Shown here one piece after another: positions 1 through 59,693 of a stretch of DNA of 59,693 nucleotides (positions are counted from its first letter, which is position 1; each line of letters opens with the position of its first letter). This DNA comes from Cyanobacteria bacterium REEB459 (GTDB lineage Bacteria; Cyanobacteriota; Cyanobacteriia; Phormidesmidales; Phormidesmidaceae), in NCBI GenBank assembly GCA_018970085.1, contig JAGWXD010000017.1, positions 1-59,693 of the forward strand, in the 5' to 3' direction. The notes beneath the pieces are model-generated. The model did not search any database, was not told the origin of the DNA, and saw only the letters and a program-made list of their open reading frames with translations. Position numbers and translations under genes: made by a program.

Positions 1-1
1 G

Positions 2-178
2 GTGCCCCTGGGCCAAACCCAGGGTCAGCAAATGCTCCTTGACCTCTACCCCAGCCTGGAAACCACAGCCCAGCAGGGCCAACAACTGGACCCCGAACAG
101 CTGAGCTTGAGTAATTGGGGTACATCCCTGGCTACTATGGAGCATGAGGCTATGTATAGTCGTCTATTCCGGAGTTAA
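2..178 (+). CDS. C-terminal end of an unidentified protein (5' truncated by window edge)
   Basis: Reading frame 2 is open from the left edge to a TAA at 176-178 and encodes about 58 residues, ending EHEAMYSRLFRS. It is rich in Gln and Leu, with no recognisable motif, so I do not name it. The frame is open from the first base and lies 12 bp ahead of glgX on the same strand, so it is most simply the 3' end of the gene upstream, possibly co-transcribed with glgX. Existence of the coding frame is fairly likely; the function is unknown. Confidence 0.5.
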   Translation: MPLGQTQGQQMLLDLYPSLETTAQQGQQLDPEQLSLSNWGTSLATMEHEAMYSRLFRS

Positions 179-190
179 TGCCTGCTAATC

Positions 191-2347
191 ATGGGAATGC
201 AAGTCTGGCCTGGGCGACCTCATCCCCTGGGAGCTACCTGGGATGGGGCTGGTACTAACTTTGCCCTCTTTTCTGAAAACGCCACAGGGGTGGATCTATG
301 CCTGTTTGACAGTCAGGGACAGGAAACCCGATTGCCTCTGACCGAGGTGGAAAACTACGTATGGCATGGCTATTTAGCGGATGTGGGGCCTGGTCAACGC
401 TACGGTTTTCGCGTCCACGGCCCCTACATACCGGCCCTGGGTCATCGCTTTAATCCCCATAAGCTGTTGATTGACCCCTACGCCCGCGCCCTGGAGGGGG
501 ACGTGCATCTGAATCCGGTGATTTTTGGCTACAACATGGCCGACATTACCATCAAGGATGCCGATCTGACCTTCTCTGAGATTGACAGTGCTCCCTGCGT
601 GCCTAAGGCCATTGTGATTGATCCCCACTTTGACTGGGGTAGCGATCGCCATCCCCACACCCCCTGGCACCGCACCATCATCTACGAAACCCATGTGCGC
701 GGCCTGACCCAAACCCACCCCGATCTACCGGAAGCCCTGCGGGGCACCTATGCGGGGCTGGGCCATCCAGTCATGGTGAATTACCTGAAGCACCTGGGCA
801 TCACCGCCGTAGAGCTATTGCCGGTGCACCATTTCCATGCCTTTCCGGGCCATCTAGCCGGCACCGGGCTGCGTAACTACTGGGGTTACGATTCCATTGG
901 GTACTTTGCCCCCTACTCCGGCTACAGTGCCTCAGGCCAGGGGGGGCAACAGGTGCCAGAGTTTAAGCAAATGGTCAAGGCCCTGCACCAGGCGGGCATT
1001 GAAGTCATTCTAGATGTGGTCTACAACCACACCGGCGAGGGCAATCAACTTGGCCCTACCCTGAGTTTGCGGGGTATTGACAACCAGGCTTACTATCGCC
1101 TGGTGGAAGACACCCCCCGCTACTACCTGGACTTTACGGGCTGTGGTAACTCCTTAAACGTGCGCCATCCCCAGATTCTCAAGCTGATCATGGATAGCCT
1201 GCGCTACTGGGTGCTGGAAATGCACGTCGATGGCTTTCGCTTCGATCTGGCCTCAGCCCTGGCCCGAGAGCTGTACGAAGTCGATAGTCTGGCGGCTTTT
1301 TTCGACATTATTCACCAGGACCCGGTGCTATCCACGATTAAACTGATTGCTGAACCCTGGGACCTGGGGGAAGGGGGGTACCAGGTGGGTAACTTTCCTC
1401 TGCTATGGTCGGAGTGGAACGGTAAGTACCGGGATGCCATGCGAGACTTCTGGCGAGATCACCACTGCCGCCTGGGGGAATTTGCCTTTCGCCTGACCGG
1501 CAGTTCCGATCTGTATCAGGAGAATGGTAAGCGTCCCCATGCCAGCATTAACTTTATTACCTGCCACGATGGCTTTACCCTCAGAGATCTGGTCAGCTAT
1601 AACCAGAAACACAATATCGCCAATCAGGAAGATAACCGGGACGGCGAAAGCTATAACCGCTCCTGGAATTGCGGTACCGAAGGGGAAACCAATGATCCGG
1701 CCATTCTCGCCCTCAGGCAGAAACAGCAGCGGAACTTCCTAACCACCCTCCTGCTTTCCCAGGGTGTACCGATGATTTTGGGCGGCGACGAGTTGGGCCG
1801 TACCCAGCAGGGTAATAACAATACCTACTGTCAGGACAGCCCCATTGCCTGGTACAACTGGCAGATCGGTGAAGACAGTGGCCAACTGCTAGAGTTTACC
1901 CGGAGCCTGATTAAACTGCGCCTGCACCATCCCAACCTATCGCGGCGACATTGGTTTCAAGGGCGAGAAATCCATGGCTCTGGCATTCATGACATCGGCT
2001 GGTACAATCCCAGCGGCCAGGAAATTACCCTTGAACAGTGGCAGGATGGTACCGCCAAGGCAATTTCTATCTTCCTGAATGGGGAGGAAGTCATCGGCCC
2101 CGGCGCCCAGGGAAATCGGGTGATTGATGACAGCTTTTTACTGATGTTTAATGCCCAACCCGCTGCCCAAAATTTTCGTATTCCCCATACGGTGATTCGC
2201 CATGGCTGGAATCTGATCCTGGATACCCAAAGGGTAGAGGGATTTATTACCGATCGCCACGACTACCGGGTAGAGGACACCGTTACCGTGGCGGATTTTT
2301 CGATCATGGTGCTACGCTGTCAGCCCTGGCTAAACGGTAGAAGCTGA
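191..2347 (+). CDS. glgX: Glycogen debranching enzyme GlgX (isoamylase type, GH13)
   Basis: Hydrolyses alpha-1,6 branches of phosphorylase-limited glycogen in the cytoplasm, feeding night-time glycogen breakdown. The 718 residues match the family's usual 690-720. An N-terminal CBM48-like beta domain (about residues 10-110) precedes the GH13 barrel. All four conserved regions are visible: [10 protein letters not shown] (about 275-284), GFRFDLA with the Asp nucleophile (about 352), IAEPWD with the acid/base Glu (about 388) and CHDGFTL (about 458). A second ATG six bases downstream could also start the protein. The next gene begins 2 bp after the stop, so the two are probably co-transcribed, although their functions are unrelated. 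Identification is secure; the split between GlgX and the plant-type isoamylase name is only a matter of convention. Confidence 0.95.
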
Positions 2348-2349
2348 CC

Positions 2350-2727
2350 ATGCTTACCTACGATCGCATCTACGCCATTGTCCGCCAGATTCCCTGGGGC
2401 CAGGTCGCCACCTACGGCCAAGTGGCAGAACTGGCGGGCTTGATTGGCCAGCCCCGGCTGGTGGGGTATGCCCTCTATCGGGTCGATATGGCCACAACGG
2501 ATATTCCCTGGCAGCGGGTGATCAATGCTAAGGGGGAGGTGTCCCACGCCGTCCAACGCCACGGCAGTGACTACCGCCAGCGATCCCTACTGGAGGCAGA
2601 GGGCATTGAGTTCAATCCCCAGGGTCGCATCGATCTGAAGCGTTACCGCTGGCAACCATCTGTCCAGCAGTTGGGGCAATCTTTGCCAGGGGTTGAGGGG
2701 GAGTGGGGGCATGGCAGCAAAGACTAG
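2350..2727 (+). CDS. Alkyltransferase-like protein (ATL; MGMT fold without the cysteine)
   Basis: A 125-residue protein with the C-terminal DNA-binding domain of O6-alkylguanine-DNA alkyltransferases. The family's PCHR active-site motif reads PWQRV at residues 53-57, with Trp54 in place of the alkyl-accepting Cys. That is the hallmark of ATL proteins, which bind O6-alkylguanine without repairing it and hand the lesion to nucleotide excision repair. The wing motif IPWGQVATYGQVA near the N-terminus, used for minor-groove binding, is present. It sits 2 bp behind glgX with no separate promoter visible. ATL assignment is strong from the substitution; the hand-off to excision repair is family knowledge, not seen here. 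Confidence 0.88.
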   Translation: MLTYDRIYAIVRQIPWGQVATYGQVAELAGLIGQPRLVGYALYRVDMATTDIPWQRVINAKGEVSHAVQRHGSDYRQRSLLEAEGIEFNPQGRIDLKRYRWQPSVQQLGQSLPGVEGEWGHGSKD

Positions 2728-2800
2728 CCTCCTCTCCAGTCTAGGTCGGAGGACAGGGGACTGGGGTGGTTGGTCCATCCTCTAGCGGCCCGCACTCCGC

Positions 2801-3430
2801 CTACAGCACTCCCTTGGAACTGGGAATCCGTTGGGACCGCCGGGGATCTACCTCCACCGCCATGCGTAGGGCTCGGGCAAAGGCTTTAAAGCTGGCCTCA
2901 ATAATGTGGTGGGAATTAATCCCATCCAACTGGCGCAGGTGTAGGGTCATCTGGCTGTGATTCACCACGGCTACAAAAAATTCCCGCACTAGTTGGGTAT
3001 CGTACTGCCCTACCCGCTGGGTGGGAATCTCCAGCCCATAGCTGAGGTGGGGCCGACCCGAAAAGTCCAGGGCTACCTGCACCAGCGCCTCATCCAGGGG
3101 GGCGAGGAAATGGCCGAAACGGGTAATTCCCTGGCGGTTACCCAGGGCTTCGTGCAAGGCCATACCCAGGGTAATCCCCACATCTTCGTTGGTGTGATGG
3201 TCGTCAATGTGGGTATCCCCTTCGGCCTCGACCTCCAGGTCAATCAATCCATGGGAGGCGATTTGATGGAGCATGTGGTCTAAAAAGGGGATGCCGGTCT
3301 GAGCTCGACACAGACCCGTACCATCCAGGTTGAGGCTGACCTGGACATGGGTTTCTCCAGTTTTGCGGCTCACCTGGGCGCGGCGCAGGGGCAGGCTGGT
3401 GGGGGAGAGGGGACGGTCTTGGGTTTGCAT
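2801..3430 (-). CDS. hisB: Imidazoleglycerol-phosphate dehydratase HisB
   Basis: Catalyses the sixth step of histidine synthesis, dehydrating imidazoleglycerol phosphate to imidazoleacetol phosphate. The two manganese-binding motifs are present: DDHHTNED (about residues 76-83 from the chosen start) and SHHIIEA (about 173-179), each in one half of the duplicated fold. The frame is open back to an ATG at 3457, but I prefer the ATG at 3430. It follows AGGAG by 6 bases and gives 209 residues, the normal size of a monofunctional HisB with no phosphatase domain. It converges with the ATL gene across 73 bp. No other his gene is in the window, as usual for cyanobacteria, whose his genes are scattered. 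Confidence 0.95.
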
Positions 3431-3616
3431 GGCAGACTCCTGGGCAATGGTTTCCATTGTATAGCCTCGACCCCGTTGTCCAGGTCAGAGGCTAGCCAGA
3501 ACTTCTATTCAGGTTGGTTTCCAGGTTTGACGGGGGCTGTTTCTCCAGACTAAACCGGTTGATCCGTGGGGCGGTAGGCCATGGACCGATCCACCCGGTC
3601 CTGGTTTTGATCCCCG

Positions 3617-5242
3617 CTAGAGATCCTGGGGCCGATCCTCTACCGACAGCATTAAAGCCCGAGCGGTTTCCAGGCGATCGGCCGCGCTGGGGTCCTTATC
3701 CTGCCGCCAGCGCAGAATGCGGGGAAAGCGGACAGAAATACCCGACTTATGGCGTGGCGAGGCAGCGATGCCCTCAAAGCCGATTTCAAACACCTGCAGC
3801 GGTTCCACCGATCGCACCGGCCCAAAGCGCTCCAGGGTATGGCGGCGGATCCAGCTATCTAGGGCCTTAATTTCCTGATTGTCTAAACCACTGTAGGCCT
3901 TGGCAAAGGGTACCAGTTCGGTCCCCTGCCAGAGGGCAAAGGTATAGTCGGTAAACAGGTTAGCCCGCTTGCCCCGCCCCGCTTGGGCGTAGATGAGAAC
4001 GCCATCCAGGCTCATCGGGTCCACCTTGTATTTCCACCAGTAGCCCCGCTTCCGTCCCACCAGGTAGGGGCTGTCCACGGCCTTAATCACCACCCCCTCA
4101 GCGCCCCGATGTCGGGCTTGATCCCGGTGGGCCGTGAGTTCCACCAGGGACTCAAAGCCAAAGGGATGGCAATAATGCAGGTGGGGGTGGGGGTAACGCT
4201 GCAGTAGCTGGGCCAGGCGCTGCTGGCGATCGCCCAGGGGCTGGGGGCGGAGGTCCTGGCCCTCCTGCTCCAGCAGATCGTAGGCTATGAAGTGAACCGG
4301 GTGATCGGCCAGCAGGCGCTTGCTCACTTGCTTGCGGCCCAGACGCTTCTGCAGGTGGCTAAAGGGCAGGGGACGGTCCTGCTGCCAGCAGAGCAATTCG
4401 CCGTCCATCACCAGACCGTTGGGCCAGCCCTCCAGGGCCGCTGCAATTTCAGGAAACTGGGGAGTTACCAGCTCTTCCCCCCGGGACCAGATAAACACCT
4501 GATCGGCGCGGCGTAAAATCTGGGCTCGGATGCCATCCCACTTCCACTCTGCCCGCCACTGGGAAAAACACTCCGGGGTAAAGCGATCGGGGTCTAAGGG
4601 ACTGGCCAGAAAAAAAGGGTAGGGCTGGCTGGCATGGGCTAGGCCGGTTTCTGGGTTGGTGAGATGGGCGTAAAAGGCCAGGTTGGGGGTAAAGTCCCCG
4701 ATTAGGCGATGGGCCAGGAGGGCTCCATCCAGGCCGCTCGCGGCAGCAAACCCTTGGATCACCAGCTGTTCGGAAACCCCACAGCGAAAGGCTCCGGTGA
4801 GAATTTTATTTAACACAAACACCTGGTCGGGGGGCAGGGCTGACCACCAGTCCAGAATTAAAGCCTGCCGTTCGGCCTCATCAGAGGTTGCCTTAGCCTG
4901 GGGCAGGATAGTTTCCATCCACTGGTGCAGGGCCAGGGGAGGTGGGTGGGTGGGGGTCAGGGCTAGGTCCGCCAGTAAGAGGGTAATCACCTCTGCCGAG
5001 TCCCCCACCTGGGCGTAGCACTCGTCAAATAGCCATTCCGCCATGCCACTCACCCGCAAAAATACCTGCCGAAGTTGATGGGCGGTAACCAGACGGCGAC
5101 GGGTTTTGCCCATCAACAGGTAGAGGGCCCAGACCTGATCGGCGGGGGGCACGGTCTCAAAGTAGACCTGCAGCGATCGCACCTTTGCCTTGGTCGAAGT
5201 GGTGCTGTCCAGCTCCTGAAATAACCGGGTAAAGCGCTCCAT
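3617..5242 (-). CDS. ATP-dependent DNA ligase (bacterial LigB/LigC-like)
   Basis: Seals nicks using ATP. Residues 1-190 form a helical DNA-binding domain. The adenylation domain follows with motif I EWKWDGIR (Lys234 is the adenylated lysine), motif III LVMDGEL (about 277-283), IIIa HFIAYDLLE, motif IV AEGVVIK (about 381-387) and motif V WWKYKV (about 402-407), then an OB domain. All catalytic residues are intact and the 541-residue length fits the three-domain bacterial form often found beside an Lhr helicase and a metallo-beta-lactamase nuclease. Neither partner is nearby here; the upstream neighbour is map, 19 bp away, so the two are likely one transcript. It is presumably a repair enzyme beside the replicative NAD-dependent LigA, which lies outside the window. 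Confidence 0.9.
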   Translation of the reverse strand: MERFTRLFQELDSTTSTKAKVRSLQVYFETVPPADQVWALYLLMGKTRRRLVTAHQLRQVFLRVSGMAEWLFDECYAQVGDSAEVITLLLADLALTPTHPPPLALHQWMETILPQAKATSDEAERQALILDWWSALPPDQVFVLNKILTGAFRCGVSEQLVIQGFAAASGLDGALLAHRLIGDFTPNLAFYAHLTNPETGLAHASQPYPFFLASPLDPDRFTPECFSQWRAEWKWDGIRAQILRRADQVFIWSRGEELVTPQFPEIAAALEGWPNGLVMDGELLCWQQDRPLPFSHLQKRLGRKQVSKRLLADHPVHFIAYDLLEQEGQDLRPQPLGDRQQRLAQLLQRYPHPHLHYCHPFGFESLVELTAHRDQARHRGAEGVVIKAVDSPYLVGRKRGYWWKYKVDPMSLDGVLIYAQAGRGKRANLFTDYTFALWQGTELVPFAKAYSGLDNQEIKALDSWIRRHTLERFGPVRSVEPLQVFEIGFEGIAASPRHKSGISVRFPRILRWRQDKDPSAADRLETARALMLSVEDRPQDL

Positions 5243-5261
5243 GGTGGGGCCAAGGGGGAAT

Positions 5262-6080
5262 CTAAACGGGGACCGGTACCGCCGCTGGCGATAGGGTCAA
5301 CACCTCTACCCCCGTTTTAGTCACCGCGACGGTGTGTTCAAACTGGGCCGAGAGGCTACCATCTACCGTGGTTGCTGTCCAACCGTCGGCCATAATCTGG
5401 GCCTCGTAGGAACCCAGGTTAATCATGGGTTCAATGGTAAACACCATGCCAGGTCGTAGCTTTGTGCCCTTACCCCGGACCCCATAGTGGGGAATTTGGG
5501 GGGCCGTATGGAAGATCCGGTGTACCCCGTGACCAACAAAGTCCCGAACCACTGAAAACCCCTCCGCCTCCGCATATTCCTGAATGGCAGCGCCAATATC
5601 GCCGACCCGACCACCGGGCTTAACCGCCTCAATTCCCCGCCACAGACACTGCTCTGTTACCTCAACCAAACGCCGCACCAAGGGGGGTGGGTCGCCCACT
5701 AGAAAGGTGCGGGAGGTGTCGCCATGGTAGCCATCCACAATCGGGGTGACATCGATGTTGATAATATCCCCATCCCGTAAAATCTCCTCGGCCCTGGGAA
5801 TACCATGGCAGATCACCTGGTTCACACTGGTGCAGATTGACTTGGGAAAGGGCATCACCGCACCGGCGTAACCCAGGGGAGCGCTTTTTGCCCCCCGCTG
5901 GCGAGTCCAGTCTTCCGCTAGATCATTCAGTTCCAGGGTACTGATCCCCGGTTTTACCAGGGGGGTGAGGTAGTCTAGCAGTGCCGCGGCGGTCTGACCG
6001 GCTATGCGCATTTTTTCTAGTTCGCGACTGGAGAGCAGAGTGACGACATCGGAGAGCTGTTGCTGATCTGGCAAGGTCAT
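5262..6080 (-). CDS. map: Methionine aminopeptidase, type I
   Basis: Removes the initiator methionine from nascent proteins. The pita-bread-fold metal ligands are all visible: Asp in NIDVT, Asp in HGDTSRTF, His in GHGVHRIFH, Glu in TIEPM and Glu in QFEHTVAVT. The 272 residues fit a bacterial type I enzyme with a short, roughly 25-residue N-terminal extension. The ATG start lacks an obvious Shine-Dalgarno sequence. It is upstream of the DNA ligase with a 19-bp gap and downstream of guaA by about 290 bp. Cyanobacteria usually carry several map paralogues, so this copy may not be the only one. Confidence 0.94.
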   Translation of the reverse strand: MTLPDQQQLSDVVTLLSSRELEKMRIAGQTAAALLDYLTPLVKPGISTLELNDLAEDWTRQRGAKSAPLGYAGAVMPFPKSICTSVNQVICHGIPRAEEILRDGDIINIDVTPIVDGYHGDTSRTFLVGDPPPLVRRLVEVTEQCLWRGIEAVKPGGRVGDIGAAIQEYAEAEGFSVVRDFVGHGVHRIFHTAPQIPHYGVRGKGTKLRPGMVFTIEPMINLGSYEAQIMADGWTATTVDGSLSAQFEHTVAVTKTGVEVLTLSPAAVPVPV

Positions 6081-6310
6081 AGGGGCAGGGAAGGCAAACT
6101 ATAGATCAATCGGGCGGTAGAGAGTGGCAAGACCCAGGGGCTAGATAGCCAAGCCAGGCTGATTGGCCCAAGATCAGCCCGGGGCAATCGCCATCACTTT
6201 GGGCTCCAGGGCAACCGCCCATCGGGTCTTGATTTCAGTATATCCCGCTGTTTCGGCTATCGGCCTAGGCAGCATAGACCCTGGGGAGACCGGTCCTTTA
6301 AGTTGCTTTA

Positions 6311-6348
6311 ACAACAGCCTCACCCTGCTGGGCAGCGGCAGGGCGAGG
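6311..6348 (-). terminator. Probable terminator hairpin of guaA
   Basis: Twenty-one bases past the guaA stop, 6318-6328 (CCTCACCCTGC) pairs with 6338-6348 (GCAGGGCGAGG) around a 9-base loop. The single A/C mismatch on plus becomes a U-G wobble in the minus-strand RNA, giving an unbroken 11-bp stem and favouring the minus orientation. The 3' tail in minus sense is only moderately U-rich. The rest of the 6081-6369 gap shows no gene. Confidence 0.5.
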
Positions 6349-6369
6349 GCTCATTCCCATGGGAAACAT

Positions 6370-7983
6370 CTATTCCCACTCAATGGTGCCAGGGGGTTTA
6401 GAGGTGATATCGTAAACCACCCGATTAACTCCCTCGACTTCATTGACAATGCGGTTAGACAGGGTTTCCAGTAAGTCGTAGGGCACCCGCGACCAGTCAG
6501 CGGTCATGCCATCTTCACTGCTGACCAACCGCAGCACAATGGGATAGGCATAGGTGCGTTGATCCCCCATAACCCCCACGGTGCGTACCGGTAACAGCAC
6601 CGCAAAGGCCTGCCAGAAGTCGTTGTAGATGTCTTGCTTATTGATTTCGTCCCGGACGATGTAGTCGGCATTACGGAGGATCTCCAGGCGTTCCTCGGTA
6701 ATTTCGCCAATGATACGAATCGCCAGCCCCGGACCGGGAAAGGGATGGCGACGAACAATTTCCTCCGGTAGGCCGATGGAGAGCCCCACCTTACGAACTT
6801 CATCTTTGAATAATTTACGCAGGGGTTCTACCAGTTTGAATTGCAGGTCCTTAGGGAGGCCGCCGACGTTATGGTGGCTTTTGATCTTAACGGCGACGCG
6901 CTCTCCGGTTTTGGGGTCCACATTGGTATCTGCTGACTCAATCACATCGGGGTAGAGGGTGCCCTGGGCCAGGTAGTCAAAGGGTCCCAGTTTTCTGGAT
7001 TCTTCTTCAAAGACGCGAATGAATTCATGGCCAATGCGTTTGCGCTTTTCCTCGGGGTCGGTAATACCAGCCACCCTGGCCAGAAATCGTTCCTGGGCTC
7101 GAATGTGGTGAACCGGAATATGGAACTGCTCCTGGAACAGTTTGATCAGCCGTTCGGGCTCTTCCTTCCGCATAAACCCCTGATCGATGAACATGCAGGT
7201 GAGCTGATCGCCGATCGCCTCGTGCAACAGAAAGGCCAGGGTCGAAGAGTCCACCCCTCCGGAAAGGGCCAGCAGTACCCGTTTATCGCCCACCCGTCCC
7301 CGCACTTCGCGAATTGCCTCTTCTACGAAGGCGGCGGTGGTCCAGGTGGGCTCACAACGGCAAATATGATAAACAAAGTTGCGAATCAGGGCCAACCCCC
7401 CCTGGGAGTGGATCACCTCAGGATGGAATTGCACGCCGTAGAGCTGACGCTGGTGATCGGCCACGGCGGCACAGGGGGTATTGCGGGTGTGGGCCAGAAC
7501 CGAAAAGCCCTCAGGCAAGCAGCTAACAGAATCACCGTGGCTCATCCACATGGTGGTGCCGGGCTCCACATTGGTGAGCAGATCGGTGGGATCGTCAATC
7601 AGTAAGTCGGCTTTACCGTATTCCCCCCGGTCGGCCCGCTCGACCTGGCCACCCAACTGTTGCACCATTAATTGCATGCCGTAACAAACCCCCAGTACGG
7701 GAATACCCAAACTCCAGATCTCTGGATCGCAGTGGGGAGCTGCTTCGGCGTAGACTGATCTGGGGCCGCCGGACAGAATAATGCCCCGGGGATTGAGTTG
7801 CCTCAGTTGCTCCGCTGTGGTGCGGTAGGACAGCACCTCGGAATAGACTTCGGTCTCTCGGATGCGCCGGGCGATGAGTTCTGAGTATTGGGATCCAAAG
7901 TCAAGAATAACCAGCATCTGGCGGTTGACTTCAGGCAGAAAGGGTTCCTGCAGGGAGGAGAGGGGTTCGGTTTGCAAAGACAC
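6370..7983 (-). CDS. guaA: GMP synthase (glutamine-hydrolysing)
   Basis: Converts XMP to GMP with ATP and glutamine-derived ammonia. The N-terminal class I amidotransferase domain carries the nucleophile in GVCYGMQLM and the His-Glu pair in QFHPEV. The ATP pyrophosphatase domain has the P-loop SGGVDSS, and the C-terminal dimerisation domain ends in KPPGTIEWE, as in bacterial GuaA. The 537-residue length is normal. It lies downstream of cbiD on the same strand but is separated by 416 bp holding inverted repeats, so it probably has its own promoter or leader control. Identification is secure. Confidence 0.97.
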
Positions 7984-8139
7984 GGCTAAATCCTGGGGAT
8001 GGACAGGGCAAGGAAAACGATAGCTGGTGACTGGGGTGAGTCGGAGGACTTTTAAATGGTCTGGGATCCTGAGGATCGGGATTGAGAGGCAAGCCAGGAG
8101 AAAATCCTTAGCAGCGAGTTCCAGGGGTCATGGATAGCG

Positions 8140-8200
8140 GTCCTAACCCTGGAGTTAGGACGGCCAGCTAACCCGAGAGTTTTGGTCAGTATGTCCTAAC
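8140..8200 (-). promoter_or_regulatory. Three-copy inverted/direct repeat in the guaA leader (possible alternative hairpins)
   Basis: GTCCTAAC occurs at 8140-8147 and again at 8193-8200, and its complement GTTAGGAC lies between them at 8154-8161. The central copy can therefore pair with either outer copy: a tight 8-bp hairpin with a 6-base loop, or a wider one with a 31-base loop. The elements end about 157 bp before guaA. The layout resembles mutually exclusive leader structures, but no known riboswitch consensus was recognised. The surrounding 7984-8399 gap also contains a GGTCAGG/CCTGACC stem (8260-8266 with 8282-8288) and an eight-A tract (8228-8235, U8 in minus sense) that may end cbiD transcripts. 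No gene was seen there. Confidence 0.35.
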
Positions 8201-8399
8201 CACAGCAGGTTTTAAATAGGCAAATGTAAAAAAAATATTGGTCTTTGGCCAGATCAGGGGGTCAGGTCTGGTGGCACCGACCCTGACCAGGGTAAAAACC
8301 TGGAGAAGATAGCCAGGCAATGTAGACCTGGAAAACTGGTCAGAGGAAAAACCTTATCCCCGTTGCCTGGGGCTAGGGTTATAAAAAATATTCTGTAGC

Positions 8400-9524
8400 C
8401 TAGTCTACCAAAACTTGGCGGAGTAGGGTTTTTCCAGCCGCACTGGTGGCCACCACCTGGCGATCGCGGTTAAAAACCATTGATCCAATCGTCAGCGATC
8501 GCCCCGACAGGGCGGTGACGTAGTCCCTGGCCCGCTGATCAATGCGGCTGACCATGTGGTCATAAACGAGCTGGGCCATCCCGTCCCCTTGCTGCTGTAG
8601 CAGGGTGAACCCGGCCTCCACCGTAGGTTCCTGCAGCACCGCCTGAATCACCGCCAGGGGAACGCCCTGGGCGGCACAGCAGGCGGCTAGAATTTCCTGC
8701 CGACCATCCGCCAGGTGATGGTGGGTGTGAAAGATACCCCCCGCCAGTTTTAACAACTTGCCGTGGTATCCCAGCAGTAATACCCCCTGCAACTGCCGTT
8801 CCGCTGCCTCCAGCAGGAGGGGACCCAGCCAGTTGGCAGTTTTGAGCCGACGTTGGGGATCAATGCCCAATCGCAGGGCCAGATCCAGGCCATTTTCCCC
8901 CAGACAGAACACCAGCACTGGATAGCTGGTGGCCAGGCGGGCCAGGGTTTGGCGGGCTTGGTCCAACTGGCCGGGGGCGCTGAGGGGGGCGGCGATGCCG
9001 GAGGTGCCCAGCAGGGCGAGCCCGTCTATGACCCCAAAGGCGGCGTTAGAGGTGCGCTCCGCCAGGCTGCGACCCTCGGGCAAAATAACCGTGACCCGTA
9101 GGGTTTTACCCACCGGCAGCCAGGGGGTTAGATGGTGCTGCATCAGTTGGCGGGCGTAGCCGTAGATGGCCGGTTCTCCCCCCAGATGGCGGCCCAGCCC
9201 TTCGCCCCCCATCAGCAGAATGGGTTCGCCCTGGTCTGGACTGCCCCAGGTGACCATCGACCAGATCGGGGTATGGCGGGTGAGGTCCAGGTTATCCCCC
9301 GGATCGCTGTGGGTAATGGCCAGCACCGCATCGTCGGGGAGGGGCGCCAGCTGGTGAATGGGAAGGGTGGCGGTCTGGTCCGGGTTGATCAGGTTGAGGG
9401 TAATTTGATCGGGGCGATCGCCATTGTTGAGTAGACAACGGAGGGCGGCGATGGCGGCGGCGCAGGCAAAGACCGGTAGGGTATAGCCCGATCGCGGCGG
9501 GACGGATATAGCCGGGTCAACCAT
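8400..9524 (-). CDS. cbiD: Cobalt-precorrin-5B C1-methyltransferase CbiD
   Basis: Methylates C1 of the corrin ring in the oxygen-independent route to cobalamin or pseudocobalamin. The 374-residue sequence begins with the family's RSGYTLPVFACAAAIAAL and carries the signature stretch LPEGRSLAERTSNAAFGV followed by GLALLGTSGIAAPLSA. The later segment VLLLGYHGKLLKLAGGIFHTHH is also typical. An HlyD-family gene lies 21 bp upstream and guaA downstream; the cbiD-guaA order is, as I recall, common in cyanobacteria. No other cobalamin gene or cobalamin riboswitch was seen in the window. Confidence 0.92.
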   Translation of the reverse strand: MVDPAISVPPRSGYTLPVFACAAAIAALRCLLNNGDRPDQITLNLINPDQTATLPIHQLAPLPDDAVLAITHSDPGDNLDLTRHTPIWSMVTWGSPDQGEPILLMGGEGLGRHLGGEPAIYGYARQLMQHHLTPWLPVGKTLRVTVILPEGRSLAERTSNAAFGVIDGLALLGTSGIAAPLSAPGQLDQARQTLARLATSYPVLVFCLGENGLDLALRLGIDPQRRLKTANWLGPLLLEAAERQLQGVLLLGYHGKLLKLAGGIFHTHHHLADGRQEILAACCAAQGVPLAVIQAVLQEPTVEAGFTLLQQQGDGMAQLVYDHMVSRIDQRARDYVTALSGRSLTIGSMVFNRDRQVVATSAAGKTLLRQVLVD

Positions 9525-9545
9525 GGTAGCAACAGAAAAATTTTC

Positions 9546-10886
9546 CTAGCGATCCTGCCGTAGGGTCAGGGTGTCCAGGGACTTACCGGGTGGCAGGTTG
9601 ATAAATACCCGATCGCCCGCCTCCAGGCCAGTTAAGATCTGAATCTTATCCCCTGCCTGGGGACCCAGGGTGACGGGCTGGAAAACAATATCCTGGTCCT
9701 TACCCGGCACCAGTAAGCCGGTTTGGCCGCGCTGGGTAACTACGGCCACCGTGGGCACCACCAGGGCGTCCGCTACCTGATCGGTAATAAAGGCAACATT
9801 CACGGTCATGTTCGATCGCAGTTGGTCTTTGCCACTGTCTAATTGAATACGCACCTGAAACAGGGTGACATTTTGGCGTTCAATGGCCTCTGGGGCGATG
9901 CGTTTGACCCGACCCCTAAAGATTTGCTTGGCAAAGCCATCGGCTTCCACCTCTACCCGTTGTCCCAGTTGGATGATGCCGATATTGGCCTCTGGTACCT
10001 CCGCCAGTACCTCCAGGTCTTGGGCCAGGGCCACAATCGCCGTAGAGGTGGCGGAGGAGGCCTCGGAGGCGGAGGTGGTGGGGGTGACAAAGGCTCCGGC
10101 GGTGGCAAACTTTTGGGTAATTACGCCGGCAAAGGGAGCTCGAATTTCCCGTTCCCTCAGCCGCACCAGACTACCTTGTAATTGGGCTTTCGCCTGGGCT
10201 AGACGGGCCTGGGCCTGGGCTATCGCTTCCGGTTGGGGTTGGCTTTCTAGCTCCTGGAGGCGTTGCTGGGCTTCTACCACCCGCGATTGGGCCTGGCGTA
10301 CCCCCGCCTGAGCGCTCCGGTATTCTCGAGCGGCGGCATCGAGGGCACTGCGAGCCACTGCCCCGCGATTAAAGAGGGCCTGGCTACGGCCCAGTTCGGC
10401 CACCGCTAGATCGAGGCGGGCTTGGGCCTCGGCCACCTGGGTCTGGGCTGTGACCACAACCGCCCTGGCCTGGGCCAGGGCGGCGGGGCGGCTACCCCGC
10501 CGCAGATCGGCTAGAGCCGCCTCTGCCTCTGCAACAGCCGCCTGATATTGGCTGATCTGGGCCCTAATGTCCTGACTTTCCATGCGGGCAATCAGTTGCC
10601 CCTGGCGGACCTGGTCCCCCTGCTCGACGTAGATTCGCTCCACAATACCGGCACTGGCAGGGCTGAGATTCACGGTTTGCCCTGGTTTAACTCGCCCACT
10701 GGCACTTACCCGCACCGTCAGGGGTTGGAGACTGGCGACGGTGGTAAAGGTGTTGATGTCGTAGGGGGTAGACCGACTGCGCCAGAGTAAGACCCCGACC
10801 CCCAGAGCGCACAGTATCATACCGGCCAGTAGGGCCCCTAACCATAACCGCATAGCAGGCTGTTGACCAGAGAAGGGAAGGGCCAT
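9546..10886 (-). CDS. HlyD/MacA-type periplasmic efflux adaptor
   Basis: A 446-residue membrane-fusion protein. One transmembrane segment lies at about residues 12-33, followed by a lipoyl half-motif (SASGRVKPGQTVNLSPASAGIVERIYVEQGDQV split over the chain), a long Ala/Gln/Arg-rich coiled coil (about 105-235), the second lipoyl half (IRAPFAGVITQ) and beta-barrel/membrane-proximal domains (VVPTVAVV, LEAGDRVF). Such adaptors bridge an inner-membrane ABC or RND pump to an outer-membrane channel; DevB/MacA-like proteins are the nearest type. No pump gene is adjacent, which is unusual, so its partner must be elsewhere. The 21-bp spacing to cbiD suggests co-transcription. Confidence 0.87.
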   Translation of the reverse strand: MALPFSGQQPAMRLWLGALLAGMILCALGVGVLLWRSRSTPYDINTFTTVASLQPLTVRVSASGRVKPGQTVNLSPASAGIVERIYVEQGDQVRQGQLIARMESQDIRAQISQYQAAVAEAEAALADLRRGSRPAALAQARAVVVTAQTQVAEAQARLDLAVAELGRSQALFNRGAVARSALDAAAREYRSAQAGVRQAQSRVVEAQQRLQELESQPQPEAIAQAQARLAQAKAQLQGSLVRLREREIRAPFAGVITQKFATAGAFVTPTTSASEASSATSTAIVALAQDLEVLAEVPEANIGIIQLGQRVEVEADGFAKQIFRGRVKRIAPEAIERQNVTLFQVRIQLDSGKDQLRSNMTVNVAFITDQVADALVVPTVAVVTQRGQTGLLVPGKDQDIVFQPVTLGPQAGDKIQILTGLEAGDRVFINLPPGKSLDTLTLRQDR

Positions 10887-10936
10887 AGGTTAGGGGAGAC
10901 GCGATCGCAGCGACAGGAACTATAGGGCAATAATAA

Positions 10937-10961
10937 CCCCCGAGGCCATAGACCTCGGGGG
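10937..10961 (-). terminator. Strong hairpin in the divergent hlyD/lipoprotein region
   Basis: CCCCCGAGG (10937-10945) pairs perfectly with CCTCGGGGG (10953-10961) around a 7-base loop. In minus sense it is followed by TTATTATT, so it looks like an intrinsic terminator or attenuator ending 50 bases before the hlyD start. Because it lies between divergent genes there is no upstream minus-strand gene for it to terminate, which makes leader attenuation of hlyD the more economical reading. Apart from this hairpin and a CRP-like site, nothing was found in 10887-11196. Confidence 0.45.
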
Positions 10962-11065
10962 CGGTTTAACATAGTTAAGTTTAGTATAGAAATGAAACGC
11001 GTCCTTGACACCTCTTATTTTGCCGCCCTGGCCGGAATCGGGCGATGACTTCAGTGGCCTTCTTT

Positions 11066-11081
11066 TGTGATTATGATCACT
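11066..11081 (+). promoter_or_regulatory. CRP/SyCRP1-type binding site
   Basis: TGTGATTATGATCACT matches the cAMP receptor protein consensus TGTGA-N6-TCACA at nine of ten fixed positions. It lies 115 bp ahead of the lipoprotein ATG and about 180 bp from hlyD, so it could act on either divergent promoter. Cyanobacterial SyCRP1 uses nearly the same consensus and controls cell-surface and pilus genes, which would suit the surface-polysaccharide genes downstream. Binding is inferred from the sequence match only. Confidence 0.5.
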
Positions 11082-11196
11082 GACTCCCTCAACCCTTGCA
11101 GGCTCTAGTTGCTGGCTTTAAAACCATGGCTACCCTGGGAAGAGCTGGCGGCAACAGGCTATGCTATGGTTTGTAAATCTGGCTGGAAGGGGTACC

Positions 11197-11997
11197 ATGA
11201 ATCGGCTCAGTAGGTTATCAGGCTTAGCTCTCTGCTGTCTGCTAGGCCTGACCGCAGGGGCCTGTGGTGGCCACCAGAAAAACGAGAGTCCAGTGGCTCT
11301 GCCAACGGCGCCGGGGGCAGTTCCCGCCCCTGGCCAGCCGTCTCCCACCCAGTCCACCCCCGCCCCTGGCCAAGCCGCGCCCAGCCAGCCGTCTCCCGCC
11401 CCGCCCAGCTCCGCCCCCGGCCCGGCTGAACCCGGCACCCCCATCAGTCCGGCCCAGCCGGCCCAATTAATTGCTGCCCAGCCAGAGGCTCGGATTAACT
11501 TGCGCTCTGGCCCCAGCACCACCGCTTCTACCCGGGGCTATGGCCTGGTGGGTGACCCCGTCCAACTGCTCAGGTCGGCCCAGGCTGAGGACGGCCTCTG
11601 GTACTATGTGAAATTTGAACAGTCCGGGGCAGAGGGGTGGATACGATCGGACTTGATTACGGTGGCGGGTCGCCCCCAGCCTCTTCCTAAGGAGGTCGCC
11701 ACCGGGCCCCAGTGCAAAGGCATGATGGAAGCCCTGGCCTTTACCGTCTATTACAATCAGGCCGGGTTTACTCTGGTGCGATTTCTCAACCTGGAGACTA
11801 AAAATAGCTTCGATAGCACCCTCACCCGGCAGGGTAACGATAGCCAGGGCAAACCCCTCTACCAGGGTAGCGCCACCCCCCCTAAGGCTGGTCCCTACAC
11901 CGTACAGATCACCGATCTATCGGGAGGTAAGCCCGGTAGTGGGTCCCAGTTGACCATTAATTACAATGGCATGGCCGGTATCGGCCTGTGTCCCTAG
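11197..11997 (+). CDS. Lipoprotein with proline-rich linker and SH3-like domain
   Basis: The frame opens at 11161, but the ATG at 11197 follows an AAGGGG ribosome-binding sequence and starts directly with a signal peptide (MNRLSRLSGLALCC) ending in a lipobox-like AGAC, giving 266 residues. After the lipid-attached Cys comes a low-complexity Pro/Ala/Ser/Gln linker (about residues 30-90), then a bacterial SH3 segment (INLRSGPSTTASTRGYGLVGD to GWIRSDLI, about 97-150), then a roughly 95-residue C-terminal domain with paired Cys that I do not recognise. SH3b domains usually bind peptidoglycan or peptides, so a periplasmic, cell-wall-associated role is likely. The following glycosyltransferase frame overlaps its 3' end. 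Confidence 0.75.
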   Translation: MNRLSRLSGLALCCLLGLTAGACGGHQKNESPVALPTAPGAVPAPGQPSPTQSTPAPGQAAPSQPSPAPPSSAPGPAEPGTPISPAQPAQLIAAQPEARINLRSGPSTTASTRGYGLVGDPVQLLRSAQAEDGLWYYVKFEQSGAEGWIRSDLITVAGRPQPLPKEVATGPQCKGMMEALAFTVYYNQAGFTLVRFLNLETKNSFDSTLTRQGNDSQGKPLYQGSATPPKAGPYTVQITDLSGGKPGSGSQLTINYNGMAGIGLCP

Positions 11998-13177
11998 TCC
12001 GGTGTCCTATCCCTACCCTCCGGTGGCGGTGCCCACCCCCCCCCTAGGGTCAGCCAAGGTGGCGATCGTCCATGAATGGTTGCAGACCCGGGCTGGCTCT
12101 GAAAAGGTGGTGGAGCAAATGCTGGGCCTATTTAGCCAGGCAGACCTGTTTGCCCTGGTTAACTTTTGCGATTCCCAGGGGGGGCCGATCCTACCTGCCC
12201 ATACCCGCATACAGACCTCCTTTCTACAGCATCTGCCCCTGGCCCAGAAGTACTTTCGTCACTATCTGGCCCTGATGCCCCTGGCGATCGAGCAGTTTAA
12301 CCTGGACCCCTATGACCTGGTGATCTCCAGCAATCATGCTGTGGCCAAGGGAGTGATTACCCGAGCCAATCAGCTCCATATCAGTTACGTCCACACCCCG
12401 ATTCGCTATGCCTGGGACCTACAACATCAATACCTGAGCCAATCCGGTTTAAAGGGGATAGGGGGTGGCCTTACCCGCCTGATTCTCCATTATCTACGTC
12501 TGTGGGACCTGGCCGCTGCCAGTCGGGTTGATTGCTTTTTGGCTAACTCTCGCTACGTCGCCCGACGCATCTGGAAAACCTATCGTCGCCCCGCTACGGT
12601 CCTTTATCCGCCGGTGGCCGTGGACCGGTTTGGCTGGCAGCGCGATCGCGAAGAATTTTACCTCACGGTTTCTCGCTGCGTGCCCTATAAGCGGGTCGAT
12701 CTATCGGTAGCCGCCTTTAACCAACTGGGTTGGCCCCTGGTGGTGATGGGGGATGGCCCGGGTCTAGAACAACTGCGGCGATCGGCTAAACCCAATATCA
12801 GCTTTATTCAAAAACCAGATGACAACCTGGTGGCGGATTATATGGAACGCTGCCGGGGCTTCATTTTTCCGGCTGAAGAAGACTTTGGTATTACCGTAGT
12901 GGAGGCCCAAGCCGCCGGGGCTCCAGTGATTGCCTATGGTCAAGGGGGTAGCGCAGAAACTGTCCAGGCTGGCCAAACGGGCATTTTATTTGATCGCCAA
13001 ACCGTTGAAGACCTGGTGGAGGCAGTCAGGTATTTTGAACAAACCCGCAGTCACTTCCATGCTGAGAGCATTCGCAATCACGCCGAAACCTTTTCAGAAC
13101 AACGGTTTCGCCAGCACTTCTGGAATTTTGTCAACCTTCAATGGATGAATTTTTGTCAAGGTAATGGCTTAGAGTAG
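11966..13177 (+). CDS. Family 4 glycosyltransferase (exopolysaccharide/cell-surface glycan)
   Basis: A GT-B fold transferase. The N-terminal half has VAIVHEWLQTRAGSEKV and the YVHTPIRYAWDLQHQYL stretch typical of polysaccharide GT4 enzymes. The C-terminal donor-binding half has KRVDLSVAAF, VVMGDGP and the retaining EX7E motif in EDFGITVVEAQAAGAPVIAYGQGGS. The first ATG overlaps the preceding lipoprotein gene by 32 bp; a GTG at 12002, just past that gene's stop, gives 391 residues and may be the true start. A polyprenyl-phosphate sugar transferase follows 30 bp later, so these two probably act in the same glycan pathway. The sugar specificity cannot be read from the sequence. Confidence 0.88.
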   Translation: MAWPVSACVPSPVSYPYPPVAVPTPPLGSAKVAIVHEWLQTRAGSEKVVEQMLGLFSQADLFALVNFCDSQGGPILPAHTRIQTSFLQHLPLAQKYFRHYLALMPLAIEQFNLDPYDLVISSNHAVAKGVITRANQLHISYVHTPIRYAWDLQHQYLSQSGLKGIGGGLTRLILHYLRLWDLAAASRVDCFLANSRYVARRIWKTYRRPATVLYPPVAVDRFGWQRDREEFYLTVSRCVPYKRVDLSVAAFNQLGWPLVVMGDGPGLEQLRRSAKPNISFIQKPDDNLVADYMERCRGFIFPAEEDFGITVVEAQAAGAPVIAYGQGGSAETVQAGQTGILFDRQTVEDLVEAVRYFEQTRSHFHAESIRNHAETFSEQRFRQHFWNFVNLQWMNFCQGNGLE

Positions 13178-13207
13178 GGACGGGAAACCCAGGGTAATAG
13201 CAGACAT

Positions 13208-14653
13208 ATGTTTCTTCCACAACCAGCGGTTAATCCAGTCAAGGCCTCTTTAAAAATGTCCAGCCGATCCATCCCTATGGTGGGGCTACTGGCTGCCGCC
13301 GACCTACTGGCTCTCCTGCTAGCCGGGGCCCTCAGTGTTTACGGACGGCTAGTGCTAGATGGCCAATACCCCCCGGTTCTCTACGGCCAGCTGTGGCCAA
13401 TTCTGGGGGTGTTTATTCTGGCCTATGGGCTAAGCGGCCTCTATCCCGGGGTGTGTGTCAGCCCGGCGGACGAGCTGCGCCGGGTGGTGCTATCCACCTC
13501 CTTTATTTATTTGGTATTGGGGTCTGGTATTTTTTTGGTCCGCCAGGGAGAAACCTACTCTCGCAGCGTCTTTCTACTGGCCTGGGGACTCTCCCTGCTG
13601 TTGGTGCTGCTCGGGCGATGGCTGGTCCGCCACCTGTTTGCTCGATGCGACTGGTGGGGCTATCCGGTACTGATTTTGGGAGCTGGACGGACCGGAGAAC
13701 TGGTCATTCAAACCTTAAAAAAGCAACCCTGGTTTGGTCTCAAACCGGTGGCAGTGCTGGATGACAACCCGGCGATGAGGGGAGACCTGGCGGGCGTTCC
13801 CGTAGTTGGTGCCTTGGCCCTGGCCCCCCTGCTAGCCCGTCAGCGAGATATTCACTATGGGATTGTGGCGATTCCAGGAGTGAACCGCCAGCGACTGCTG
13901 ACCATTCTGGAGGACTACGGCCATAGTTTTGCCCATTTATTAATGATTCCTGACCTATTTGGCCTGGCCAGTCTCTGGGTAGGTGCCAGGGATCTAGGCG
14001 GCATACTTGGTTTAGAGATTAGTCAACGGCTACTTTTGCCTGGATCCCGCATGACTAAGGCCCTGCTAGACCTGAGCTTAACCCTGCTGCTGGTAAGTCT
14101 GCTGTTGCCGCTGCTGCTGCTAGTGGTGATTTTAATCAAACTGGATTCCCCTGGGCCTTTGTTTTACGGTCATCAACGGGTGGGCCGCCACGGCGCTACC
14201 TTTGTCGCCTGGAAGTTTCGAACCATGGTAGAAAATGCCGATCAGGTGTTGGAAAATTATTTGCAGGCCAATCCCGCTTTGCAGCAGCAATGGCAGGCAG
14301 ATCAAAAGCTGCGTTACGACCCCAGAGTGACCACCGTTGGCCGCCTTTTACGACGCACCAGCCTGGACGAATTACCCCAACTCTGGAATGTGCTGCGGGG
14401 TGAAATGAGTCTGGTGGGACCCCGCCCCATTGTGGGCGATGAAATTGAACGCTATGCCGACACCTACAAGCTTTATACTCGAGTCTTGCCAGGACTAACC
14501 GGCCTATGGCAAGTCTCGGGGCGCAATAATGTTTCCTACCCAGCCCGGGTTAATCTAGATGCCTACTACGTGAGAAATTGGTCGGTCTGGCTGGATATTT
14601 ATATTCTAGCTAGAACCGTTTGGGTGGTGATTACTGGGGAAGGGGCCTATTAG
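13208..14653 (+). CDS. Polyprenyl-phosphate glycosyl-1-phosphate transferase (WbaP/RfbP type)
   Basis: Starts an exopolysaccharide or O-antigen repeat unit by moving sugar-1-phosphate from a nucleotide sugar to undecaprenyl phosphate in the inner membrane. The 481 residues show about four N-terminal membrane helices (residues 20-150), a Rossmann-like CoA-binding-type domain ([15 protein letters not shown], about 155-170), a further helix (about 295-320) and the catalytic bacterial sugar transferase domain with [53 protein letters not shown] and [11 protein letters not shown], each a family hallmark. It lies 30 bp downstream of the GT4 gene. The hairpin-forming ATCTCC/GGAGAT at 14666-14688 follows it but lacks a U tract. 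Confidence 0.94.
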
Positions 14654-14759
14654 GGATGAGCAACGATCTCCCCGACCGGGTTGGAGATAGACCGGGCTAA
14701 AATAACTCCATAGCCCCAGCGGCTCAGGCGCTAATCACCCCAATTTTCTGTTTCTCCCT

Positions 14760-15689
14760 ATGGATTTAACCACGGCTCTACCCACTGGCTTAATTACTCT
14801 TCGTGAGGGGGTAGAAGCGGCTTTGGTAGTGGGCATTGTCCTTGCCTGTCTGAGTAAGGCCCAGTGTCAGCGTCTCTACCCCTGGGTCTATGCTGGCGTG
14901 GCTGGGGGCCTGGCGGGGAGCGCCATGGTCGGCCTGGCCCTGGGCATCAGTCTACAGCAGGTGCAGCAGGTCTTACCCCATCTGCGGAGTGTGGTGACTC
15001 CCCTACTGAACGTGCTGTTTGGGGCGATCGCTATTCTGATGTTGAGCTGGATGCTCCTGTGGATGACCCGGCAGGCCCGCAGTCTCAGGGGAGAACTTGA
15101 GGGATCGGTACAAAAGGCTTTGCAGAGGGGAGAGACCGCCGGATGGGGGATTTTTAGCCTGGTTTGTATTGCCGTATTAAGAGAAGGCTTCGAAACCGTT
15201 CTATTTATCTTTACTAATGTAGAAGCCAGCCTCAGCGCTGCTCTGGGAGCCCTGATGGGGTTGGCGGCAGCGGCCCTGGTCGGGATTGGTCTATTTCGCT
15301 GGGGCCTCACCATTAACCTGAAGCAGTTTTTCCAGGTGATGGGGGTACTGCTACTGCTGATTATTGGTGGCCTGGTGATCTCAGTATTAAAAAATCTGGA
15401 TGCGGGCCTGGCCACCCTCAGCCTGGTCGGTGGTGCTGACGGTGACCTCTGTGCCTTTCAAAGTTCCTGTATTTTAGGCCCCCTACTCTGGGATACCAGC
15501 GGTATTTTGCCCGATCGCCAATTTCCCGGTGTATTATTAAAAACCCTGCTGGGTTACCGCGATCACTTCTACCTGCTCCAGGCAATCGCCTACGCCAGCT
15601 TCTGGCTACTGGTGGGTGGCAGCTATTGGCGCAGCCTGCGTCCCCACCCGGTGCAAAAGCCCCTGCCAACTAACCCACCGGCAATTTAA
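14760..15689 (+). CDS. FTR1-family iron permease
   Basis: A 309-residue integral membrane protein with seven predicted helices. The two iron-binding REGxE motifs of the OFeT/FTR1 family are both present: REGVEAALVVG (about residues 16-26) and REGFETVLFI (about 141-150). It imports iron across the inner membrane; bacterial relatives often work with an extracytoplasmic oxidase or EfeO/EfeB, but none is adjacent. It begins 106 bp after the sugar transferase on the same strand, and its last four bases overlap the 3' end of moaE on the other strand. Confidence 0.9.
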   Translation: MDLTTALPTGLITLREGVEAALVVGIVLACLSKAQCQRLYPWVYAGVAGGLAGSAMVGLALGISLQQVQQVLPHLRSVVTPLLNVLFGAIAILMLSWMLLWMTRQARSLRGELEGSVQKALQRGETAGWGIFSLVCIAVLREGFETVLFIFTNVEASLSAALGALMGLAAAALVGIGLFRWGLTINLKQFFQVMGVLLLLIIGGLVISVLKNLDAGLATLSLVGGADGDLCAFQSSCILGPLLWDTSGILPDRQFPGVLLKTLLGYRDHFYLLQAIAYASFWLLVGGSYWRSLRPHPVQKPLPTNPPAI

Positions 15690-16165
15690 TCACCGATCCC
15701 TGGCTGGCAAGCGCCAATACTAACCCATTGACCACTGGCTTGCCCGGTGCCATCGTCGTACCATTCCTTCTTCCAGATCGGGGCTGTATGCTTCAGGGTA
15801 TCGATGGCATACTGGCATGCGGCAAAGGCCTCTTCCCGGTGGGGACAGCCAATAGCCACCACCACACTAATGTCGCCAATGTATAAGCGACCAATGCGGT
15901 GGTGAATAACCACCTGAGCCACCAGGGGCCAGCGCTGGTGAATCTGCTCGGCGATTTGTTCAAAAATCTTCAGGGCCATGGGCTCGTAGGCCTGATACTC
16001 CAGGGCTGTAACCGCTTGGCCCTGGTTATGGTCGCGGACCATACCGCTCATGATCACAACCGCCCCGTTACTGGGCCGATGAGCCAGGGCATAGGCCGCC
16101 TCAAGGCTGAGGGGAGCCAGACCAAGGTGGAGGGTGGCGGTAGGAAAATCGGTCATCCTGGCCAT
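15686..16165 (-). CDS. moaE: Molybdopterin synthase catalytic subunit MoaE
   Basis: The large subunit of molybdopterin synthase, which inserts two sulfurs from MoaD thiocarboxylate into precursor Z to make molybdopterin, needed for nitrate reductase. The 159 residues contain GAVVIMSGMVRDHNQG, ALEYQAYEPMA, HRIGRLYIGDISVVVAI and the catalytic-lysine region APIWKKEWYDDG. Starts at 16165 or the ATG nine bases inside it are both possible. It is isolated from moaD and other moa genes in this window and converges on the FTR1 gene. Confidence 0.93.
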   Translation of the reverse strand: MARMTDFPTATLHLGLAPLSLEAAYALAHRPSNGAVVIMSGMVRDHNQGQAVTALEYQAYEPMALKIFEQIAEQIHQRWPLVAQVVIHHRIGRLYIGDISVVVAIGCPHREEAFAACQYAIDTLKHTAPIWKKEWYDDGTGQASGQWVSIGACQPGIGD

Positions 16166-16510
16166 AGAGGTGGATATGGCTTGATTTTAGCAAACCAGCG
16201 ACGGGGCCAGCCGGGTGGCTGCCAGTCTAGCCAGAAAGGTCGGCTTGAGCACTGACCAGGGCAGGCTGAGTGAGCAAATCCCCCTAGTCGATCGCCTGGT
16301 TGACCTATCAACGCTAGACTTAATCTACGGGGACTATGAATGGAAGATTTATTCTTTGCAGGAAGGGTTAAAACTCCTAGGGAAGGGATTACCCCGCTGC
16401 CATGGTAAGGCTAAGCTTACCCAGGCGGGAAGAATTAATCTGGGAGGATTTAGACTGCCCTGAGACGCCCCTAGGGTTTAAGCGAACCCTGATCCATCCC
16501 CTGACTCTGG
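16166..16510. other. Intergenic gap without a recognised gene
   Basis: The 345 bp between the divergent moaE and site-2 protease genes must hold both promoters. No convincing ORF or RNA was seen. A small hairpin AGGGTT/AACCCT (16473-16478 with 16485-16490) lies 21 bp before the protease start, close enough to affect translation but too weak to claim. Confidence 0.4.
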
Positions 16511-17992
16511 TTGGCTGATAAATACGTCCTTATGGTTACTACTGGGTTGATTTTGCTGGTGGCGATCGCCATTTTGGGGTGGGGCTACCGCCGCGCCCTT
16601 CCCTACGGCCACCCTGGCCTGCTAGCCTGGCTGCAATCGGTGGTTTTAATGGCTCCCTGGTTGCTATTTTTCGGCTTAGCGGCTTTGGGTGTTGGTCTCA
16701 ATTTGGCTGCAGTGCTGGCCCTGTTGCTGCTGTCTACAGGAATTTATATCTACCTGGGGCGGCGCTTGCGCACCCTGGCCCAGACCAGCCCCAAGCCGGT
16801 GCTGGGTACCCTGCCGGATCCAGATGCGGCTGCTCCCACCGACCAGGTGACAACGGCCCCAGCTCCAGCCCCAGCCGAGATTGCCATTCCCGCCGCCGAT
16901 CTGGCTCAAATTGAGGGCATCTTTGGCCTGGATACCTATTTTCGTACCGAAACCATAGCCTATGACCAGGGCGCTATTTTTCGTGGCAACCTGCGCGGCC
17001 AGCCGGCCCAAACCCAGGCGGAGCTGAGCCGGCTATTGACAGACCGGCTGGGCGATCGCTATCGCCTATTTCTAGTGGAAAATCAAGACCAACGGCCAAC
17101 GGTGGTGGTGCTACCCGCCAGCTTAGATCCGATCAAAACTACCCCCATGCAATGGGCAATCGCTGGCGGACTGGGGATTATTAGTGTCTTCACCGGCTTA
17201 GAAGCCGGAGCCCTGTTACAGGGTTTTGATCTACTCCAGACCCCCTCCCATTGGCCAGACAGCTTACCCTTTCTAGGGGGACTGCTGGTGATTCTATTCA
17301 GCCATGAGGCCGGGCACTGGCTACTGGCTCGACGCCATCGAGTACGGTTAAGCCCTCCCTTTGTGATTCCGGCCTGGCAAATCGGCAGCTTTGGCAGCTT
17401 AACTCGATTTGAGGCTTTGCTACCGCACCGCACCAGTCTCTTTGATATTGCCTTTGCCGGTCCAGCCCTGGGGGGATTGGTATCCCTAATCATGCTGATG
17501 GTGGGCCTGGTGCTATCCCATCCCGGTAGCCCCTTCCAGCTACCGGTAGCCTTCTTTCAGGGATCGGTACTGGTGGGCACCCTGGCCCGGGTAGTCCTGG
17601 GGGAAGCCCTGCAAGCTCCCCTAGTTGATGTTCACCCCCTCAGCATCTACGGTTGGTTAGGATTGCTGATCACAGCGCTCAATTTAATGCCCGCCGGTCG
17701 GCTGGATGGAGGTCGAGTCGTACAGGCCATCTACGGTCGCAAAATAGCTGGCCGCACCACCATTGTTACCCTAATTTTGCTAGCCCTGGTATCGCTAGCT
17801 AACCCTCTGGCCCTATATTGGGCAGCACTGATTGTGGTCCTTCAGCGCAACCTAGAGCGGCCCTGCCTAGATGACCTGACAGAGCCCGATGATACCCGGG
17901 CGGCCCTGGGATTATTGGTTCTATTTCTAGCCCTGGCCGTCCTGATGCCCCTCAGTCCATCCCTGGCAGGGCGGCTGGGGATTGGCGGGTAA
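16511..17992 (+). CDS. Site-2 protease-like M50 metalloprotease (EGY-type)
   Basis: An intramembrane zinc protease of about 493 residues. It has N-terminal helices (about 8-80), a soluble segment with a Pro/Ala-rich linker and a 70-residue domain typical of cyanobacterial and plastid EGY proteins (LAQIEGIFGLDTYFRTETI), then the M50 core. The core contains HEAGH (about residue 264) and the third zinc ligand in LMPAGRLDGGRVVQ (about 393-406). Plastid EGY1 is required for chloroplast development; bacterial relatives cleave membrane-tethered regulators. The start is uncertain: TTG at 16511 or ATG at 16532, neither with a clear ribosome-binding site. Its substrate is unknown. Confidence 0.9.
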   Translation: MADKYVLMVTTGLILLVAIAILGWGYRRALPYGHPGLLAWLQSVVLMAPWLLFFGLAALGVGLNLAAVLALLLLSTGIYIYLGRRLRTLAQTSPKPVLGTLPDPDAAAPTDQVTTAPAPAPAEIAIPAADLAQIEGIFGLDTYFRTETIAYDQGAIFRGNLRGQPAQTQAELSRLLTDRLGDRYRLFLVENQDQRPTVVVLPASLDPIKTTPMQWAIAGGLGIISVFTGLEAGALLQGFDLLQTPSHWPDSLPFLGGLLVILFSHEAGHWLLARRHRVRLSPPFVIPAWQIGSFGSLTRFEALLPHRTSLFDIAFAGPALGGLVSLIMLMVGLVLSHPGSPFQLPVAFFQGSVLVGTLARVVLGEALQAPLVDVHPLSIYGWLGLLITALNLMPAGRLDGGRVVQAIYGRKIAGRTTIVTLILLALVSLANPLALYWAALIVVLQRNLERPCLDDLTEPDDTRAALGLLVLFLALAVLMPLSPSLAGRLGIGG

Positions 17993-18027
17993 ATCGCCTA
18001 AGGCCTAACCCTGGCTAAACCATCCGA

Positions 18028-18062
18028 TTAAAAAGTCTAACCCCCGGCGTGAGGGTTAGACT
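18028..18062 (-). terminator. Intrinsic terminator of rpsU
   Basis: AGTCTAACCC (18034-18043) pairs perfectly over 10 bp with GGGTTAGACT (18053-18062), with a 9-base loop. In minus sense the stem is followed by a short T run (TTTTTAAT). It lies 60 bp past the rpsU stop and also just beyond the plus-strand protease gene, but the T tract favours the minus direction. Confidence 0.75.
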
Positions 18063-18121
18063 AAAGCCAGAGGCCCTAGGGCCCCTGGGGCAGATCTAAG
18101 GGCTAGCCCTGAACTTGTTGC

Positions 18122-18298
18122 CTAACGGTAACGCTTTTTACGTCGGGCTACGGCCTTACGCTTGCGCTTTTCCTGAGGGGTTTCAAAGTGACGTCGCCGC
18201 TTCACCTCAGAAAAAATTCCCGCCTTAGAAACTTGCCGCTTAAAGCGGCGTAGGGCTGATTCAATGCCTTCGTTTTCACCGACAAGGACTTGAGTCAT
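18122..18298 (-). CDS. rpsU: 30S ribosomal protein S21
   Basis: A 58-residue, very basic small-subunit protein that helps base-pair mRNA with 16S rRNA at initiation. The sequence runs from [19 protein letters not shown] to the Arg/Lys-rich tail [13 protein letters not shown], matching cyanobacterial S21 throughout. The frame extends upstream to 18355, but the internal ATG at 18298 gives the family's exact N-terminus. It is a single-gene unit with its own downstream terminator. Confidence 0.95.
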
Positions 18299-18669
18299 AG
18301 GAAACTGCTTTTTCTCCTGATGGAATGTCTTGGAACAGATTGGTCCTGCTGCCACAGAACCGGGGTTATACTTGGATCCAGATAACTGGGGTTGGTAACC
18401 AAATTGGTTAAAAGGGCCACGGGCGAAGAAACCATGGACCTTAGCCCCCGCCGGTTAAGGGCGGCCAGGGCAATGGCAAAAGCTTGGAGGTCGCCTGGGA
18501 ATGGTCGAGTCACCTCCTGGAATCCCAGACCAGTCTGTACAGACAGTAAAACCGGGGCATTCAGTCCCTGGAGTTATAGCTAGACTATCACAGATAGGGA
18601 CGTTCTCTCTGGCAAAGACGGCGAATTCAGGGTCCTAGCCGACCTGGATGGACCGTTTTCAGCACTGCC
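18299..18669. other. Intergenic region upstream of rpsU
   Basis: The 371 bp between rpsU and the metallophosphoesterase 3' end should contain the rpsU promoter and leader. A 72-codon minus-strand frame exists here but its composition and lack of motifs make it unlikely to be real. The short repeat GGTTGGTAACCAAATTGGTT (18389-18408) is partly palindromic. No RNA gene was recognised. Confidence 0.4.
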
Positions 18670-19887
18670 TCAGGCCCTACAGAGGTCTTCACCCAGCCGT
18701 TGCTGGCAAAAGCTTGTTTCCTCAGGCTTAAGACTCTCGTAGGTAACGTCTCGACGCAGCAACATACCGTTATGGCCGGCTAGCAACCGAGGCAGTTCCT
18801 GATTGGCTACCGGCTTTAGGGTCGCCATGTCGTAGGTGGTGTAGGTGGTCAGGTCAGCATTATCAAAGTCAATATCCACCACAGTGATGGTCTTACGGGT
18901 CGGCAGCTTACTGTCAATCAGGGGCCGGGGACCAGCCCCTAAAATGCCCGTATGCAGGAGTTGCAACTTGCCCTTGTGGGCTGGATAGTAGGCGTGATGG
19001 TGACCGCTAATCACGGTGTGGACGTGATGACGCTCTAGCATGGCCTGGATCTGGGGGGACTTTTCCAGAACTTCACCGGGCTCGTCACGACCCACGGCTA
19101 CGGCGTAAAGAGGTAGGTGGCTAATCACAATGCGCGCCTTGGCAGTTTGAGCCGCAGGGCTGGCCAGGGTTTGATCGATCCAGGCCAGTTGTTGATCAGA
19201 AATATGGCTGGAGGACCCGTCCCAGGCCATAAAGAAAACCCCCCCGTAGGTAAAGGTGTAGTAAAAGGGAAATTGGGAGCGATCGAGGAAGTTCAAGCCG
19301 GGATTATGGCTGGCATGGGTCCAGTAGGCCGCCGCCCGATCTCGCTCCTGGCTAAATAAATACTGCTTTCTGACCCCCAGGGCGCTGGAGGCGTCATGGT
19401 TGCCCAGGGTGAAGCCGTAGGGAATTTTCTGCTGCCGTAGGGGGGCGGCAATGTGGTCATCAAAGGCCTGCCACATGGCGTCTATGCGATCGCGGCTGAG
19501 GGAGGGATTCTGGCCTGCCACCATATCACCGCTACAGACCACCAGGTCGGGCCGCCAAAAAGGCACCAAGGCCATACCCCGATCCACCTCAGGTTCGTAA
19601 TCAGTGGAGCCATAGGCACTGTTTAAATCACTAATCACCACCAACCGAATATCCTGTCGGGGGGGATTGACCAAGTCTGACTGCTGGGCTACCAGAGCCT
19701 GGGTCGCAGCTGGTAAAGCCGGAGTCGCCTGGGGGTAAACCTCTGGGGTTACCGGCAGAGCCGGAGCGGCAAGGGAGCCCCCTGGAGGAGCGGGAGGTTG
19801 GGGAAAAAGTACCTGCTGGCCCCAGGCTAACCCGACCACCACCAGCAAACCCAGAGCCAGGCCAGTTAGAAATCGCTTCAGAGACAT
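18670..19887 (-). CDS. Secreted or membrane-anchored calcineurin-like metallophosphoesterase
   Basis: A 405-residue protein. An N-terminal hydrophobic signal/anchor (LTGLALGLLVVVGLAWG) is followed by a Pro-rich linker (to about residue 70) and the dimetal phosphoesterase core: VVISDLNSAYG, VVCSGDMV, TLGNHDAS, ISHLPLY and GHHHAYY. The first motif has Asn where the family often has His (DxH), while the remaining ligands are intact. The ATG at 19887 is chosen because it starts the signal sequence directly; the frame itself extends seven codons further. Phosphatase or phosphodiesterase activity in the periplasm is likely, but the substrate is unknown. No operon partner is seen. Confidence 0.85.
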   Translation of the reverse strand: MSLKRFLTGLALGLLVVVGLAWGQQVLFPQPPAPPGGSLAAPALPVTPEVYPQATPALPAATQALVAQQSDLVNPPRQDIRLVVISDLNSAYGSTDYEPEVDRGMALVPFWRPDLVVCSGDMVAGQNPSLSRDRIDAMWQAFDDHIAAPLRQQKIPYGFTLGNHDASSALGVRKQYLFSQERDRAAAYWTHASHNPGLNFLDRSQFPFYYTFTYGGVFFMAWDGSSSHISDQQLAWIDQTLASPAAQTAKARIVISHLPLYAVAVGRDEPGEVLEKSPQIQAMLERHHVHTVISGHHHAYYPAHKGKLQLLHTGILGAGPRPLIDSKLPTRKTITVVDIDFDNADLTTYTTYDMATLKPVANQELPRLLAGHNGMLLRRDVTYESLKPEETSFCQQRLGEDLCRA

Positions 19888-20025
19888 AATATAAAAAGAG
19901 CAGACCAATATCTGGCCTTACCTTACCTCAAGAGGCCCCTGGGTGATCACTGGTCTAAAGGCGAAGGTGATCTACCGCCATGCTAGTAGCCCCGGCCCTG
20001 GTTAGGCCTGGGGCCCCCTAGTCAG

Positions 20026-20541
20026 CTAATCCGGCTGGCCGGCCACCCTCCAGGGGGTCTGAAACCAGCCGGCCAAGGCCAGGGCCAGGGCATCGGCGGC
20101 ATCATCAGGGCGGGGTATATGGGGCAGGTCTAACTCCCGAGCCACCGCCTGCTGCACCTCGGCCTTGGCGGCATTACCGTAACCCGTCAGGGCCTGCTTA
20201 ACCTGGGCTGGAGTGAACTCAACATAGGATAACTGGTGCTGGGCCAGGACCAGCATCACTACCCCCCGCGCCTGGGCCACCAAAATGGTATTACCCATGC
20301 GGTAAAAGAAAAATTTCTCAATCACCACCTGATCAGGGCGGAATTCCTTGATCAGGTGATGGAGGTCGTCGTAAATAGTACAGAGGCGATCTCCAATGGC
20401 GGTGTGGGCTGGAGTTGACACCACCCCAAAATCCACTACGGTCACCCCCGCCGAGTCAGGGGGTGAGCCAGTAGTCAGCTCAATCACCCCAAAGCCCAGA
20501 GTGGCCAAACCCGGATCCAGGCCAAGGATGCGTTCAGCCAT
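20026..20541 (-). CDS. ruvC: Holliday junction resolvase RuvC
   Basis: The endonuclease that cuts Holliday junctions bound by RuvAB. The RNase H-fold catalytic acids are visible in RILGLDPG (Asp8), VVIEKFFF (Glu) and [15 protein letters not shown] (final Asp pair). Its 171 residues fit the family. It begins 10 bp downstream of chlI and is certainly co-transcribed with it, an arrangement found in other cyanobacteria. A GC-rich hairpin (19989-20014) lies 12 bp past its stop but has no U tract. Confidence 0.95.
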
Positions 20542-20551
20542 AGGATCCGGG

Positions 20552-21658
20552 CTAGCGAGCCCCTACGGGCTGGGGACCAGGGGTGATGGCGATATCGGGA
20601 TCGCCCAGCCCAAATACCTGGGAGAACACCTTTTCTACCCTATAGCCAGAGTCTATGGTTTCCAGGGGATCCTTGCGGAGGCGGTGACGCAGACAGAGGA
20701 CAATTACCCGGCGAATATCCTCCAAAGTTACCTGGGTACGCCCTTCGTAGGCAGCCAGCGCCTTGGCTGCCCGGTTGGTGACAATGTCGCCGCGCAGGCC
20801 ATCCACATTCAACTCAGCACACACCTGAGAAATCCGCACCCGGTCGTCATGGTCTATAGCCACCTGGGGAAGCCGTTCTTGAGCCTGGACCAGGGTTTGC
20901 TGTAGGGCTTGTTGATGGGGCTGGTATCTGGCCACATAGGTGAGGGGGTCGTGATCAAAGGCCGATCGCTCTTCCACGATTTGAACCCGCAGTTCCGGAT
21001 CCCTGACAGTCCGAATTTCGGCATGCATACCAAAGCGATCCAGTAACTGGGGCCGCAGTTCACCTTCTTCGGGGTTGCCAGACCCAACCAGCACAAATTG
21101 AGCCGGGTGGCGAATGGAAATTCCTTCCCGCTCTACGGTGTTCCATCCCGAGGCGGCCGAGTCGAGCAGTACATCCACCAGGTGGTCATCCAGCAGGTTG
21201 ACCTCATCTACGTACAGAATTCCCCGGTTAGCCTTGGCCAGGAGCCCCGGTTCAAAAGCTTTAACCCCTTCTGCCAGGGCTTTTTCAATATCGATGGTGC
21301 CACACACCCGGTCCTCTGTGGCCCCCAGGGGAAGATCCACCATGGGTACTTTTTTGCGGCTGACCGGCACGGGGGCGGTACCCCGTTCCGCCAGGACATC
21401 AGCGTCCTCAGGTGAGCGACTGAAGGGGTCATCGGCCACCACCTCAATGTCTGGCAGCAGGTCAGCCAGGGCGCGAATCGTGGTGGACTTACCCGTGCCC
21501 CGATCACCCATGATCATGACGCCGCCAATTTTAGGATCAATCACATTTAGTAGCAGCGCCAGTTTCATATCATCCTGGCCAATCACAGCGGTAAAGGGAA
21601 AGACTGCCCGGCCAGAGCAAACAGGCTGGGGTAAAGAGGCGGTAACAGTAGGACTCAC
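20552..21658 (-). CDS. chlI: Magnesium chelatase ATPase subunit ChlI
   Basis: The AAA+ motor of magnesium chelatase, which with ChlD and ChlH inserts Mg2+ into protoporphyrin IX, the first committed step to chlorophyll. The 368 residues show Walker [10 protein letters not shown], Walker [11 protein letters not shown], a sensor-type [20 protein letters not shown] and the conserved N-terminal [19 protein letters not shown]. The start codon is GTG; no in-frame ATG lies just upstream. It heads a chlI-ruvC transcript and diverges from the PmbA-like gene across 184 bp. Confidence 0.97.
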
Positions 21659-21842
21659 GACGGTCTTTAGATTTAGAGAAGATTAACCAATTAGCTTCCA
21701 TTGTGCCACAGCCATACCGGTGTTTTGGCTGCAGGGGATGGGAGTTTCTCGGCGGCCCCTTTTCAGCGGTAACGCAATCCAGGATTATGGAAAAGGGATA
21801 TGACGGCTCACGCACATCAGCGCTTTAGGCAGGCTAGGGATA

Positions 21843-23147
21843 ATGGGGGCAAATCAACCGATAGATGGGCTGCCTGAAAAACTTCTAGACCTGGCCCTAA
21901 AAAGCGGGGCGGAGGCCGCAGAGGTGCTGCAATCCAGTTCCCAGTCCCACCCGGTCTTCTTCGAAGCCAATCGCCTCAAACAGTTAGACAGTTCTGATGC
22001 CGAAGGCACGGCCCTCCGCCTTTGGGTCCAGGGTCGGCCCGGGCTGGCGGTAGCCTATGGAGATGTGGATCCAGAGATCCTGGTGACTAAGGCGATCGCC
22101 ATCAGTCAGCTGAATCCGTCTGAAAGTCTGGATATTCTAGCCGGCAGTCCAGAGATTTACCCCGATCTGGGGCAGCCGGTGGGCACAGATCAGTTGATTA
22201 CCTGGGGAGAGGATCTAATCGATCAGATCCGCAGCGCCTATCCAGAGGTATTGTGCGAGGTAGACATGGAGTGCGAGGTGGAGACCACCCGCATCCTCAA
22301 TAGCCAGGGCCTGGATTGCAGCTACAGTGATACCACCCTGAGTGGTTATGTCACCGCTGAATGGATTCGGGGGGATGACTTCCTCAGTGTCGGGGATGGG
22401 CAAACCCGGCGTCACAATTTAGATATCGCCACCCTGGCCGATCAGGTACTGCAACGGCTGGAGTGGGGGCAAGCATCAGCAACGGTGGCCTCTGGTCGAC
22501 TACCGGTGATCTTTACCGCCAAGGCTGCTGATATGCTCTGGAGTACCCTGCAATCTGCCTTGAGTGGCAAGCGGGTCTTGGAGCGATCGTCTCCCTGGAG
22601 CAATGGCCTAGGCCAGCAGATGACCTCTACGGCCATTACCTTACTGCAAGATCCGGAGTTGGGCCCCTTTAGCTGCCCCTTTGACGATGAAGGCACCCCT
22701 ACCCAACGCCTGGTGTTTATCGACAAGGGCATATTGACGCTGTTTTACTGCGACCGGGGGGTAGGAGGCCAGTTAGGAGGAGGGTCTACGGGCAATGGCT
22801 TTCGCCTGAGTCTGGGCAGTTATCCCACTCCAGCTCTGTACAATACCCTGATTCAACCTGGCCAGAGGTCCTTGCAAGAATTAATCGCAGCGATCGACCA
22901 TGGTATTCTGATAGACCAGATTCTGGGCGGAGGAGCTGGGATCTCAGGGGATTTCTCAGTCAATATTGATCTGGGCTATCTGATTCAGCAGGGAGAACTG
23001 GTTGGTCGCATCAAGGACACCATGCTGGCGGGTAATGTTTATGCTGCCCTGAAAAATAACATCGAAATTGGTAGCGACAGCGATTGGAACGGCTCCTGCT
23101 GTACCCCGTCGGTATTGGTTGATAGCCTATCTCTGACGACCACCTAA
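21843..23147 (+). CDS. TldD/PmbA (TldE) family metalloprotease-like protein
   Basis: A 434-residue member of the TldD/TldE family, whose heterodimer degrades small peptides and matures peptide antibiotics in other bacteria. N-terminal AEVLQSSSQSHPVFFEANRLKQLDSS and the LWVQGRPGLAVAYGD stretch are typical, as is the C-terminal GGGAGISGDFSVNIDLGYLIQQGELVGRIKDTMLAGN. No zinc-binding HExxxH is visible, which points to the non-catalytic TldE/PmbA partner rather than TldD. The TldD partner is not in the window. It is divergent from chlI and convergent with the next gene. Confidence 0.85.
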   Translation: MGANQPIDGLPEKLLDLALKSGAEAAEVLQSSSQSHPVFFEANRLKQLDSSDAEGTALRLWVQGRPGLAVAYGDVDPEILVTKAIAISQLNPSESLDILAGSPEIYPDLGQPVGTDQLITWGEDLIDQIRSAYPEVLCEVDMECEVETTRILNSQGLDCSYSDTTLSGYVTAEWIRGDDFLSVGDGQTRRHNLDIATLADQVLQRLEWGQASATVASGRLPVIFTAKAADMLWSTLQSALSGKRVLERSSPWSNGLGQQMTSTAITLLQDPELGPFSCPFDDEGTPTQRLVFIDKGILTLFYCDRGVGGQLGGGSTGNGFRLSLGSYPTPALYNTLIQPGQRSLQELIAAIDHGILIDQILGGGAGISGDFSVNIDLGYLIQQGELVGRIKDTMLAGNVYAALKNNIEIGSDSDWNGSCCTPSVLVDSLSLTTT

Positions 23148-23187
23148 GGCCAGTCCCCTGGCAGATCACCGCTCTGGTCAAGCCGCC

Positions 23188-24273
23188 CTAGCGAGTCAGG
23201 AGATTTTTACCTTCATTTTTGTAGCCCGCCACCAAACCCTGGCGTAGGGTTACCTGGCTGGCACCAAATTGAAGGACCTCTTCGCAACTACCGTCATTGC
23301 GGCTAATAGCGGTAGGGGGGGTGGGCTGGGTCTTAAATACCTGGGCTCGGGATGAACCCACTGACCAGCGCTGGGAGGGCAGATCATGGGCTAGGGGCCG
23401 GGCTAAATTAACCGATACCTTGAGGCTGCCGTCGTTATTCCAGTAGCTAATCACATGGCCCTTGTCTAGCAGTATGGAGCTACTGCCATAGTAAAGGGTG
23501 ACCAGATCATCAACCCCATTCTGTTGGGTGCGGGTGGGGGTGCCCTGGAGCTTCAAAACTTCGCTGGTGGAAGACCCTAAACTCCAGGTTTGGGGCTGAG
23601 GCTGGGTGGACAGGGCCAGGGGGGTATTGGCAAGAACCTTCAAATTAGCGTCGGTATTAGAGTACTGCTTAACGTAGCCGTTCTCTAATTCAATCAGACT
23701 ACTACCGTAGCCCAGCCGCTCCTGGCATGAACCGTCGTAACTGACGATGCGGGTAGGCGGCCCCTGAATGGCGATCACCCAATCGCGATCGGAACCCACT
23801 GTCCAATAGGCTTTGTTACCAGGAACATCGGCGGCGCGGTTACTCACGTTAGTCTCGGCATAGCGGCGGTTGCGATCGTATTGACGACGCTTCTGCTGGG
23901 CTACAACATAATTTGGACTACTGATGGGAACTGCCGCCATATTGGCGATCGCCTGTTGCCAGAGCAGCGCCACCCTCACCCATTCTTCCCTAGACGCCGC
24001 ACTTTGGGTCAACTCTGCCGCCTGCATAGCCTGATCGGAGCCGGCCTTAAAATGGGTCTCGGCATCGGGCTGCCCCTGCCCCACGGACCAGGGCAGCCCC
24101 CGGGGAACCAGGGGCAGAGACAGGACAGCGATCGCCGTACCCACCCCCAAACATACCCCTAGGGCAGTCCAGGAAAATCGGTCCCTGAGTACCTGACCGG
24201 TTCGTTTGAACTGCAGCGTATAGAGCGTATGAAACTTTTCGCCCTGAAGCTCTGGGTGCACTTTTTTAGCCAT
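23188..24273 (-). CDS. Membrane-anchored protein with three tandem 73-residue repeats
   Basis: A 361-residue protein. A cytoplasmic N-terminus precedes one transmembrane helix (about 35-57) and a helical stretch (about 70-150), then three repeats starting with the Trp at 157, 230 and 303, exactly 73 residues apart. Each reads W-[ST]-[VL]-G-S-[SD] ... QG.P[PT] ... YGSS ... G.V..Y.N..... LKV in outline. This small repeat is found in many cyanobacterial membrane proteins; its fold resembles the BamE/SmpA type in outline, but that is a guess from pattern only. It probably faces the periplasm or lumen. No function can be assigned. Confidence 0.7.
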   Translation of the reverse strand: MAKKVHPELQGEKFHTLYTLQFKRTGQVLRDRFSWTALGVCLGVGTAIAVLSLPLVPRGLPWSVGQGQPDAETHFKAGSDQAMQAAELTQSAASREEWVRVALLWQQAIANMAAVPISSPNYVVAQQKRRQYDRNRRYAETNVSNRAADVPGNKAYWTVGSDRDWVIAIQGPPTRIVSYDGSCQERLGYGSSLIELENGYVKQYSNTDANLKVLANTPLALSTQPQPQTWSLGSSTSEVLKLQGTPTRTQQNGVDDLVTLYYGSSSILLDKGHVISYWNNDGSLKVSVNLARPLAHDLPSQRWSVGSSRAQVFKTQPTPPTAISRNDGSCEEVLQFGASQVTLRQGLVAGYKNEGKNLLTR

Positions 24274-24524
24274 AGTAGCTGCTAAGTAGGGGTCGGTGAC
24301 GACTGGAGGAAACTTTGTAAGTAATCTTACCTAAGAAACTAAAATCTTTAAAGTTATTTCTCTGCCCTGGCGAATATTCATGCAGTCCTTTGGTTCCCCA
24401 TAGCCTGGCTGGGTCTACAACCCCTTTGATATGCTCCAATCGTCGGTTTCCCTGGTGTCGGTCCAGGGCCTTGCCCCCCCGCCACCCTCTATAGTTAAGT
24501 AACGCAGTCGGCCGATCTAGTGTC

Positions 24525-26759
24525 ATGGCTCCATTGTCCTTACCCTGGCGTTTATGTTCCTCCCCGCCCTGTCCTGAGGAGTGGATTGCTGCGGTCACCA
24601 AGGCGCTACCAGAGGACCTAACCGGACCAGGCAAGTCGATCGATCAAGTCGCCCAACTACTCTGGCAACGCCATCTCTGTACCCTGGAAGGGTTGCCGGG
24701 TTTCTTCCAGCCCCAGTTCTACCAGCCAACTCCAGCCGATGGGTTGGGGCCCTCTATGGCACAGGCTGTTAAACGCCTACAACATGCCCTGAAAACGGGG
24801 GAAAAGGTGGCTATATGGGGAGATTTTGATACCGATGGGGTAACCGCTACCGCCGTCCTGTGGCAGGGACTGGGGCAGGTTTTTACCCAGTCTGAACGGT
24901 TGACTTACTATATTCCTAACCGCTTAACGGCCTCCCATGGCTTATCAAAATCTGGCCTGGATCAGCTCAAGGCTTGGGGCGCTAGCCTGGTGGTAACCTG
25001 CGACACTGGCAGTAGTGATCTTGAGGCGGTGGCCTATGCCACTGAAATCGGGATAGATGTAATTATTACCGATCACCATACCTTGCCTGAGGTGCAACCG
25101 GCTGCCGTTGCCCTGGTAAATCCTCGCAGCCTGCCAAGCAATCATCCCCTGGCTACCCTCTCGGGAGTGGCCGTGGCTTACAAGCTGGTAGAGGCTTTTT
25201 ACAGCACCCTGGCCTCTCCCCCCTCGATGCCCCTGGCAGCCCTTCTAGACCTGGTGGCGATTGGGTTAATTGCTGATCTGGTGGAGCTGAGGGGGGATTG
25301 TCGATACCTGGCACAACGGGGGTTACAGCATTTACAAGCTCATCTGTACCCCGATCCACCCTATCCCCGTCCGGGGGTGGCAGCGCTGCTACGGTTGTGC
25401 AAAAGTACCGGCGATCGCCCCACTGATATTTCCTTTGGGCTCGGCCCCCGCATCAATGCAGTTAGCCGTATTCATGGTGATGCTAGCTTTTGCGTAGAAT
25501 TGCTCACCAGTCAAGACAGCGATCGCTGTCAAGCGCTGGCGGAACAAACCGAACTGGCCAATACTCGCCGCCGGGCTTTGCAAAAATATATTTACAACCA
25601 GGTGCAGCAGCGGTTAACCCAAATTGATCTGAGTACAACCGAGTGCCTAGTACTCAGCGACGAGCATTGGCCGGTAGGGCTCCTGGGCCTGGTGGCAGGC
25701 CAGATTAGTCAGGAACTGGGGCGCCCCACCCTATTGCTGACAGTCGATCCCCTAGACCCCCAGCACCCCATCCCCATGGCCAGGGGGTCGGCCCGATCTA
25801 GTCAGGGATTAGACCTGTATGAACTGTTCCAACACCAGGGCAATCTGATTACCAGCTTTGGTGGCCATCCCCTGGCGGCGGGGCTGACCCTGCCCCTGGA
25901 AAATTTGCCCTTACTGACCACCGGTCTGAATCGATCAGTGCGCCAACTGTTGAGCCAAAAAGCCATTCCTCAACCCGCCTTAACCATCGATCTGGTAATC
26001 ACGGTGGCGGATCTAGGCCAATCCCTATTTCGCCAGCTAAAATCCCTGGAACCCTACGGCATGGGTAACCCGGTCCCCAAGTTGTTAATTCGTAACGGCT
26101 GGTTTGAAGCCGTTGGCCATAAAAACCTGCGGGATTTCAAAAACAAAGCCGTTAATTACATCAAGACCCACTTTGAGCTTTGGGATGAGAGCAGCGCAGT
26201 CGGCTATGCCGGCGAGTGGTGGGGCCACTATGCTGAAGAAATCCCCCAGGGTCGGTGCGATGTGGTGGTCGAACTAGACCACCACCGGTCCCAGGGCTAC
26301 TATCTGAGGTTGATTGACCTGCGGCCAACCCAGGTCGCTGTTGATACCACAGTAGACCCACCGCCACCCGGGCAATACCCACCGCCGCCAGCCCCACCCC
26401 CCGCTCGATCGCCTGTAGACATCTGGCAACACCTGGTGGGTCTGGCTAAGTACCTGGCTCGCACCCAAACCCCCACTAATTTGGAGCAATTCAGACAATC
26501 CTTAGACCTCAGTATGACCACCTTCGATGCCGGTTTAACGGCCCTGGTGGCCTCTGGATTCAACCTCTGCCCGGCCGGTCCAGACCAGATTTTGCTAACC
26601 CTTCCCACCGATGCCAGCCTACGCCCCCCAAAGCCGGTGCAACACTTTATGGAGACTGTTCAAGAGGAGCAATTCCAACAGCTTTACAGCGCCGGTCAGC
26701 AGCCCCCGATCGCTCCCCAGTTCAGCGGTCAGGGCAAAGTTCAAGAGCGATCGGGCTAA
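24525..26759 (+). CDS. recJ: Single-stranded-DNA exonuclease RecJ
   Basis: A 5'-3' exonuclease of the DHH family, acting in RecFOR recombination, mismatch and base-excision repair. The phosphoesterase motifs are intact: DFDTDG, CDTGSSD, TDHHTLPE and IADLVELRGDC, then RINAVSRIHGD and the DHHA1 glycine motif SFGGHPLAAG. At 744 residues it is longer than E. coli RecJ; the extra length is a C-terminal Pro-rich linker (about 610-630) and a roughly 110-residue helical, possibly winged-helix domain. It converges with ssb across 19 bp, and the two products are known to interact in other bacteria. Confidence 0.93.
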   Translation: MAPLSLPWRLCSSPPCPEEWIAAVTKALPEDLTGPGKSIDQVAQLLWQRHLCTLEGLPGFFQPQFYQPTPADGLGPSMAQAVKRLQHALKTGEKVAIWGDFDTDGVTATAVLWQGLGQVFTQSERLTYYIPNRLTASHGLSKSGLDQLKAWGASLVVTCDTGSSDLEAVAYATEIGIDVIITDHHTLPEVQPAAVALVNPRSLPSNHPLATLSGVAVAYKLVEAFYSTLASPPSMPLAALLDLVAIGLIADLVELRGDCRYLAQRGLQHLQAHLYPDPPYPRPGVAALLRLCKSTGDRPTDISFGLGPRINAVSRIHGDASFCVELLTSQDSDRCQALAEQTELANTRRRALQKYIYNQVQQRLTQIDLSTTECLVLSDEHWPVGLLGLVAGQISQELGRPTLLLTVDPLDPQHPIPMARGSARSSQGLDLYELFQHQGNLITSFGGHPLAAGLTLPLENLPLLTTGLNRSVRQLLSQKAIPQPALTIDLVITVADLGQSLFRQLKSLEPYGMGNPVPKLLIRNGWFEAVGHKNLRDFKNKAVNYIKTHFELWDESSAVGYAGEWWGHYAEEIPQGRCDVVVELDHHRSQGYYLRLIDLRPTQVAVDTTVDPPPPGQYPPPPAPPPARSPVDIWQHLVGLAKYLARTQTPTNLEQFRQSLDLSMTTFDAGLTALVASGFNLCPAGPDQILLTLPTDASLRPPKPVQHFMETVQEEQFQQLYSAGQQPPIAPQFSGQGKVQERSG

Positions 26760-26778
26760 ACCCCTGGTTATAGTCCCC

Positions 26779-27159
26779 CTAGAACTCCGGGTCTGACGTT
26801 GTCGATGCTTCGTTTCTGGGACTGGAATCTAAGAAAATATCGGTTGCCTTCAGCTGCAGACCCGCTCGCACCTGGTCATCGCCTTTGCTCAAATAGGGCG
26901 AAGCATCGATCGCCCCACTGGCAATAATCAGGGATCCCTTTTTAATATAGGTGAGCTTACGCCAGGCCGGCGATCCTTCCCAAACACTGATATCAACGGT
27001 AAAGCTATCGTTATCCTTACGACTGGGAACCCGGTCTACATAGATAGTTATCCCGGCCACCTTGGCATGACCTCCAGCCTTACGCTGAATCTGTCTTACC
27101 TCAGGATCGGCGGCAACATTGCCAGCCAGGGTACAAAGATTAAGACCACGACTTGACAT
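26779..27159 (-). CDS. ssb: Single-stranded DNA-binding protein
   Basis: A 126-residue OB-fold protein that coats single-stranded DNA. The start at 27159 is chosen because it follows AGGAG with 9-base spacing and begins MSSRGLNLCTLAGNVAADPEVRQ, the typical SSB N-terminus; the frame continues 32 codons further upstream without similarity. The acidic tip ends SDPEF, a recognisable variant of the DDIPF protein-docking tail, but the usual long Gly/Gln linker before it is almost absent. This makes it a small SSB. It may be one of two paralogues, a point that cannot be judged here. Confidence 0.87.
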   Translation of the reverse strand: MSSRGLNLCTLAGNVAADPEVRQIQRKAGGHAKVAGITIYVDRVPSRKDNDSFTVDISVWEGSPAWRKLTYIKKGSLIIASGAIDASPYLSKGDDQVRAGLQLKATDIFLDSSPRNEASTTSDPEF

Positions 27160-27599
27160 CGGAAAAAATCTCCTGAAAAAACTAATTTTTATTCCTACTT
27201 GCTTAATCCAGGAGTTCTGGCCATCCCTAAGATACTCGAGAGGTTCAGGTTTCATGCTTAAAACCGATTAGCCCCAGCCAGAAAAGCCCGGATCAGGTAA
27301 ATACCTTGACCCTAGGATGCACCCCAGAGGAGTCAACATTTCTAGGAAAGATGGCTGATTTTTGCATAGGCACCTGCGCTGGCCCCAGCCTGACCCGCCC
27401 TAGCTTGCTTAAGCCACGCCTTGCCTAACCCCTCCCTGGCCAGGGGCAGACCCAAATTGAGTTGGCATCTTTCCTTAATTGTTACCAAGGAAATGGTCTA
27501 AAGTGATTTTGAGGCTACAGCCATAGCCATCCAATGCTGCTAAGTCTTCTCTAGGAAGAGTGATAGTAACAGCGATAGTAACAGCGATGACGAAGAGCC
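27160..27599. other. Intergenic region between ssb and ndh-2, with a 12-bp tandem repeat
   Basis: The 440 bp hold the divergent promoters of ssb and the NADH dehydrogenase. GATAGTAACAGC is repeated exactly in tandem at 27562-27573 and 27574-27585, with a GATG start of a third copy, ending 12 bp before the dehydrogenase ATG. This repeat spans the place where a ribosome-binding site would normally sit. No gene was seen. Confidence 0.45.
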
Positions 27600-28934
27600 A
27601 TGCCAACCCTACAATCTATTGAAACAGCCCCTTCTTCCCTACCCAGCCCCTCCCCTAAACACCGGGTTGTCATTCTTGGTGGCGGGTTTGGGGGTCTCTA
27701 CGCGGCTCAACAACTAGGCCGCACCGAGGAGGTGCAGGTGACCTTGATTGATAAGCGCAACTTCCATTTATTTCAGCCCCTGCTCTACCAGGTGGCGATG
27801 GGCGGCCTATCTCCGGGAGATATCGCCTCTCCCTTACGGGGGGTACTGAGTCAGCAGAAAAATACCCAGGTCCTGATGGGAGAGGTGGTGGATCTAGATC
27901 CCCAGACTAAGACCGTCATCCTTAAGGAGGGCGAGGGGGTTGCCTACGACAGCCTGATCGTGGCTACCGGCATGAGCCATTTTTACTTTGGTCGAGATGA
28001 TTGGGCAGAGATTGCGCCTGGGTTGAAAACCGTAGAGGATGCCCTGGAAATGCGACGACGGATTTTTGGAGCCTTTGAAACCGCTGAGAAAGCAACGGAT
28101 CCAGACCTGCGACAGGCCCTATTAACCTTTGTGATCGTCGGGGCAGGGCCGACCGGTGTAGAACTGGCAGGAGCCCTGGCTGAACTGGCCTTCCATACCC
28201 TCAAACCTGATTTTCGCCGGATTGACACTGGTCAGACCCGCATTTTATTAGTCGAAGGCATGGATCGGGTCCTTCCCCCCTTTCCCCCAGAGCTATCGGT
28301 ACGGGCCCAGCAGGATCTAGAAAAAATGGGAGTTGAGGTTTTCACCCAAACTCTGGTGACAGACATTGCTGGACATCAGGTCACCTTGAAGCAAGGTGAT
28401 CACCTGAGGACCGTATCAGCCGCCACCGTGCTTTGGGCGGCTGGGGTCAGGGACCCAGGTATGGGGGGAATTTTAGCTGATCGCACCAGGGTTGACCGAG
28501 ACCGCTCCGGCCGGGTCATCGTTGGCCCCGATTTAAGTATTCCTGGCTATCCAGATATCTTTGTCGTAGGAGATCTGGCCCACTATGGTCACCAGGGCGA
28601 TCGCCCCTTACCAGGAATTGCCCCGGTAGCCATGCAAGAGGGTCAGTACGTAGCCAGACTATTGCAAAAACGGCTGCAGAGCGAGACTCTGCCCGACTTC
28701 AGGTACAAAGACGGAGGCAGTCTGGCGGTGATTGGCCGCCATTCTGCCGTAGTTAACTTCCCTAAGGGTAAGCTCACTGGTTTTCCGGCCTGGTTTGTGT
28801 GGTTGTTTGTCCACGTGTTCTTCTTAATCGAGTTTGACAACAAGGTAATCGTGATGATTCAGTGGGCATCCAACTACATTACCCGCAAGCAGGGGTCACG
28901 GTTAATCACAGAACGGATCCTCACCCATGACTGA
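27600..28934 (+). CDS. Type 2 NADH dehydrogenase (NDH-2)
   Basis: A single-subunit, non-proton-pumping flavoprotein that passes electrons from NAD(P)H to plastoquinone at the membrane. The 444 residues show an FAD-binding dinucleotide fold (VVILGGGFGGLYAAQQLG, about 21-38), the second nucleotide fold (FVIVGAGPTGVELAGALAEL, about residue 180) and the FAD-contacting segment IFVVGDLAHY. The C-terminus carries a hydrophobic/amphipathic stretch (WFVWLFVHVFFLIEFDNKVIV) suited to membrane docking. Cyanobacterial homologues are NdbA, NdbB and NdbC; I cannot tell which. Its stop overlaps the next start by 8 bp, indicating translational coupling. Confidence 0.92.
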   Translation: MPTLQSIETAPSSLPSPSPKHRVVILGGGFGGLYAAQQLGRTEEVQVTLIDKRNFHLFQPLLYQVAMGGLSPGDIASPLRGVLSQQKNTQVLMGEVVDLDPQTKTVILKEGEGVAYDSLIVATGMSHFYFGRDDWAEIAPGLKTVEDALEMRRRIFGAFETAEKATDPDLRQALLTFVIVGAGPTGVELAGALAELAFHTLKPDFRRIDTGQTRILLVEGMDRVLPPFPPELSVRAQQDLEKMGVEVFTQTLVTDIAGHQVTLKQGDHLRTVSAATVLWAAGVRDPGMGGILADRTRVDRDRSGRVIVGPDLSIPGYPDIFVVGDLAHYGHQGDRPLPGIAPVAMQEGQYVARLLQKRLQSETLPDFRYKDGGSLAVIGRHSAVVNFPKGKLTGFPAWFVWLFVHVFFLIEFDNKVIVMIQWASNYITRKQGSRLITERILTHD

Positions 28935-29868
28935 AACCATCCCAAAGGTGATCATCCATGGTGGAGCCGGACCTGCCCTGGCAGACCAGAGCGCCTTAGG
29001 GGCAATTCGTCAGGATCTGCACACCATTGTGGCATCGATTTATCAGCGGCTCCAGCAGGGTGCTCCGGCCCTGGACTGTACTGTCTATGGCTGCCAGCAG
29101 CTAGAAGCTAACCCCCGCTTTAATGCCGGCTATGGCTCAGTATTGCAGTCAGACGGTCAGGTGCGCATGAGCGCGGGCTTAATGGATGGGGCCCGCCAGT
29201 CTTTTAGCGGGGTGATTAATACCACTGGGGTGGCCCATCCCATTGACTTAGCAGCTTTTTTACAATCCTCCTGCGATCGGGTACTGGCTGAAACCGGGGC
29301 AGCCGAACTAGCCAGGGAATTGGCTCTACCCCTGGTTGATCCGAGGACCGCCCTGCGACTGCAGGAATGGATAGCATGGCGGCAGCAAGATGCTGACCAG
29401 ACAATGGCTGGGGTAGTGGCAGAGGACCCCCGGGCCCGGCGGGGCACTATTGGTGTGGTAGTTTTAGATGGCCAGGGGCAATTAGCGGCGGGTACCTCTA
29501 CCGGGGGCAGGGGCCTGGAGCGGCCAGGCCGGGTCAGTGATGCCGCCATGCCTGCGGGTAACTACGCCAATCCTTTTGCAGCGGTGAGTTGCACGGGTAT
29601 CGGCGAGGATATTATTGACGAGTGCCTGGCGGCCCGACTGGTAATTCGCATCAGCGATGGTATGGGCGTGGGGTCAGCTTTTGCCCTCTCTTTTGCTGAG
29701 GCAGCCCGTAACCAGAGGGATTTCGGAGCTATTGCCGTGACCCGGCAGGGAGAGGTGGCCTGGGGTAAAACCAGTGCTATGCTACTGGCAGCCTATCATA
29801 TCGGCACTACCTGGGGTGATACTCTGGATCTAGATACTGGTCTATTAACTGGTGTGGTTTGTCCGTAG
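28927..29868 (+). CDS. Isoaspartyl peptidase/L-asparaginase (Ntn hydrolase)
   Basis: Cleaves isoaspartyl dipeptides from damaged proteins and, more weakly, asparagine. It is made as an inactive precursor that cuts itself before the Thr of RRGTIGVV (Thr174), which becomes the nucleophile; the conserved VIIHGGAG N-terminus, AGYGSVL and the later TSTGG and CTGIGE motifs are all present. The 313-residue length is normal for plant-type enzymes. It overlaps the NDH-2 gene by 8 bp, so the two are made from one message, a pairing with no clear metabolic reason. Confidence 0.93.
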   Translation: MTETIPKVIIHGGAGPALADQSALGAIRQDLHTIVASIYQRLQQGAPALDCTVYGCQQLEANPRFNAGYGSVLQSDGQVRMSAGLMDGARQSFSGVINTTGVAHPIDLAAFLQSSCDRVLAETGAAELARELALPLVDPRTALRLQEWIAWRQQDADQTMAGVVAEDPRARRGTIGVVVLDGQGQLAAGTSTGGRGLERPGRVSDAAMPAGNYANPFAAVSCTGIGEDIIDECLAARLVIRISDGMGVGSAFALSFAEAARNQRDFGAIAVTRQGEVAWGKTSAMLLAAYHIGTTWGDTLDLDTGLLTGVVCP

Positions 29869-29909
29869 CAATTTGAGCTATTTTGCTGTAGTTAAGGAAG
29901 GGATTCTCC

Positions 29910-30323
29910 ATGCGCATGAAGTCGCGATCGCAAAGGCACGACCTGCCCGAAGTCAATCTAGTGCCCATGATGGACGTGTTGATGACCATTCTGGTATTTT
30001 TCATCATCATTTCCATGAGTGCTCAAATTAACCAGAAAGCCGTTGAGGTTAAACTGCCTTCGGTGGAGGCCGGGGGGTCTAACGTAGATCAGCCCGACCC
30101 CCTAACCGTAGAGTTAGACCGCCAGGGTAAGTTATTTATTAAGGGCTCAGCCGTTGATCAGACGCAGATGGCCGAAAATATTCGCCAATACCTGACAGAA
30201 CATGCCAAGGGTACGGTAGTTCTGAAGGCTGATAATCAGCTTACCTACCAGAAAATCGCTGAAGTACTGGGCACAATGCGAGATGTGGGGGGGAATCAGG
30301 TGTCCCTGGCGATTAACAAGTAG
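29910..30323 (+). CDS. ExbD/TolR-family biopolymer transport protein
   Basis: A 137-residue inner-membrane protein. A short basic N-terminus (SRSQRHDLPEVNLVPMMDVL) carries the Asp of the family's proton channel, in the single transmembrane helix (about 20-42), followed by a periplasmic domain (about 43-137). With ExbB/TolQ it uses the proton gradient to energise TonB or cell-envelope systems. No exbB lies in the window, though it usually is directly upstream. A good ribosome-binding site (GGAAGG) precedes the ATG. The gene lies 41 bp after the peptidase and may share its transcript. Confidence 0.88.
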   Translation: MRMKSRSQRHDLPEVNLVPMMDVLMTILVFFIIISMSAQINQKAVEVKLPSVEAGGSNVDQPDPLTVELDRQGKLFIKGSAVDQTQMAENIRQYLTEHAKGTVVLKADNQLTYQKIAEVLGTMRDVGGNQVSLAINK

Positions 30324-30353
30324 CAACCCCCAGCCCACCAGGGCTTGGGGCTA
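30321..30353. terminator. Hairpin shared by the converging exbD and DUF309 genes
   Basis: AGCCC-ACCA-GGGCT (30332-30345) is extended by CCCC and GGGG on either side and, further out, by TAGC/GCTA, spanning both stop codons. It is strongly self-complementary on either strand but has no T tract, so it may be a bidirectional, factor-assisted terminator. Confidence 0.4.
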
Positions 30354-30830
30354 CAAAGGGTCTACCAGAGCAACCAGCCGTGGTACGGGCAAAGCCAACC
30401 GCAGCTCATTAACAGTTAGGTCTAAGTAAGAACCCTGACCGATCAGAGACTGATCGCTCTGACCCAATGCTTGAGTCAGAGCCTCGGCTATTACCGCTAT
30501 CGCCCCTGGACCAGTTTGCTGTAAAGCCTGCAACCAAGCCCAACCACAGTCTATCAGTGAGTCCAGGTCAATCTGTTGGTGGCAGGGAGCAAAGGGGCGC
30601 AGGCGATTCACCCCTTCTCCTAATAAAATTGCCGCCCCCCGCCAGTTGTGGTTACCCAGGTGGTAAAAACCCACCGCAATTTGCAAAATACCCTGAAAAA
30701 AAGGTTTCTCCACGGTATCAGCGCCCATCCAAAGGGTCTCAAGCTGGTCGTGACAGGTATAGTAATCACCTTGATTAAACTGGGCGATCGCCCTGGCGAA
30801 ATTGCTATCTATCAAATCGAAGCAAGGCAT
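30351..30830 (-). CDS. DUF309 domain protein
   Basis: A 159-residue soluble helical protein. The DUF309 pattern is clear: FNQGDYYTCHDQLETLWMGA near residue 20, then FFQGILQIAVGFYHLGNHNWRGAAILLGEGVNRL. The family is widespread in cyanobacteria and Firmicutes, with a conserved His and Glu in the first helix, and has no established function. It converges with exbD and diverges from glmM; the 90-bp gap upstream would carry both promoters. Confidence 0.83.
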   Translation of the reverse strand: MPCFDLIDSNFARAIAQFNQGDYYTCHDQLETLWMGADTVEKPFFQGILQIAVGFYHLGNHNWRGAAILLGEGVNRLRPFAPCHQQIDLDSLIDCGWAWLQALQQTGPGAIAVIAEALTQALGQSDQSLIGQGSYLDLTVNELRLALPVPRLVALVDPL

Positions 30831-30920
30831 AACGTAGTTTTAGTGGCACAGCTACTTAGTTCATCCTAGAACAGAGGTGGTATTCTCCAGAATGAGTAAG
30901 TGTGATGAGGATAATTAGCT

Positions 30921-32390
30921 ATGGTCAATTCTGTCCCTAAGACCCCGGGTAGTTCTAATCCCGGTCAATCACCAGACCGCCGTTCTGAGGTCTTTACCTC
31001 TAGTTTGGGAGGGCTACACCTGCCCAATACCCCCCTCTTTGGCACCGATGGCATTCGCGGCAAAGCAGGAGAATTACTCACTGCCCCTCTAGCCATGGAA
31101 GTGGGCTACTGGGCAGGACAGGTATTTCGAGCCGAGGGGTTAGACCAGGGACCGGTGGTCGTGGGGCAGGATTCTCGCAACTCCGGACACATGCTGGCTA
31201 CAGCCCTCTCCGCCGGGCTGACCTCAGCAGGGCTGGATGTGTGGCAGGTGGGGTTATGTCCCACCCCCGCCGTCGCCTATCTAGCAGAGTCCTGTGATGC
31301 CCTGGGAGGCATTATGATTTCTGCCAGCCATAACCCCCCCCAAGACAACGGTATTAAATTCTTTGGTAGCGACGGGACTAAACTCACCACTGACCTGCAG
31401 GCTAAAATCGAAGCAGCGCTGCGGGGACACCCCCCCCACCTGGATATATGCCCTAATGCCCACTGGGGTCAATGCTACTACCGCCCCGAATTGATCAATC
31501 GCTACGCCAGCTTTTTGCACGAACCCCTGATGCCAGGGCTGAATTTAGCGGGCATGACAGTGATCCTGGATCTAGCCTGGGGATCCGCCACCTGCCTGGG
31601 GGAAGAAGTATTCCGGGCAACGGGGGCGCGGGTGATTACCCTCCATGGCTTACCAAATGGTGACCGGATTAATGTTGATTGTGGATCAACCCATCTGGAC
31701 CCCTTGAAGGCTGCCATTAAAAGTACCGGAGCTGATCTGGGCTTTGCCTTTGATGGTGATGCAGACCGGGTCATGGCCGTTGACGGCCAGGGACGCGTGG
31801 TAGATGGAGACTATATTCTTTACCTCTGGGGTCAGTACCTGCAGCAGCAAGACCGCCTGCCTGAGCAAACCCTGGTCTCTACTGTGATGGCGAACCTGGG
31901 CTTTGAGCGAGCCTGGGAAAAATTGGGAGGTACCCTGGTGCGCACTAAGGTGGGCGATCAGTATGTGCACGCTGAAATGGTAAAACGGGGAGCCAAACTG
32001 GGGGGTGAGCAGTCTGGCCATATTCTCTGTCACCACTATAGTTTGACGGGCGATGGTCTGCTGACCGCGCTGCACCTGGCGGCCCTGGTGCAACGGCTCG
32101 GCGGGTCTCTGGCTACCCTGCTTGATCAGAGCTTCAAGACCTATCCTCAACAGCTACAAAATGTCAGGGTTACAGACCGGGAGCGTCGTCTCAACTGGCA
32201 GGACTGCCAGCCTTTGCAACGAGCTATTGAAGCGGCCGAACAGGCCATGGGAACTGAAGGCCGAGTACTGGTTAGAGCCTCAGGCACCGAACCTGTGATT
32301 CGAGTCATGGTTGAAGCAATGCATCAGGATACGGTAGACCATTGGATGCAGCACATTGTTGGCTTAGCCTCTAAACACTTGGCAACCTAA
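30921..32390 (+). CDS. glmM: Phosphoglucosamine mutase
   Basis: Interconverts glucosamine-6-phosphate and glucosamine-1-phosphate on the way to UDP-GlcNAc, peptidoglycan and lipopolysaccharide. All four mutase signatures are visible: LFGTDGIRG, the phosphoserine loop [16 protein letters not shown], the Mg-binding FDGDADRV, and the sugar- and phosphate-binding GGEQSGH and RASGTEP. The 489 residues include a roughly 30-residue N-terminal extension before the first conserved motif, seen in some cyanobacteria. It is a monocistronic-looking gene. Confidence 0.95.
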
Positions 32391-32784
32391 ATGACTCGGT
32401 GGATTTAACGAACCTGGGTCCGTCTAGCTGAACAGTGGCCAAGAGCCCCGATGGAGGCAAGCGGCGTGACCCTTGAGGAGTTTCCCTGGCTACCGAACCA
32501 GGTAGGGCGACAAGGGATGGCCTGGGAAATTTCAGTCTATTTTAACAATTTATCCTCCACCGTAGCCTGCAGCCAGGGACTATTTCTACCCCATGACGAT
32601 AGGGTCCCAAGGGCTTAATACCCCCTATAGTTTTGGGATAAATCAGGGAACCCTTTATGGGTAAATAGATTTAGGCTACCCCCTGATGTAGCTGGGGCAG
32701 CCCAAAGCCAGGCAGAGCGGTCCTGGCTAGTATTATCTGACTATCGGTACTGGGTTGGGGATATATAAAGCTAGGGAGATAGAT
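32391..32784. other. Structured intergenic region ahead of the LysM/M23 gene
   Basis: A 394-bp gap. The first 140 bp are GC-rich and can fold: for example CTACC (32493-32497) with GGTAG (32504-32508), enclosed by TCCCT and AGGGA. LysM/M23 genes are classic targets of the c-di-AMP (ydaO) riboswitch, so I looked for its GGGGTGAATC and GTCAGCTAACCTCG core and did not find it. No ORF was convincing. Confidence 0.35.
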
Positions 32785-33690
32785 ATGATCGCTATAGATG
32801 GCAAACAACCAAAAGGCTCCTGGATGGGTATAGGATTGGCTCTGGTGATGATCACTCTGCTGCCTACATCCGCCCTGGCGACAACTCAAATGGCAGCGGT
32901 CAGTCAGGCAACCTGTCAGCCTCCAGCTCTGTCACGGCTGACTCGTTACCGGGTAGGAGCCAAAGATACCCTAGCCGCGATCGCCGAGCGCCATGGATTG
33001 ATAGCAGCCACGTTGATTGGGTTTAATCCAGCCTTGCAAGCAGGCCCCATCAAGGTTGGGCAGGAGTTAGTGATTCCTCCCTACAATGGCATTCAAGTCA
33101 GGGTTAATCCAGGGCAAACCTGGCAGCAACTAGCCAAACTCTATCGTACCCAGGCAGATGTGCTGTTTGAGGTGAATGGGTGTGTCACCACCATGCCCAC
33201 CACTATTTTTGTTCCCGGAGTCAACTGGTATACCCAGGCCAACTCTGGAACTACTGCTACCCCCAGTTCCAACCTACTGGGAGGGTATCCACTCAGCGAG
33301 CGGGCAGCGGTGATTATGGCCTATGGCTGGCAGCCCGATGCTGCTCAGAACCGAATGATTTTCCATACCGGGGTAGGGCTGATCAGCCAGGGAGGAGCCC
33401 CAGTTCTGGCCGTAGGAGCAGGTACGGTGGCCTTTGCCGGCATCGATCCGGTCTACGGCAAGCTGGTGGTAGTCAACCACGCCCAGGGACTTCAAACTCG
33501 CTATGCCAACCTGGAGACTATCACCGTCAAGGCAGGACAGCGGCTGCGTCAGGGCGATCGGCTGGGGCGGGTAGCCGCCCCCCAGGTCAACCAACCCCCC
33601 TTTCTCTACTTTGAAGTCAGGCTAAATTCCCCACAGGGTTGGGTAGCCCAGAATCCCCAGGATTTCGTTTCAGGCATCAGTGACCCCTAG
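32785..33690 (+). CDS. LysM and degenerate M23 (LytM-like) exported protein
   Basis: A 301-residue exported protein. The signal peptide lies at about residues 15-35, followed by two LysM-like modules (YRVGAKDTLAAIAERHGL...LVIPP and VRVNPGQTWQQLAKLYRT...IFVPG) and an M23 peptidase fold. The M23 metal ligands are mostly gone: HxGxD reads HTGVG, the YAHL His is Asn (RYANL), and HLHFE reads FLYFE. It therefore probably binds peptidoglycan without cutting it, as EnvC and NlpD do when they activate amidases. The start at 32785 is chosen over 32755 because it precedes a proper signal sequence and follows GGGAGATAG. It is a single gene between glmM and an AT-rich gap. Confidence 0.82.
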   Translation: MIAIDGKQPKGSWMGIGLALVMITLLPTSALATTQMAAVSQATCQPPALSRLTRYRVGAKDTLAAIAERHGLIAATLIGFNPALQAGPIKVGQELVIPPYNGIQVRVNPGQTWQQLAKLYRTQADVLFEVNGCVTTMPTTIFVPGVNWYTQANSGTTATPSSNLLGGYPLSERAAVIMAYGWQPDAAQNRMIFHTGVGLISQGGAPVLAVGAGTVAFAGIDPVYGKLVVVNHAQGLQTRYANLETITVKAGQRLRQGDRLGRVAAPQVNQPPFLYFEVRLNSPQGWVAQNPQDFVSGISDP

Positions 33691-34349
33691 GAGCACCTGG
33701 CCATCAACAGAGGATTGAGACCGGGACATGGAGGAAGCAGGGTTTTGTAAAGCCAGGATGAAGCCTTGATAAAGCTATGATCTTTCTCACGCCAAATCCT
33801 CTAGAAAAATTCTGTTTTGACCTAGAGTGTTATTATGAAGAAAAGATTCTAAACATACAATGATATTGTATGCTTTAGTAAATCATAATTGTTCATCACT
33901 GAGACGTATATTAATAAAATTAAATTGATTTGATTTAAAATTATCTAGCTAGATATCGCTAAGTGCGACAACTTATTCCAGAATTCAAAAGAATAGTTAA
34001 ACTAGTTTAGCTGCGGTTTATCTCCGCCCAAACAATATGTTTAATTCATTTTATTCAGATAGAGTTTTTATACTGTTAACTTGATTTCAGAAAAGTTATT
34101 TGTTTCTGCTTTTAGCTTTAGCGAAGCATTTTACCGATCAACAATAGATTTTTATATGGACGAGAGATAGCCGTAATACTGATCGAAAGAGCCAAGGTTT
34201 TGCTTGATATTTGCCCTCTAAAATGATAATGTTTAGTTTATTTACCGGCATTAATTACCTATTTCAGATGCCTTGAAATTATTAATTTTAAATCCTCGCT
34301 TATGAGGCGTTTAATCTGTCAAGTTAAAGATTTTTATCAAGGAGAACTC
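33691..34349. other. AT-rich, palindrome-bearing leader of the deoxysugar unit
   Basis: About 660 bp without a gene; the last 550 bp are strikingly AT-rich compared with the rest of the window. Three palindromes stand out: CATACAAT-GAT-ATTGTATG (33854-33872), TATCTAGCTAGATA (33952-33965) and TAAACTAGTTTA (33998-34009). The first has the size and spacing of a dimeric repressor site. The change in composition marks the left edge of a possible acquired segment. No transposase, tRNA or att-like repeat was seen. Confidence 0.5.
33854..33872. promoter_or_regulatory. Operator-like inverted repeat
   Basis: A perfect 8-bp inverted repeat with a 3-bp spacer (CATACAAT-GAT-ATTGTATG) in AT-rich DNA about 480 bp ahead of the dehydratase start. 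No match to NtcA, Fur or LexA consensus was recognised and no regulator gene is adjacent. It might instead form an RNA hairpin, though it lacks a T tract. Confidence 0.35.
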
Positions 34350-35885
34350 ATGGGAGCTATCGGAAATGGTGGTAAAGTCTATTCTATGCATTCTGGCAAT
34401 AATATTGATACAGCGATTTCTGATGGACAAAATCAGGTCGAATCTGTGTCTATGACTTCAGCCAGGCATGGAGATAAAATGAGCTATGACAGACTGTTCC
34501 TAGAGTCAGCCCATTGTACTGATAGTCATATTTTTCCCCTCGAAAAATTTGATCAATGGTTTAAGGAGGCGATTCAGCGCCATCGCTTTCGTATTGATCA
34601 AATCTCCTTCTCGGAATTGATAAAATGGAGTTTCACCGCCGCCGGTAGTCTTAGCCACGATAGTGGTCGTTTTTTTTCTATCCAAGGTATTTCTGTTAAT
34701 ACCAGTTACGGTTCGGTACCCCATTGGTCCCAGCCCATCATCAATCAGCCTGAGGTTGGTTTTTTGGGATTTATTGTCAAGCGAATTCGCGGTATTCCCC
34801 ACTTTCTGATGCAAGCCAAGATGGAGCCTGGCAATATCAATATGATTCAGCTGGCTCCTACTCTTCAGGCCACCCGCAGCAACTACATGCGGGTCCACGA
34901 GGGCCGGTCTCCTACTTTTTTAGATTATTTTCGCGATCCCTCCCGTCGCCGCCGGGTTCTGGTGGATGTTCTCCAGTCTGAGCAAGGCGGACGCTTCCTT
35001 CGTAAGCGGAATCGCAATATGGTAGTTGAAATTTCCTCCGAGGATCTTTTGGAGGTGCCTCAAGATTATATCTGGCTCTCTCTAGGACAAATCCAGCGCC
35101 TGCTGCGTCGAGATAACACCATTAACATGGATGCACGAACGGTTTTGGGATGTATTTCCTTTCATCGTTTTGGATTTGATGCGGGGGATCATCTGAATGA
35201 ATCAGCCTCCAACATTGCCCATCCCTTGCATACCATGGATGAGATTTTGACCTGGTTCACCGAACGTAAATGTCAGTATGACCTAGAGGTCCAGCCCATC
35301 TCGCTGGACCAGGTTGCAGAATGGCAACGGGATGACCATCGAATTTATCACCCCAGCGGAGATTTTTTTGAAGTCATCGCGATGCGAGTGGAAGCAGATA
35401 ATCGGGAAGTGACGGCCTGGACCCAACCCATTATTAAGCCCTGTAAGCATGGCATTATTGCCATGGTAGCCCGGGAGTTCAACGGCGTTCTGCACTTCTT
35501 AGTTCAGGCTAAAGTTGAGGCTGGCAACTTCGATGTGGTAGAAATGGCTCCTACGGTTCAGTGCATGACCGGCGACTATCGTCGCCATCGTGATAATTGG
35601 CCTCCTTTCCTGGACTATGTCCTGAATGCTCCCACCGACTCAATCTATCTAGATACCCTTCAGTCCGAAGAGGGCGGACGGTTTTATCGGGAAGAAAACC
35701 GTAATATGATTGTCTGGGCTGATGATTCCTTTTCTATGGATATTCCCGACAATTACAAATGGATTTCCTACACCCAACTCAAGAACCTGATTCGCTTTAA
35801 CAATATTGTTAACATTCAGGCTCGTTGCCTACTTTGCTGTATTCCCCCTGGGCTGGACGGTACTGGGCGTTTGCAAAAGGTTTAA
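34350..35885 (+). CDS. NDP-hexose 2,3-dehydratase (EvaA/TylX3 family)
   Basis: A 511-residue protein of the hexose dehydratase family, which removes the C2 hydroxyl of dTDP-4-keto-6-deoxyglucose at the start of 2-deoxysugar synthesis. It has the family's internal duplication: the first copy starts at about residue 64, the second at about 296, and matching motifs recur (QAKMEPGN/QAKVEAGN, LAPT/MAPT, LQSEQGGRF/LQSEEGGRF). The ATG at 34350 is chosen over 34302 because GGAG lies 6 bases before it. The first 60 residues (Ser/Gly/Asn-rich) are not typical of the family. It is 3 bp upstream of an oxidoreductase gene and has lower GC than its neighbours. Partners for dTDP-sugar supply (rfbA, rfbB) are not in the window. 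Confidence 0.88.
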   Translation: MGAIGNGGKVYSMHSGNNIDTAISDGQNQVESVSMTSARHGDKMSYDRLFLESAHCTDSHIFPLEKFDQWFKEAIQRHRFRIDQISFSELIKWSFTAAGSLSHDSGRFFSIQGISVNTSYGSVPHWSQPIINQPEVGFLGFIVKRIRGIPHFLMQAKMEPGNINMIQLAPTLQATRSNYMRVHEGRSPTFLDYFRDPSRRRRVLVDVLQSEQGGRFLRKRNRNMVVEISSEDLLEVPQDYIWLSLGQIQRLLRRDNTINMDARTVLGCISFHRFGFDAGDHLNESASNIAHPLHTMDEILTWFTERKCQYDLEVQPISLDQVAEWQRDDHRIYHPSGDFFEVIAMRVEADNREVTAWTQPIIKPCKHGIIAMVAREFNGVLHFLVQAKVEAGNFDVVEMAPTVQCMTGDYRRHRDNWPPFLDYVLNAPTDSIYLDTLQSEEGGRFYREENRNMIVWADDSFSMDIPDNYKWISYTQLKNLIRFNNIVNIQARCLLCCIPPGLDGTGRLQKV

Positions 35886-35888
35886 ACC

Positions 35889-36872
35889 ATGACCAGTCAG
35901 GTAAATGCGCCCCCGCTCAGGGTGGGAGTGATGGGATGTTCCTCCTTTGCTCAACGCACCATGATCCCTGCGATCGCAGCGGCTAACGGGGTTGAGTTAC
36001 GGGCGATCGCCAGTCGAGACCTCGAGCGCTCCCAAGCCCTTGCCGATGCCTATGGTGTCCTTGCCCTGGGCAGTTACGAAGGGCTGCTGGAGTTGGCCGA
36101 CATTGATCTGGTCTACATGCCTCTGCCTACGGCTCTGCACGAGCCCTGGGTAATGGCCGCCCTGGAGGCAGGCAAACATTTGCTAGTGGAAAAATCCTTT
36201 GCAGCGGATCTGGCCTCTGCTCAGCGCATGCTCGATCTAGCCCAACAGAAGCGACGCCTGGTGGTTGAGAACTTTCTATTTCGGCGTCATTCCCAACTCA
36301 GCTGGGTTAAGCAGCAATTGGCTACAGGGGCTATTGGTTCTTTGAAGTTCTTCCGTGGTTGTTTTTCAATTCCGGCTCTGGCTCAAGACAATTTCAGGTA
36401 TCGAGCTGATTTGGGAGGGGGTGCGCTCTTGGACGCAGGCGTCTACCTGATCAAATCAGCCACTGAATTTCTAGGTCCCGACCTTAAACTTCTCTACGCC
36501 ACCCTGGAATTTGATCAGCAACGACAGATCGACCTACGGGGCTCTGCAGCCTGGATAAACTCAGAAGGTACCCTTGCCCAAACTCTCTGGGCCTTTGATA
36601 CCCATTATCAATGTACCTGGGATTGCCATGGTACCGACGGCCGCATAGTGTGCGAACGGGCCCTCACTCCGCCGCCCAACTTCCAGCCGCCGGTCAGACT
36701 AGAGCGGGGATCAACCAGAGAAGATTTGCAGTTACCTCCAGATAATCACTACGTTGCCCAGTGGAATTATCTGGCTCAGGCGGTAAACTCTGACCAGAGC
36801 ATTGATGCAGCCCTGGCAGAAACCCTATTGCAAGCCAAACAATTGCAGCAAGTTATCGACTATGCTAAATAA
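35889..36872 (+). CDS. Gfo/Idh/MocA oxidoreductase, probable NDP-hexose 3-ketoreductase
   Basis: A 327-residue NAD(P)-dependent oxidoreductase. The Rossmann fold opens with GVMGCSSFAQRTMIPAI (about residues 13-29), Lys102 in VEKSF is the expected catalytic lysine, and GGGALLDAGVYLI closes the C-terminal substrate domain. It starts 3 bp after the 2,3-dehydratase. In antibiotic deoxysugar pathways the dehydratase product is reduced at C3 by a Gfo/Idh/MocA enzyme of this type (TylC1, EryBII), so I infer the same pairing, giving an NDP-4-keto-2,6-dideoxyhexose. The family alone would also allow other sugar dehydrogenase roles; the neighbour is what supports the specific call. Confidence 0.82.
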   Translation: MTSQVNAPPLRVGVMGCSSFAQRTMIPAIAAANGVELRAIASRDLERSQALADAYGVLALGSYEGLLELADIDLVYMPLPTALHEPWVMAALEAGKHLLVEKSFAADLASAQRMLDLAQQKRRLVVENFLFRRHSQLSWVKQQLATGAIGSLKFFRGCFSIPALAQDNFRYRADLGGGALLDAGVYLIKSATEFLGPDLKLLYATLEFDQQRQIDLRGSAAWINSEGTLAQTLWAFDTHYQCTWDCHGTDGRIVCERALTPPPNFQPPVRLERGSTREDLQLPPDNHYVAQWNYLAQAVNSDQSIDAALAETLLQAKQLQQVIDYAK

Positions 36873-36899
36873 TTTCCTATGCTCAAATCTTAGGTAGTC

Positions 36900-38261
36900 A
36901 TGCACCACACCCTTGACCAATTACATCGGGGGGAGCTAGCGGGCACTAGGCGTCTCAATCTTGCCGCTGGTCTGATGGATTTTCCGGTCGAGATCTTTGA
37001 TCTGAGTGATTCCCTTGAGGTTTTAGATTTATCCCATAACCAGCTCGATTCCCTACCCGATAGTCTACCCAGGCTAAAGAAACTTCAGAGACTGTTTCTG
37101 AGCAATAATAACTTTGAAACGGTTCCTGAAGTCCTGAGCCAGTGTAGCCGGTTGTCTATGATTGCCTTCAAAGGTAATCGAATTCATACCCTACCAGACC
37201 ATGCCCTGCCACCCCGAACCCGGTGGCTGATCTTAACCGACAATTGCCTGGAGTCCCTACCCGCTTCCCTGGGATCTTTGCCCTGTTTGCAAAAGGTTTC
37301 CCTGGCTGGTAATCGGTTGCGCCACCTACCGGGGCAGCTGATCCATTGCCAGCATCTAGAATTTATCCGAGTGGCGGCTAACCAACTGGAGGAATTTCCT
37401 ACCTGGCTGCTATCCTTACCTCGACTAACCTGGTTTGGCTATGCCGGCAATCCTTTTTGTGCCGATTGGAGTCAACCGGGTCGGGGCCAACCCCAGCTTG
37501 CTACCCCCCAACTCACTACCCCCCAACTCACTACCATTGACTGGCATCAGTTGGTGTTGGGGGAGGTCCTGGGACAGGGGGCCTCTGGGATCATTTCGCG
37601 GGGCGTCTGGAACAGCGGAGATGGCGACCTGGAGGTTGCGGTCAAGGTGTTCAAGGGAGAGGTTACCAGCGATGGCTATCCCATTGATGAGATGCAAGCC
37701 TGTCTGGCGGTTGGTAGCCATAGTAATCTGATGAGTCCTCTGGGGCAAATCAGTAACCACCCTGAGCAAAAAACAGGGCTGGTGTTTCCCCTAGCGCCTG
37801 CTGACTACCGGAGTTTAGGCAACCCGCCCAGTTTAGACAGTTGTACTCGAGATACCTACTCTCCTGAGACCCATTTCTCCGTGCAGGCGGTCCTGAATAT
37901 TGCCCTTGACGTGGCGGCAGCGGTTGCCCACCTGCACCAACGGGGCATCCTCCATGGCGATCTCTACGCCCACAATATTCTCAGTAACCATCTAGATAGG
38001 GCTATTTTGGGAGACTTTGGAGCGGCCTCCTTCTATCCTGAAAGCCTGGCTACCCGGCTAGAACCTACGGAAATCCGAGCCTTTGGTTGCTTGTTAGAAG
38101 ACCTGTTAAGCCATTGCCCGACGGCCGACAGCCCTTCTGCCTCTATGGTCGAGGATCTACACCAACTCTGTCAAGACTGTATGGATACCCGACCAGACCA
38201 ACGGCCTGGTTTTAGCTTGATTCTGGACCAGATGGAGGGCTTGGTTTCAACCATCGGTTAG
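36900..38261 (+). CDS. Leucine-rich-repeat protein with a C-terminal protein kinase domain
   Basis: A 453-residue cytoplasmic fusion. Residues 15-190 hold about seven leucine-rich repeats (for example LEVLDLSHNQLDSLP, LQKVSLAGNRLRHLP). A short TPQL-type triplet repeat (about 198-212) links to a kinase-like domain with the glycine loop GQGASG (225-230), Lys249 in VAVKVF, Glu264, the catalytic loop HGDLYAHN (Asp354, Asn359) and DFG (Asp372). All catalytic residues are present, with Gly in place of the HRD arginine. The same LRR-kinase arrangement exists in pseudomonads and some cyanobacteria, without known substrates. It lies 27 bp behind the oxidoreductase and is probably the third gene of that operon. 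Confidence 0.88.
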   Translation: MHHTLDQLHRGELAGTRRLNLAAGLMDFPVEIFDLSDSLEVLDLSHNQLDSLPDSLPRLKKLQRLFLSNNNFETVPEVLSQCSRLSMIAFKGNRIHTLPDHALPPRTRWLILTDNCLESLPASLGSLPCLQKVSLAGNRLRHLPGQLIHCQHLEFIRVAANQLEEFPTWLLSLPRLTWFGYAGNPFCADWSQPGRGQPQLATPQLTTPQLTTIDWHQLVLGEVLGQGASGIISRGVWNSGDGDLEVAVKVFKGEVTSDGYPIDEMQACLAVGSHSNLMSPLGQISNHPEQKTGLVFPLAPADYRSLGNPPSLDSCTRDTYSPETHFSVQAVLNIALDVAAAVAHLHQRGILHGDLYAHNILSNHLDRAILGDFGAASFYPESLATRLEPTEIRAFGCLLEDLLSHCPTADSPSASMVEDLHQLCQDCMDTRPDQRPGFSLILDQMEGLVSTIG

Positions 38262-38328
38262 ACCCCACTGAACCAGTCAGGGGTTGAGACTCTGGGCAAG
38301 CGGGCCGACCTTTTCTGGGTGCTAGACC

Positions 38329-38649
38329 CTAATTCAGGTGGGCACGCAAACGGGTGAGCAGTTGATCTAGGGGAAGCACCCCTTCTATGCGATCGACAAC
38401 CCCCCTGGCCTTAAAGAAAACCAGGGTGGGGAGGGCAGTAATGCTGTATTGGGAGGCGATTTGGGGATACCTATCGGTATCGATTTTAACCACCTTGATC
38501 TGCCCTTTGAGCTGATCGTTTACCTGGGTTAGGATACTTGCCATCATCTGGCAGGGGCCACACCAGGTGGCATAAAAATCTACTAGTACTGGTACCTGAG
38601 AACTGGCCAGCAGGTCGTCAAAGCTCCGAAATTCTTGCTTAGTGGCCAT
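38329..38649 (-). CDS. trxA: Thioredoxin
   Basis: A 106-residue thiol-disulfide oxidoreductase with the WCGPC active site (Cys30, Cys33), the conserved cis-proline in ALPTLVFF and no signal peptide, so it acts in the cytoplasm. It accepts electrons from thioredoxin reductase or, in phototrophs, ferredoxin-thioredoxin reductase, and reduces enzymes such as Calvin-cycle targets. Cyanobacteria have several types (m, x, y); I cannot assign this one. It is 11 bp downstream of gpsA and probably co-transcribed with it. Confidence 0.92.
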   Translation of the reverse strand: MATKQEFRSFDDLLASSQVPVLVDFYATWCGPCQMMASILTQVNDQLKGQIKVVKIDTDRYPQIASQYSITALPTLVFFKARGVVDRIEGVLPLDQLLTRLRAHLN

Positions 38650-38660
38650 GGGTTGTGGTC

Positions 38661-39662
38661 CTATCCTACCCTTAATAGTTGTTGGTAATCTTCTGCTTTC
38701 AACTGCCGTTCCATCAGGGCCGTAACGGCTGCACTGGCGGAGATTTGACCCCGCAGCAGCCGATCAACCTGGTCGCAGATGGGCAAGGAAAGGGTATCAC
38801 GACGGGCGATCGCCATCACTACCTGGGCTGTATTCACCCCCTCCGCCGTGCTGCCTAACTCCCTGAGAATCTGTTCCAGAGCCTTACCCTGGGCCAGGCC
38901 GTAGCCCACCCGGTAATTACGGCTCAGGGCACTGGTACAGGTAGCCAGCATATCCCCTAACCCTGAGAGCCCCAGAAAGGTTTCAGCTTGGCCGCCCAAG
39001 TGAGTACCAATCCGAATCAGTTCGGGTAGGGCTCGGGTAATCAGAGCAGAACGGGCATTGGCACCTAGTTTAAGGCCATCACAAACTCCCACCGCAATAG
39101 CCATAACATTTTTTAAGGTACCGCCTAACTCTGCCCCCAGGGGATCACCACTACGATAGGTGCGAAAGGTTTCCGTTGCCAAGACATGCTGCAGGGCTTC
39201 AGCAGCAGTTTCCTGACGACTGGCAATGACTGTTGCCGCTGGCAGCCCCTGCTGAATTTCTCCAGCCAGATTGGGACCCGAAAGAACCACCAGGGCGTGG
39301 CCTGGAAAGGTTTGCTGAAAAATTTGAGAGGGAGTCAGGGTGGTGGCGGGGTCTAATCCCTTAGTGGCGGTCACCAGAATGGTAGTGGGGGCAATGGCCA
39401 GGGCCTCTAACTCTTTAGCCAGATCAGGCACCCCCGCCATAGAAACCGCTGAGATCACCAGATCGGCTCCCGCCACAGCCTGTTCGAGGGTCAGGCCCTG
39501 GCGCCGCGACCATAGTCGAACCTGATGCTGGTTAGCCAGGGCCAGGCCAGCCAGGGTCTGCCCCCAGACTCCAGACCCCAAAATGGTCAGGGTCACCTGA
39601 TTGTGTTTATAGGTTTCAAAGACCTGGTTCAAGGCTACTGGAACCGGAGAGGGAACACCCAT
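38661..39662 (-). CDS. gpsA: Glycerol-3-phosphate dehydrogenase [NAD(P)+]
   Basis: Reduces dihydroxyacetone phosphate to sn-glycerol-3-phosphate for membrane lipid synthesis. The N-terminal Rossmann motif is TILGSGVWGQTLAGLA, with VTATKGLD, VVLSGPNLAGEI and the catalytic-lysine region ELGGTLKNVMAIAVG following. The ATG at 39662 (333 residues) is chosen over the GTG at 39686 because AGGGG lies 7 bases before it. A roughly 25-residue N-terminal extension precedes the Rossmann fold. It lies between rluD-like and trxA genes on the same strand, with gaps of 36 and 11 bp. Confidence 0.94.
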   Translation of the reverse strand: MGVPSPVPVALNQVFETYKHNQVTLTILGSGVWGQTLAGLALANQHQVRLWSRRQGLTLEQAVAGADLVISAVSMAGVPDLAKELEALAIAPTTILVTATKGLDPATTLTPSQIFQQTFPGHALVVLSGPNLAGEIQQGLPAATVIASRQETAAEALQHVLATETFRTYRSGDPLGAELGGTLKNVMAIAVGVCDGLKLGANARSALITRALPELIRIGTHLGGQAETFLGLSGLGDMLATCTSALSRNYRVGYGLAQGKALEQILRELGSTAEGVNTAQVVMAIARRDTLSLPICDQVDRLLRGQISASAAVTALMERQLKAEDYQQLLRVG

Positions 39663-39698
39663 GGGAAAACCCCTGATAGATAACACTCTAGAGAAGAT

Positions 39699-40661
39699 TT
39701 AACAGCCTGACTCTGGCGGTACGGTGGCCCCAGACCCGGTCCCTAGCCGACAACGCAGGACCCTGACCAGGGTAGTCAAGTGGGGAGGCCAGGGAGCCAC
39801 CGCTACAATCGGCTCTCCAGTTAGGGGATGGGTCAGGCTCAGCCGCTCAGCGTGGAGAGCCTGACCGGGCAGATTAACGCCAATAGGGCGGCCTGAACCG
39901 TAGGTGCGATCGCCAACCAAAGGATAGCCGATGTGGCTACTATGTACCCGAATTTGGTGGGTACGGCCCGTCTCCAGACGATAGCGCAGCAGAGAGTAGG
40001 GGCCCAGTCGTTCCTCTAAGCACCAGTGGGTCAGGGCTGGTCGGCCGCCCTGGGTCAGAGGCAGCACAGTATTTTTTTTGCGCTCAAGGGGATGGCGACC
40101 CAGGGGCAGGTCAATCGTGCCAGACTCTCCCGGAGGCACCCCGTAGACCACCCCCAGGTATTCCCGGCCAGCCGTTCTAGCCTTAATCTGGGCTTGCAGA
40201 TGGCCATGGGCAAAGTCGGTTTTAGCTACCACAATAGCGCCGGTGGTGTCCTTATCGAGCCGATGCACAATGCCAGGACGCTGAACCCCCCCAATACCTG
40301 GCAAACAGTTACCACAATGGGCCAGCAATGCATGTACCAGGGTGCCCTCCAGATTACCCGGCGCCGGATGGACCACCAATCCGGCTGGCTTATTGATAAT
40401 AATCAGGTGATCGTCTTCGTATAAGATGTCTAGAACCATCGCCTGGGGCACCAATTCTAGAGGCTGAGCTGCCGGTATGGTGAGGCTAAGGCGATCGCCC
40501 GCTTGCACCAGGGTCTGCTTGTGAGTACAACGCTGACCATTGAGGGTGAGATAGCCCCCCTCAATTAGCTTTTGAATGCGATTGCGAGAGATACCCTGAA
40601 CATTAGCAGTCAACCAGCGATCCAGCCGTTCTAGATGGCTGGATCTGACGGTTAAGTCCAT
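39699..40661 (-). CDS. RluD/RluA-type pseudouridine synthase
   Basis: Converts specific uridines to pseudouridine in ribosomal RNA. An N-terminal S4 RNA-binding domain (about residues 5-65: LDRWLTANVQGISRNRIQKLIEGGYLTLNG in outline) precedes the catalytic domain with GIVHRLDKDTTG, which holds the nucleophilic Asp, and the later TGRTHQIRVH motif. The frame opens with TTG at 40697, but the ATG at 40661 gives the usual S4 start and 320 residues. It heads a probable rluD-gpsA-trxA transcript. The exact target uridines cannot be read from the sequence. Confidence 0.93.
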   Translation of the reverse strand: MDLTVRSSHLERLDRWLTANVQGISRNRIQKLIEGGYLTLNGQRCTHKQTLVQAGDRLSLTIPAAQPLELVPQAMVLDILYEDDHLIIINKPAGLVVHPAPGNLEGTLVHALLAHCGNCLPGIGGVQRPGIVHRLDKDTTGAIVVAKTDFAHGHLQAQIKARTAGREYLGVVYGVPPGESGTIDLPLGRHPLERKKNTVLPLTQGGRPALTHWCLEERLGPYSLLRYRLETGRTHQIRVHSSHIGYPLVGDRTYGSGRPIGVNLPGQALHAERLSLTHPLTGEPIVAVAPWPPHLTTLVRVLRCRLGTGSGATVPPESGC

Positions 40662-40757
40662 CTGCTGGTCTGGAAGGGAGCTAAGGGCGTTAATCAAGGG
40701 GATCGGGGGAATTTTGCACTCTCAATGGAATAGATAACCTATGGCTAATCAGCCCTC

Positions 40758-40955
40758 CTAGTCATCGGGGAACTGCCAGCAGGGAATCGATTCAACCCGA
40801 CGGCTACCACAGGTGCAATCTTGGGGCTCAGAGGCAACCCAGGTAGCGTCGCAATCTCGGCAATGACAGAGAATATTGTTTAAATTAGCCTGGGCTAAAC
40901 CAAAGTGCCAGCGCTCCAATTCTGCGGCAGTAAAGTAGGAAGGAATGGCTGTCAT
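40758..40955 (-). CDS. Small zinc-ribbon-like protein of unknown function
   Basis: A 65-residue protein starting MTAIPSYFTAAELERWHFG. It has a Cys-rich core, CHCRDC then CTCG, and a final Cys near the C-terminus (CWQFPDD), an arrangement that would suit a zinc ribbon. The upstream part of the frame (to 41036) looks noncoding, so the ATG at 40955 is preferred, though its ribosome-binding site is weak. It resembles small conserved cyanobacterial proteins. No function is proposed. Confidence 0.6.
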   Translation of the reverse strand: MTAIPSYFTAAELERWHFGLAQANLNNILCHCRDCDATWVASEPQDCTCGSRRVESIPCWQFPDD

Positions 40956-41169
40956 TGTAGGATTTTTAGCGGAGGAAGGGTTGAGATAATTACAACTCAC
41001 ATAGCCCTGGAGCAAGGCTAACCGGAATCGGACCAAGGGAAATAGGGCATCACCCTGAGACCAATAGTCATCCCCATGCTACGGCAAACACCTATGGCTA
41101 CCCCTAGCCTGGCAACTATTATGACTATGGTAAACTAATTAGCATAGTTTATAGAAACAGCTCCTAGCT

Positions 41170-41240
41170 GCGGGTGTAGTTTAGTGGTAAAACCTTAGCC
41201 TTCCAAGCTAATGATGGGGGTTCGATTCCCCCCACCCGCT
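41170..41240 (+). tRNA. tRNA-Gly(TCC)
   Basis: A 71-base tRNA folds completely. The acceptor stem is GCGGGTG/CACCCGC with discriminator T; the D stem GTTT/AAAC; the anticodon stem TTAGC/GCTAA around the loop CTTCCAA, giving anticodon TCC (reads GGA and GGG); and the T arm GGGGG-TTCGATT-CCCCC. The CCA end is not encoded. Eighteen bases upstream a 7-bp inverted repeat, TAAACTA/TAGTTTA (41131-41151), lies in the promoter region. It is a lone tRNA, and no integrase or truncated copy marks it as an insertion site. Confidence 0.96.
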
Positions 41241-41358
41241 TTTTAACCCCCCTGAGCCAGCCGAACCGACCGATCACGGCCTCTATAGGGCTCACCCTGG
41301 CGGCGGCCGGTCCCCCAATCTCTGGTCTATGCTCTGAAGACTGGGGGATTGTCCTGAC

Positions 41359-43413
41359 TCAATCGATCAGTCCCCCGCCCGCTTGCCTGACAGGATGGAT
41401 AGCAACACCAGCAGCTTCTCGGCTCGATTGGGGCCGTTGAAGATGGCTAACGGTGTAGGTATCTAAGGCGTTAGCCTGACCCAGGGCAACCGGGATGGTG
41501 AAGTAAAATTGACTGCCCTTATTTTTGCCCTTAGACTCAGCCCAAATCTTACCCCCCAAGGCTTCAACAATTTGTCGACACATGGCCAATCCTAGGCCGG
41601 TGCCGCCGGCGGTGCGCCGCAGGGCTCCTTCTTCTTGATAAAACCGATCAAAAATAGCGTCGAGTAAATCGGGCTCAATGCCGCGGCCCGTATCGGCTAC
41701 GCTGACCTGAAGGTAGGTGGAATTTGGGCAGGTAACTTGAATGGTAATTTTACCGTCGGGGGGCGTGAATTTTCTGGCGTTATCTAGCAGCTTAATCAAC
41801 AGTTCCACCAACCACTCGCCATCGGCCTGTACCATGGGCAGCTGCTTGGGTACCTTAATGCGGATAGTCGACTGAGATGGATCCTTACCCTGAGCATAGA
41901 TATTACTCACCGCCAGTTCTATACACTCTTTAATCGAAAGGGCTTCGGAATTCCACTGAATACGACCGCTTTCTAATTTAGACAGGGTTAAAAAGTCTTG
42001 CACTAACTTGCGAAGTCGTTCAGCGTTCTCTAAAGCGGATTCCAACATGATGCGGTGTAAATCCGCCGGCATATCAGGCTCGGTAGCTAAACTCTCCAGG
42101 CAGACTTGAATAATGGAAAGGGGTGTGCGCAATTCGTGGCCGGTAATGGCAATTAAGTTATTGCGGGTACGATCGAGGGCCTCAAGTTGATGGTTGAGAT
42201 CTTGAAGATGGGCGTAGGCCTCGGCTTGAATAATGGCAACACTGAGTTGGGGGGCGATCGCATCTACCAGCGCCTGATCATCATCGGTCCAAGTGTAGGG
42301 GTGAGCCCCACATTGGTGTAACTCAATAATACCGACAAGGCGTCCTTGATAGGTTAGGGGCACAATTAACCAGGCTCGAATCTCCCAGCGATCGATCAAG
42401 GGTCGGACCGCGTCTAGTTCCTGACAGAAGGGGGATGTCCGATCCTGAGTATCGGCAATGGCAACCACTTCTTTAGTATCCTGTACGTAATCAAATAAAG
42501 GATTAATCGCCAGGGGCCAGACTTGATTAACTAAAGAGTCAACCCCAGGCTTGAGGTGCTGAAACTTAATGGACACTGACTGATCGGTGGCGCTACAGGG
42601 ATAAATTAAACAGCGGCTAACCTCTAAGGCCTGTCCTAATTCCGTAACGGTTTGCTCAAAGATTTGTCTGGCCTCCAGGGATTGACGAACAACCGAGGTA
42701 ATCGAGTTCACCAATCGTTCTCGCCGACCCTGGGCAGCGATCGCCTTGTAGGCCTTCAGCAGCTTATACTGGCCTGCCTGCAAATAGGTCACCAGCCTTT
42801 GAGTAAAGGGGTCGGGGCCACCGCTATCATCCAAACGGTCAGATACAGTAGCCAGGGGACGCAGGTGACGGGTCTCCGCCCTGGCCGTTTGAGCGGCAAT
42901 GTCTGGGCGATAGGCAGCAATACGATGCAATAAAATTTTTGCCGCCTGCTGACTGACATAGCGGTCTTGAGTCCAGATACCTTCAAAACGTCGGGTTTGA
43001 TCAAGGGAAGACTGATCTGCCCCCTCTGTAGAAACCCGCTCTCGACAGATCAGGCAGGCCTGATAATCAAATCCAATCACCACCAGATGCCATTCTTGGG
43101 TGAGCGTATCTCCAGGGGCAAAAATAATAGTTTCGTAGTTACCGTGGGCATGGCTGGAGAAGCTGGTTCCCTCTGCAGACAATACGTATAGCTGATCGCT
43201 TAACTCGGCAATGCGCAGATAACGACTGGCCTCTTGCTGGTAAAAGCGTTCCTGTTGAAAACTGGCAATCACCAGAGCCCCCCCCATGCCAGCCAGAATG
43301 TGATCTTCCATGGCATGGGATAGGGCGGTCAGGGATGTTTTGAAATATAGTCTTGGTCTAAGCTGGGGAATTGCAGTTAGCAACTCTTCCACCACAGATG
43401 GGGAATTGCTCAT
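41359..43413 (-). CDS. DICT-GAF sensor histidine kinase
   Basis: A 684-residue soluble hybrid sensor. Residues 20-150 match the DICT sensory domain (LYFKTSLTALSHAMEDHILAG, then SFQQERFYQQEASRYLRIAELSDQLYVL), residues about 245-395 form a GAF domain, and the kinase core follows: H box ITGHELRTPL (His426), N box LLDNARKFT (Asn545), DTGRGIEP, FDRFYQ and GGTGLGLA. A short tail follows the ATP-binding domain. DICT occurs with GGDEF, EAL and kinase outputs in cyanobacteria and is often linked to light or redox signals. No response regulator is adjacent. The GAF domain has no clear bilin-binding Cys motif, so photoreception is not supported. Confidence 0.9.
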   Translation of the reverse strand: MSNSPSVVEELLTAIPQLRPRLYFKTSLTALSHAMEDHILAGMGGALVIASFQQERFYQQEASRYLRIAELSDQLYVLSAEGTSFSSHAHGNYETIIFAPGDTLTQEWHLVVIGFDYQACLICRERVSTEGADQSSLDQTRRFEGIWTQDRYVSQQAAKILLHRIAAYRPDIAAQTARAETRHLRPLATVSDRLDDSGGPDPFTQRLVTYLQAGQYKLLKAYKAIAAQGRRERLVNSITSVVRQSLEARQIFEQTVTELGQALEVSRCLIYPCSATDQSVSIKFQHLKPGVDSLVNQVWPLAINPLFDYVQDTKEVVAIADTQDRTSPFCQELDAVRPLIDRWEIRAWLIVPLTYQGRLVGIIELHQCGAHPYTWTDDDQALVDAIAPQLSVAIIQAEAYAHLQDLNHQLEALDRTRNNLIAITGHELRTPLSIIQVCLESLATEPDMPADLHRIMLESALENAERLRKLVQDFLTLSKLESGRIQWNSEALSIKECIELAVSNIYAQGKDPSQSTIRIKVPKQLPMVQADGEWLVELLIKLLDNARKFTPPDGKITIQVTCPNSTYLQVSVADTGRGIEPDLLDAIFDRFYQEEGALRRTAGGTGLGLAMCRQIVEALGGKIWAESKGKNKGSQFYFTIPVALGQANALDTYTVSHLQRPQSSREAAGVAIHPVRQAGGGLID

Positions 43414-43655
43414 AATTTAGGCCAGAAAACTGTTCGGACTATCGAGTCTGGGTTGAGACCGGGCGGCTCTCTCTAGGCGATCGCTGGATTGAACAGTAGT
43501 TACGTTTCCCTAGCCTAGCAGCTAGCCCATACTCCCAGAAAACTTTGTAACCATTCGCCAAATTCCCTGAGGACTCCCCCCTTAGCAGTTAGATCATCAG
43601 CCATTAACTCTAAATTCTGGTCAGCGGCCAGGGCTAGATTCCTAAGAGTCTACCT

Positions 43656-43696
43656 AAAAAAACAGCCAAAACATTCATGGTTGAATGCTTTGGCTG
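43656..43696 (-). terminator. Intrinsic terminator of amt
   Basis: CAGCCAAAACATTCA (43663-43677) pairs with TGAATGCTTTGGCTG (43682-43696) around a 4-base loop. The one A/C mismatch on plus becomes U-G in the minus RNA, so the 15-bp stem is unbroken, and it is followed in minus sense by seven T. It ends 37 bp past the amt stop. The rest of the 43414-43732 gap shows only the kinase promoter region. Confidence 0.88.
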
Positions 43697-43732
43697 CTGG
43701 AGAACAAACCAAAAACAAGATCAACGAGGTGA

Positions 43733-45145
43733 TCAATGGCTGATGGATGTCATCGACTCAGGTACACCCTGGTCACCGTAGCCAATTTCCTGGTGCTCGG
43801 TGGGATCCAGACCAACAGTTTCCACCTCAGGAGATACCCGTAGACCCACGACAGCCTGAACAATCTTAATCAGCACAAAGGTACCGATACCGGCAACGAC
43901 GTAGGCTATTACGACACCAAGAATCTGTTTCCAAACCTGGGAAGCATCGCCATAGAACAAGCCATCTGCCCCAGCGGCATTGACAGTTTTCGTGGCGAAG
44001 AAGCCAGTCAGAATGGCGCCAACCGTTCCCCCCACCCCATGGACAGGAAAAGTATCGAGGGCGTCATCAATACCAAGCTTGTTCTTAATGCGAATGGCAT
44101 AGAAACAGCAGGTAGCAGTAATCGCACCGATTAAAATGGCCGACACAGGGGTAACAAAACCAGCCGCTGGGGTAATACCCACCAGGCCAGCAACGGCACC
44201 GGTAGCCAAACCCACCGCAGTCGGTTTACCGGTCAACACCCATTCCAAAACGATCCACATCAACCCAGCCGCCGCCGCCCCAGAATTGGTGGCAACAAAG
44301 GCAGCTGTAGCCAGAGACCCAGATGCCAAAGCACTACCCGCATTAAAGCCAAACCAACCAAACCAGAGTAGACCAGCGCCTAAAAGAATAAAGGGCACAT
44401 TATGAGGAGGGGTGAGACGATCGGGATAGCTGATGCGCTTTTTCAATAGCAAGGCCGCAACCAGGGCAGAAAAACCAGAGGTAATGTGAACCACCGTGCC
44501 GCCAGCGAAGTCAAGAGCCCCTAAACCACCGTAGAGACCCAGAAAACCGCCCTTGCCCCAAACCATGTGGGCCATGGGATAGTACACTACGGCTGACCAG
44601 AGCAGCACAAACAAAAAGTAGGCCTTGAATTTGAACCGTTCCACCAGAGCCCCGGAAATCAAAGCTGGGGTGATGATGGCAAACATGCACTGATAGATCA
44701 TGAAAGCCTGGTGGGGAATGGTAGCAGCGTAGGAAACCACCGCCTCAGGTTCAGTTCCTTTCAAATAATCGGTGGTTTCCAGCCCGACACCATTTAAGAA
44801 GGCCCATTCCAGACCGCCAATAAAGGGGTTGCCAGGGGCGAAGGATAAACTGTATCCCCATAGAATCCAAGTAACACCCACTAAGACCATCATCACAAAG
44901 CTCATCATCAATGTATTCAAGATGTTGAGCGATCGCACAAAACCTCCGTAGAAGAAGGCCAGACCAGGGGTCATGAGCAATACAAGGGCTGAAGACAGCA
45001 ACATAAAGGTCGTATCAGCCGAAACCAGGGCCGATGTGGCAACCTCTAAGGCATCTGGGGGTTTAGCCTGAGCCAGGGCCAGGTCTGGACATAGACCCCA
45101 TCCTAAAACTAAGCCAATAACTAAGACAGATAGACTTCGAAACAT
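43733..45145 (-). CDS. amt: Ammonium transporter (Amt family)
   Basis: Moves ammonium (as NH3 with a proton relay) into the cell at low external nitrogen. The 470 residues start with a cleavable-looking signal sequence (to about residue 26) and go on to eleven membrane helices. Characteristic are LMTPGLAFFYGGFVRS, the twin-histidine helices (DFAGGTVVHITSGFSAL and DTFPVHGVGGTVGA), and FGWFGFNAGSALA. The tail is cytoplasmic and acidic, where PII (GlnK/GlnB) could bind; no glnK is adjacent. An NtcA-type promoter lies about 175 bp upstream and a strong terminator downstream, so it is a single-gene unit under nitrogen control. Confidence 0.96.
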   Translation of the reverse strand: MFRSLSVLVIGLVLGWGLCPDLALAQAKPPDALEVATSALVSADTTFMLLSSALVLLMTPGLAFFYGGFVRSLNILNTLMMSFVMMVLVGVTWILWGYSLSFAPGNPFIGGLEWAFLNGVGLETTDYLKGTEPEAVVSYAATIPHQAFMIYQCMFAIITPALISGALVERFKFKAYFLFVLLWSAVVYYPMAHMVWGKGGFLGLYGGLGALDFAGGTVVHITSGFSALVAALLLKKRISYPDRLTPPHNVPFILLGAGLLWFGWFGFNAGSALASGSLATAAFVATNSGAAAAGLMWIVLEWVLTGKPTAVGLATGAVAGLVGITPAAGFVTPVSAILIGAITATCCFYAIRIKNKLGIDDALDTFPVHGVGGTVGAILTGFFATKTVNAAGADGLFYGDASQVWKQILGVVIAYVVAGIGTFVLIKIVQAVVGLRVSPEVETVGLDPTEHQEIGYGDQGVPESMTSISH

Positions 45146-45318
45146 TTCAAATTACCTTGACCTCTTAGATTTAGGGCACTTCGAAAAATGCCAAGCTTAT
45201 TGAGAATGACAACGAAGTTCCAATGGTCCTGGGCTTCGAAAAATAGCCAGCAGACCATTTATCGGCATGCCCTTTAAAGGGGAAAATCGAAACTCAGTAG
45301 ATACTTCTTAAGATAAGA

Positions 45319-45360
45319 AGGTTAAGAAAAAAGTCGTTTGCAATTTGTATAACTGAAAAC
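45319..45360 (-). promoter_or_regulatory. NtcA-activated promoter of amt
   Basis: In minus sense GTTTTCAGTTATAC (45360-45347) matches the NtcA site GTA-N8-TAC at five of six fixed bases, and exactly 22 bases later TAACCT (45324-45319) fits the -10 box TAN3T at the canonical class II spacing. The -10 is 174 bp from the amt start, leaving a long leader. The site matches the well-known nitrogen regulation of amt genes. One mismatch in the first half-site keeps this a strong candidate rather than a certainty. Confidence 0.6.
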
Positions 45361-45433
45361 AATTGCCCCATTTACCAGCAGCAGATCTAGGGATTTGCCC
45401 CTAACCATGGCTGGGGCTTTACCGATGGGCCCC

Positions 45434-45976
45434 TTATCCAACTGCGGGTCCAGCCTGAGGCCGCTGTTGCAAGTAGGCTTGAACGCCTAAGGTTTCCAGC
45501 TGACTTTGTTTTGCCAGTACCTCAGCCTCCATCTGGCAGCGATACTCCAGCAGCCGATCAAATAGGTGAGGGCGGTCGATCGCTAAAATTTGTACAGCCA
45601 GCAACCCAGCGTTTTTAGCATTGCCAATCGCCACCGTAGCGACTGGAATACCCGCCGGCATTTGCACAATGGAGTAGAGGGAATCCAACCCTCCCATGGT
45701 TTTACCCATAATGGGCACGCCAATCACAGGCAGGGGGGTCAGGGCTGCCACCATGCCCGGCAGGTGGGCAGCCCCTCCAGCGCCAGCAATGATCACCTTG
45801 AGTCCCCGTTGACGGGCAGTTTGACTGAAGTCAACCATGCGTGCAGGAGTGCGGTGGGCCGAAACAATAGCCACCTGACAGGGTAGATCAAAGTGGTGGC
45901 AAACCTGAACAGCGGCTTCCATAGTCGGCAAATCGGAATCACTACCCATAATGATGGCAATTTCAGTAGAGCCCAT
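45434..45976 (-). CDS. purE: N5-carboxyaminoimidazole ribonucleotide mutase
   Basis: Moves the carboxyl group of N5-CAIR to give CAIR in purine synthesis. The 180-residue protein has the class I PurE motifs: [14 protein letters not shown] (phosphate binding), [10 protein letters not shown] with the catalytic His, and [14 protein letters not shown]. The start is the ATG at 45976; the frame runs to a TTG seven codons earlier. No purK is beside it. It lies upstream of amt on the same strand, but amt has its own promoter and 288 bp between them. Confidence 0.94.
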
Positions 45977-46046
45977 AGTCACTAGTTGAGGATGCAAAGA
46001 GACAGAGGACCGGCCCCATAGGCAGGCAAAAAAATAGGATCAACAA

Positions 46047-46472
46047 TTAATTGGCCGAGCCTGAGGGCAGATTAGCATCGGTCTCAGCAGTCGTATCAAC
46101 GACATCAACGGCAACAACATCAACGGCGACAACATCCACCGTGCCCGGTTCAGCTACCCGTTCAAACCCGGTGGTCAGGATGGTTAAGGGGGTGCCACAG
46201 CTAGGACAAACCGTCTCGGCAGCTTGAAGTCCAGTCAAGGCGGTGGTGCACACCGGACAAGTTCCCCGAATTAAATTGCGTTGCAGCCAAAATCGTAACC
46301 CCACAAACAGTAATACCGGAGTTAACACCAGTAGCAACATCAGCAGCACAACGGATTTAACCAGCCAGCCTAAGCCAATGGCCCCCAGCAACCAGGCCAG
46401 CCCAATTACAGTCAGCCAGCAGCCAATACCGGATAAATTCAACTGAATGAGTCTGAAGTTTAACTGGTTCAT
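46047..46472 (-). CDS. Small membrane protein with a zinc-ribbon motif
   Basis: A 141-residue protein. Two hydrophobic helices fill about residues 15-60, followed by a basic stretch and a four-Cys zinc ribbon CPVC-x15-CPSC (about 78-99). The C-terminal tail is low complexity: Val/Asp-rich VDVVAVDVVAVDVVD, coded by a 15-bp DNA repeat (about 46090-46135). ATGs at 46505 and 46472 are both possible; the inner one starts closer to the first helix. It resembles small cyanobacterial hypothetical proteins and has no assigned role. Confidence 0.62.
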   Translation of the reverse strand: MNQLNFRLIQLNLSGIGCWLTVIGLAWLLGAIGLGWLVKSVVLLMLLLVLTPVLLFVGLRFWLQRNLIRGTCPVCTTALTGLQAAETVCPSCGTPLTILTTGFERVAEPGTVDVVAVDVVAVDVVDTTAETDANLPSGSAN

Positions 46473-46598
46473 CCTAAAATCTACCCTAGCCTGAGAGCCT
46501 AGCATTACTATAACGGGTTGCCAACTAAGTCAGGAAGGGGCCCTGGCAGACCCAGAGAGGGCCGTGTTGGCACCACCAAGGCTGACTTCAGGGCCAGG

Positions 46599-47045
46599 TT
46601 AGGCCTGAACCAGGCAACTGGCGTATTTAACAATTGTCAGACAATTACGACCATCCCGCAGGCGGTGATAACTGACTTGATCAGCCAGGCGCCTGAGCAA
46701 GAACCAGCCATAGCCACCCTCCTGCAAAGCCCCTGGGGGAGGTTCGGGCACCAGTTCTGGATTGAAGGGGTGGCCTTGATCTAGAATCCGAATCTCCACA
46801 TGATGATGATGGAGCGCCACATCGATGGTGATAGGAGTGTCGGGGGACAGGTGGGCATGGGCATGGCGAACTGCATTGGTAAAGCCTTCGGTTAGGGCCA
46901 GGGCCAGGCGATCTCGATAGTAATGAATCCAGGCATACTCTTCATCTAGCGACTGACAGAGGGTGCTAAACCAGAGCTGAACCTGGCCAACTCGATCAAG
47001 TTGACTTTTAACTTTAAGGTGCACCTGTCTAACTGTATCGGCCAT
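46599..47045 (-). CDS. RsbW-type anti-sigma factor / serine kinase
   Basis: A 148-residue HATPase-fold protein of the kind that phosphorylates an anti-anti-sigma factor and can bind a sigma factor. The N box is LALALTEGFTNAVRHAHAH (about residues 48-66), then the G1-like ILDQGHPFNPE and the G2-like GGYGWFLLRRLADQVSY. The usual partners (an STAS antagonist or SpoIIE-type phosphatase) are not adjacent. In cyanobacteria such proteins act in stress and carbon signalling. The substrate is unknown. Confidence 0.85.
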   Translation of the reverse strand: MADTVRQVHLKVKSQLDRVGQVQLWFSTLCQSLDEEYAWIHYYRDRLALALTEGFTNAVRHAHAHLSPDTPITIDVALHHHHVEIRILDQGHPFNPELVPEPPPGALQEGGYGWFLLRRLADQVSYHRLRDGRNCLTIVKYASCLVQA

Positions 47046-47476
47046 AGGTTACTTAACTTTGAGACAGCGATTTTGAAGACAGCGATCGCCAGTTTCAGCC
47101 CCCATCTATGCATCTTCGGCCCTGGCTAACCTGGCAGCTAGCACCCTGCCCTCTGGGCAGACAAAGATGTTGCTGACAAAATAGCACTAACCCCGATTTA
47201 TTTATATCGGCTGGTTGAGATTTCAAACATAAAATTTTTACAGGCCTGGGTTATAGACGATTTTGAGGATGGGTCAACCCCCTAGAGACACCTAGAATAC
47301 AGGGTAACGACTTCGGCCAAGCTTTGCGTTACCAACTTGCGTTACCAACTTGCGTTACAAAAATTAAACATGATTTTTATTAATGGATACTATAATGACG
47401 TATCTCAATAAATCCAATCTTTGAATGGGTTCTTAAATTAAAATTTTCAATTCAAACTTTACCTCTAGCCTGGTCT
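47046..47476. other. AT-rich intergenic region between two minus-strand genes
   Basis: A 431-bp gap that should hold the RsbW-like gene's promoter on minus. It also contains a tandem repeat and a possible plus-strand small RNA, listed separately. No convincing protein frame was found on either strand, the longest being about 14 codons near 47371. Confidence 0.45.
47324..47358 (+). repeat. 13-bp tandem repeat, 2.7 copies
   Basis: TTGCGTTACCAAC occurs at 47324-47336 and 47337-47349, with the first nine bases again at 47350-47358. The copies are exact. The repeat lies just ahead of a consensus -10 box, so it may be a multi-site operator; with an AT-rich flank it also looks like a short iteron array. 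No replication gene is near, which argues against an origin. Confidence 0.8.
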
Positions 47477-47495
47477 TTACTGGCCAGGCTTTTTT
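47403..47495 (+). ncRNA. Candidate small RNA (about 93 nt) with its own promoter and terminator
   Basis: A perfect -10 box TATAAT (47391-47396) is followed by a noncoding AT-rich stretch and an intrinsic terminator: AGCCTGG (47467-47473) pairs with CCAGGCT (47484-47490), then six T. The terminator points plus, although both flanking genes are minus, so it implies a plus-strand transcript. The -35 is weak. The RNA would overlap the last codons of the monooxygenase gene in antisense. No match to Yfr1, SyR1/PsrR1 or 6S RNA was recognised. Confidence 0.4.
47467..47495 (+). terminator. Plus-strand intrinsic terminator
   Basis: AGCCTGG and CCAGGCT form a perfect 7-bp stem with a 10-base loop, followed by TTTTTT. 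In minus sense the stem lies in the final codons of the monooxygenase gene and is followed by AGAGGTAAAG, so it cannot be that gene's terminator. Confidence 0.6.
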
Positions 47496-48772
47496 CTGGT
47501 TGGCAGGGCAGTAGCGATCGCCAGTTGGGGCAGCCTACCCAGTTGACCGGTCATCAGTTGCAAGGCCAATCGTCGCAGGGGCCATAGTCGCCCCAAACCA
47601 ATCAGAGCCATACGACGCAGCACCACTACAGGCCAGATCTGATTAGAAAAGCTACGATTGAGCAGGTCGGTAAAGGTCAAAATCAACCAATTCTCGGGGC
47701 GTCGCCAGCGTTCATAGCGGCGCAGAACCGCCATGCTGCCCAAGTCTTCTTGATATTGATGGGCCGCAATCAGCACCTCAGCCAGGGCAGCGGCGTCTCG
47801 AATACCCATATTGAGACCCTGCCCCCCCACTGGATGGCAACTATGGGCGGCATCCCCCACCAGAGCGAGGCGGGGTTGAATGTAGCGATCGCTTTGAGTC
47901 AACTGTACTGAAAACACTCCGGGGGGTTTGAGTTGCTTCAAGGGCCCCATGTGGTTACCGTAATAACGCTGCAGGTGGGCGATAAACTCAGGCTCAGAGA
48001 GCTCCATAATTTTCTGGGCTTCAGCATGGGGAAGGGTCCAGACGACCTGACAGCGTTGCCCGGGCAGGGGCAAAATCGCCAAGGGACCGGCGGGCCAGAA
48101 ACGTTCATAGGCCCTGGCCTGGTGCGGCATGGCTGGTGCCACCACCGTAGTAATACAGGATTGCCAATACTGCCAGCCAAAACTACCAATCTTGGCAGCC
48201 TTGCGCAGAGATGACTGCCTGCCATCGGCGGCTACCAGTAATCGGGTACGTAGCCTATAGGCCCCCTCCGCCGCCGTCAGCTGAGCCGTGACCCCGTCAC
48301 TGTCAGGTTGCAGCTGACTTAGACTGGCGCAGCTCAAGTAGCGCAGGCGAGGACTAGCGATTGCAGCCCCCTGCAACGCCCCCATTAAAACAGCGTGCTC
48401 AGCTCCGTAGTAGACCGCCTCCGTCCCCAGGTCAGCGGGCAAAAATCTGACCACCTCTCCATAGTCGCCATCGCAAAGGTCAACCTGTTGAAACTGACAA
48501 ATCCCTGGCTCCATCTCTGACCACAGGCCCAACCCCTGGAAAATATTGGCAGAGGTCAAGGATAGGGCATAGGCGCGATCTCGGCTGGCGGCAGCAGCCA
48601 GGGTTTGGGCCTCCACCACCACCACCTCCAGCCCCCCAGCACTGAGGGCTAGGGCCAGGGTTAAGCCCACAATACCGCCCCCCACAATCACTACATCTGC
48701 TGCGATCTCAGGCCAGAGAGTCGGCTCGGTTGGCAAAACCTGAGGGTGAATAGGGGCAGAACTAAGGGACAT
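47477..48772 (-). CDS. UbiH/COQ6-like FAD-dependent monooxygenase
   Basis: A 431-residue aromatic hydroxylase. The FAD-binding fold opens with VVIVGGGIVGLTLALAL (about residues 27-43), the NAD(P)H-linked DG motif region is LLVAADGRQSSLRK (about 187), and the second FAD motif is LALVGDAAHSCHPVGGQGLNMGIRDA (about 315-340). The family hydroxylates quinone-ring precursors; cyanobacterial members have been linked to plastoquinone synthesis, though that link is not certain for this one. It has an ATG start and no obvious operon partner. Its 3' end overlaps a plus-strand terminator. Confidence 0.88.
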   Translation of the reverse strand: MSLSSAPIHPQVLPTEPTLWPEIAADVVIVGGGIVGLTLALALSAGGLEVVVVEAQTLAAAASRDRAYALSLTSANIFQGLGLWSEMEPGICQFQQVDLCDGDYGEVVRFLPADLGTEAVYYGAEHAVLMGALQGAAIASPRLRYLSCASLSQLQPDSDGVTAQLTAAEGAYRLRTRLLVAADGRQSSLRKAAKIGSFGWQYWQSCITTVVAPAMPHQARAYERFWPAGPLAILPLPGQRCQVVWTLPHAEAQKIMELSEPEFIAHLQRYYGNHMGPLKQLKPPGVFSVQLTQSDRYIQPRLALVGDAAHSCHPVGGQGLNMGIRDAAALAEVLIAAHQYQEDLGSMAVLRRYERWRRPENWLILTFTDLLNRSFSNQIWPVVVLRRMALIGLGRLWPLRRLALQLMTGQLGRLPQLAIATALPTRKKPGQ

Positions 48773-49006
48773 GGAAACGCCATAAAACCAGTTTTTTTAT
48801 TCTGGCTTGAAATTTCCATCAAAATCAAGGTGAACCCTAAGCCGAAAAAATCAGTTACCAGAAGTGTCTGTCCCCAGGCTAGGGATTAGGCAGAAAGCCA
48901 TAGTATTGCTAGAATTCTTCCGAGATGGAGCTCAGCAGGCTCCCAGCTGCTGAATTCTGGCCCTACCCCAGCCCATTGAGTGGCACGGGTGCCATTCTCT
49001 ACCCCG

Positions 49007-49801
49007 ATGGTTATGGAAGTCGATATTTTACTCCTGACGGTTTATTTTATTTGCCTGGGCTACGTCAGCTATCAAATGGCCCTATCTCTGGAGGCGGAAT
49101 TAGAAGACCAGATCAAAATCCTTCCCAATCAGGAGCTATTAAAGGGTTCTGTCCAGGATCAACTAGCCCGCCAGGGTCTACCTCCAACCCTGGCAGAGGT
49201 GATTGCCATGCCCCCCGCTCCCCTCAAACCCCTGTCCGCTTTGCAACTGCAGATACCTGCCTCCAGAACCCAACGCCCCGAGGCAGGGCCAGACATTGAG
49301 GGACACATCATCGTTCAAGTGCTGCCCCAAGGCCCCCAATTAGCCCAACCCCTCAAAGCCCTCACTATTCAAATCCTGAATCAGACTCGGAACTTTCAGG
49401 TAGCGGTAGATTGGGACCGGAGTTCCTTTACGCGAATGAATCATCAAACCTGCCGGGTGATTCGCCATACCCCAGGGATGCGATTTGATCTGGCGTTACC
49501 TCAGGTGATCAGCGTGGTCAATCCCCGTCAGCTTCTCAGTACCCAGATAACCAGCGAAGACAGCTTTGGACGCCACCCAGAGACCCAGGTTTTACAGGTC
49601 TCAGCCCCCTTAGTTAATGTGCCCCAATTAACCGCCTTACCAGCTCAGGCCAGGGGCTATACCCTGGATCTGGCCCTGCAATTATTAGCTTTGAGTGGCC
49701 GAGGCAGTCGGCTAGGCTTGCTCCTACCCTTTCAATTTCAGTTGGAGGTTTTACCCGCTAAAATTCCCATTCCCTACCTGGATTGGATTTTAAGACGGTA
49801 A
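49007..49801 (+). CDS. Membrane-anchored protein of unknown function
   Basis: A 264-residue protein with one N-terminal hydrophobic helix (MEVDILLLTVYFICLGYVSYQM) and a long soluble part rich in Pro, Gln and Leu. The soluble part looks like beta structure (repeated hydrophobic-polar alternation, for example FQVAVDWDRSSF, TRGYTLDLALQLLAL in outline), and short Ile/Val-rich strands occur to the C-terminus. ATGs at 49007 and 49013 are equally likely; the frame upstream to 48980 is weaker. I do not recognise the family. It ends 39 bp before the convergent membrane gene. Confidence 0.62.
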   Translation: MVMEVDILLLTVYFICLGYVSYQMALSLEAELEDQIKILPNQELLKGSVQDQLARQGLPPTLAEVIAMPPAPLKPLSALQLQIPASRTQRPEAGPDIEGHIIVQVLPQGPQLAQPLKALTIQILNQTRNFQVAVDWDRSSFTRMNHQTCRVIRHTPGMRFDLALPQVISVVNPRQLLSTQITSEDSFGRHPETQVLQVSAPLVNVPQLTALPAQARGYTLDLALQLLALSGRGSRLGLLLPFQFQLEVLPAKIPIPYLDWILRR

Positions 49802-49839
49802 CCCGAAGCGGAAACTGCCACCTCTGATTCACCCCAGCA

Positions 49840-50277
49840 TCACTCAACCGGCACATGGGAGGTTGCCGTCAGCAGATGGGGTAACCAGCTGATTGCCAAC
49901 CCGGCTACAGACAACAGCACCAGACAGAAAAAAATAACGATGTCTTTAAACCTGGCTACCATCATGTCTACTCTGGCTAGCAAAGCCACCGCCAGTAGCA
50001 TTAACCAGTAGGCAAACAGACGAAACTGAGAAACCACCGTAATCGCCAAAAAGGCAACCAGCAAAGCTAGTAAAAAGTATCCCCAATCGGAGCGAAAGCC
50101 CAAAACAATAACCTGACGGCACAAACTCCAAAAGAAAGCCGCCAGCCCTGCCACCAGAATGGCCATAGCCAAATTGAAACCCCAATCCAGGGGATCCGCC
50201 TTAACCGTGTGGAGAAAGTTGCCATAGGCGGCATAGGCAAGCACCAGCAGCAACCAGGATAACCAGGGAAGGTTCAT
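49840..50277 (-). CDS. Five-helix membrane protein of unknown function
   Basis: A 145-residue, very hydrophobic protein with five likely transmembrane helices, the first starting at MNLPWLSWLLLVLAYAAYG and the last ending near ISWLPHL. Few charged residues lie between them, apart from the SLCRQVIVLGFRSDW loop. The ATG at 50277 is preferred over a TTG at 50295. No family is recognised. It diverges from ndhS. Confidence 0.62.
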   Translation of the reverse strand: MNLPWLSWLLLVLAYAAYGNFLHTVKADPLDWGFNLAMAILVAGLAAFFWSLCRQVIVLGFRSDWGYFLLALLVAFLAITVVSQFRLFAYWLMLLAVALLARVDMMVARFKDIVIFFCLVLLSVAGLAISWLPHLLTATSHVPVE

Positions 50278-50515
50278 GCGATATACCAGGAACAAATATC
50301 AAAAATGAGCCCTTTAACCATGGAAACTGACCCAGCTGGGTTAGGGAAAAACCTTGTCAAAAGACGATGCCCAACAAACCTTGCTGCCCTCCACAGATAA
50401 CAGATAGAGGTGATCAAATCGGGGATATCAGGAGAAAGGAGAGAGCCCAGCAATTGTGCCCTATACTCTAACATATTCATTTATTGCTTCTGATTTCATC
50501 AGGATCCTTGAATTT

Positions 50516-50704
50516 ATGATTTTTCCTGGAGCTCCGGTTACAGTCATTAACCTGAATGATACCTACTACGGTTTTCAGGGTTTAGTACAGCGAATTACAG
50601 ACGGCAAGGTAGCGGTTCTTTTTGAAGGAGGAAATTGGGATAAGCTGGTCACCTTTGCATTGTCTGATCTAGAGCCAGTTAATCCAGGGCAGCGACGCAG
50701 CTAA
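50516..50704 (+). CDS. ndhS: NAD(P)H-quinone oxidoreductase subunit S (NdhS)
   Basis: The small ferredoxin-binding subunit of the photosynthetic NDH-1 complex, giving it electrons for cyclic flow around photosystem I. The 62 residues form an SH3-like barrel: [24 protein letters not shown] is followed by [25 protein letters not shown], which agrees closely with cyanobacterial NdhS (Ssl0352). The frame runs to a GTG at 50456, but the ATG at 50516 gives the known N-terminus and follows AGGA. A HAS-barrel-like gene begins 8 bp after its stop, so the two are co-transcribed. Confidence 0.93.
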
Positions 50705-50711
50705 CCCTTCC

Positions 50712-51368
50712 ATGGCATTACCCCTTTTCCAGCCGGTGGAGACCCCGCGATCGCCCGATCATATCGGCGAAGTGGTGGAAACCTCCTCCACTGAATTTCT
50801 AGCCCAATGTCTGAGTCAAGACCAACTCAGCTTTCCCTCCATGCCCGCCTTTGGCAGTTGGGTCACCGCCCAGGAGGAAACCTCAGGTAATCAAATCTAC
50901 GGTGTGGTCTATCACGCTACCACCAGTCCCATTGACTCCATCCACCGGGCTCGAGCCCTAGGGCTCTCGCTAACGGAATTGCGGCAACAGCAGCCGCAGA
51001 TTTTCGCCATGTTAAAAACCGAGTTTCGAGTTGCCATTCTGGGTTTTCAGCCCATGGGTCAAAGCCCAGCATCGCCCTCGCCGGTTTATCAATACACCCC
51101 TCCCTGCCCGCCACCGGTCCATCAAGCGGTCTATCGTTGCTCACCAGCCGCTGTAATTGCCTTTACTGACCAAGTAGAATTTCTTAGAACCTTACTCAGC
51201 CTGGCCCAGGCTCCAGTTGATAGCCTGGTGGCGGCGGTGATCCGTCAATGCTATCAGAGCCGCCATCTAGACCGCACCTGGTTGGTGCAGACCTGTCGCC
51301 ACTTGAGTCTTTTACTCAAGGACGATTACGATCGCCTGCGTTCGATTTTAGGCCAAATTCATAGTTAG
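50712..51368 (+). CDS. HAS-barrel-like protein of unknown function
   Basis: A 218-residue soluble protein. Residues 15-110 read like a HAS-barrel (the barrel shared by HerA and ATP synthase): IGEVVETSSTEFLAQC, PAFGSWVTA, IYGVVYHATTSPIDSIHRARALGLS and FRVAILGF. A Pro-rich stretch follows (about 115-140) and then a helical C-terminal region (LLSLAQAPVDSLVAAVIRQCYQS). No ATPase domain is attached, which is unusual for such a barrel. It lies 8 bp behind ndhS. The domain name is recalled from cyanobacterial relatives and should be treated as tentative. Confidence 0.65.
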   Translation: MALPLFQPVETPRSPDHIGEVVETSSTEFLAQCLSQDQLSFPSMPAFGSWVTAQEETSGNQIYGVVYHATTSPIDSIHRARALGLSLTELRQQQPQIFAMLKTEFRVAILGFQPMGQSPASPSPVYQYTPPCPPPVHQAVYRCSPAAVIAFTDQVEFLRTLLSLAQAPVDSLVAAVIRQCYQSRHLDRTWLVQTCRHLSLLLKDDYDRLRSILGQIHS

Positions 51369-51603
51369 GGCAGCTAGAGGCGAGCCTAACCCAGGGAAAA
51401 TTATGATAAACCCTGCAACTGACTTCCTTGGAAGTGACGGGGGGTTTTACAATGGTTTACATTTGCTACTATTACTCCCTGACCCACCATCCACCCTTAC
51501 TTGCTATGATCGGGGCTGGCCTGGTTAGGATGAGGCTGCTAGCGACATCCCTCTCTGAGCCCCTGCTCAGCTGACCAAGTCCACAGAATCCGGAGAATCT
51601 GTT

Positions 51604-53694
51604 ATGCCAACTAAAGACATCAGTCGTTACCGCAATATTGGAATCTTTGCCCACGTCGATGCCGGTAAAACCACCACTACCGAGCGTATTCTCAAGCTTA
51701 CAGGGAGAATTCATAAGATCGGGGAAGTCCACGAGGGAGCGGCCACCACCGACTTTATGGAGCAGGAACAGGAGCGGGGGATCACGATTCAGTCAGCGGC
51801 CACCTCCTGTTTTTGGAAGGACCATCAATTCAACATTATTGACACCCCCGGTCACGTTGACTTCACCATTGAAGTCTACCGGTCCCTGAAGGTGCTGGAC
51901 GGGGGCGTGGGGGTATTTTGTGGCTCCGGTGGAGTAGAACCCCAGTCAGAAACCAACTGGCGTTACGCCAATGATTCCAAGGTAGCCCGGATTATCTACG
52001 TCAACAAGTTAGACCGGATTGGGGCCGACTTCTACCGGGTGGTAAAGCAGGTAGAAGATGTGCTGGCGGCCAAGCCCCTGGTGATGGTGCTACCCATTGG
52101 GCAAGAAAATGACTTTGTTGGAGTGGTTGACCTGCTGACCCGCAAAGCCTGGGTTTGGGATGATTCAGGCGAACCAGAGAACTACAAAATTCTAGAGGTG
52201 CCCGCAGGCATGGAGGCTGAGGTCGAAAAGTACCGAGAGATCTTGATTGAGCTAGCGGTAGAACAGGATGAAGAAATCTTAGAAAAATACCTGGAAGGGG
52301 AAGATATTACCATCGACGAAATTAAGACCTGTATTCGCAAGGGTACCCGGGAGTTGGCTTTCTTCCCCACCTACTGTGGCTCCTCCTTTAAGAATAAAGG
52401 GGTGCAACTGGTACTTGATGGAGTGGTGGACTACCTGCCCAACCCCATGGAGGTGCCGCCTCAGCCAGAAATGGATTTAGAGGGCAACCCTACCGGTGGC
52501 TTTGCCTACGTAGATGCTGCTAAACCCCTACGGGCCCTGGCTTTCAAGATTATGGACGATCGCTTCGGTGCCCTTACCTTCACCCGCATCTACTCCGGTC
52601 AGCTAAAAAAGGGGGACACCATCCTGGATACGGCCACCGGGAAAACCGAGCGCATCAGCCGGATTGTAGAAATGCACGCCAACGACCGGGAGGAGGTAGA
52701 TGAGGCCCAGGCGGGGGATATTGTTGCCCTGATCGGCATGAAAAACGTCCAAACCGGCCACACCCTCTGCGACCCCAAACAGCCTGCCACCCTGGAGCCC
52801 ATGGTTTTCCCGGACCCTGTAATTTCGATTGCGGTGGCGCCCAAAAAGAAGGGAGACAACGAAAAAATGGGGCTAGCCCTGAGCAAAATGGTCCAGGAAG
52901 ACCCCTCCTTCCAGGTGGAAACCGACCAGGAAAGCGGCGAAGTCATCCTCAAGGGGATGGGAGAACTGCACCTGGATATCAAGGTGGATATCCTCAAGCG
53001 GACCCATGGCGTCGAAGTGGAGGTGGGCAAACCCCAGGTGGCCTACCGTGAATCTATCACCCGGCGTCTTCAAGATAGCTACACCCATAAAAAGCAATCT
53101 GGAGGATCTGGTCAGTACGCCAAGATCGACTACGCTGTCGAACCGGGCGAGGTAGGCACGGGCTTTCTATTTGAATCGAAGGTGACGGGCGGTAACGTGC
53201 CTCGGGAATTCTGGCCAGCGGTGCAGAAGGGCTTTGAAACCAGTGTGGATAAGGGTCCCCTGGCGGGCTACCCGGTGGTTGATCTGAAGGTCACCCTCAC
53301 CGATGGCGGCTTCCATCCGGTAGACTCTTCGGCGATCGCCTTTGAAATCGCGGCCCGGGCCGCCTACCGTCAATCTCTGCCGAAAGCTGGCCCCCAACTA
53401 CTGGAGCCGGTCATGAAGGTGGATGTGTTTACCCCAGAAGACTATATGGGAGACGTAATTGGCGATCTAAACCGGCGTCGGGGCATGATTAAATCCCAGG
53501 ATCCAACCATGACTGGGGTGCGGGTTAAGGCCGATGTGCCCCTCAGTGAAATGTTTGGCTACATTGGGGATCTGCGCACCATGACCTCGGGACGGGGCCA
53601 GTTTTCTATGGAATTCTCCCACTACGCCCCATGCCCCAGTAATGTGGCAGAAGCGGTGATTAAAGAGGCAAAGGACCGGCAGGCTGCGTCCTAA
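51604..53694 (+). CDS. fusA: Elongation factor G
   Basis: The GTPase that moves tRNAs and mRNA through the ribosome. The GTP-binding motifs are [15 protein letters not shown] (G1), [10 protein letters not shown] (switch I), DTPGHVDF (G3) and NKLDR (G4). Domains II to V follow, ending [11 protein letters not shown]. The 696-residue length is normal. An AGAATC/GGAGA ribosome-binding region precedes the ATG. It stands alone here, not in a str operon with rpsL, rpsG and tuf, so it may be one of two fusA copies. A strong terminator follows 60 bp after the stop. Confidence 0.96.
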
Positions 53695-53753
53695 CCGGTG
53701 GCATGGGACTCAGGCGATCCTGACGTCTTACCCTGCCAACCCCATTGATACCC

Positions 53754-53789
53754 ATAGGTTGACGCCCGATCTCGTCAACCTATTTTTTT
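53754..53789 (+). terminator. Intrinsic terminator of fusA
   Basis: ATAGGTTGACG (53754-53764) pairs perfectly with CGTCAACCTAT (53773-53783) around an 8-base loop and runs into seven T (53783-53789). It closes the fusA transcript before the P-type ATPase gene, which has its own AGGAG start site. Confidence 0.92.
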
Positions 53790-53966
53790 GCTTCGGCCCC
53801 ATTAAAGGCCCGGACTCAGGGGTATATCGCTAGCCCTTGACCAGAACAATTCGGTCTATCGATTTTCTCTGCAATCCTATACCATTAGCAGTTGGCTATC
53901 GCCGGAGCCAACTCTGGCAGCGGCCCAGTATTATCCCTGACCCTGCCCTCACTAGGAGCTGTACAG

Positions 53967-56567
53967 ATGGCCGTCGACCCCAAAACCTGGCCGGGTCTAT
54001 CCTCCCTGGAGGCCCATACCCGGCTCCGGCAGGAAGGCTATAACGAGTTGCCCGCCAGCGATCGCCGTACCTTTTGGACCATTGCCCTAGAGATTATCCA
54101 GGAACCCATCTTCCTATTACTGGTGGCCTGTGGCGTCATCTACTGGATGCTGGGAGATGCCCAGGAAGCCCTGATTTTAATGGGGTTTGTCCTATTTATC
54201 GTGGCCATTAATCTGTACCAGGAACAGAAAACCGAAAAGTCCCTGGAAGCTCTGCGGGATTTATCTAGTCCCCGAGCCCTGGTGATTCGAGATGGCAACC
54301 GCCAACGTATTGCCGGGCGGGAGGTGGTTCGGGGAGACCTGGTGATCCTGGCGGAGGGCGATCGGGTCCCTGCCGATGGGCTGCTGCGCTGGTCTACTCA
54401 CCTGACCGTAGATGAGTCCCTGCTCACGGGGGAGTCCTTGCCAGTGCGTAAGCGGGCGGCGGGCTGGGGGGAAGATAGCCTGGCCAGCCCAGGGGGGGAT
54501 GACCTGCCCGCCGTTTTCTCTGGCACCCTGGTGGTGCAGGGCCAGGCCATTGCCGAGGTGCTAGCCACGGGGTTGCACACCGAGATGGGTAAAATTGGCC
54601 GCGCCCTACAAACCGTTGTGCCCGAAGATACCCGTCTCCAGCGGGAAACTCGACATATAGTCAAGCAACTAACGGGTATAGCCATACTCATCTGTGTAGC
54701 CGTGGTGTTAATCTATGGCTTCACCCGCGGGGACTGGTTAAATGGCATATTGGCCGGACTGGCTCTGGCGATGGCCATTTTGCCCAACGAAATTCCCGTG
54801 GTGTTGACGATTTTTCTGGCCCTGGGGGCCTGGCGTTTTTCCCAGCAGCGGGTGTTAACCCGGCGCACTCCGGTGGTTGAGACCCTGGGAGCGGCCACCG
54901 TGCTCTGTGTGGATAAAACCGGTACTCTCACCTTTAATCGCATGGCGGTACAGCAGTTGTTTGTGCCGAAGGATGAAGAGGGACAGCCCCAGCCCTTGCT
55001 TTACGATGTTACGGACCACCGTCAGGAGCCCCTTCCCGAAAGTCTGCATCGCCTGGTGGAGTTTGGTATCCTGGCCAGTCGCCGCGATCCCTTTGATCCG
55101 ATGGAAAAGGCTCTACAGCAGTTGGGTCAGGATTACCTGGCTACCACCGAACATCTCCATGGGGATTGGCAGATGCTGCACGAGTACCCCCTTTCCCCGG
55201 AATTACTAGCCATGTCCTGTGTGTGGGCCTCACCCCAGGGAGACCTGACCGTAGCGGCTAAGGGAGCCCCGGAGGCGATCGCCGATTTGTGCCACTTTGA
55301 TGGCTATCAGCGATCGGCGCTGACCGACCAAATTCAGGCTATGGCCCAGGCGGGGTTACGCATATTGGGGGTAGCCCAGGGCAGTCAATCCGCCGGTAAG
55401 CCCCGTACCCATGCCAGAGTACTGGACTCCCCTGCCCAACTGCCGGAGAATCAGCACGACTTCGACTTTGAATTTTTGGGATTGGTGGGTCTGGCCGATC
55501 CTGTCCGTCCCACCGTCGCGCCGGCCATTGCCGAATGTTACCGGGCGGGCATTCGGGTGATTATGATTACCGGCGACTATCCCGCTACAGCCAGTACCAT
55601 TGCGGCCCAGATCGGCCTGACTCCCGCCACCGCTATTCTGACCGGGGCTGAACTCGATCAACTCAGTCCTGAACAACTGCAAAGTCGTATTGCCACGGTT
55701 AATATCTTCGCCCGGGTGGTGCCTGAGCAAAAGCTCCAGATTGTCAATGCCCTCAAGCAACGGGGCGAGATCGTGGCGATGACCGGTGACGGGGTCAACG
55801 ATGCCCCTGCTCTGAAGGCTGCCCACATTGGCATTGCTATGGGCGGCCGCGGTACCGATGTAGCCCGCGAAGCCGCCGATCTGGTGCTGCTGGAGGATGA
55901 TTTTTCGGCCATTGTGGCTTCGGTTAAATTGGGTCGGCGTATTTTTGATAATCTCAAAAAGGGCATGGCCTATACCCTGGCGGTGCATATTCCCATTGCT
56001 GGAATTTCTCTGATTCCAGTGATTTTCCAGTGGCCCCTGGTGTTGATGCCCATCCATATTGCTTTTCTGCACCTGTTGATTGACCCCGCCTGCACCATTG
56101 TGTTTGAGGCTGAGCCGGCTGAGGCTGATGCCATGGATCGTCCTCCCCGTCCGCCTCGCGAGCCTCTCTTTAGTCGCCGCACCCTGAGGCTGATCTGCCT
56201 GCAGGGGTTGAGTGTGCTGGTGGTATTGGTGGCGGTTTTTGCGATCGCCTATTACCGGGGTAACGGAGAATTTGACGCCCGTACCCTAGCCTTCACCGCC
56301 TTGATTATTGCTAACCTCAGCCTGATTGTCACCAACCGTTCCTGGTCCCGCCCGGCCCTGGCCACCCTGACCACCCCTAACCCCGCTCTCTGGTGGGTGT
56401 TGGGCGCTGGGGTGGGACTCCTGGCCATGATCCTTTATCAGCCCCTGCTGCGATCGCTGTTTCGCTTTTCCATTCTCCACCCTGTGGATCTGGCCCTGGC
56501 GATCGCAGCAGGGGTCTTGAGTACCCTTTGGTTTGAGGCCCTGAAGTTGAATACCAAACGGTATTGA
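53967..56567 (+). CDS. Cation-transporting P-type ATPase (P2-like)
   Basis: An 866-residue membrane pump. It shows the actuator TGES loop, the phosphorylation motif CVDKTGTLTF (Asp316), the hinge TGDGVNDAPALKAAHIGIAM and about eight to ten helices with N- and C-terminal domains. In the fourth helix the ion-binding region reads AILPNEIPVVLT, a variant of the P2 PEGLP/PEEFP motif, so calcium or another divalent cation is possible but not proven. The ATG at 53967 follows AGGAG at 8 bases; an upstream TTG-started extension is not supported. The closest families are Ca2+- and H+-type P2 pumps in bacteria; the substrate cannot be set. Confidence 0.9.
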   Translation: MAVDPKTWPGLSSLEAHTRLRQEGYNELPASDRRTFWTIALEIIQEPIFLLLVACGVIYWMLGDAQEALILMGFVLFIVAINLYQEQKTEKSLEALRDLSSPRALVIRDGNRQRIAGREVVRGDLVILAEGDRVPADGLLRWSTHLTVDESLLTGESLPVRKRAAGWGEDSLASPGGDDLPAVFSGTLVVQGQAIAEVLATGLHTEMGKIGRALQTVVPEDTRLQRETRHIVKQLTGIAILICVAVVLIYGFTRGDWLNGILAGLALAMAILPNEIPVVLTIFLALGAWRFSQQRVLTRRTPVVETLGAATVLCVDKTGTLTFNRMAVQQLFVPKDEEGQPQPLLYDVTDHRQEPLPESLHRLVEFGILASRRDPFDPMEKALQQLGQDYLATTEHLHGDWQMLHEYPLSPELLAMSCVWASPQGDLTVAAKGAPEAIADLCHFDGYQRSALTDQIQAMAQAGLRILGVAQGSQSAGKPRTHARVLDSPAQLPENQHDFDFEFLGLVGLADPVRPTVAPAIAECYRAGIRVIMITGDYPATASTIAAQIGLTPATAILTGAELDQLSPEQLQSRIATVNIFARVVPEQKLQIVNALKQRGEIVAMTGDGVNDAPALKAAHIGIAMGGRGTDVAREAADLVLLEDDFSAIVASVKLGRRIFDNLKKGMAYTLAVHIPIAGISLIPVIFQWPLVLMPIHIAFLHLLIDPACTIVFEAEPAEADAMDRPPRPPREPLFSRRTLRLICLQGLSVLVVLVAVFAIAYYRGNGEFDARTLAFTALIIANLSLIVTNRSWSRPALATLTTPNPALWWVLGAGVGLLAMILYQPLLRSLFRFSILHPVDLALAIAAGVLSTLWFEALKLNTKRY

Positions 56568-56622
56568 TGTCCTGGTCAGCGCATGCATGGTCCATCAACC
56601 AGTCTAGGGCTGCGGATCCAGA

Positions 56623-57294
56623 TTAGATAACTGGCCGATCTTCCCTGGGGCGGCGGGTAAAGGGTTGTAAGCTTTCTACTAGGGCCTGGGCCCTGGTGGT
56701 GATCAGGTCCCAATCGCCCCGGGCGATCGCCTGACTGGGGCAGAGGGCGGTAGAAAGCCCTACGGCCATTGCCCCTGCCTCCAGCAACTGCGGGGCATTT
56801 TCAAGGCTCACTCCACCCGTGGGTACGAGGGGAATATTGTCCAGGGGACCCCTGAGACTTCTCAGGTAGGCTGCCCCCCCCACCGCCGTAATGGGAAATA
56901 CCTTAACCGCTGTGGCTCCCGCCTGCCAGGCGGTGACAATTTCACTGGGGGTTAGGGCTCCCGGTACAAAGGGTAGGCCATGGTTGACAGCCCAGGTCAC
57001 CATGGCCTGATCTGTATGGGGGCTAAAGGCAAAGGCGGCTCCGGCGGCTGTAGCGGCCTCCAGATCGGCTATGGAAAGGAGAGTCCCTACTCCAATCTGA
57101 CAATGGGGTAGGGACTGTCGTAACTGGGTGAGTAATTGCCCAGGGCAAGGGCTATTCCAGGTCACCTCCATGAACCGTAGCCCCCCCGCCGCCAAGGCCA
57201 GGGCCAGGGGCAAAGCCTGGTCTAGATTCTGGCAGCGCAGCACAGCGATCGCCCGATATTGTCTTAATAGGGCCAGAAAAGCCAGGGAATCCAT
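56623..57294 (-). CDS. eda: KDPG/KHG aldolase Eda
   Basis: Splits 2-keto-3-deoxy-6-phosphogluconate to pyruvate and glyceraldehyde-3-phosphate, the key step of the Entner-Doudoroff pathway. The 223-residue class I aldolase has EVTWNSPCPGQLLTQL (with the catalytic Glu), GVGTLLSIADLEAA, and the Schiff-base lysine in TAVKVFPIT. The C-terminus ends VPTGGVSLENAP and helical tail. It lies 21 bp downstream of pntB and 55 bp from the P-type ATPase in convergent orientation. No edd is in the window. Confidence 0.93.
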   Translation of the reverse strand: MDSLAFLALLRQYRAIAVLRCQNLDQALPLALALAAGGLRFMEVTWNSPCPGQLLTQLRQSLPHCQIGVGTLLSIADLEAATAAGAAFAFSPHTDQAMVTWAVNHGLPFVPGALTPSEIVTAWQAGATAVKVFPITAVGGAAYLRSLRGPLDNIPLVPTGGVSLENAPQLLEAGAMAVGLSTALCPSQAIARGDWDLITTRAQALVESLQPFTRRPREDRPVI

Positions 57295-57315
57295 AATGGC
57301 CCGATAGACCCAGCC

Positions 57316-58749
57316 TCAGGCCAGAGATAGAACCGCCTCAGAGCCAGACCCGCCGGCCACTGGCGTCAGTTGGGCCAACACTCCATTGATATTGGAGCGA
57401 GCATCCCCAAAACACATCAGGGTATTATCCCGGTGAAACAGGGGATTATCCACACCGGCATAACCGGCTGCCAGACTGCGCTTGAACACCACGACGGTTT
57501 CCGCCTGCCACACCTGCATCACTGGCATGCCGGCAATAGGGCTGGTGGGATCTTCCTGGGCGCTAGGATTGACCGTATCGTTAGCACCAATCACTAATAC
57601 CAGATCGGTGCCAGCAAAATCATCGTTAATTTCGTCCATTTCCAGCACTATGTCATAGGGAACATTGGCTTCCGCCAGCAGCACATTCATATGACCAGGC
57701 ATACGGCCCGCCACGGGATGGATGCCAAAGCGCACCTGCTTACCCTGGTCCCTGAGAATGCGGGTGATCTCGGCGATGGCGTGCTGAGCTTGAGCGACCG
57801 CCATGCCATAACCCGGCACGATGACAATGGTCTGGGCTGCCCGCAGCCGCTCAGCCACCTCAGTAACGTTGGTGGAGGTGGCCTCAACAACCGGGCCAGA
57901 GTGTTTGCCAGAGCTGACCTGGGCACCTTCGCCAAAGCCTCCCAACAGCACATTCAAAAAAGACCGATTCATGCCCTTACACATGATGTAACTGAGAATG
58001 GCCCCACTGCTACCCACTAAGGCCCCGGTAATAATCAATAAATCGTTATTGAGCATGAAGCCGGCCGCCGCTGAGGCCAACCCCGAATAGCTATTTAACA
58101 GGGAAATCACCACTGCCATATCAGCACCGCCAATGGCCAGCACAATCACCCCCCCAAAGATGCCTGAGATTAAGGTGAGCAGACCCAGGGGTAATAGGCC
58201 ACTCTGGCCAGGGGCCGTGACAAAGGGAACGGCAAGACCCACCATAGCCACGAGCATGGCCATGGTGAGCAGGTGACGAGCGGGAAGCAACACCGCCCGG
58301 CTGGGTAGCAGGGCCTGCAGCTTACCCACCGCTACCATCGAGCCGGTAAAGGTGACCATGCCAATGAATACGCCAATATAGATTTCAATGCGGTGGATGG
58401 TTTCCTCCAGCCCCGCCCCCGCACTACCGGCTTGGAGATACTCAGCAAAGCCCACCAGCACCGCCGCCAGACCCACAAAGCTATTGAGTAAAGCCACCAT
58501 TTCGGGCATGGCGGTCATGGCAACTCGGGAGGCGGCCAGCACTCCCACCAAAATGCCCAGGCCAATGGACCCTATCTGGATGGGGTAACCCTGGCTAATC
58601 AGGGCGGTAGCTAAAAAGGCGATCGCCATACCCAGCACCCCCAGCAGGTTGCCACCCTTAGCGGTGGCCTGAGTGGACAGGCCACTCAGACTGAGAATAA
58701 ACAAAATACTGGCAGCGATATAGGCCGTAGTCACAAAGGGGGTGGTCAT
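57316..58749 (-). CDS. pntB: NAD(P) transhydrogenase subunit beta
   Basis: The membrane and NADP-binding subunit of proton-translocating transhydrogenase, which makes NADPH from NADH using the proton gradient. The 477 residues have about nine helices followed by the soluble domain III, with [70 protein letters not shown] and the C-terminal NINGVLAQL. It lies 66 bp after pntA and 21 bp before eda, all on minus. Together they form an NADPH-balance and sugar-catabolism group. Confidence 0.96.
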
Positions 58750-58815
58750 AGGGCAAGGAAAAAAGGGGACTAACTAGACGGAAACCTGGGGGCGATAGCC
58801 TTAGCGGTGGGACAT

Positions 58816-59693
58816 TTAGCGGTGGAACATATTGAGCATGCGCTGGGAAACCATAAAGCCCCCGGCGATATTCACCGTTCCTAAAAATAGGGCCAGGGCT
58901 CCCAACAGCGTTGTAGGGGAGGTGAGCTGATCGGAAATTTGCAACATGCCGCCAATAATGATGATGCCGCTGATGGCATTGGTAACACTCATCAGGGGGG
59001 TATGGAGGGCAGGAGCAACATCCCAAATCACCTTCCAACCCAAGAAACTGGCCAGCACAAATACGGTGAAATGGGTCAGAAAGGCGGGCGGAGCCCACCG
59101 CCCCAGGGCTAGAAAGACCGCACTAATGGCGATCGGCCAGAGTAACTGAGACCCCCAGCGTTGCCAGCCGGGGCTGGGGGCATCCGGCTGGGGCGGGGCG
59201 GGGCGATCGATCTGGGGGGCCACCGGCTGGGGGGCCTGGGGTTTAGGGGCAGGCCAGATCACCTCACCCCGATGGATAACCGTAACGGAGCGCACCACCT
59301 CATCCTCCAGGTTGAGGGCAAACTGATGGGCTCCCCCCAGGTCGGCGAGCAAATGGTAAAGGTTATTGCCATAGAGTTGACTGGCCTGGGCGGCCATGCG
59401 ACTGGGTAGATCGGTCAGACCAATAATGGTCACCCCCTGGTGGGTAGCAATCTGACCAGGCACCGTCAGCTCGCAGTTGCCCCCTTGCTCAGCAGCCAGA
59501 TCCACCACCACCGATCCAGGTTTCATGGCTTCTACCATTTCCCGGGTGATTAACTTCGGGGCCGGCTTGCCAGGAATTAGGGCCGTGGTAATAATGATGT
59601 CTACCTCCCGGGCCTGCTGGGCAAACAGAGCCATTTCGGCGGCAATAAAGGCCGGACTCATGACCTTGGCATAGCCCCCATCGCCGCTGCCGT
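58816..59693 (-). CDS. pntA: NAD(P) transhydrogenase subunit alpha, C-terminal part (5' truncated by window edge)
   Basis: The last 292 codons of PntA, reading in from the window end as GSGDGGYAKVMSPAFIAAEMALF. The NAD-binding domain I segment has DIIITTALIPGKPAPKLIT and VVDLAAEQGGNCELT. A Pro-rich linker (about 155-185 of the visible part) leads to four membrane helices ending at MLNMFHR. The fusion of domain I and the membrane part is like that of E. coli, whereas some bacteria split it into two genes. The start lies outside the window. Confidence 0.94.
   Translation of the reverse strand, partial: GSGDGGYAKVMSPAFIAAEMALFAQQAREVDIIITTALIPGKPAPKLITREMVEAMKPGSVVVDLAAEQGGNCELTVPGQIATHQGVTIIGLTDLPSRMAAQASQLYGNNLYHLLADLGGAHQFALNLEDEVVRSVTVIHRGEVIWPAPKPQAPQPVAPQIDRPAPPQPDAPSPGWQRWGSQLLWPIAISAVFLALGRWAPPAFLTHFTVFVLASFLGWKVIWDVAPALHTPLMSVTNAISGIIIIGGMLQISDQLTSPTTLLGALALFLGTVNIAGGFMVSQRMLNMFHR

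Follow-up and report, generated by a model that had tools for sequence, protein, structure and literature searches.

A putative two-gene 2,6-dideoxysugar cassette, probably of horizontal origin, next to a probably unrelated LRR kinase gene in Cyanobacteria bacterium REEB459

Introduction

In the genome of Cyanobacteria bacterium REEB459, an NDP-hexose 2,3-dehydratase gene, a sugar ketoreductase gene and a gene of a leucine-rich-repeat (LRR) protein kinase follow one another on the same strand. This raises the question of whether the three genes form one functional unit, in which the kinase would govern the synthesis of a deoxysugar, or whether a sugar pair has merely come to lie next to an independent gene. 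The literature searched yielded neither a cyanobacterial 2,3-dehydratase pathway nor this LRR kinase, which is no proof of their absence from print; a 3,6-dideoxyhexose, a sugar of another kind, is mentioned for the lipopolysaccharide of Anabaena cylindrica in PMC4515613. Here, we analyze the locus within a stretch of 59,693 nucleotides (hereafter, the window), together with the rest of the genome and the homologous loci of other genomes.

Organization of the locus

The dehydratase gene (34350..35885, plus strand, 511 aa), the reductase gene (35889..36872, plus strand, 327 aa) and the kinase gene (36900..38261, plus strand, 453 aa) are separated by 3 and 27 bp; the open reading frames and the Pfam assignments thus bear out the arrangement given in the preliminary description of this DNA. 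The start of the dehydratase was placed at the ATG at 34350, which follows an AAGGAG motif, while the longest reading frame for this gene begins at 34302. The common strand and the two short gaps speak for the idea, put forward in the preliminary description, that the trio is a single operon here, with the making of the deoxysugar or of a surface glycan under the control of the kinase. However, gaps of at most 30 bp (overlaps counted, the two gaps of the trio included) separate 12 of the 29 same-strand neighbor pairs among the 45 genes of the window. Short gaps being so frequent, spacing alone is little evidence of a common function, and the 27-bp gap is unremarkable.

The Pfam or NCBIfam scan covered 30 of the 45 listed genes of the window. 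At E 1e-6, a threshold at which the marker matches are loose family names and those of RmlB include weak short-chain dehydrogenase/reductase (SDR) ones, no RmlA, RmlB, RmlC, RmlD, polyketide-synthase or flippase marker was matched in the window, so the 59.7 kb do not have the composition of an antibiotic dideoxysugar cluster. Nor do they contain a surface-polysaccharide cluster with contiguous flippase, transferase and sugar genes: only a group-1 glycosyltransferase gene (11966-13177) and a Bac_transf sugar transferase gene (13208-14653) were found, about 20 kb upstream of the pair. The earlier statement that polyketide, glycosyltransferase and dTDP-sugar genes are all lacking nearby is to be qualified by these two genes and by the rml operon elsewhere in the genome (see below). 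These two genes indicate that genes of glycan assembly exist in the window, though a link to the pair is not thereby made.

The dehydratase and the reductase

The two enzymes had been named correctly at the outset, and their assignment can now be narrowed. The Hexose_dehydrat family (PF03559, E 4e-158, 523 bits) matches the dehydratase in two stretches, i.e., the protein has the two-repeat structure of the EvaA type, and EvaA itself (PDB 4j7g) aligns with its residues 34-499 (E 4.8e-111). By a manual count on this alignment, Glu139 and Glu190 of EvaA, described as likely catalytic in a review (PMC8987622), correspond to Glu159 and Glu211, which are identical in all six dehydratases aligned. 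This review gives dTDP-3,4-diketo-2,6-dideoxyhexose as the product of 2,3-dehydratases. Thus the dehydratase of the window shares both repeats and both likely catalytic glutamates with EvaA of Amycolatopsis orientalis, which is encoded in an antibiotic cluster (chloroeremomycin), whereas the gene studied here has no such setting.

The reductase, previously described as a Gfo/Idh/MocA oxidoreductase, consists of the GFO_IDH_MocA domain (PF01408) and its C-terminal domain (PF22725). Its best match among solved structures is the sugar 3-ketoreductase KijD10 (PDB 3rbv), with 226.7 bits, about twice the score of the next different protein (105.6 bits). Lys102 and Tyr186, which we take to be the catalytic pair, are retained and invariant in the alignment. 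Together with the location of the gene immediately beside that of a 2,3-dehydratase, these features characterize the protein as a KijD10-type sugar 3-ketoreductase, the stereochemistry at C3 being unreadable from the sequence.

The pair in other genomes

A scan of genome contigs gave 580 confirmed dehydratase candidates, the best 80 of which were analyzed with flanks of differing length, up to 9 kb. Most of these 80 loci (61) are labelled Bacteroidota. The reductase gene follows the dehydratase gene directly in 65 of them and after another gene in seven; among the eight loci where it was not found, four have less than 1 kb of downstream sequence, and L075, L083, L140 and L149 extend for more than 2.5 kb downstream of the dehydratase and still lack it. 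The flanks of the best 80 loci contain aminotransferase (47 loci), 4-ketoreductase-like SDR (24), GT2 glycosyltransferase (20), RmlA (18), RmlB-like (17) and Wzx-like flippase (14) markers, that is, they are settings of the surface-polysaccharide type. This makes a surface glycan, the destination originally suggested for the sugar, a plausible sink.

The closest dehydratase (57% identity) belongs to the Phycisphaeraceae locus L073, where a reductase gene also lies directly 3' (46% identity of the products); there, in contrast to the window, rmlB and rmlA precede the pair, and an aminotransferase gene and then flippase and GT2 genes come after it. In two of the other matches from the cyanobacterial phylum (genomes G376 and G274) the pair is also part of sugar clusters of this kind. 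The cyanobacterial genome G620 (L177:8960-12428) resembles the window in having an isolated dehydratase-reductase unit, located between housekeeping genes of the RimM/ManC and RNase III types, but its dehydratase is only 37-38% identical to ours, and the third gene encodes a DegT aminotransferase instead of a kinase.

Actinomycete plasmids provide another setting: one from Pseudonocardia has the pair beside polyketide-synthase and dTDP-sugar genes, and those from Streptomyces have it close to genes for glycosyltransferases and dTDP-sugars. This would agree with a role in which the sugar decorates a natural product that the cell secretes, the situation known from actinomycete antibiotics. For the cyanobacterium, we regard such a role as very improbable, given that no polyketide-synthase marker occurs in the window and that its dehydratase falls outside the Actinomycetota clade. 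For the latter reason, the initial framing of the pair by antibiotic producers was too narrow.

The LRR kinase

The third protein combines leucine-rich repeats (PF13855) with a Hanks-type kinase domain (PF07714, PF00069), in which HGD replaces the HRD motif. Its catalytic set, Lys249, Asp354, Asn359 and Asp372 (of DFG), is complete, as was noticed earlier, and all four residues are the same throughout an alignment of 19 sequences, namely the window protein and those of 18 relatives. Of the 37 other relatives, 20 have an orthologue with 55-63% identity; 19 of these proteins are almost complete, and the remaining one is a fragment at the end of a contig. These kinases (L003-L022) have the same LRR and kinase layout and all the named residues, but reside in other neighborhoods, from which the genes of the sugar pair are missing: not a single dehydratase or reductase match of any length was obtained at E 1e-10 in the 21 kinase loci of the 20 relatives. 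The flank is shorter than 1 kb on one side in L003, L046, L050, L019 and L021, and also in L022; a genome-wide search found no dehydratase in the whole genomes behind these short-flank loci. In nine of the 11 loci with neighbors listed, the surroundings recur: upstream of the kinase gene lies that of a conserved protein, accompanied by a UPF0093 gene where this was called as an open reading frame, and downstream lie the genes of a second conserved protein and of ABC-2 permeases (the family names are taken from one locus, L039). L036, L043 and the window differ from this arrangement.

The distribution of the dehydratase is quite different from that of the kinase. It was detected in one of 38 relatives, one of 63 genomes of the order, two of 388 of the class and four of 386 of the phylum, these samples overlapping and each including the genome of the window. 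The sole carrier among the 38 relatives is this genome itself (0/37 others), and accordingly none of the 20 relatives with the kinase has the dehydratase. Conversely, no LRR kinase was found in any of the 80 dehydratase loci (the best of 580), even at E 1e-3 and with the LRR and catalytic halves searched apart. The dehydratase-reductase-kinase triad, whose conservation the preliminary description had proposed as a check of its idea, was therefore found in no other genome examined, and we reject a conserved triad. In other genomes the pair occurs widely with no such kinase next to it, an outcome that the description itself had named as refuting, and the kinase is often present where the pair is lacking.

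As to transcription, nothing resembling a terminator was detected between the reductase and kinase genes, nor a promoter-like site immediately ahead of the latter, in scans that performed no better than shuffled sequences (four promoter and five terminator sites versus shuffle means of 5.8 and 5.5). A single transcript of the trio is thus possible in this species, and this, like the intact kinase residues, accords with the one-operon reading; co-transcription alone, though, would not demonstrate regulation. In view of the absence of the triad elsewhere and the commonness of short gaps in the window, we consider it unlikely that the trio is an operon with a regulating kinase. A more elaborate scenario, in which a standalone dideoxysugar cassette has joined the housekeeping rhamnose pathway as an added branch and is co-transcribed with, and controlled by, the resident LRR kinase, so that this one species would have a regulated surface glycan of a new kind, appears very unlikely. 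Most likely, judging by the sequence comparisons, the kinase is a bystander, i.e., an unrelated resident neighbor of the pair.

Origin of the pair

In a tree of 87 dehydratases, from which the G620 protein was left out, the window protein is sister to that of Phycisphaeraceae L073 (support 100/97) and is separated from L067 and L068, which come from the same phylum as the window. The window branch is long (0.68); L069 and L068 also have long branches, and their placement is unsure. The dehydratase gene has the lowest G+C content (47.3%) of the 39 genes measured, compared with 55.3% for the window, and the reductase gene has the lowest synonymous-codon score of the genes measured. At the same time, the G+C content of the reductase gene (54.3%) and the codon score of the dehydratase gene (0.068) are ordinary, which counts against transfer. 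The spacer 5' of the pair (33691..34349) is AT-rich, with 32.8% G+C versus 51.6-61.2% in three other spacers measured, and may be an edge of a transferred stretch.

No empty insertion site, mobile element or donor emerged from our analysis of the pair. In the gpsA regions of 10 relatives, gpsA was the only query gene of the window found, and the kinase loci of the relatives contained only the kinase among the window queries, plus a weak histidine-kinase match in four loci. There is a single tRNA gene at 41170-41240, and between 32000 and 40000 only short imperfect repeats occur; neither brackets the pair convincingly. Taken together, rarity, phylogeny and composition favor horizontal acquisition of the pair.

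Proposed pathway

A complete rmlB-rmlA-rmlD-rmlC operon, adjoining a GT2 gene, is located on another contig of the same genome (C25); RmlB, the long-form RmlA, RmlD and RmlC each score above their NCBIfam cut-offs. Hence dTDP-4-keto-6-deoxyglucose should be present in the cell, RmlB of this operon being its presumed source. The dehydratase would take water from it to give dTDP-3,4-diketo-2,6-dideoxyglucose, and the reductase would then reduce C3, yielding dTDP-4-keto-2,6-dideoxyglucose. A 4-ketoreductase and a glycosyltransferase encoded elsewhere in the genome would finish the sugar and attach it, with a surface glycan as the most likely acceptor. The kinase gene, common in the genus, would simply lie just downstream of the cassette, and any read-through transcription into it would be incidental.

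A committed 4-ketoreductase was not found in the genome. The best match, with 30% identity, is encoded on contig C23 beside a DegT-type aminotransferase gene and could not be tied to the cassette; the same applies to a CDP-glucose-type gene set on contig C41. The low identity of this match and the absence of partner genes beside the cassette would fit a decaying or idle remnant, in which the enzymes are intact and the sugar is never finished, the 4-ketoreductase and the transferase not having come along. Such a remnant seems improbable to us: both reading frames are open over their full length, with the catalytic residues retained, and numerous unrelated SDR (12 matches in the genome) and transferase genes could serve in place of dedicated partners. 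We thus prefer to regard positions 34350-36872, with considerable confidence, as a horizontally gained two-gene dideoxysugar cassette next to an unrelated kinase gene, its sugar being destined most likely for a surface glycan.

Significance

The enzymes of the cassette are known ones; it is the host that is unusual, and the setting is unusually isolated. The kinase serves as a caution that close spacing of genes in one genome does not equal functional linkage. Far beyond the antibiotic producers, the dehydratase and reductase genes move together as a pair, often in the company of surface-polysaccharide genes. For the organism itself, the prediction is that this cyanobacterium would make a 2,6-dideoxysugar, and that the relatives examined should be without it.

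In a different cyanobacterium belonging to REEB459's class (genome G620, contig C21; locus L177, positions 8960-12428), dehydratase, reductase and DegT aminotransferase genes form a stand-alone unit, which is flanked by RimM/ManC-type genes on one side and by an RNase III-type gene on the other. This unit is a second orphan cassette, besides that of the window (EvaA-type NDP-hexose 2,3-dehydratase, 34350-35885, and KijD10-type sugar 3-ketoreductase, 35889-36872, both on the forward strand); the two dehydratases share only 37-38% identity. In two other members of the phylum, G376 (locus L067) and G274 (L068), whose genomes are small (about 2 Mb each), the dehydratase-reductase pair is embedded in large sugar/polysaccharide gene clusters. 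At 3.24 Mb (99.84% complete), the genome of REEB459 itself falls below all 22 listed genomes of its genus in size; these range from 3.4 to 7.3 Mb, and some are incomplete.

Elsewhere in the window, a group-1 glycosyltransferase gene is immediately followed by a Bac_transf sugar transferase gene (the two together spanning 11966-14653), and no further polysaccharide gene was recognised beside them. The window also encodes an ATP-dependent DNA ligase (3617-5242) with N-terminal, middle and C-terminal domains.

As for the LRR kinase adjoining the pair downstream (36900-38261, forward strand), which is most likely a bystander, its orthologues have recurring surroundings in 9 of 11 relatives' loci (L037-L049), consisting of a UPF0093 protein, conserved proteins and ABC-2 permeases; this neighbourhood may supply clues to the real role of the kinase.
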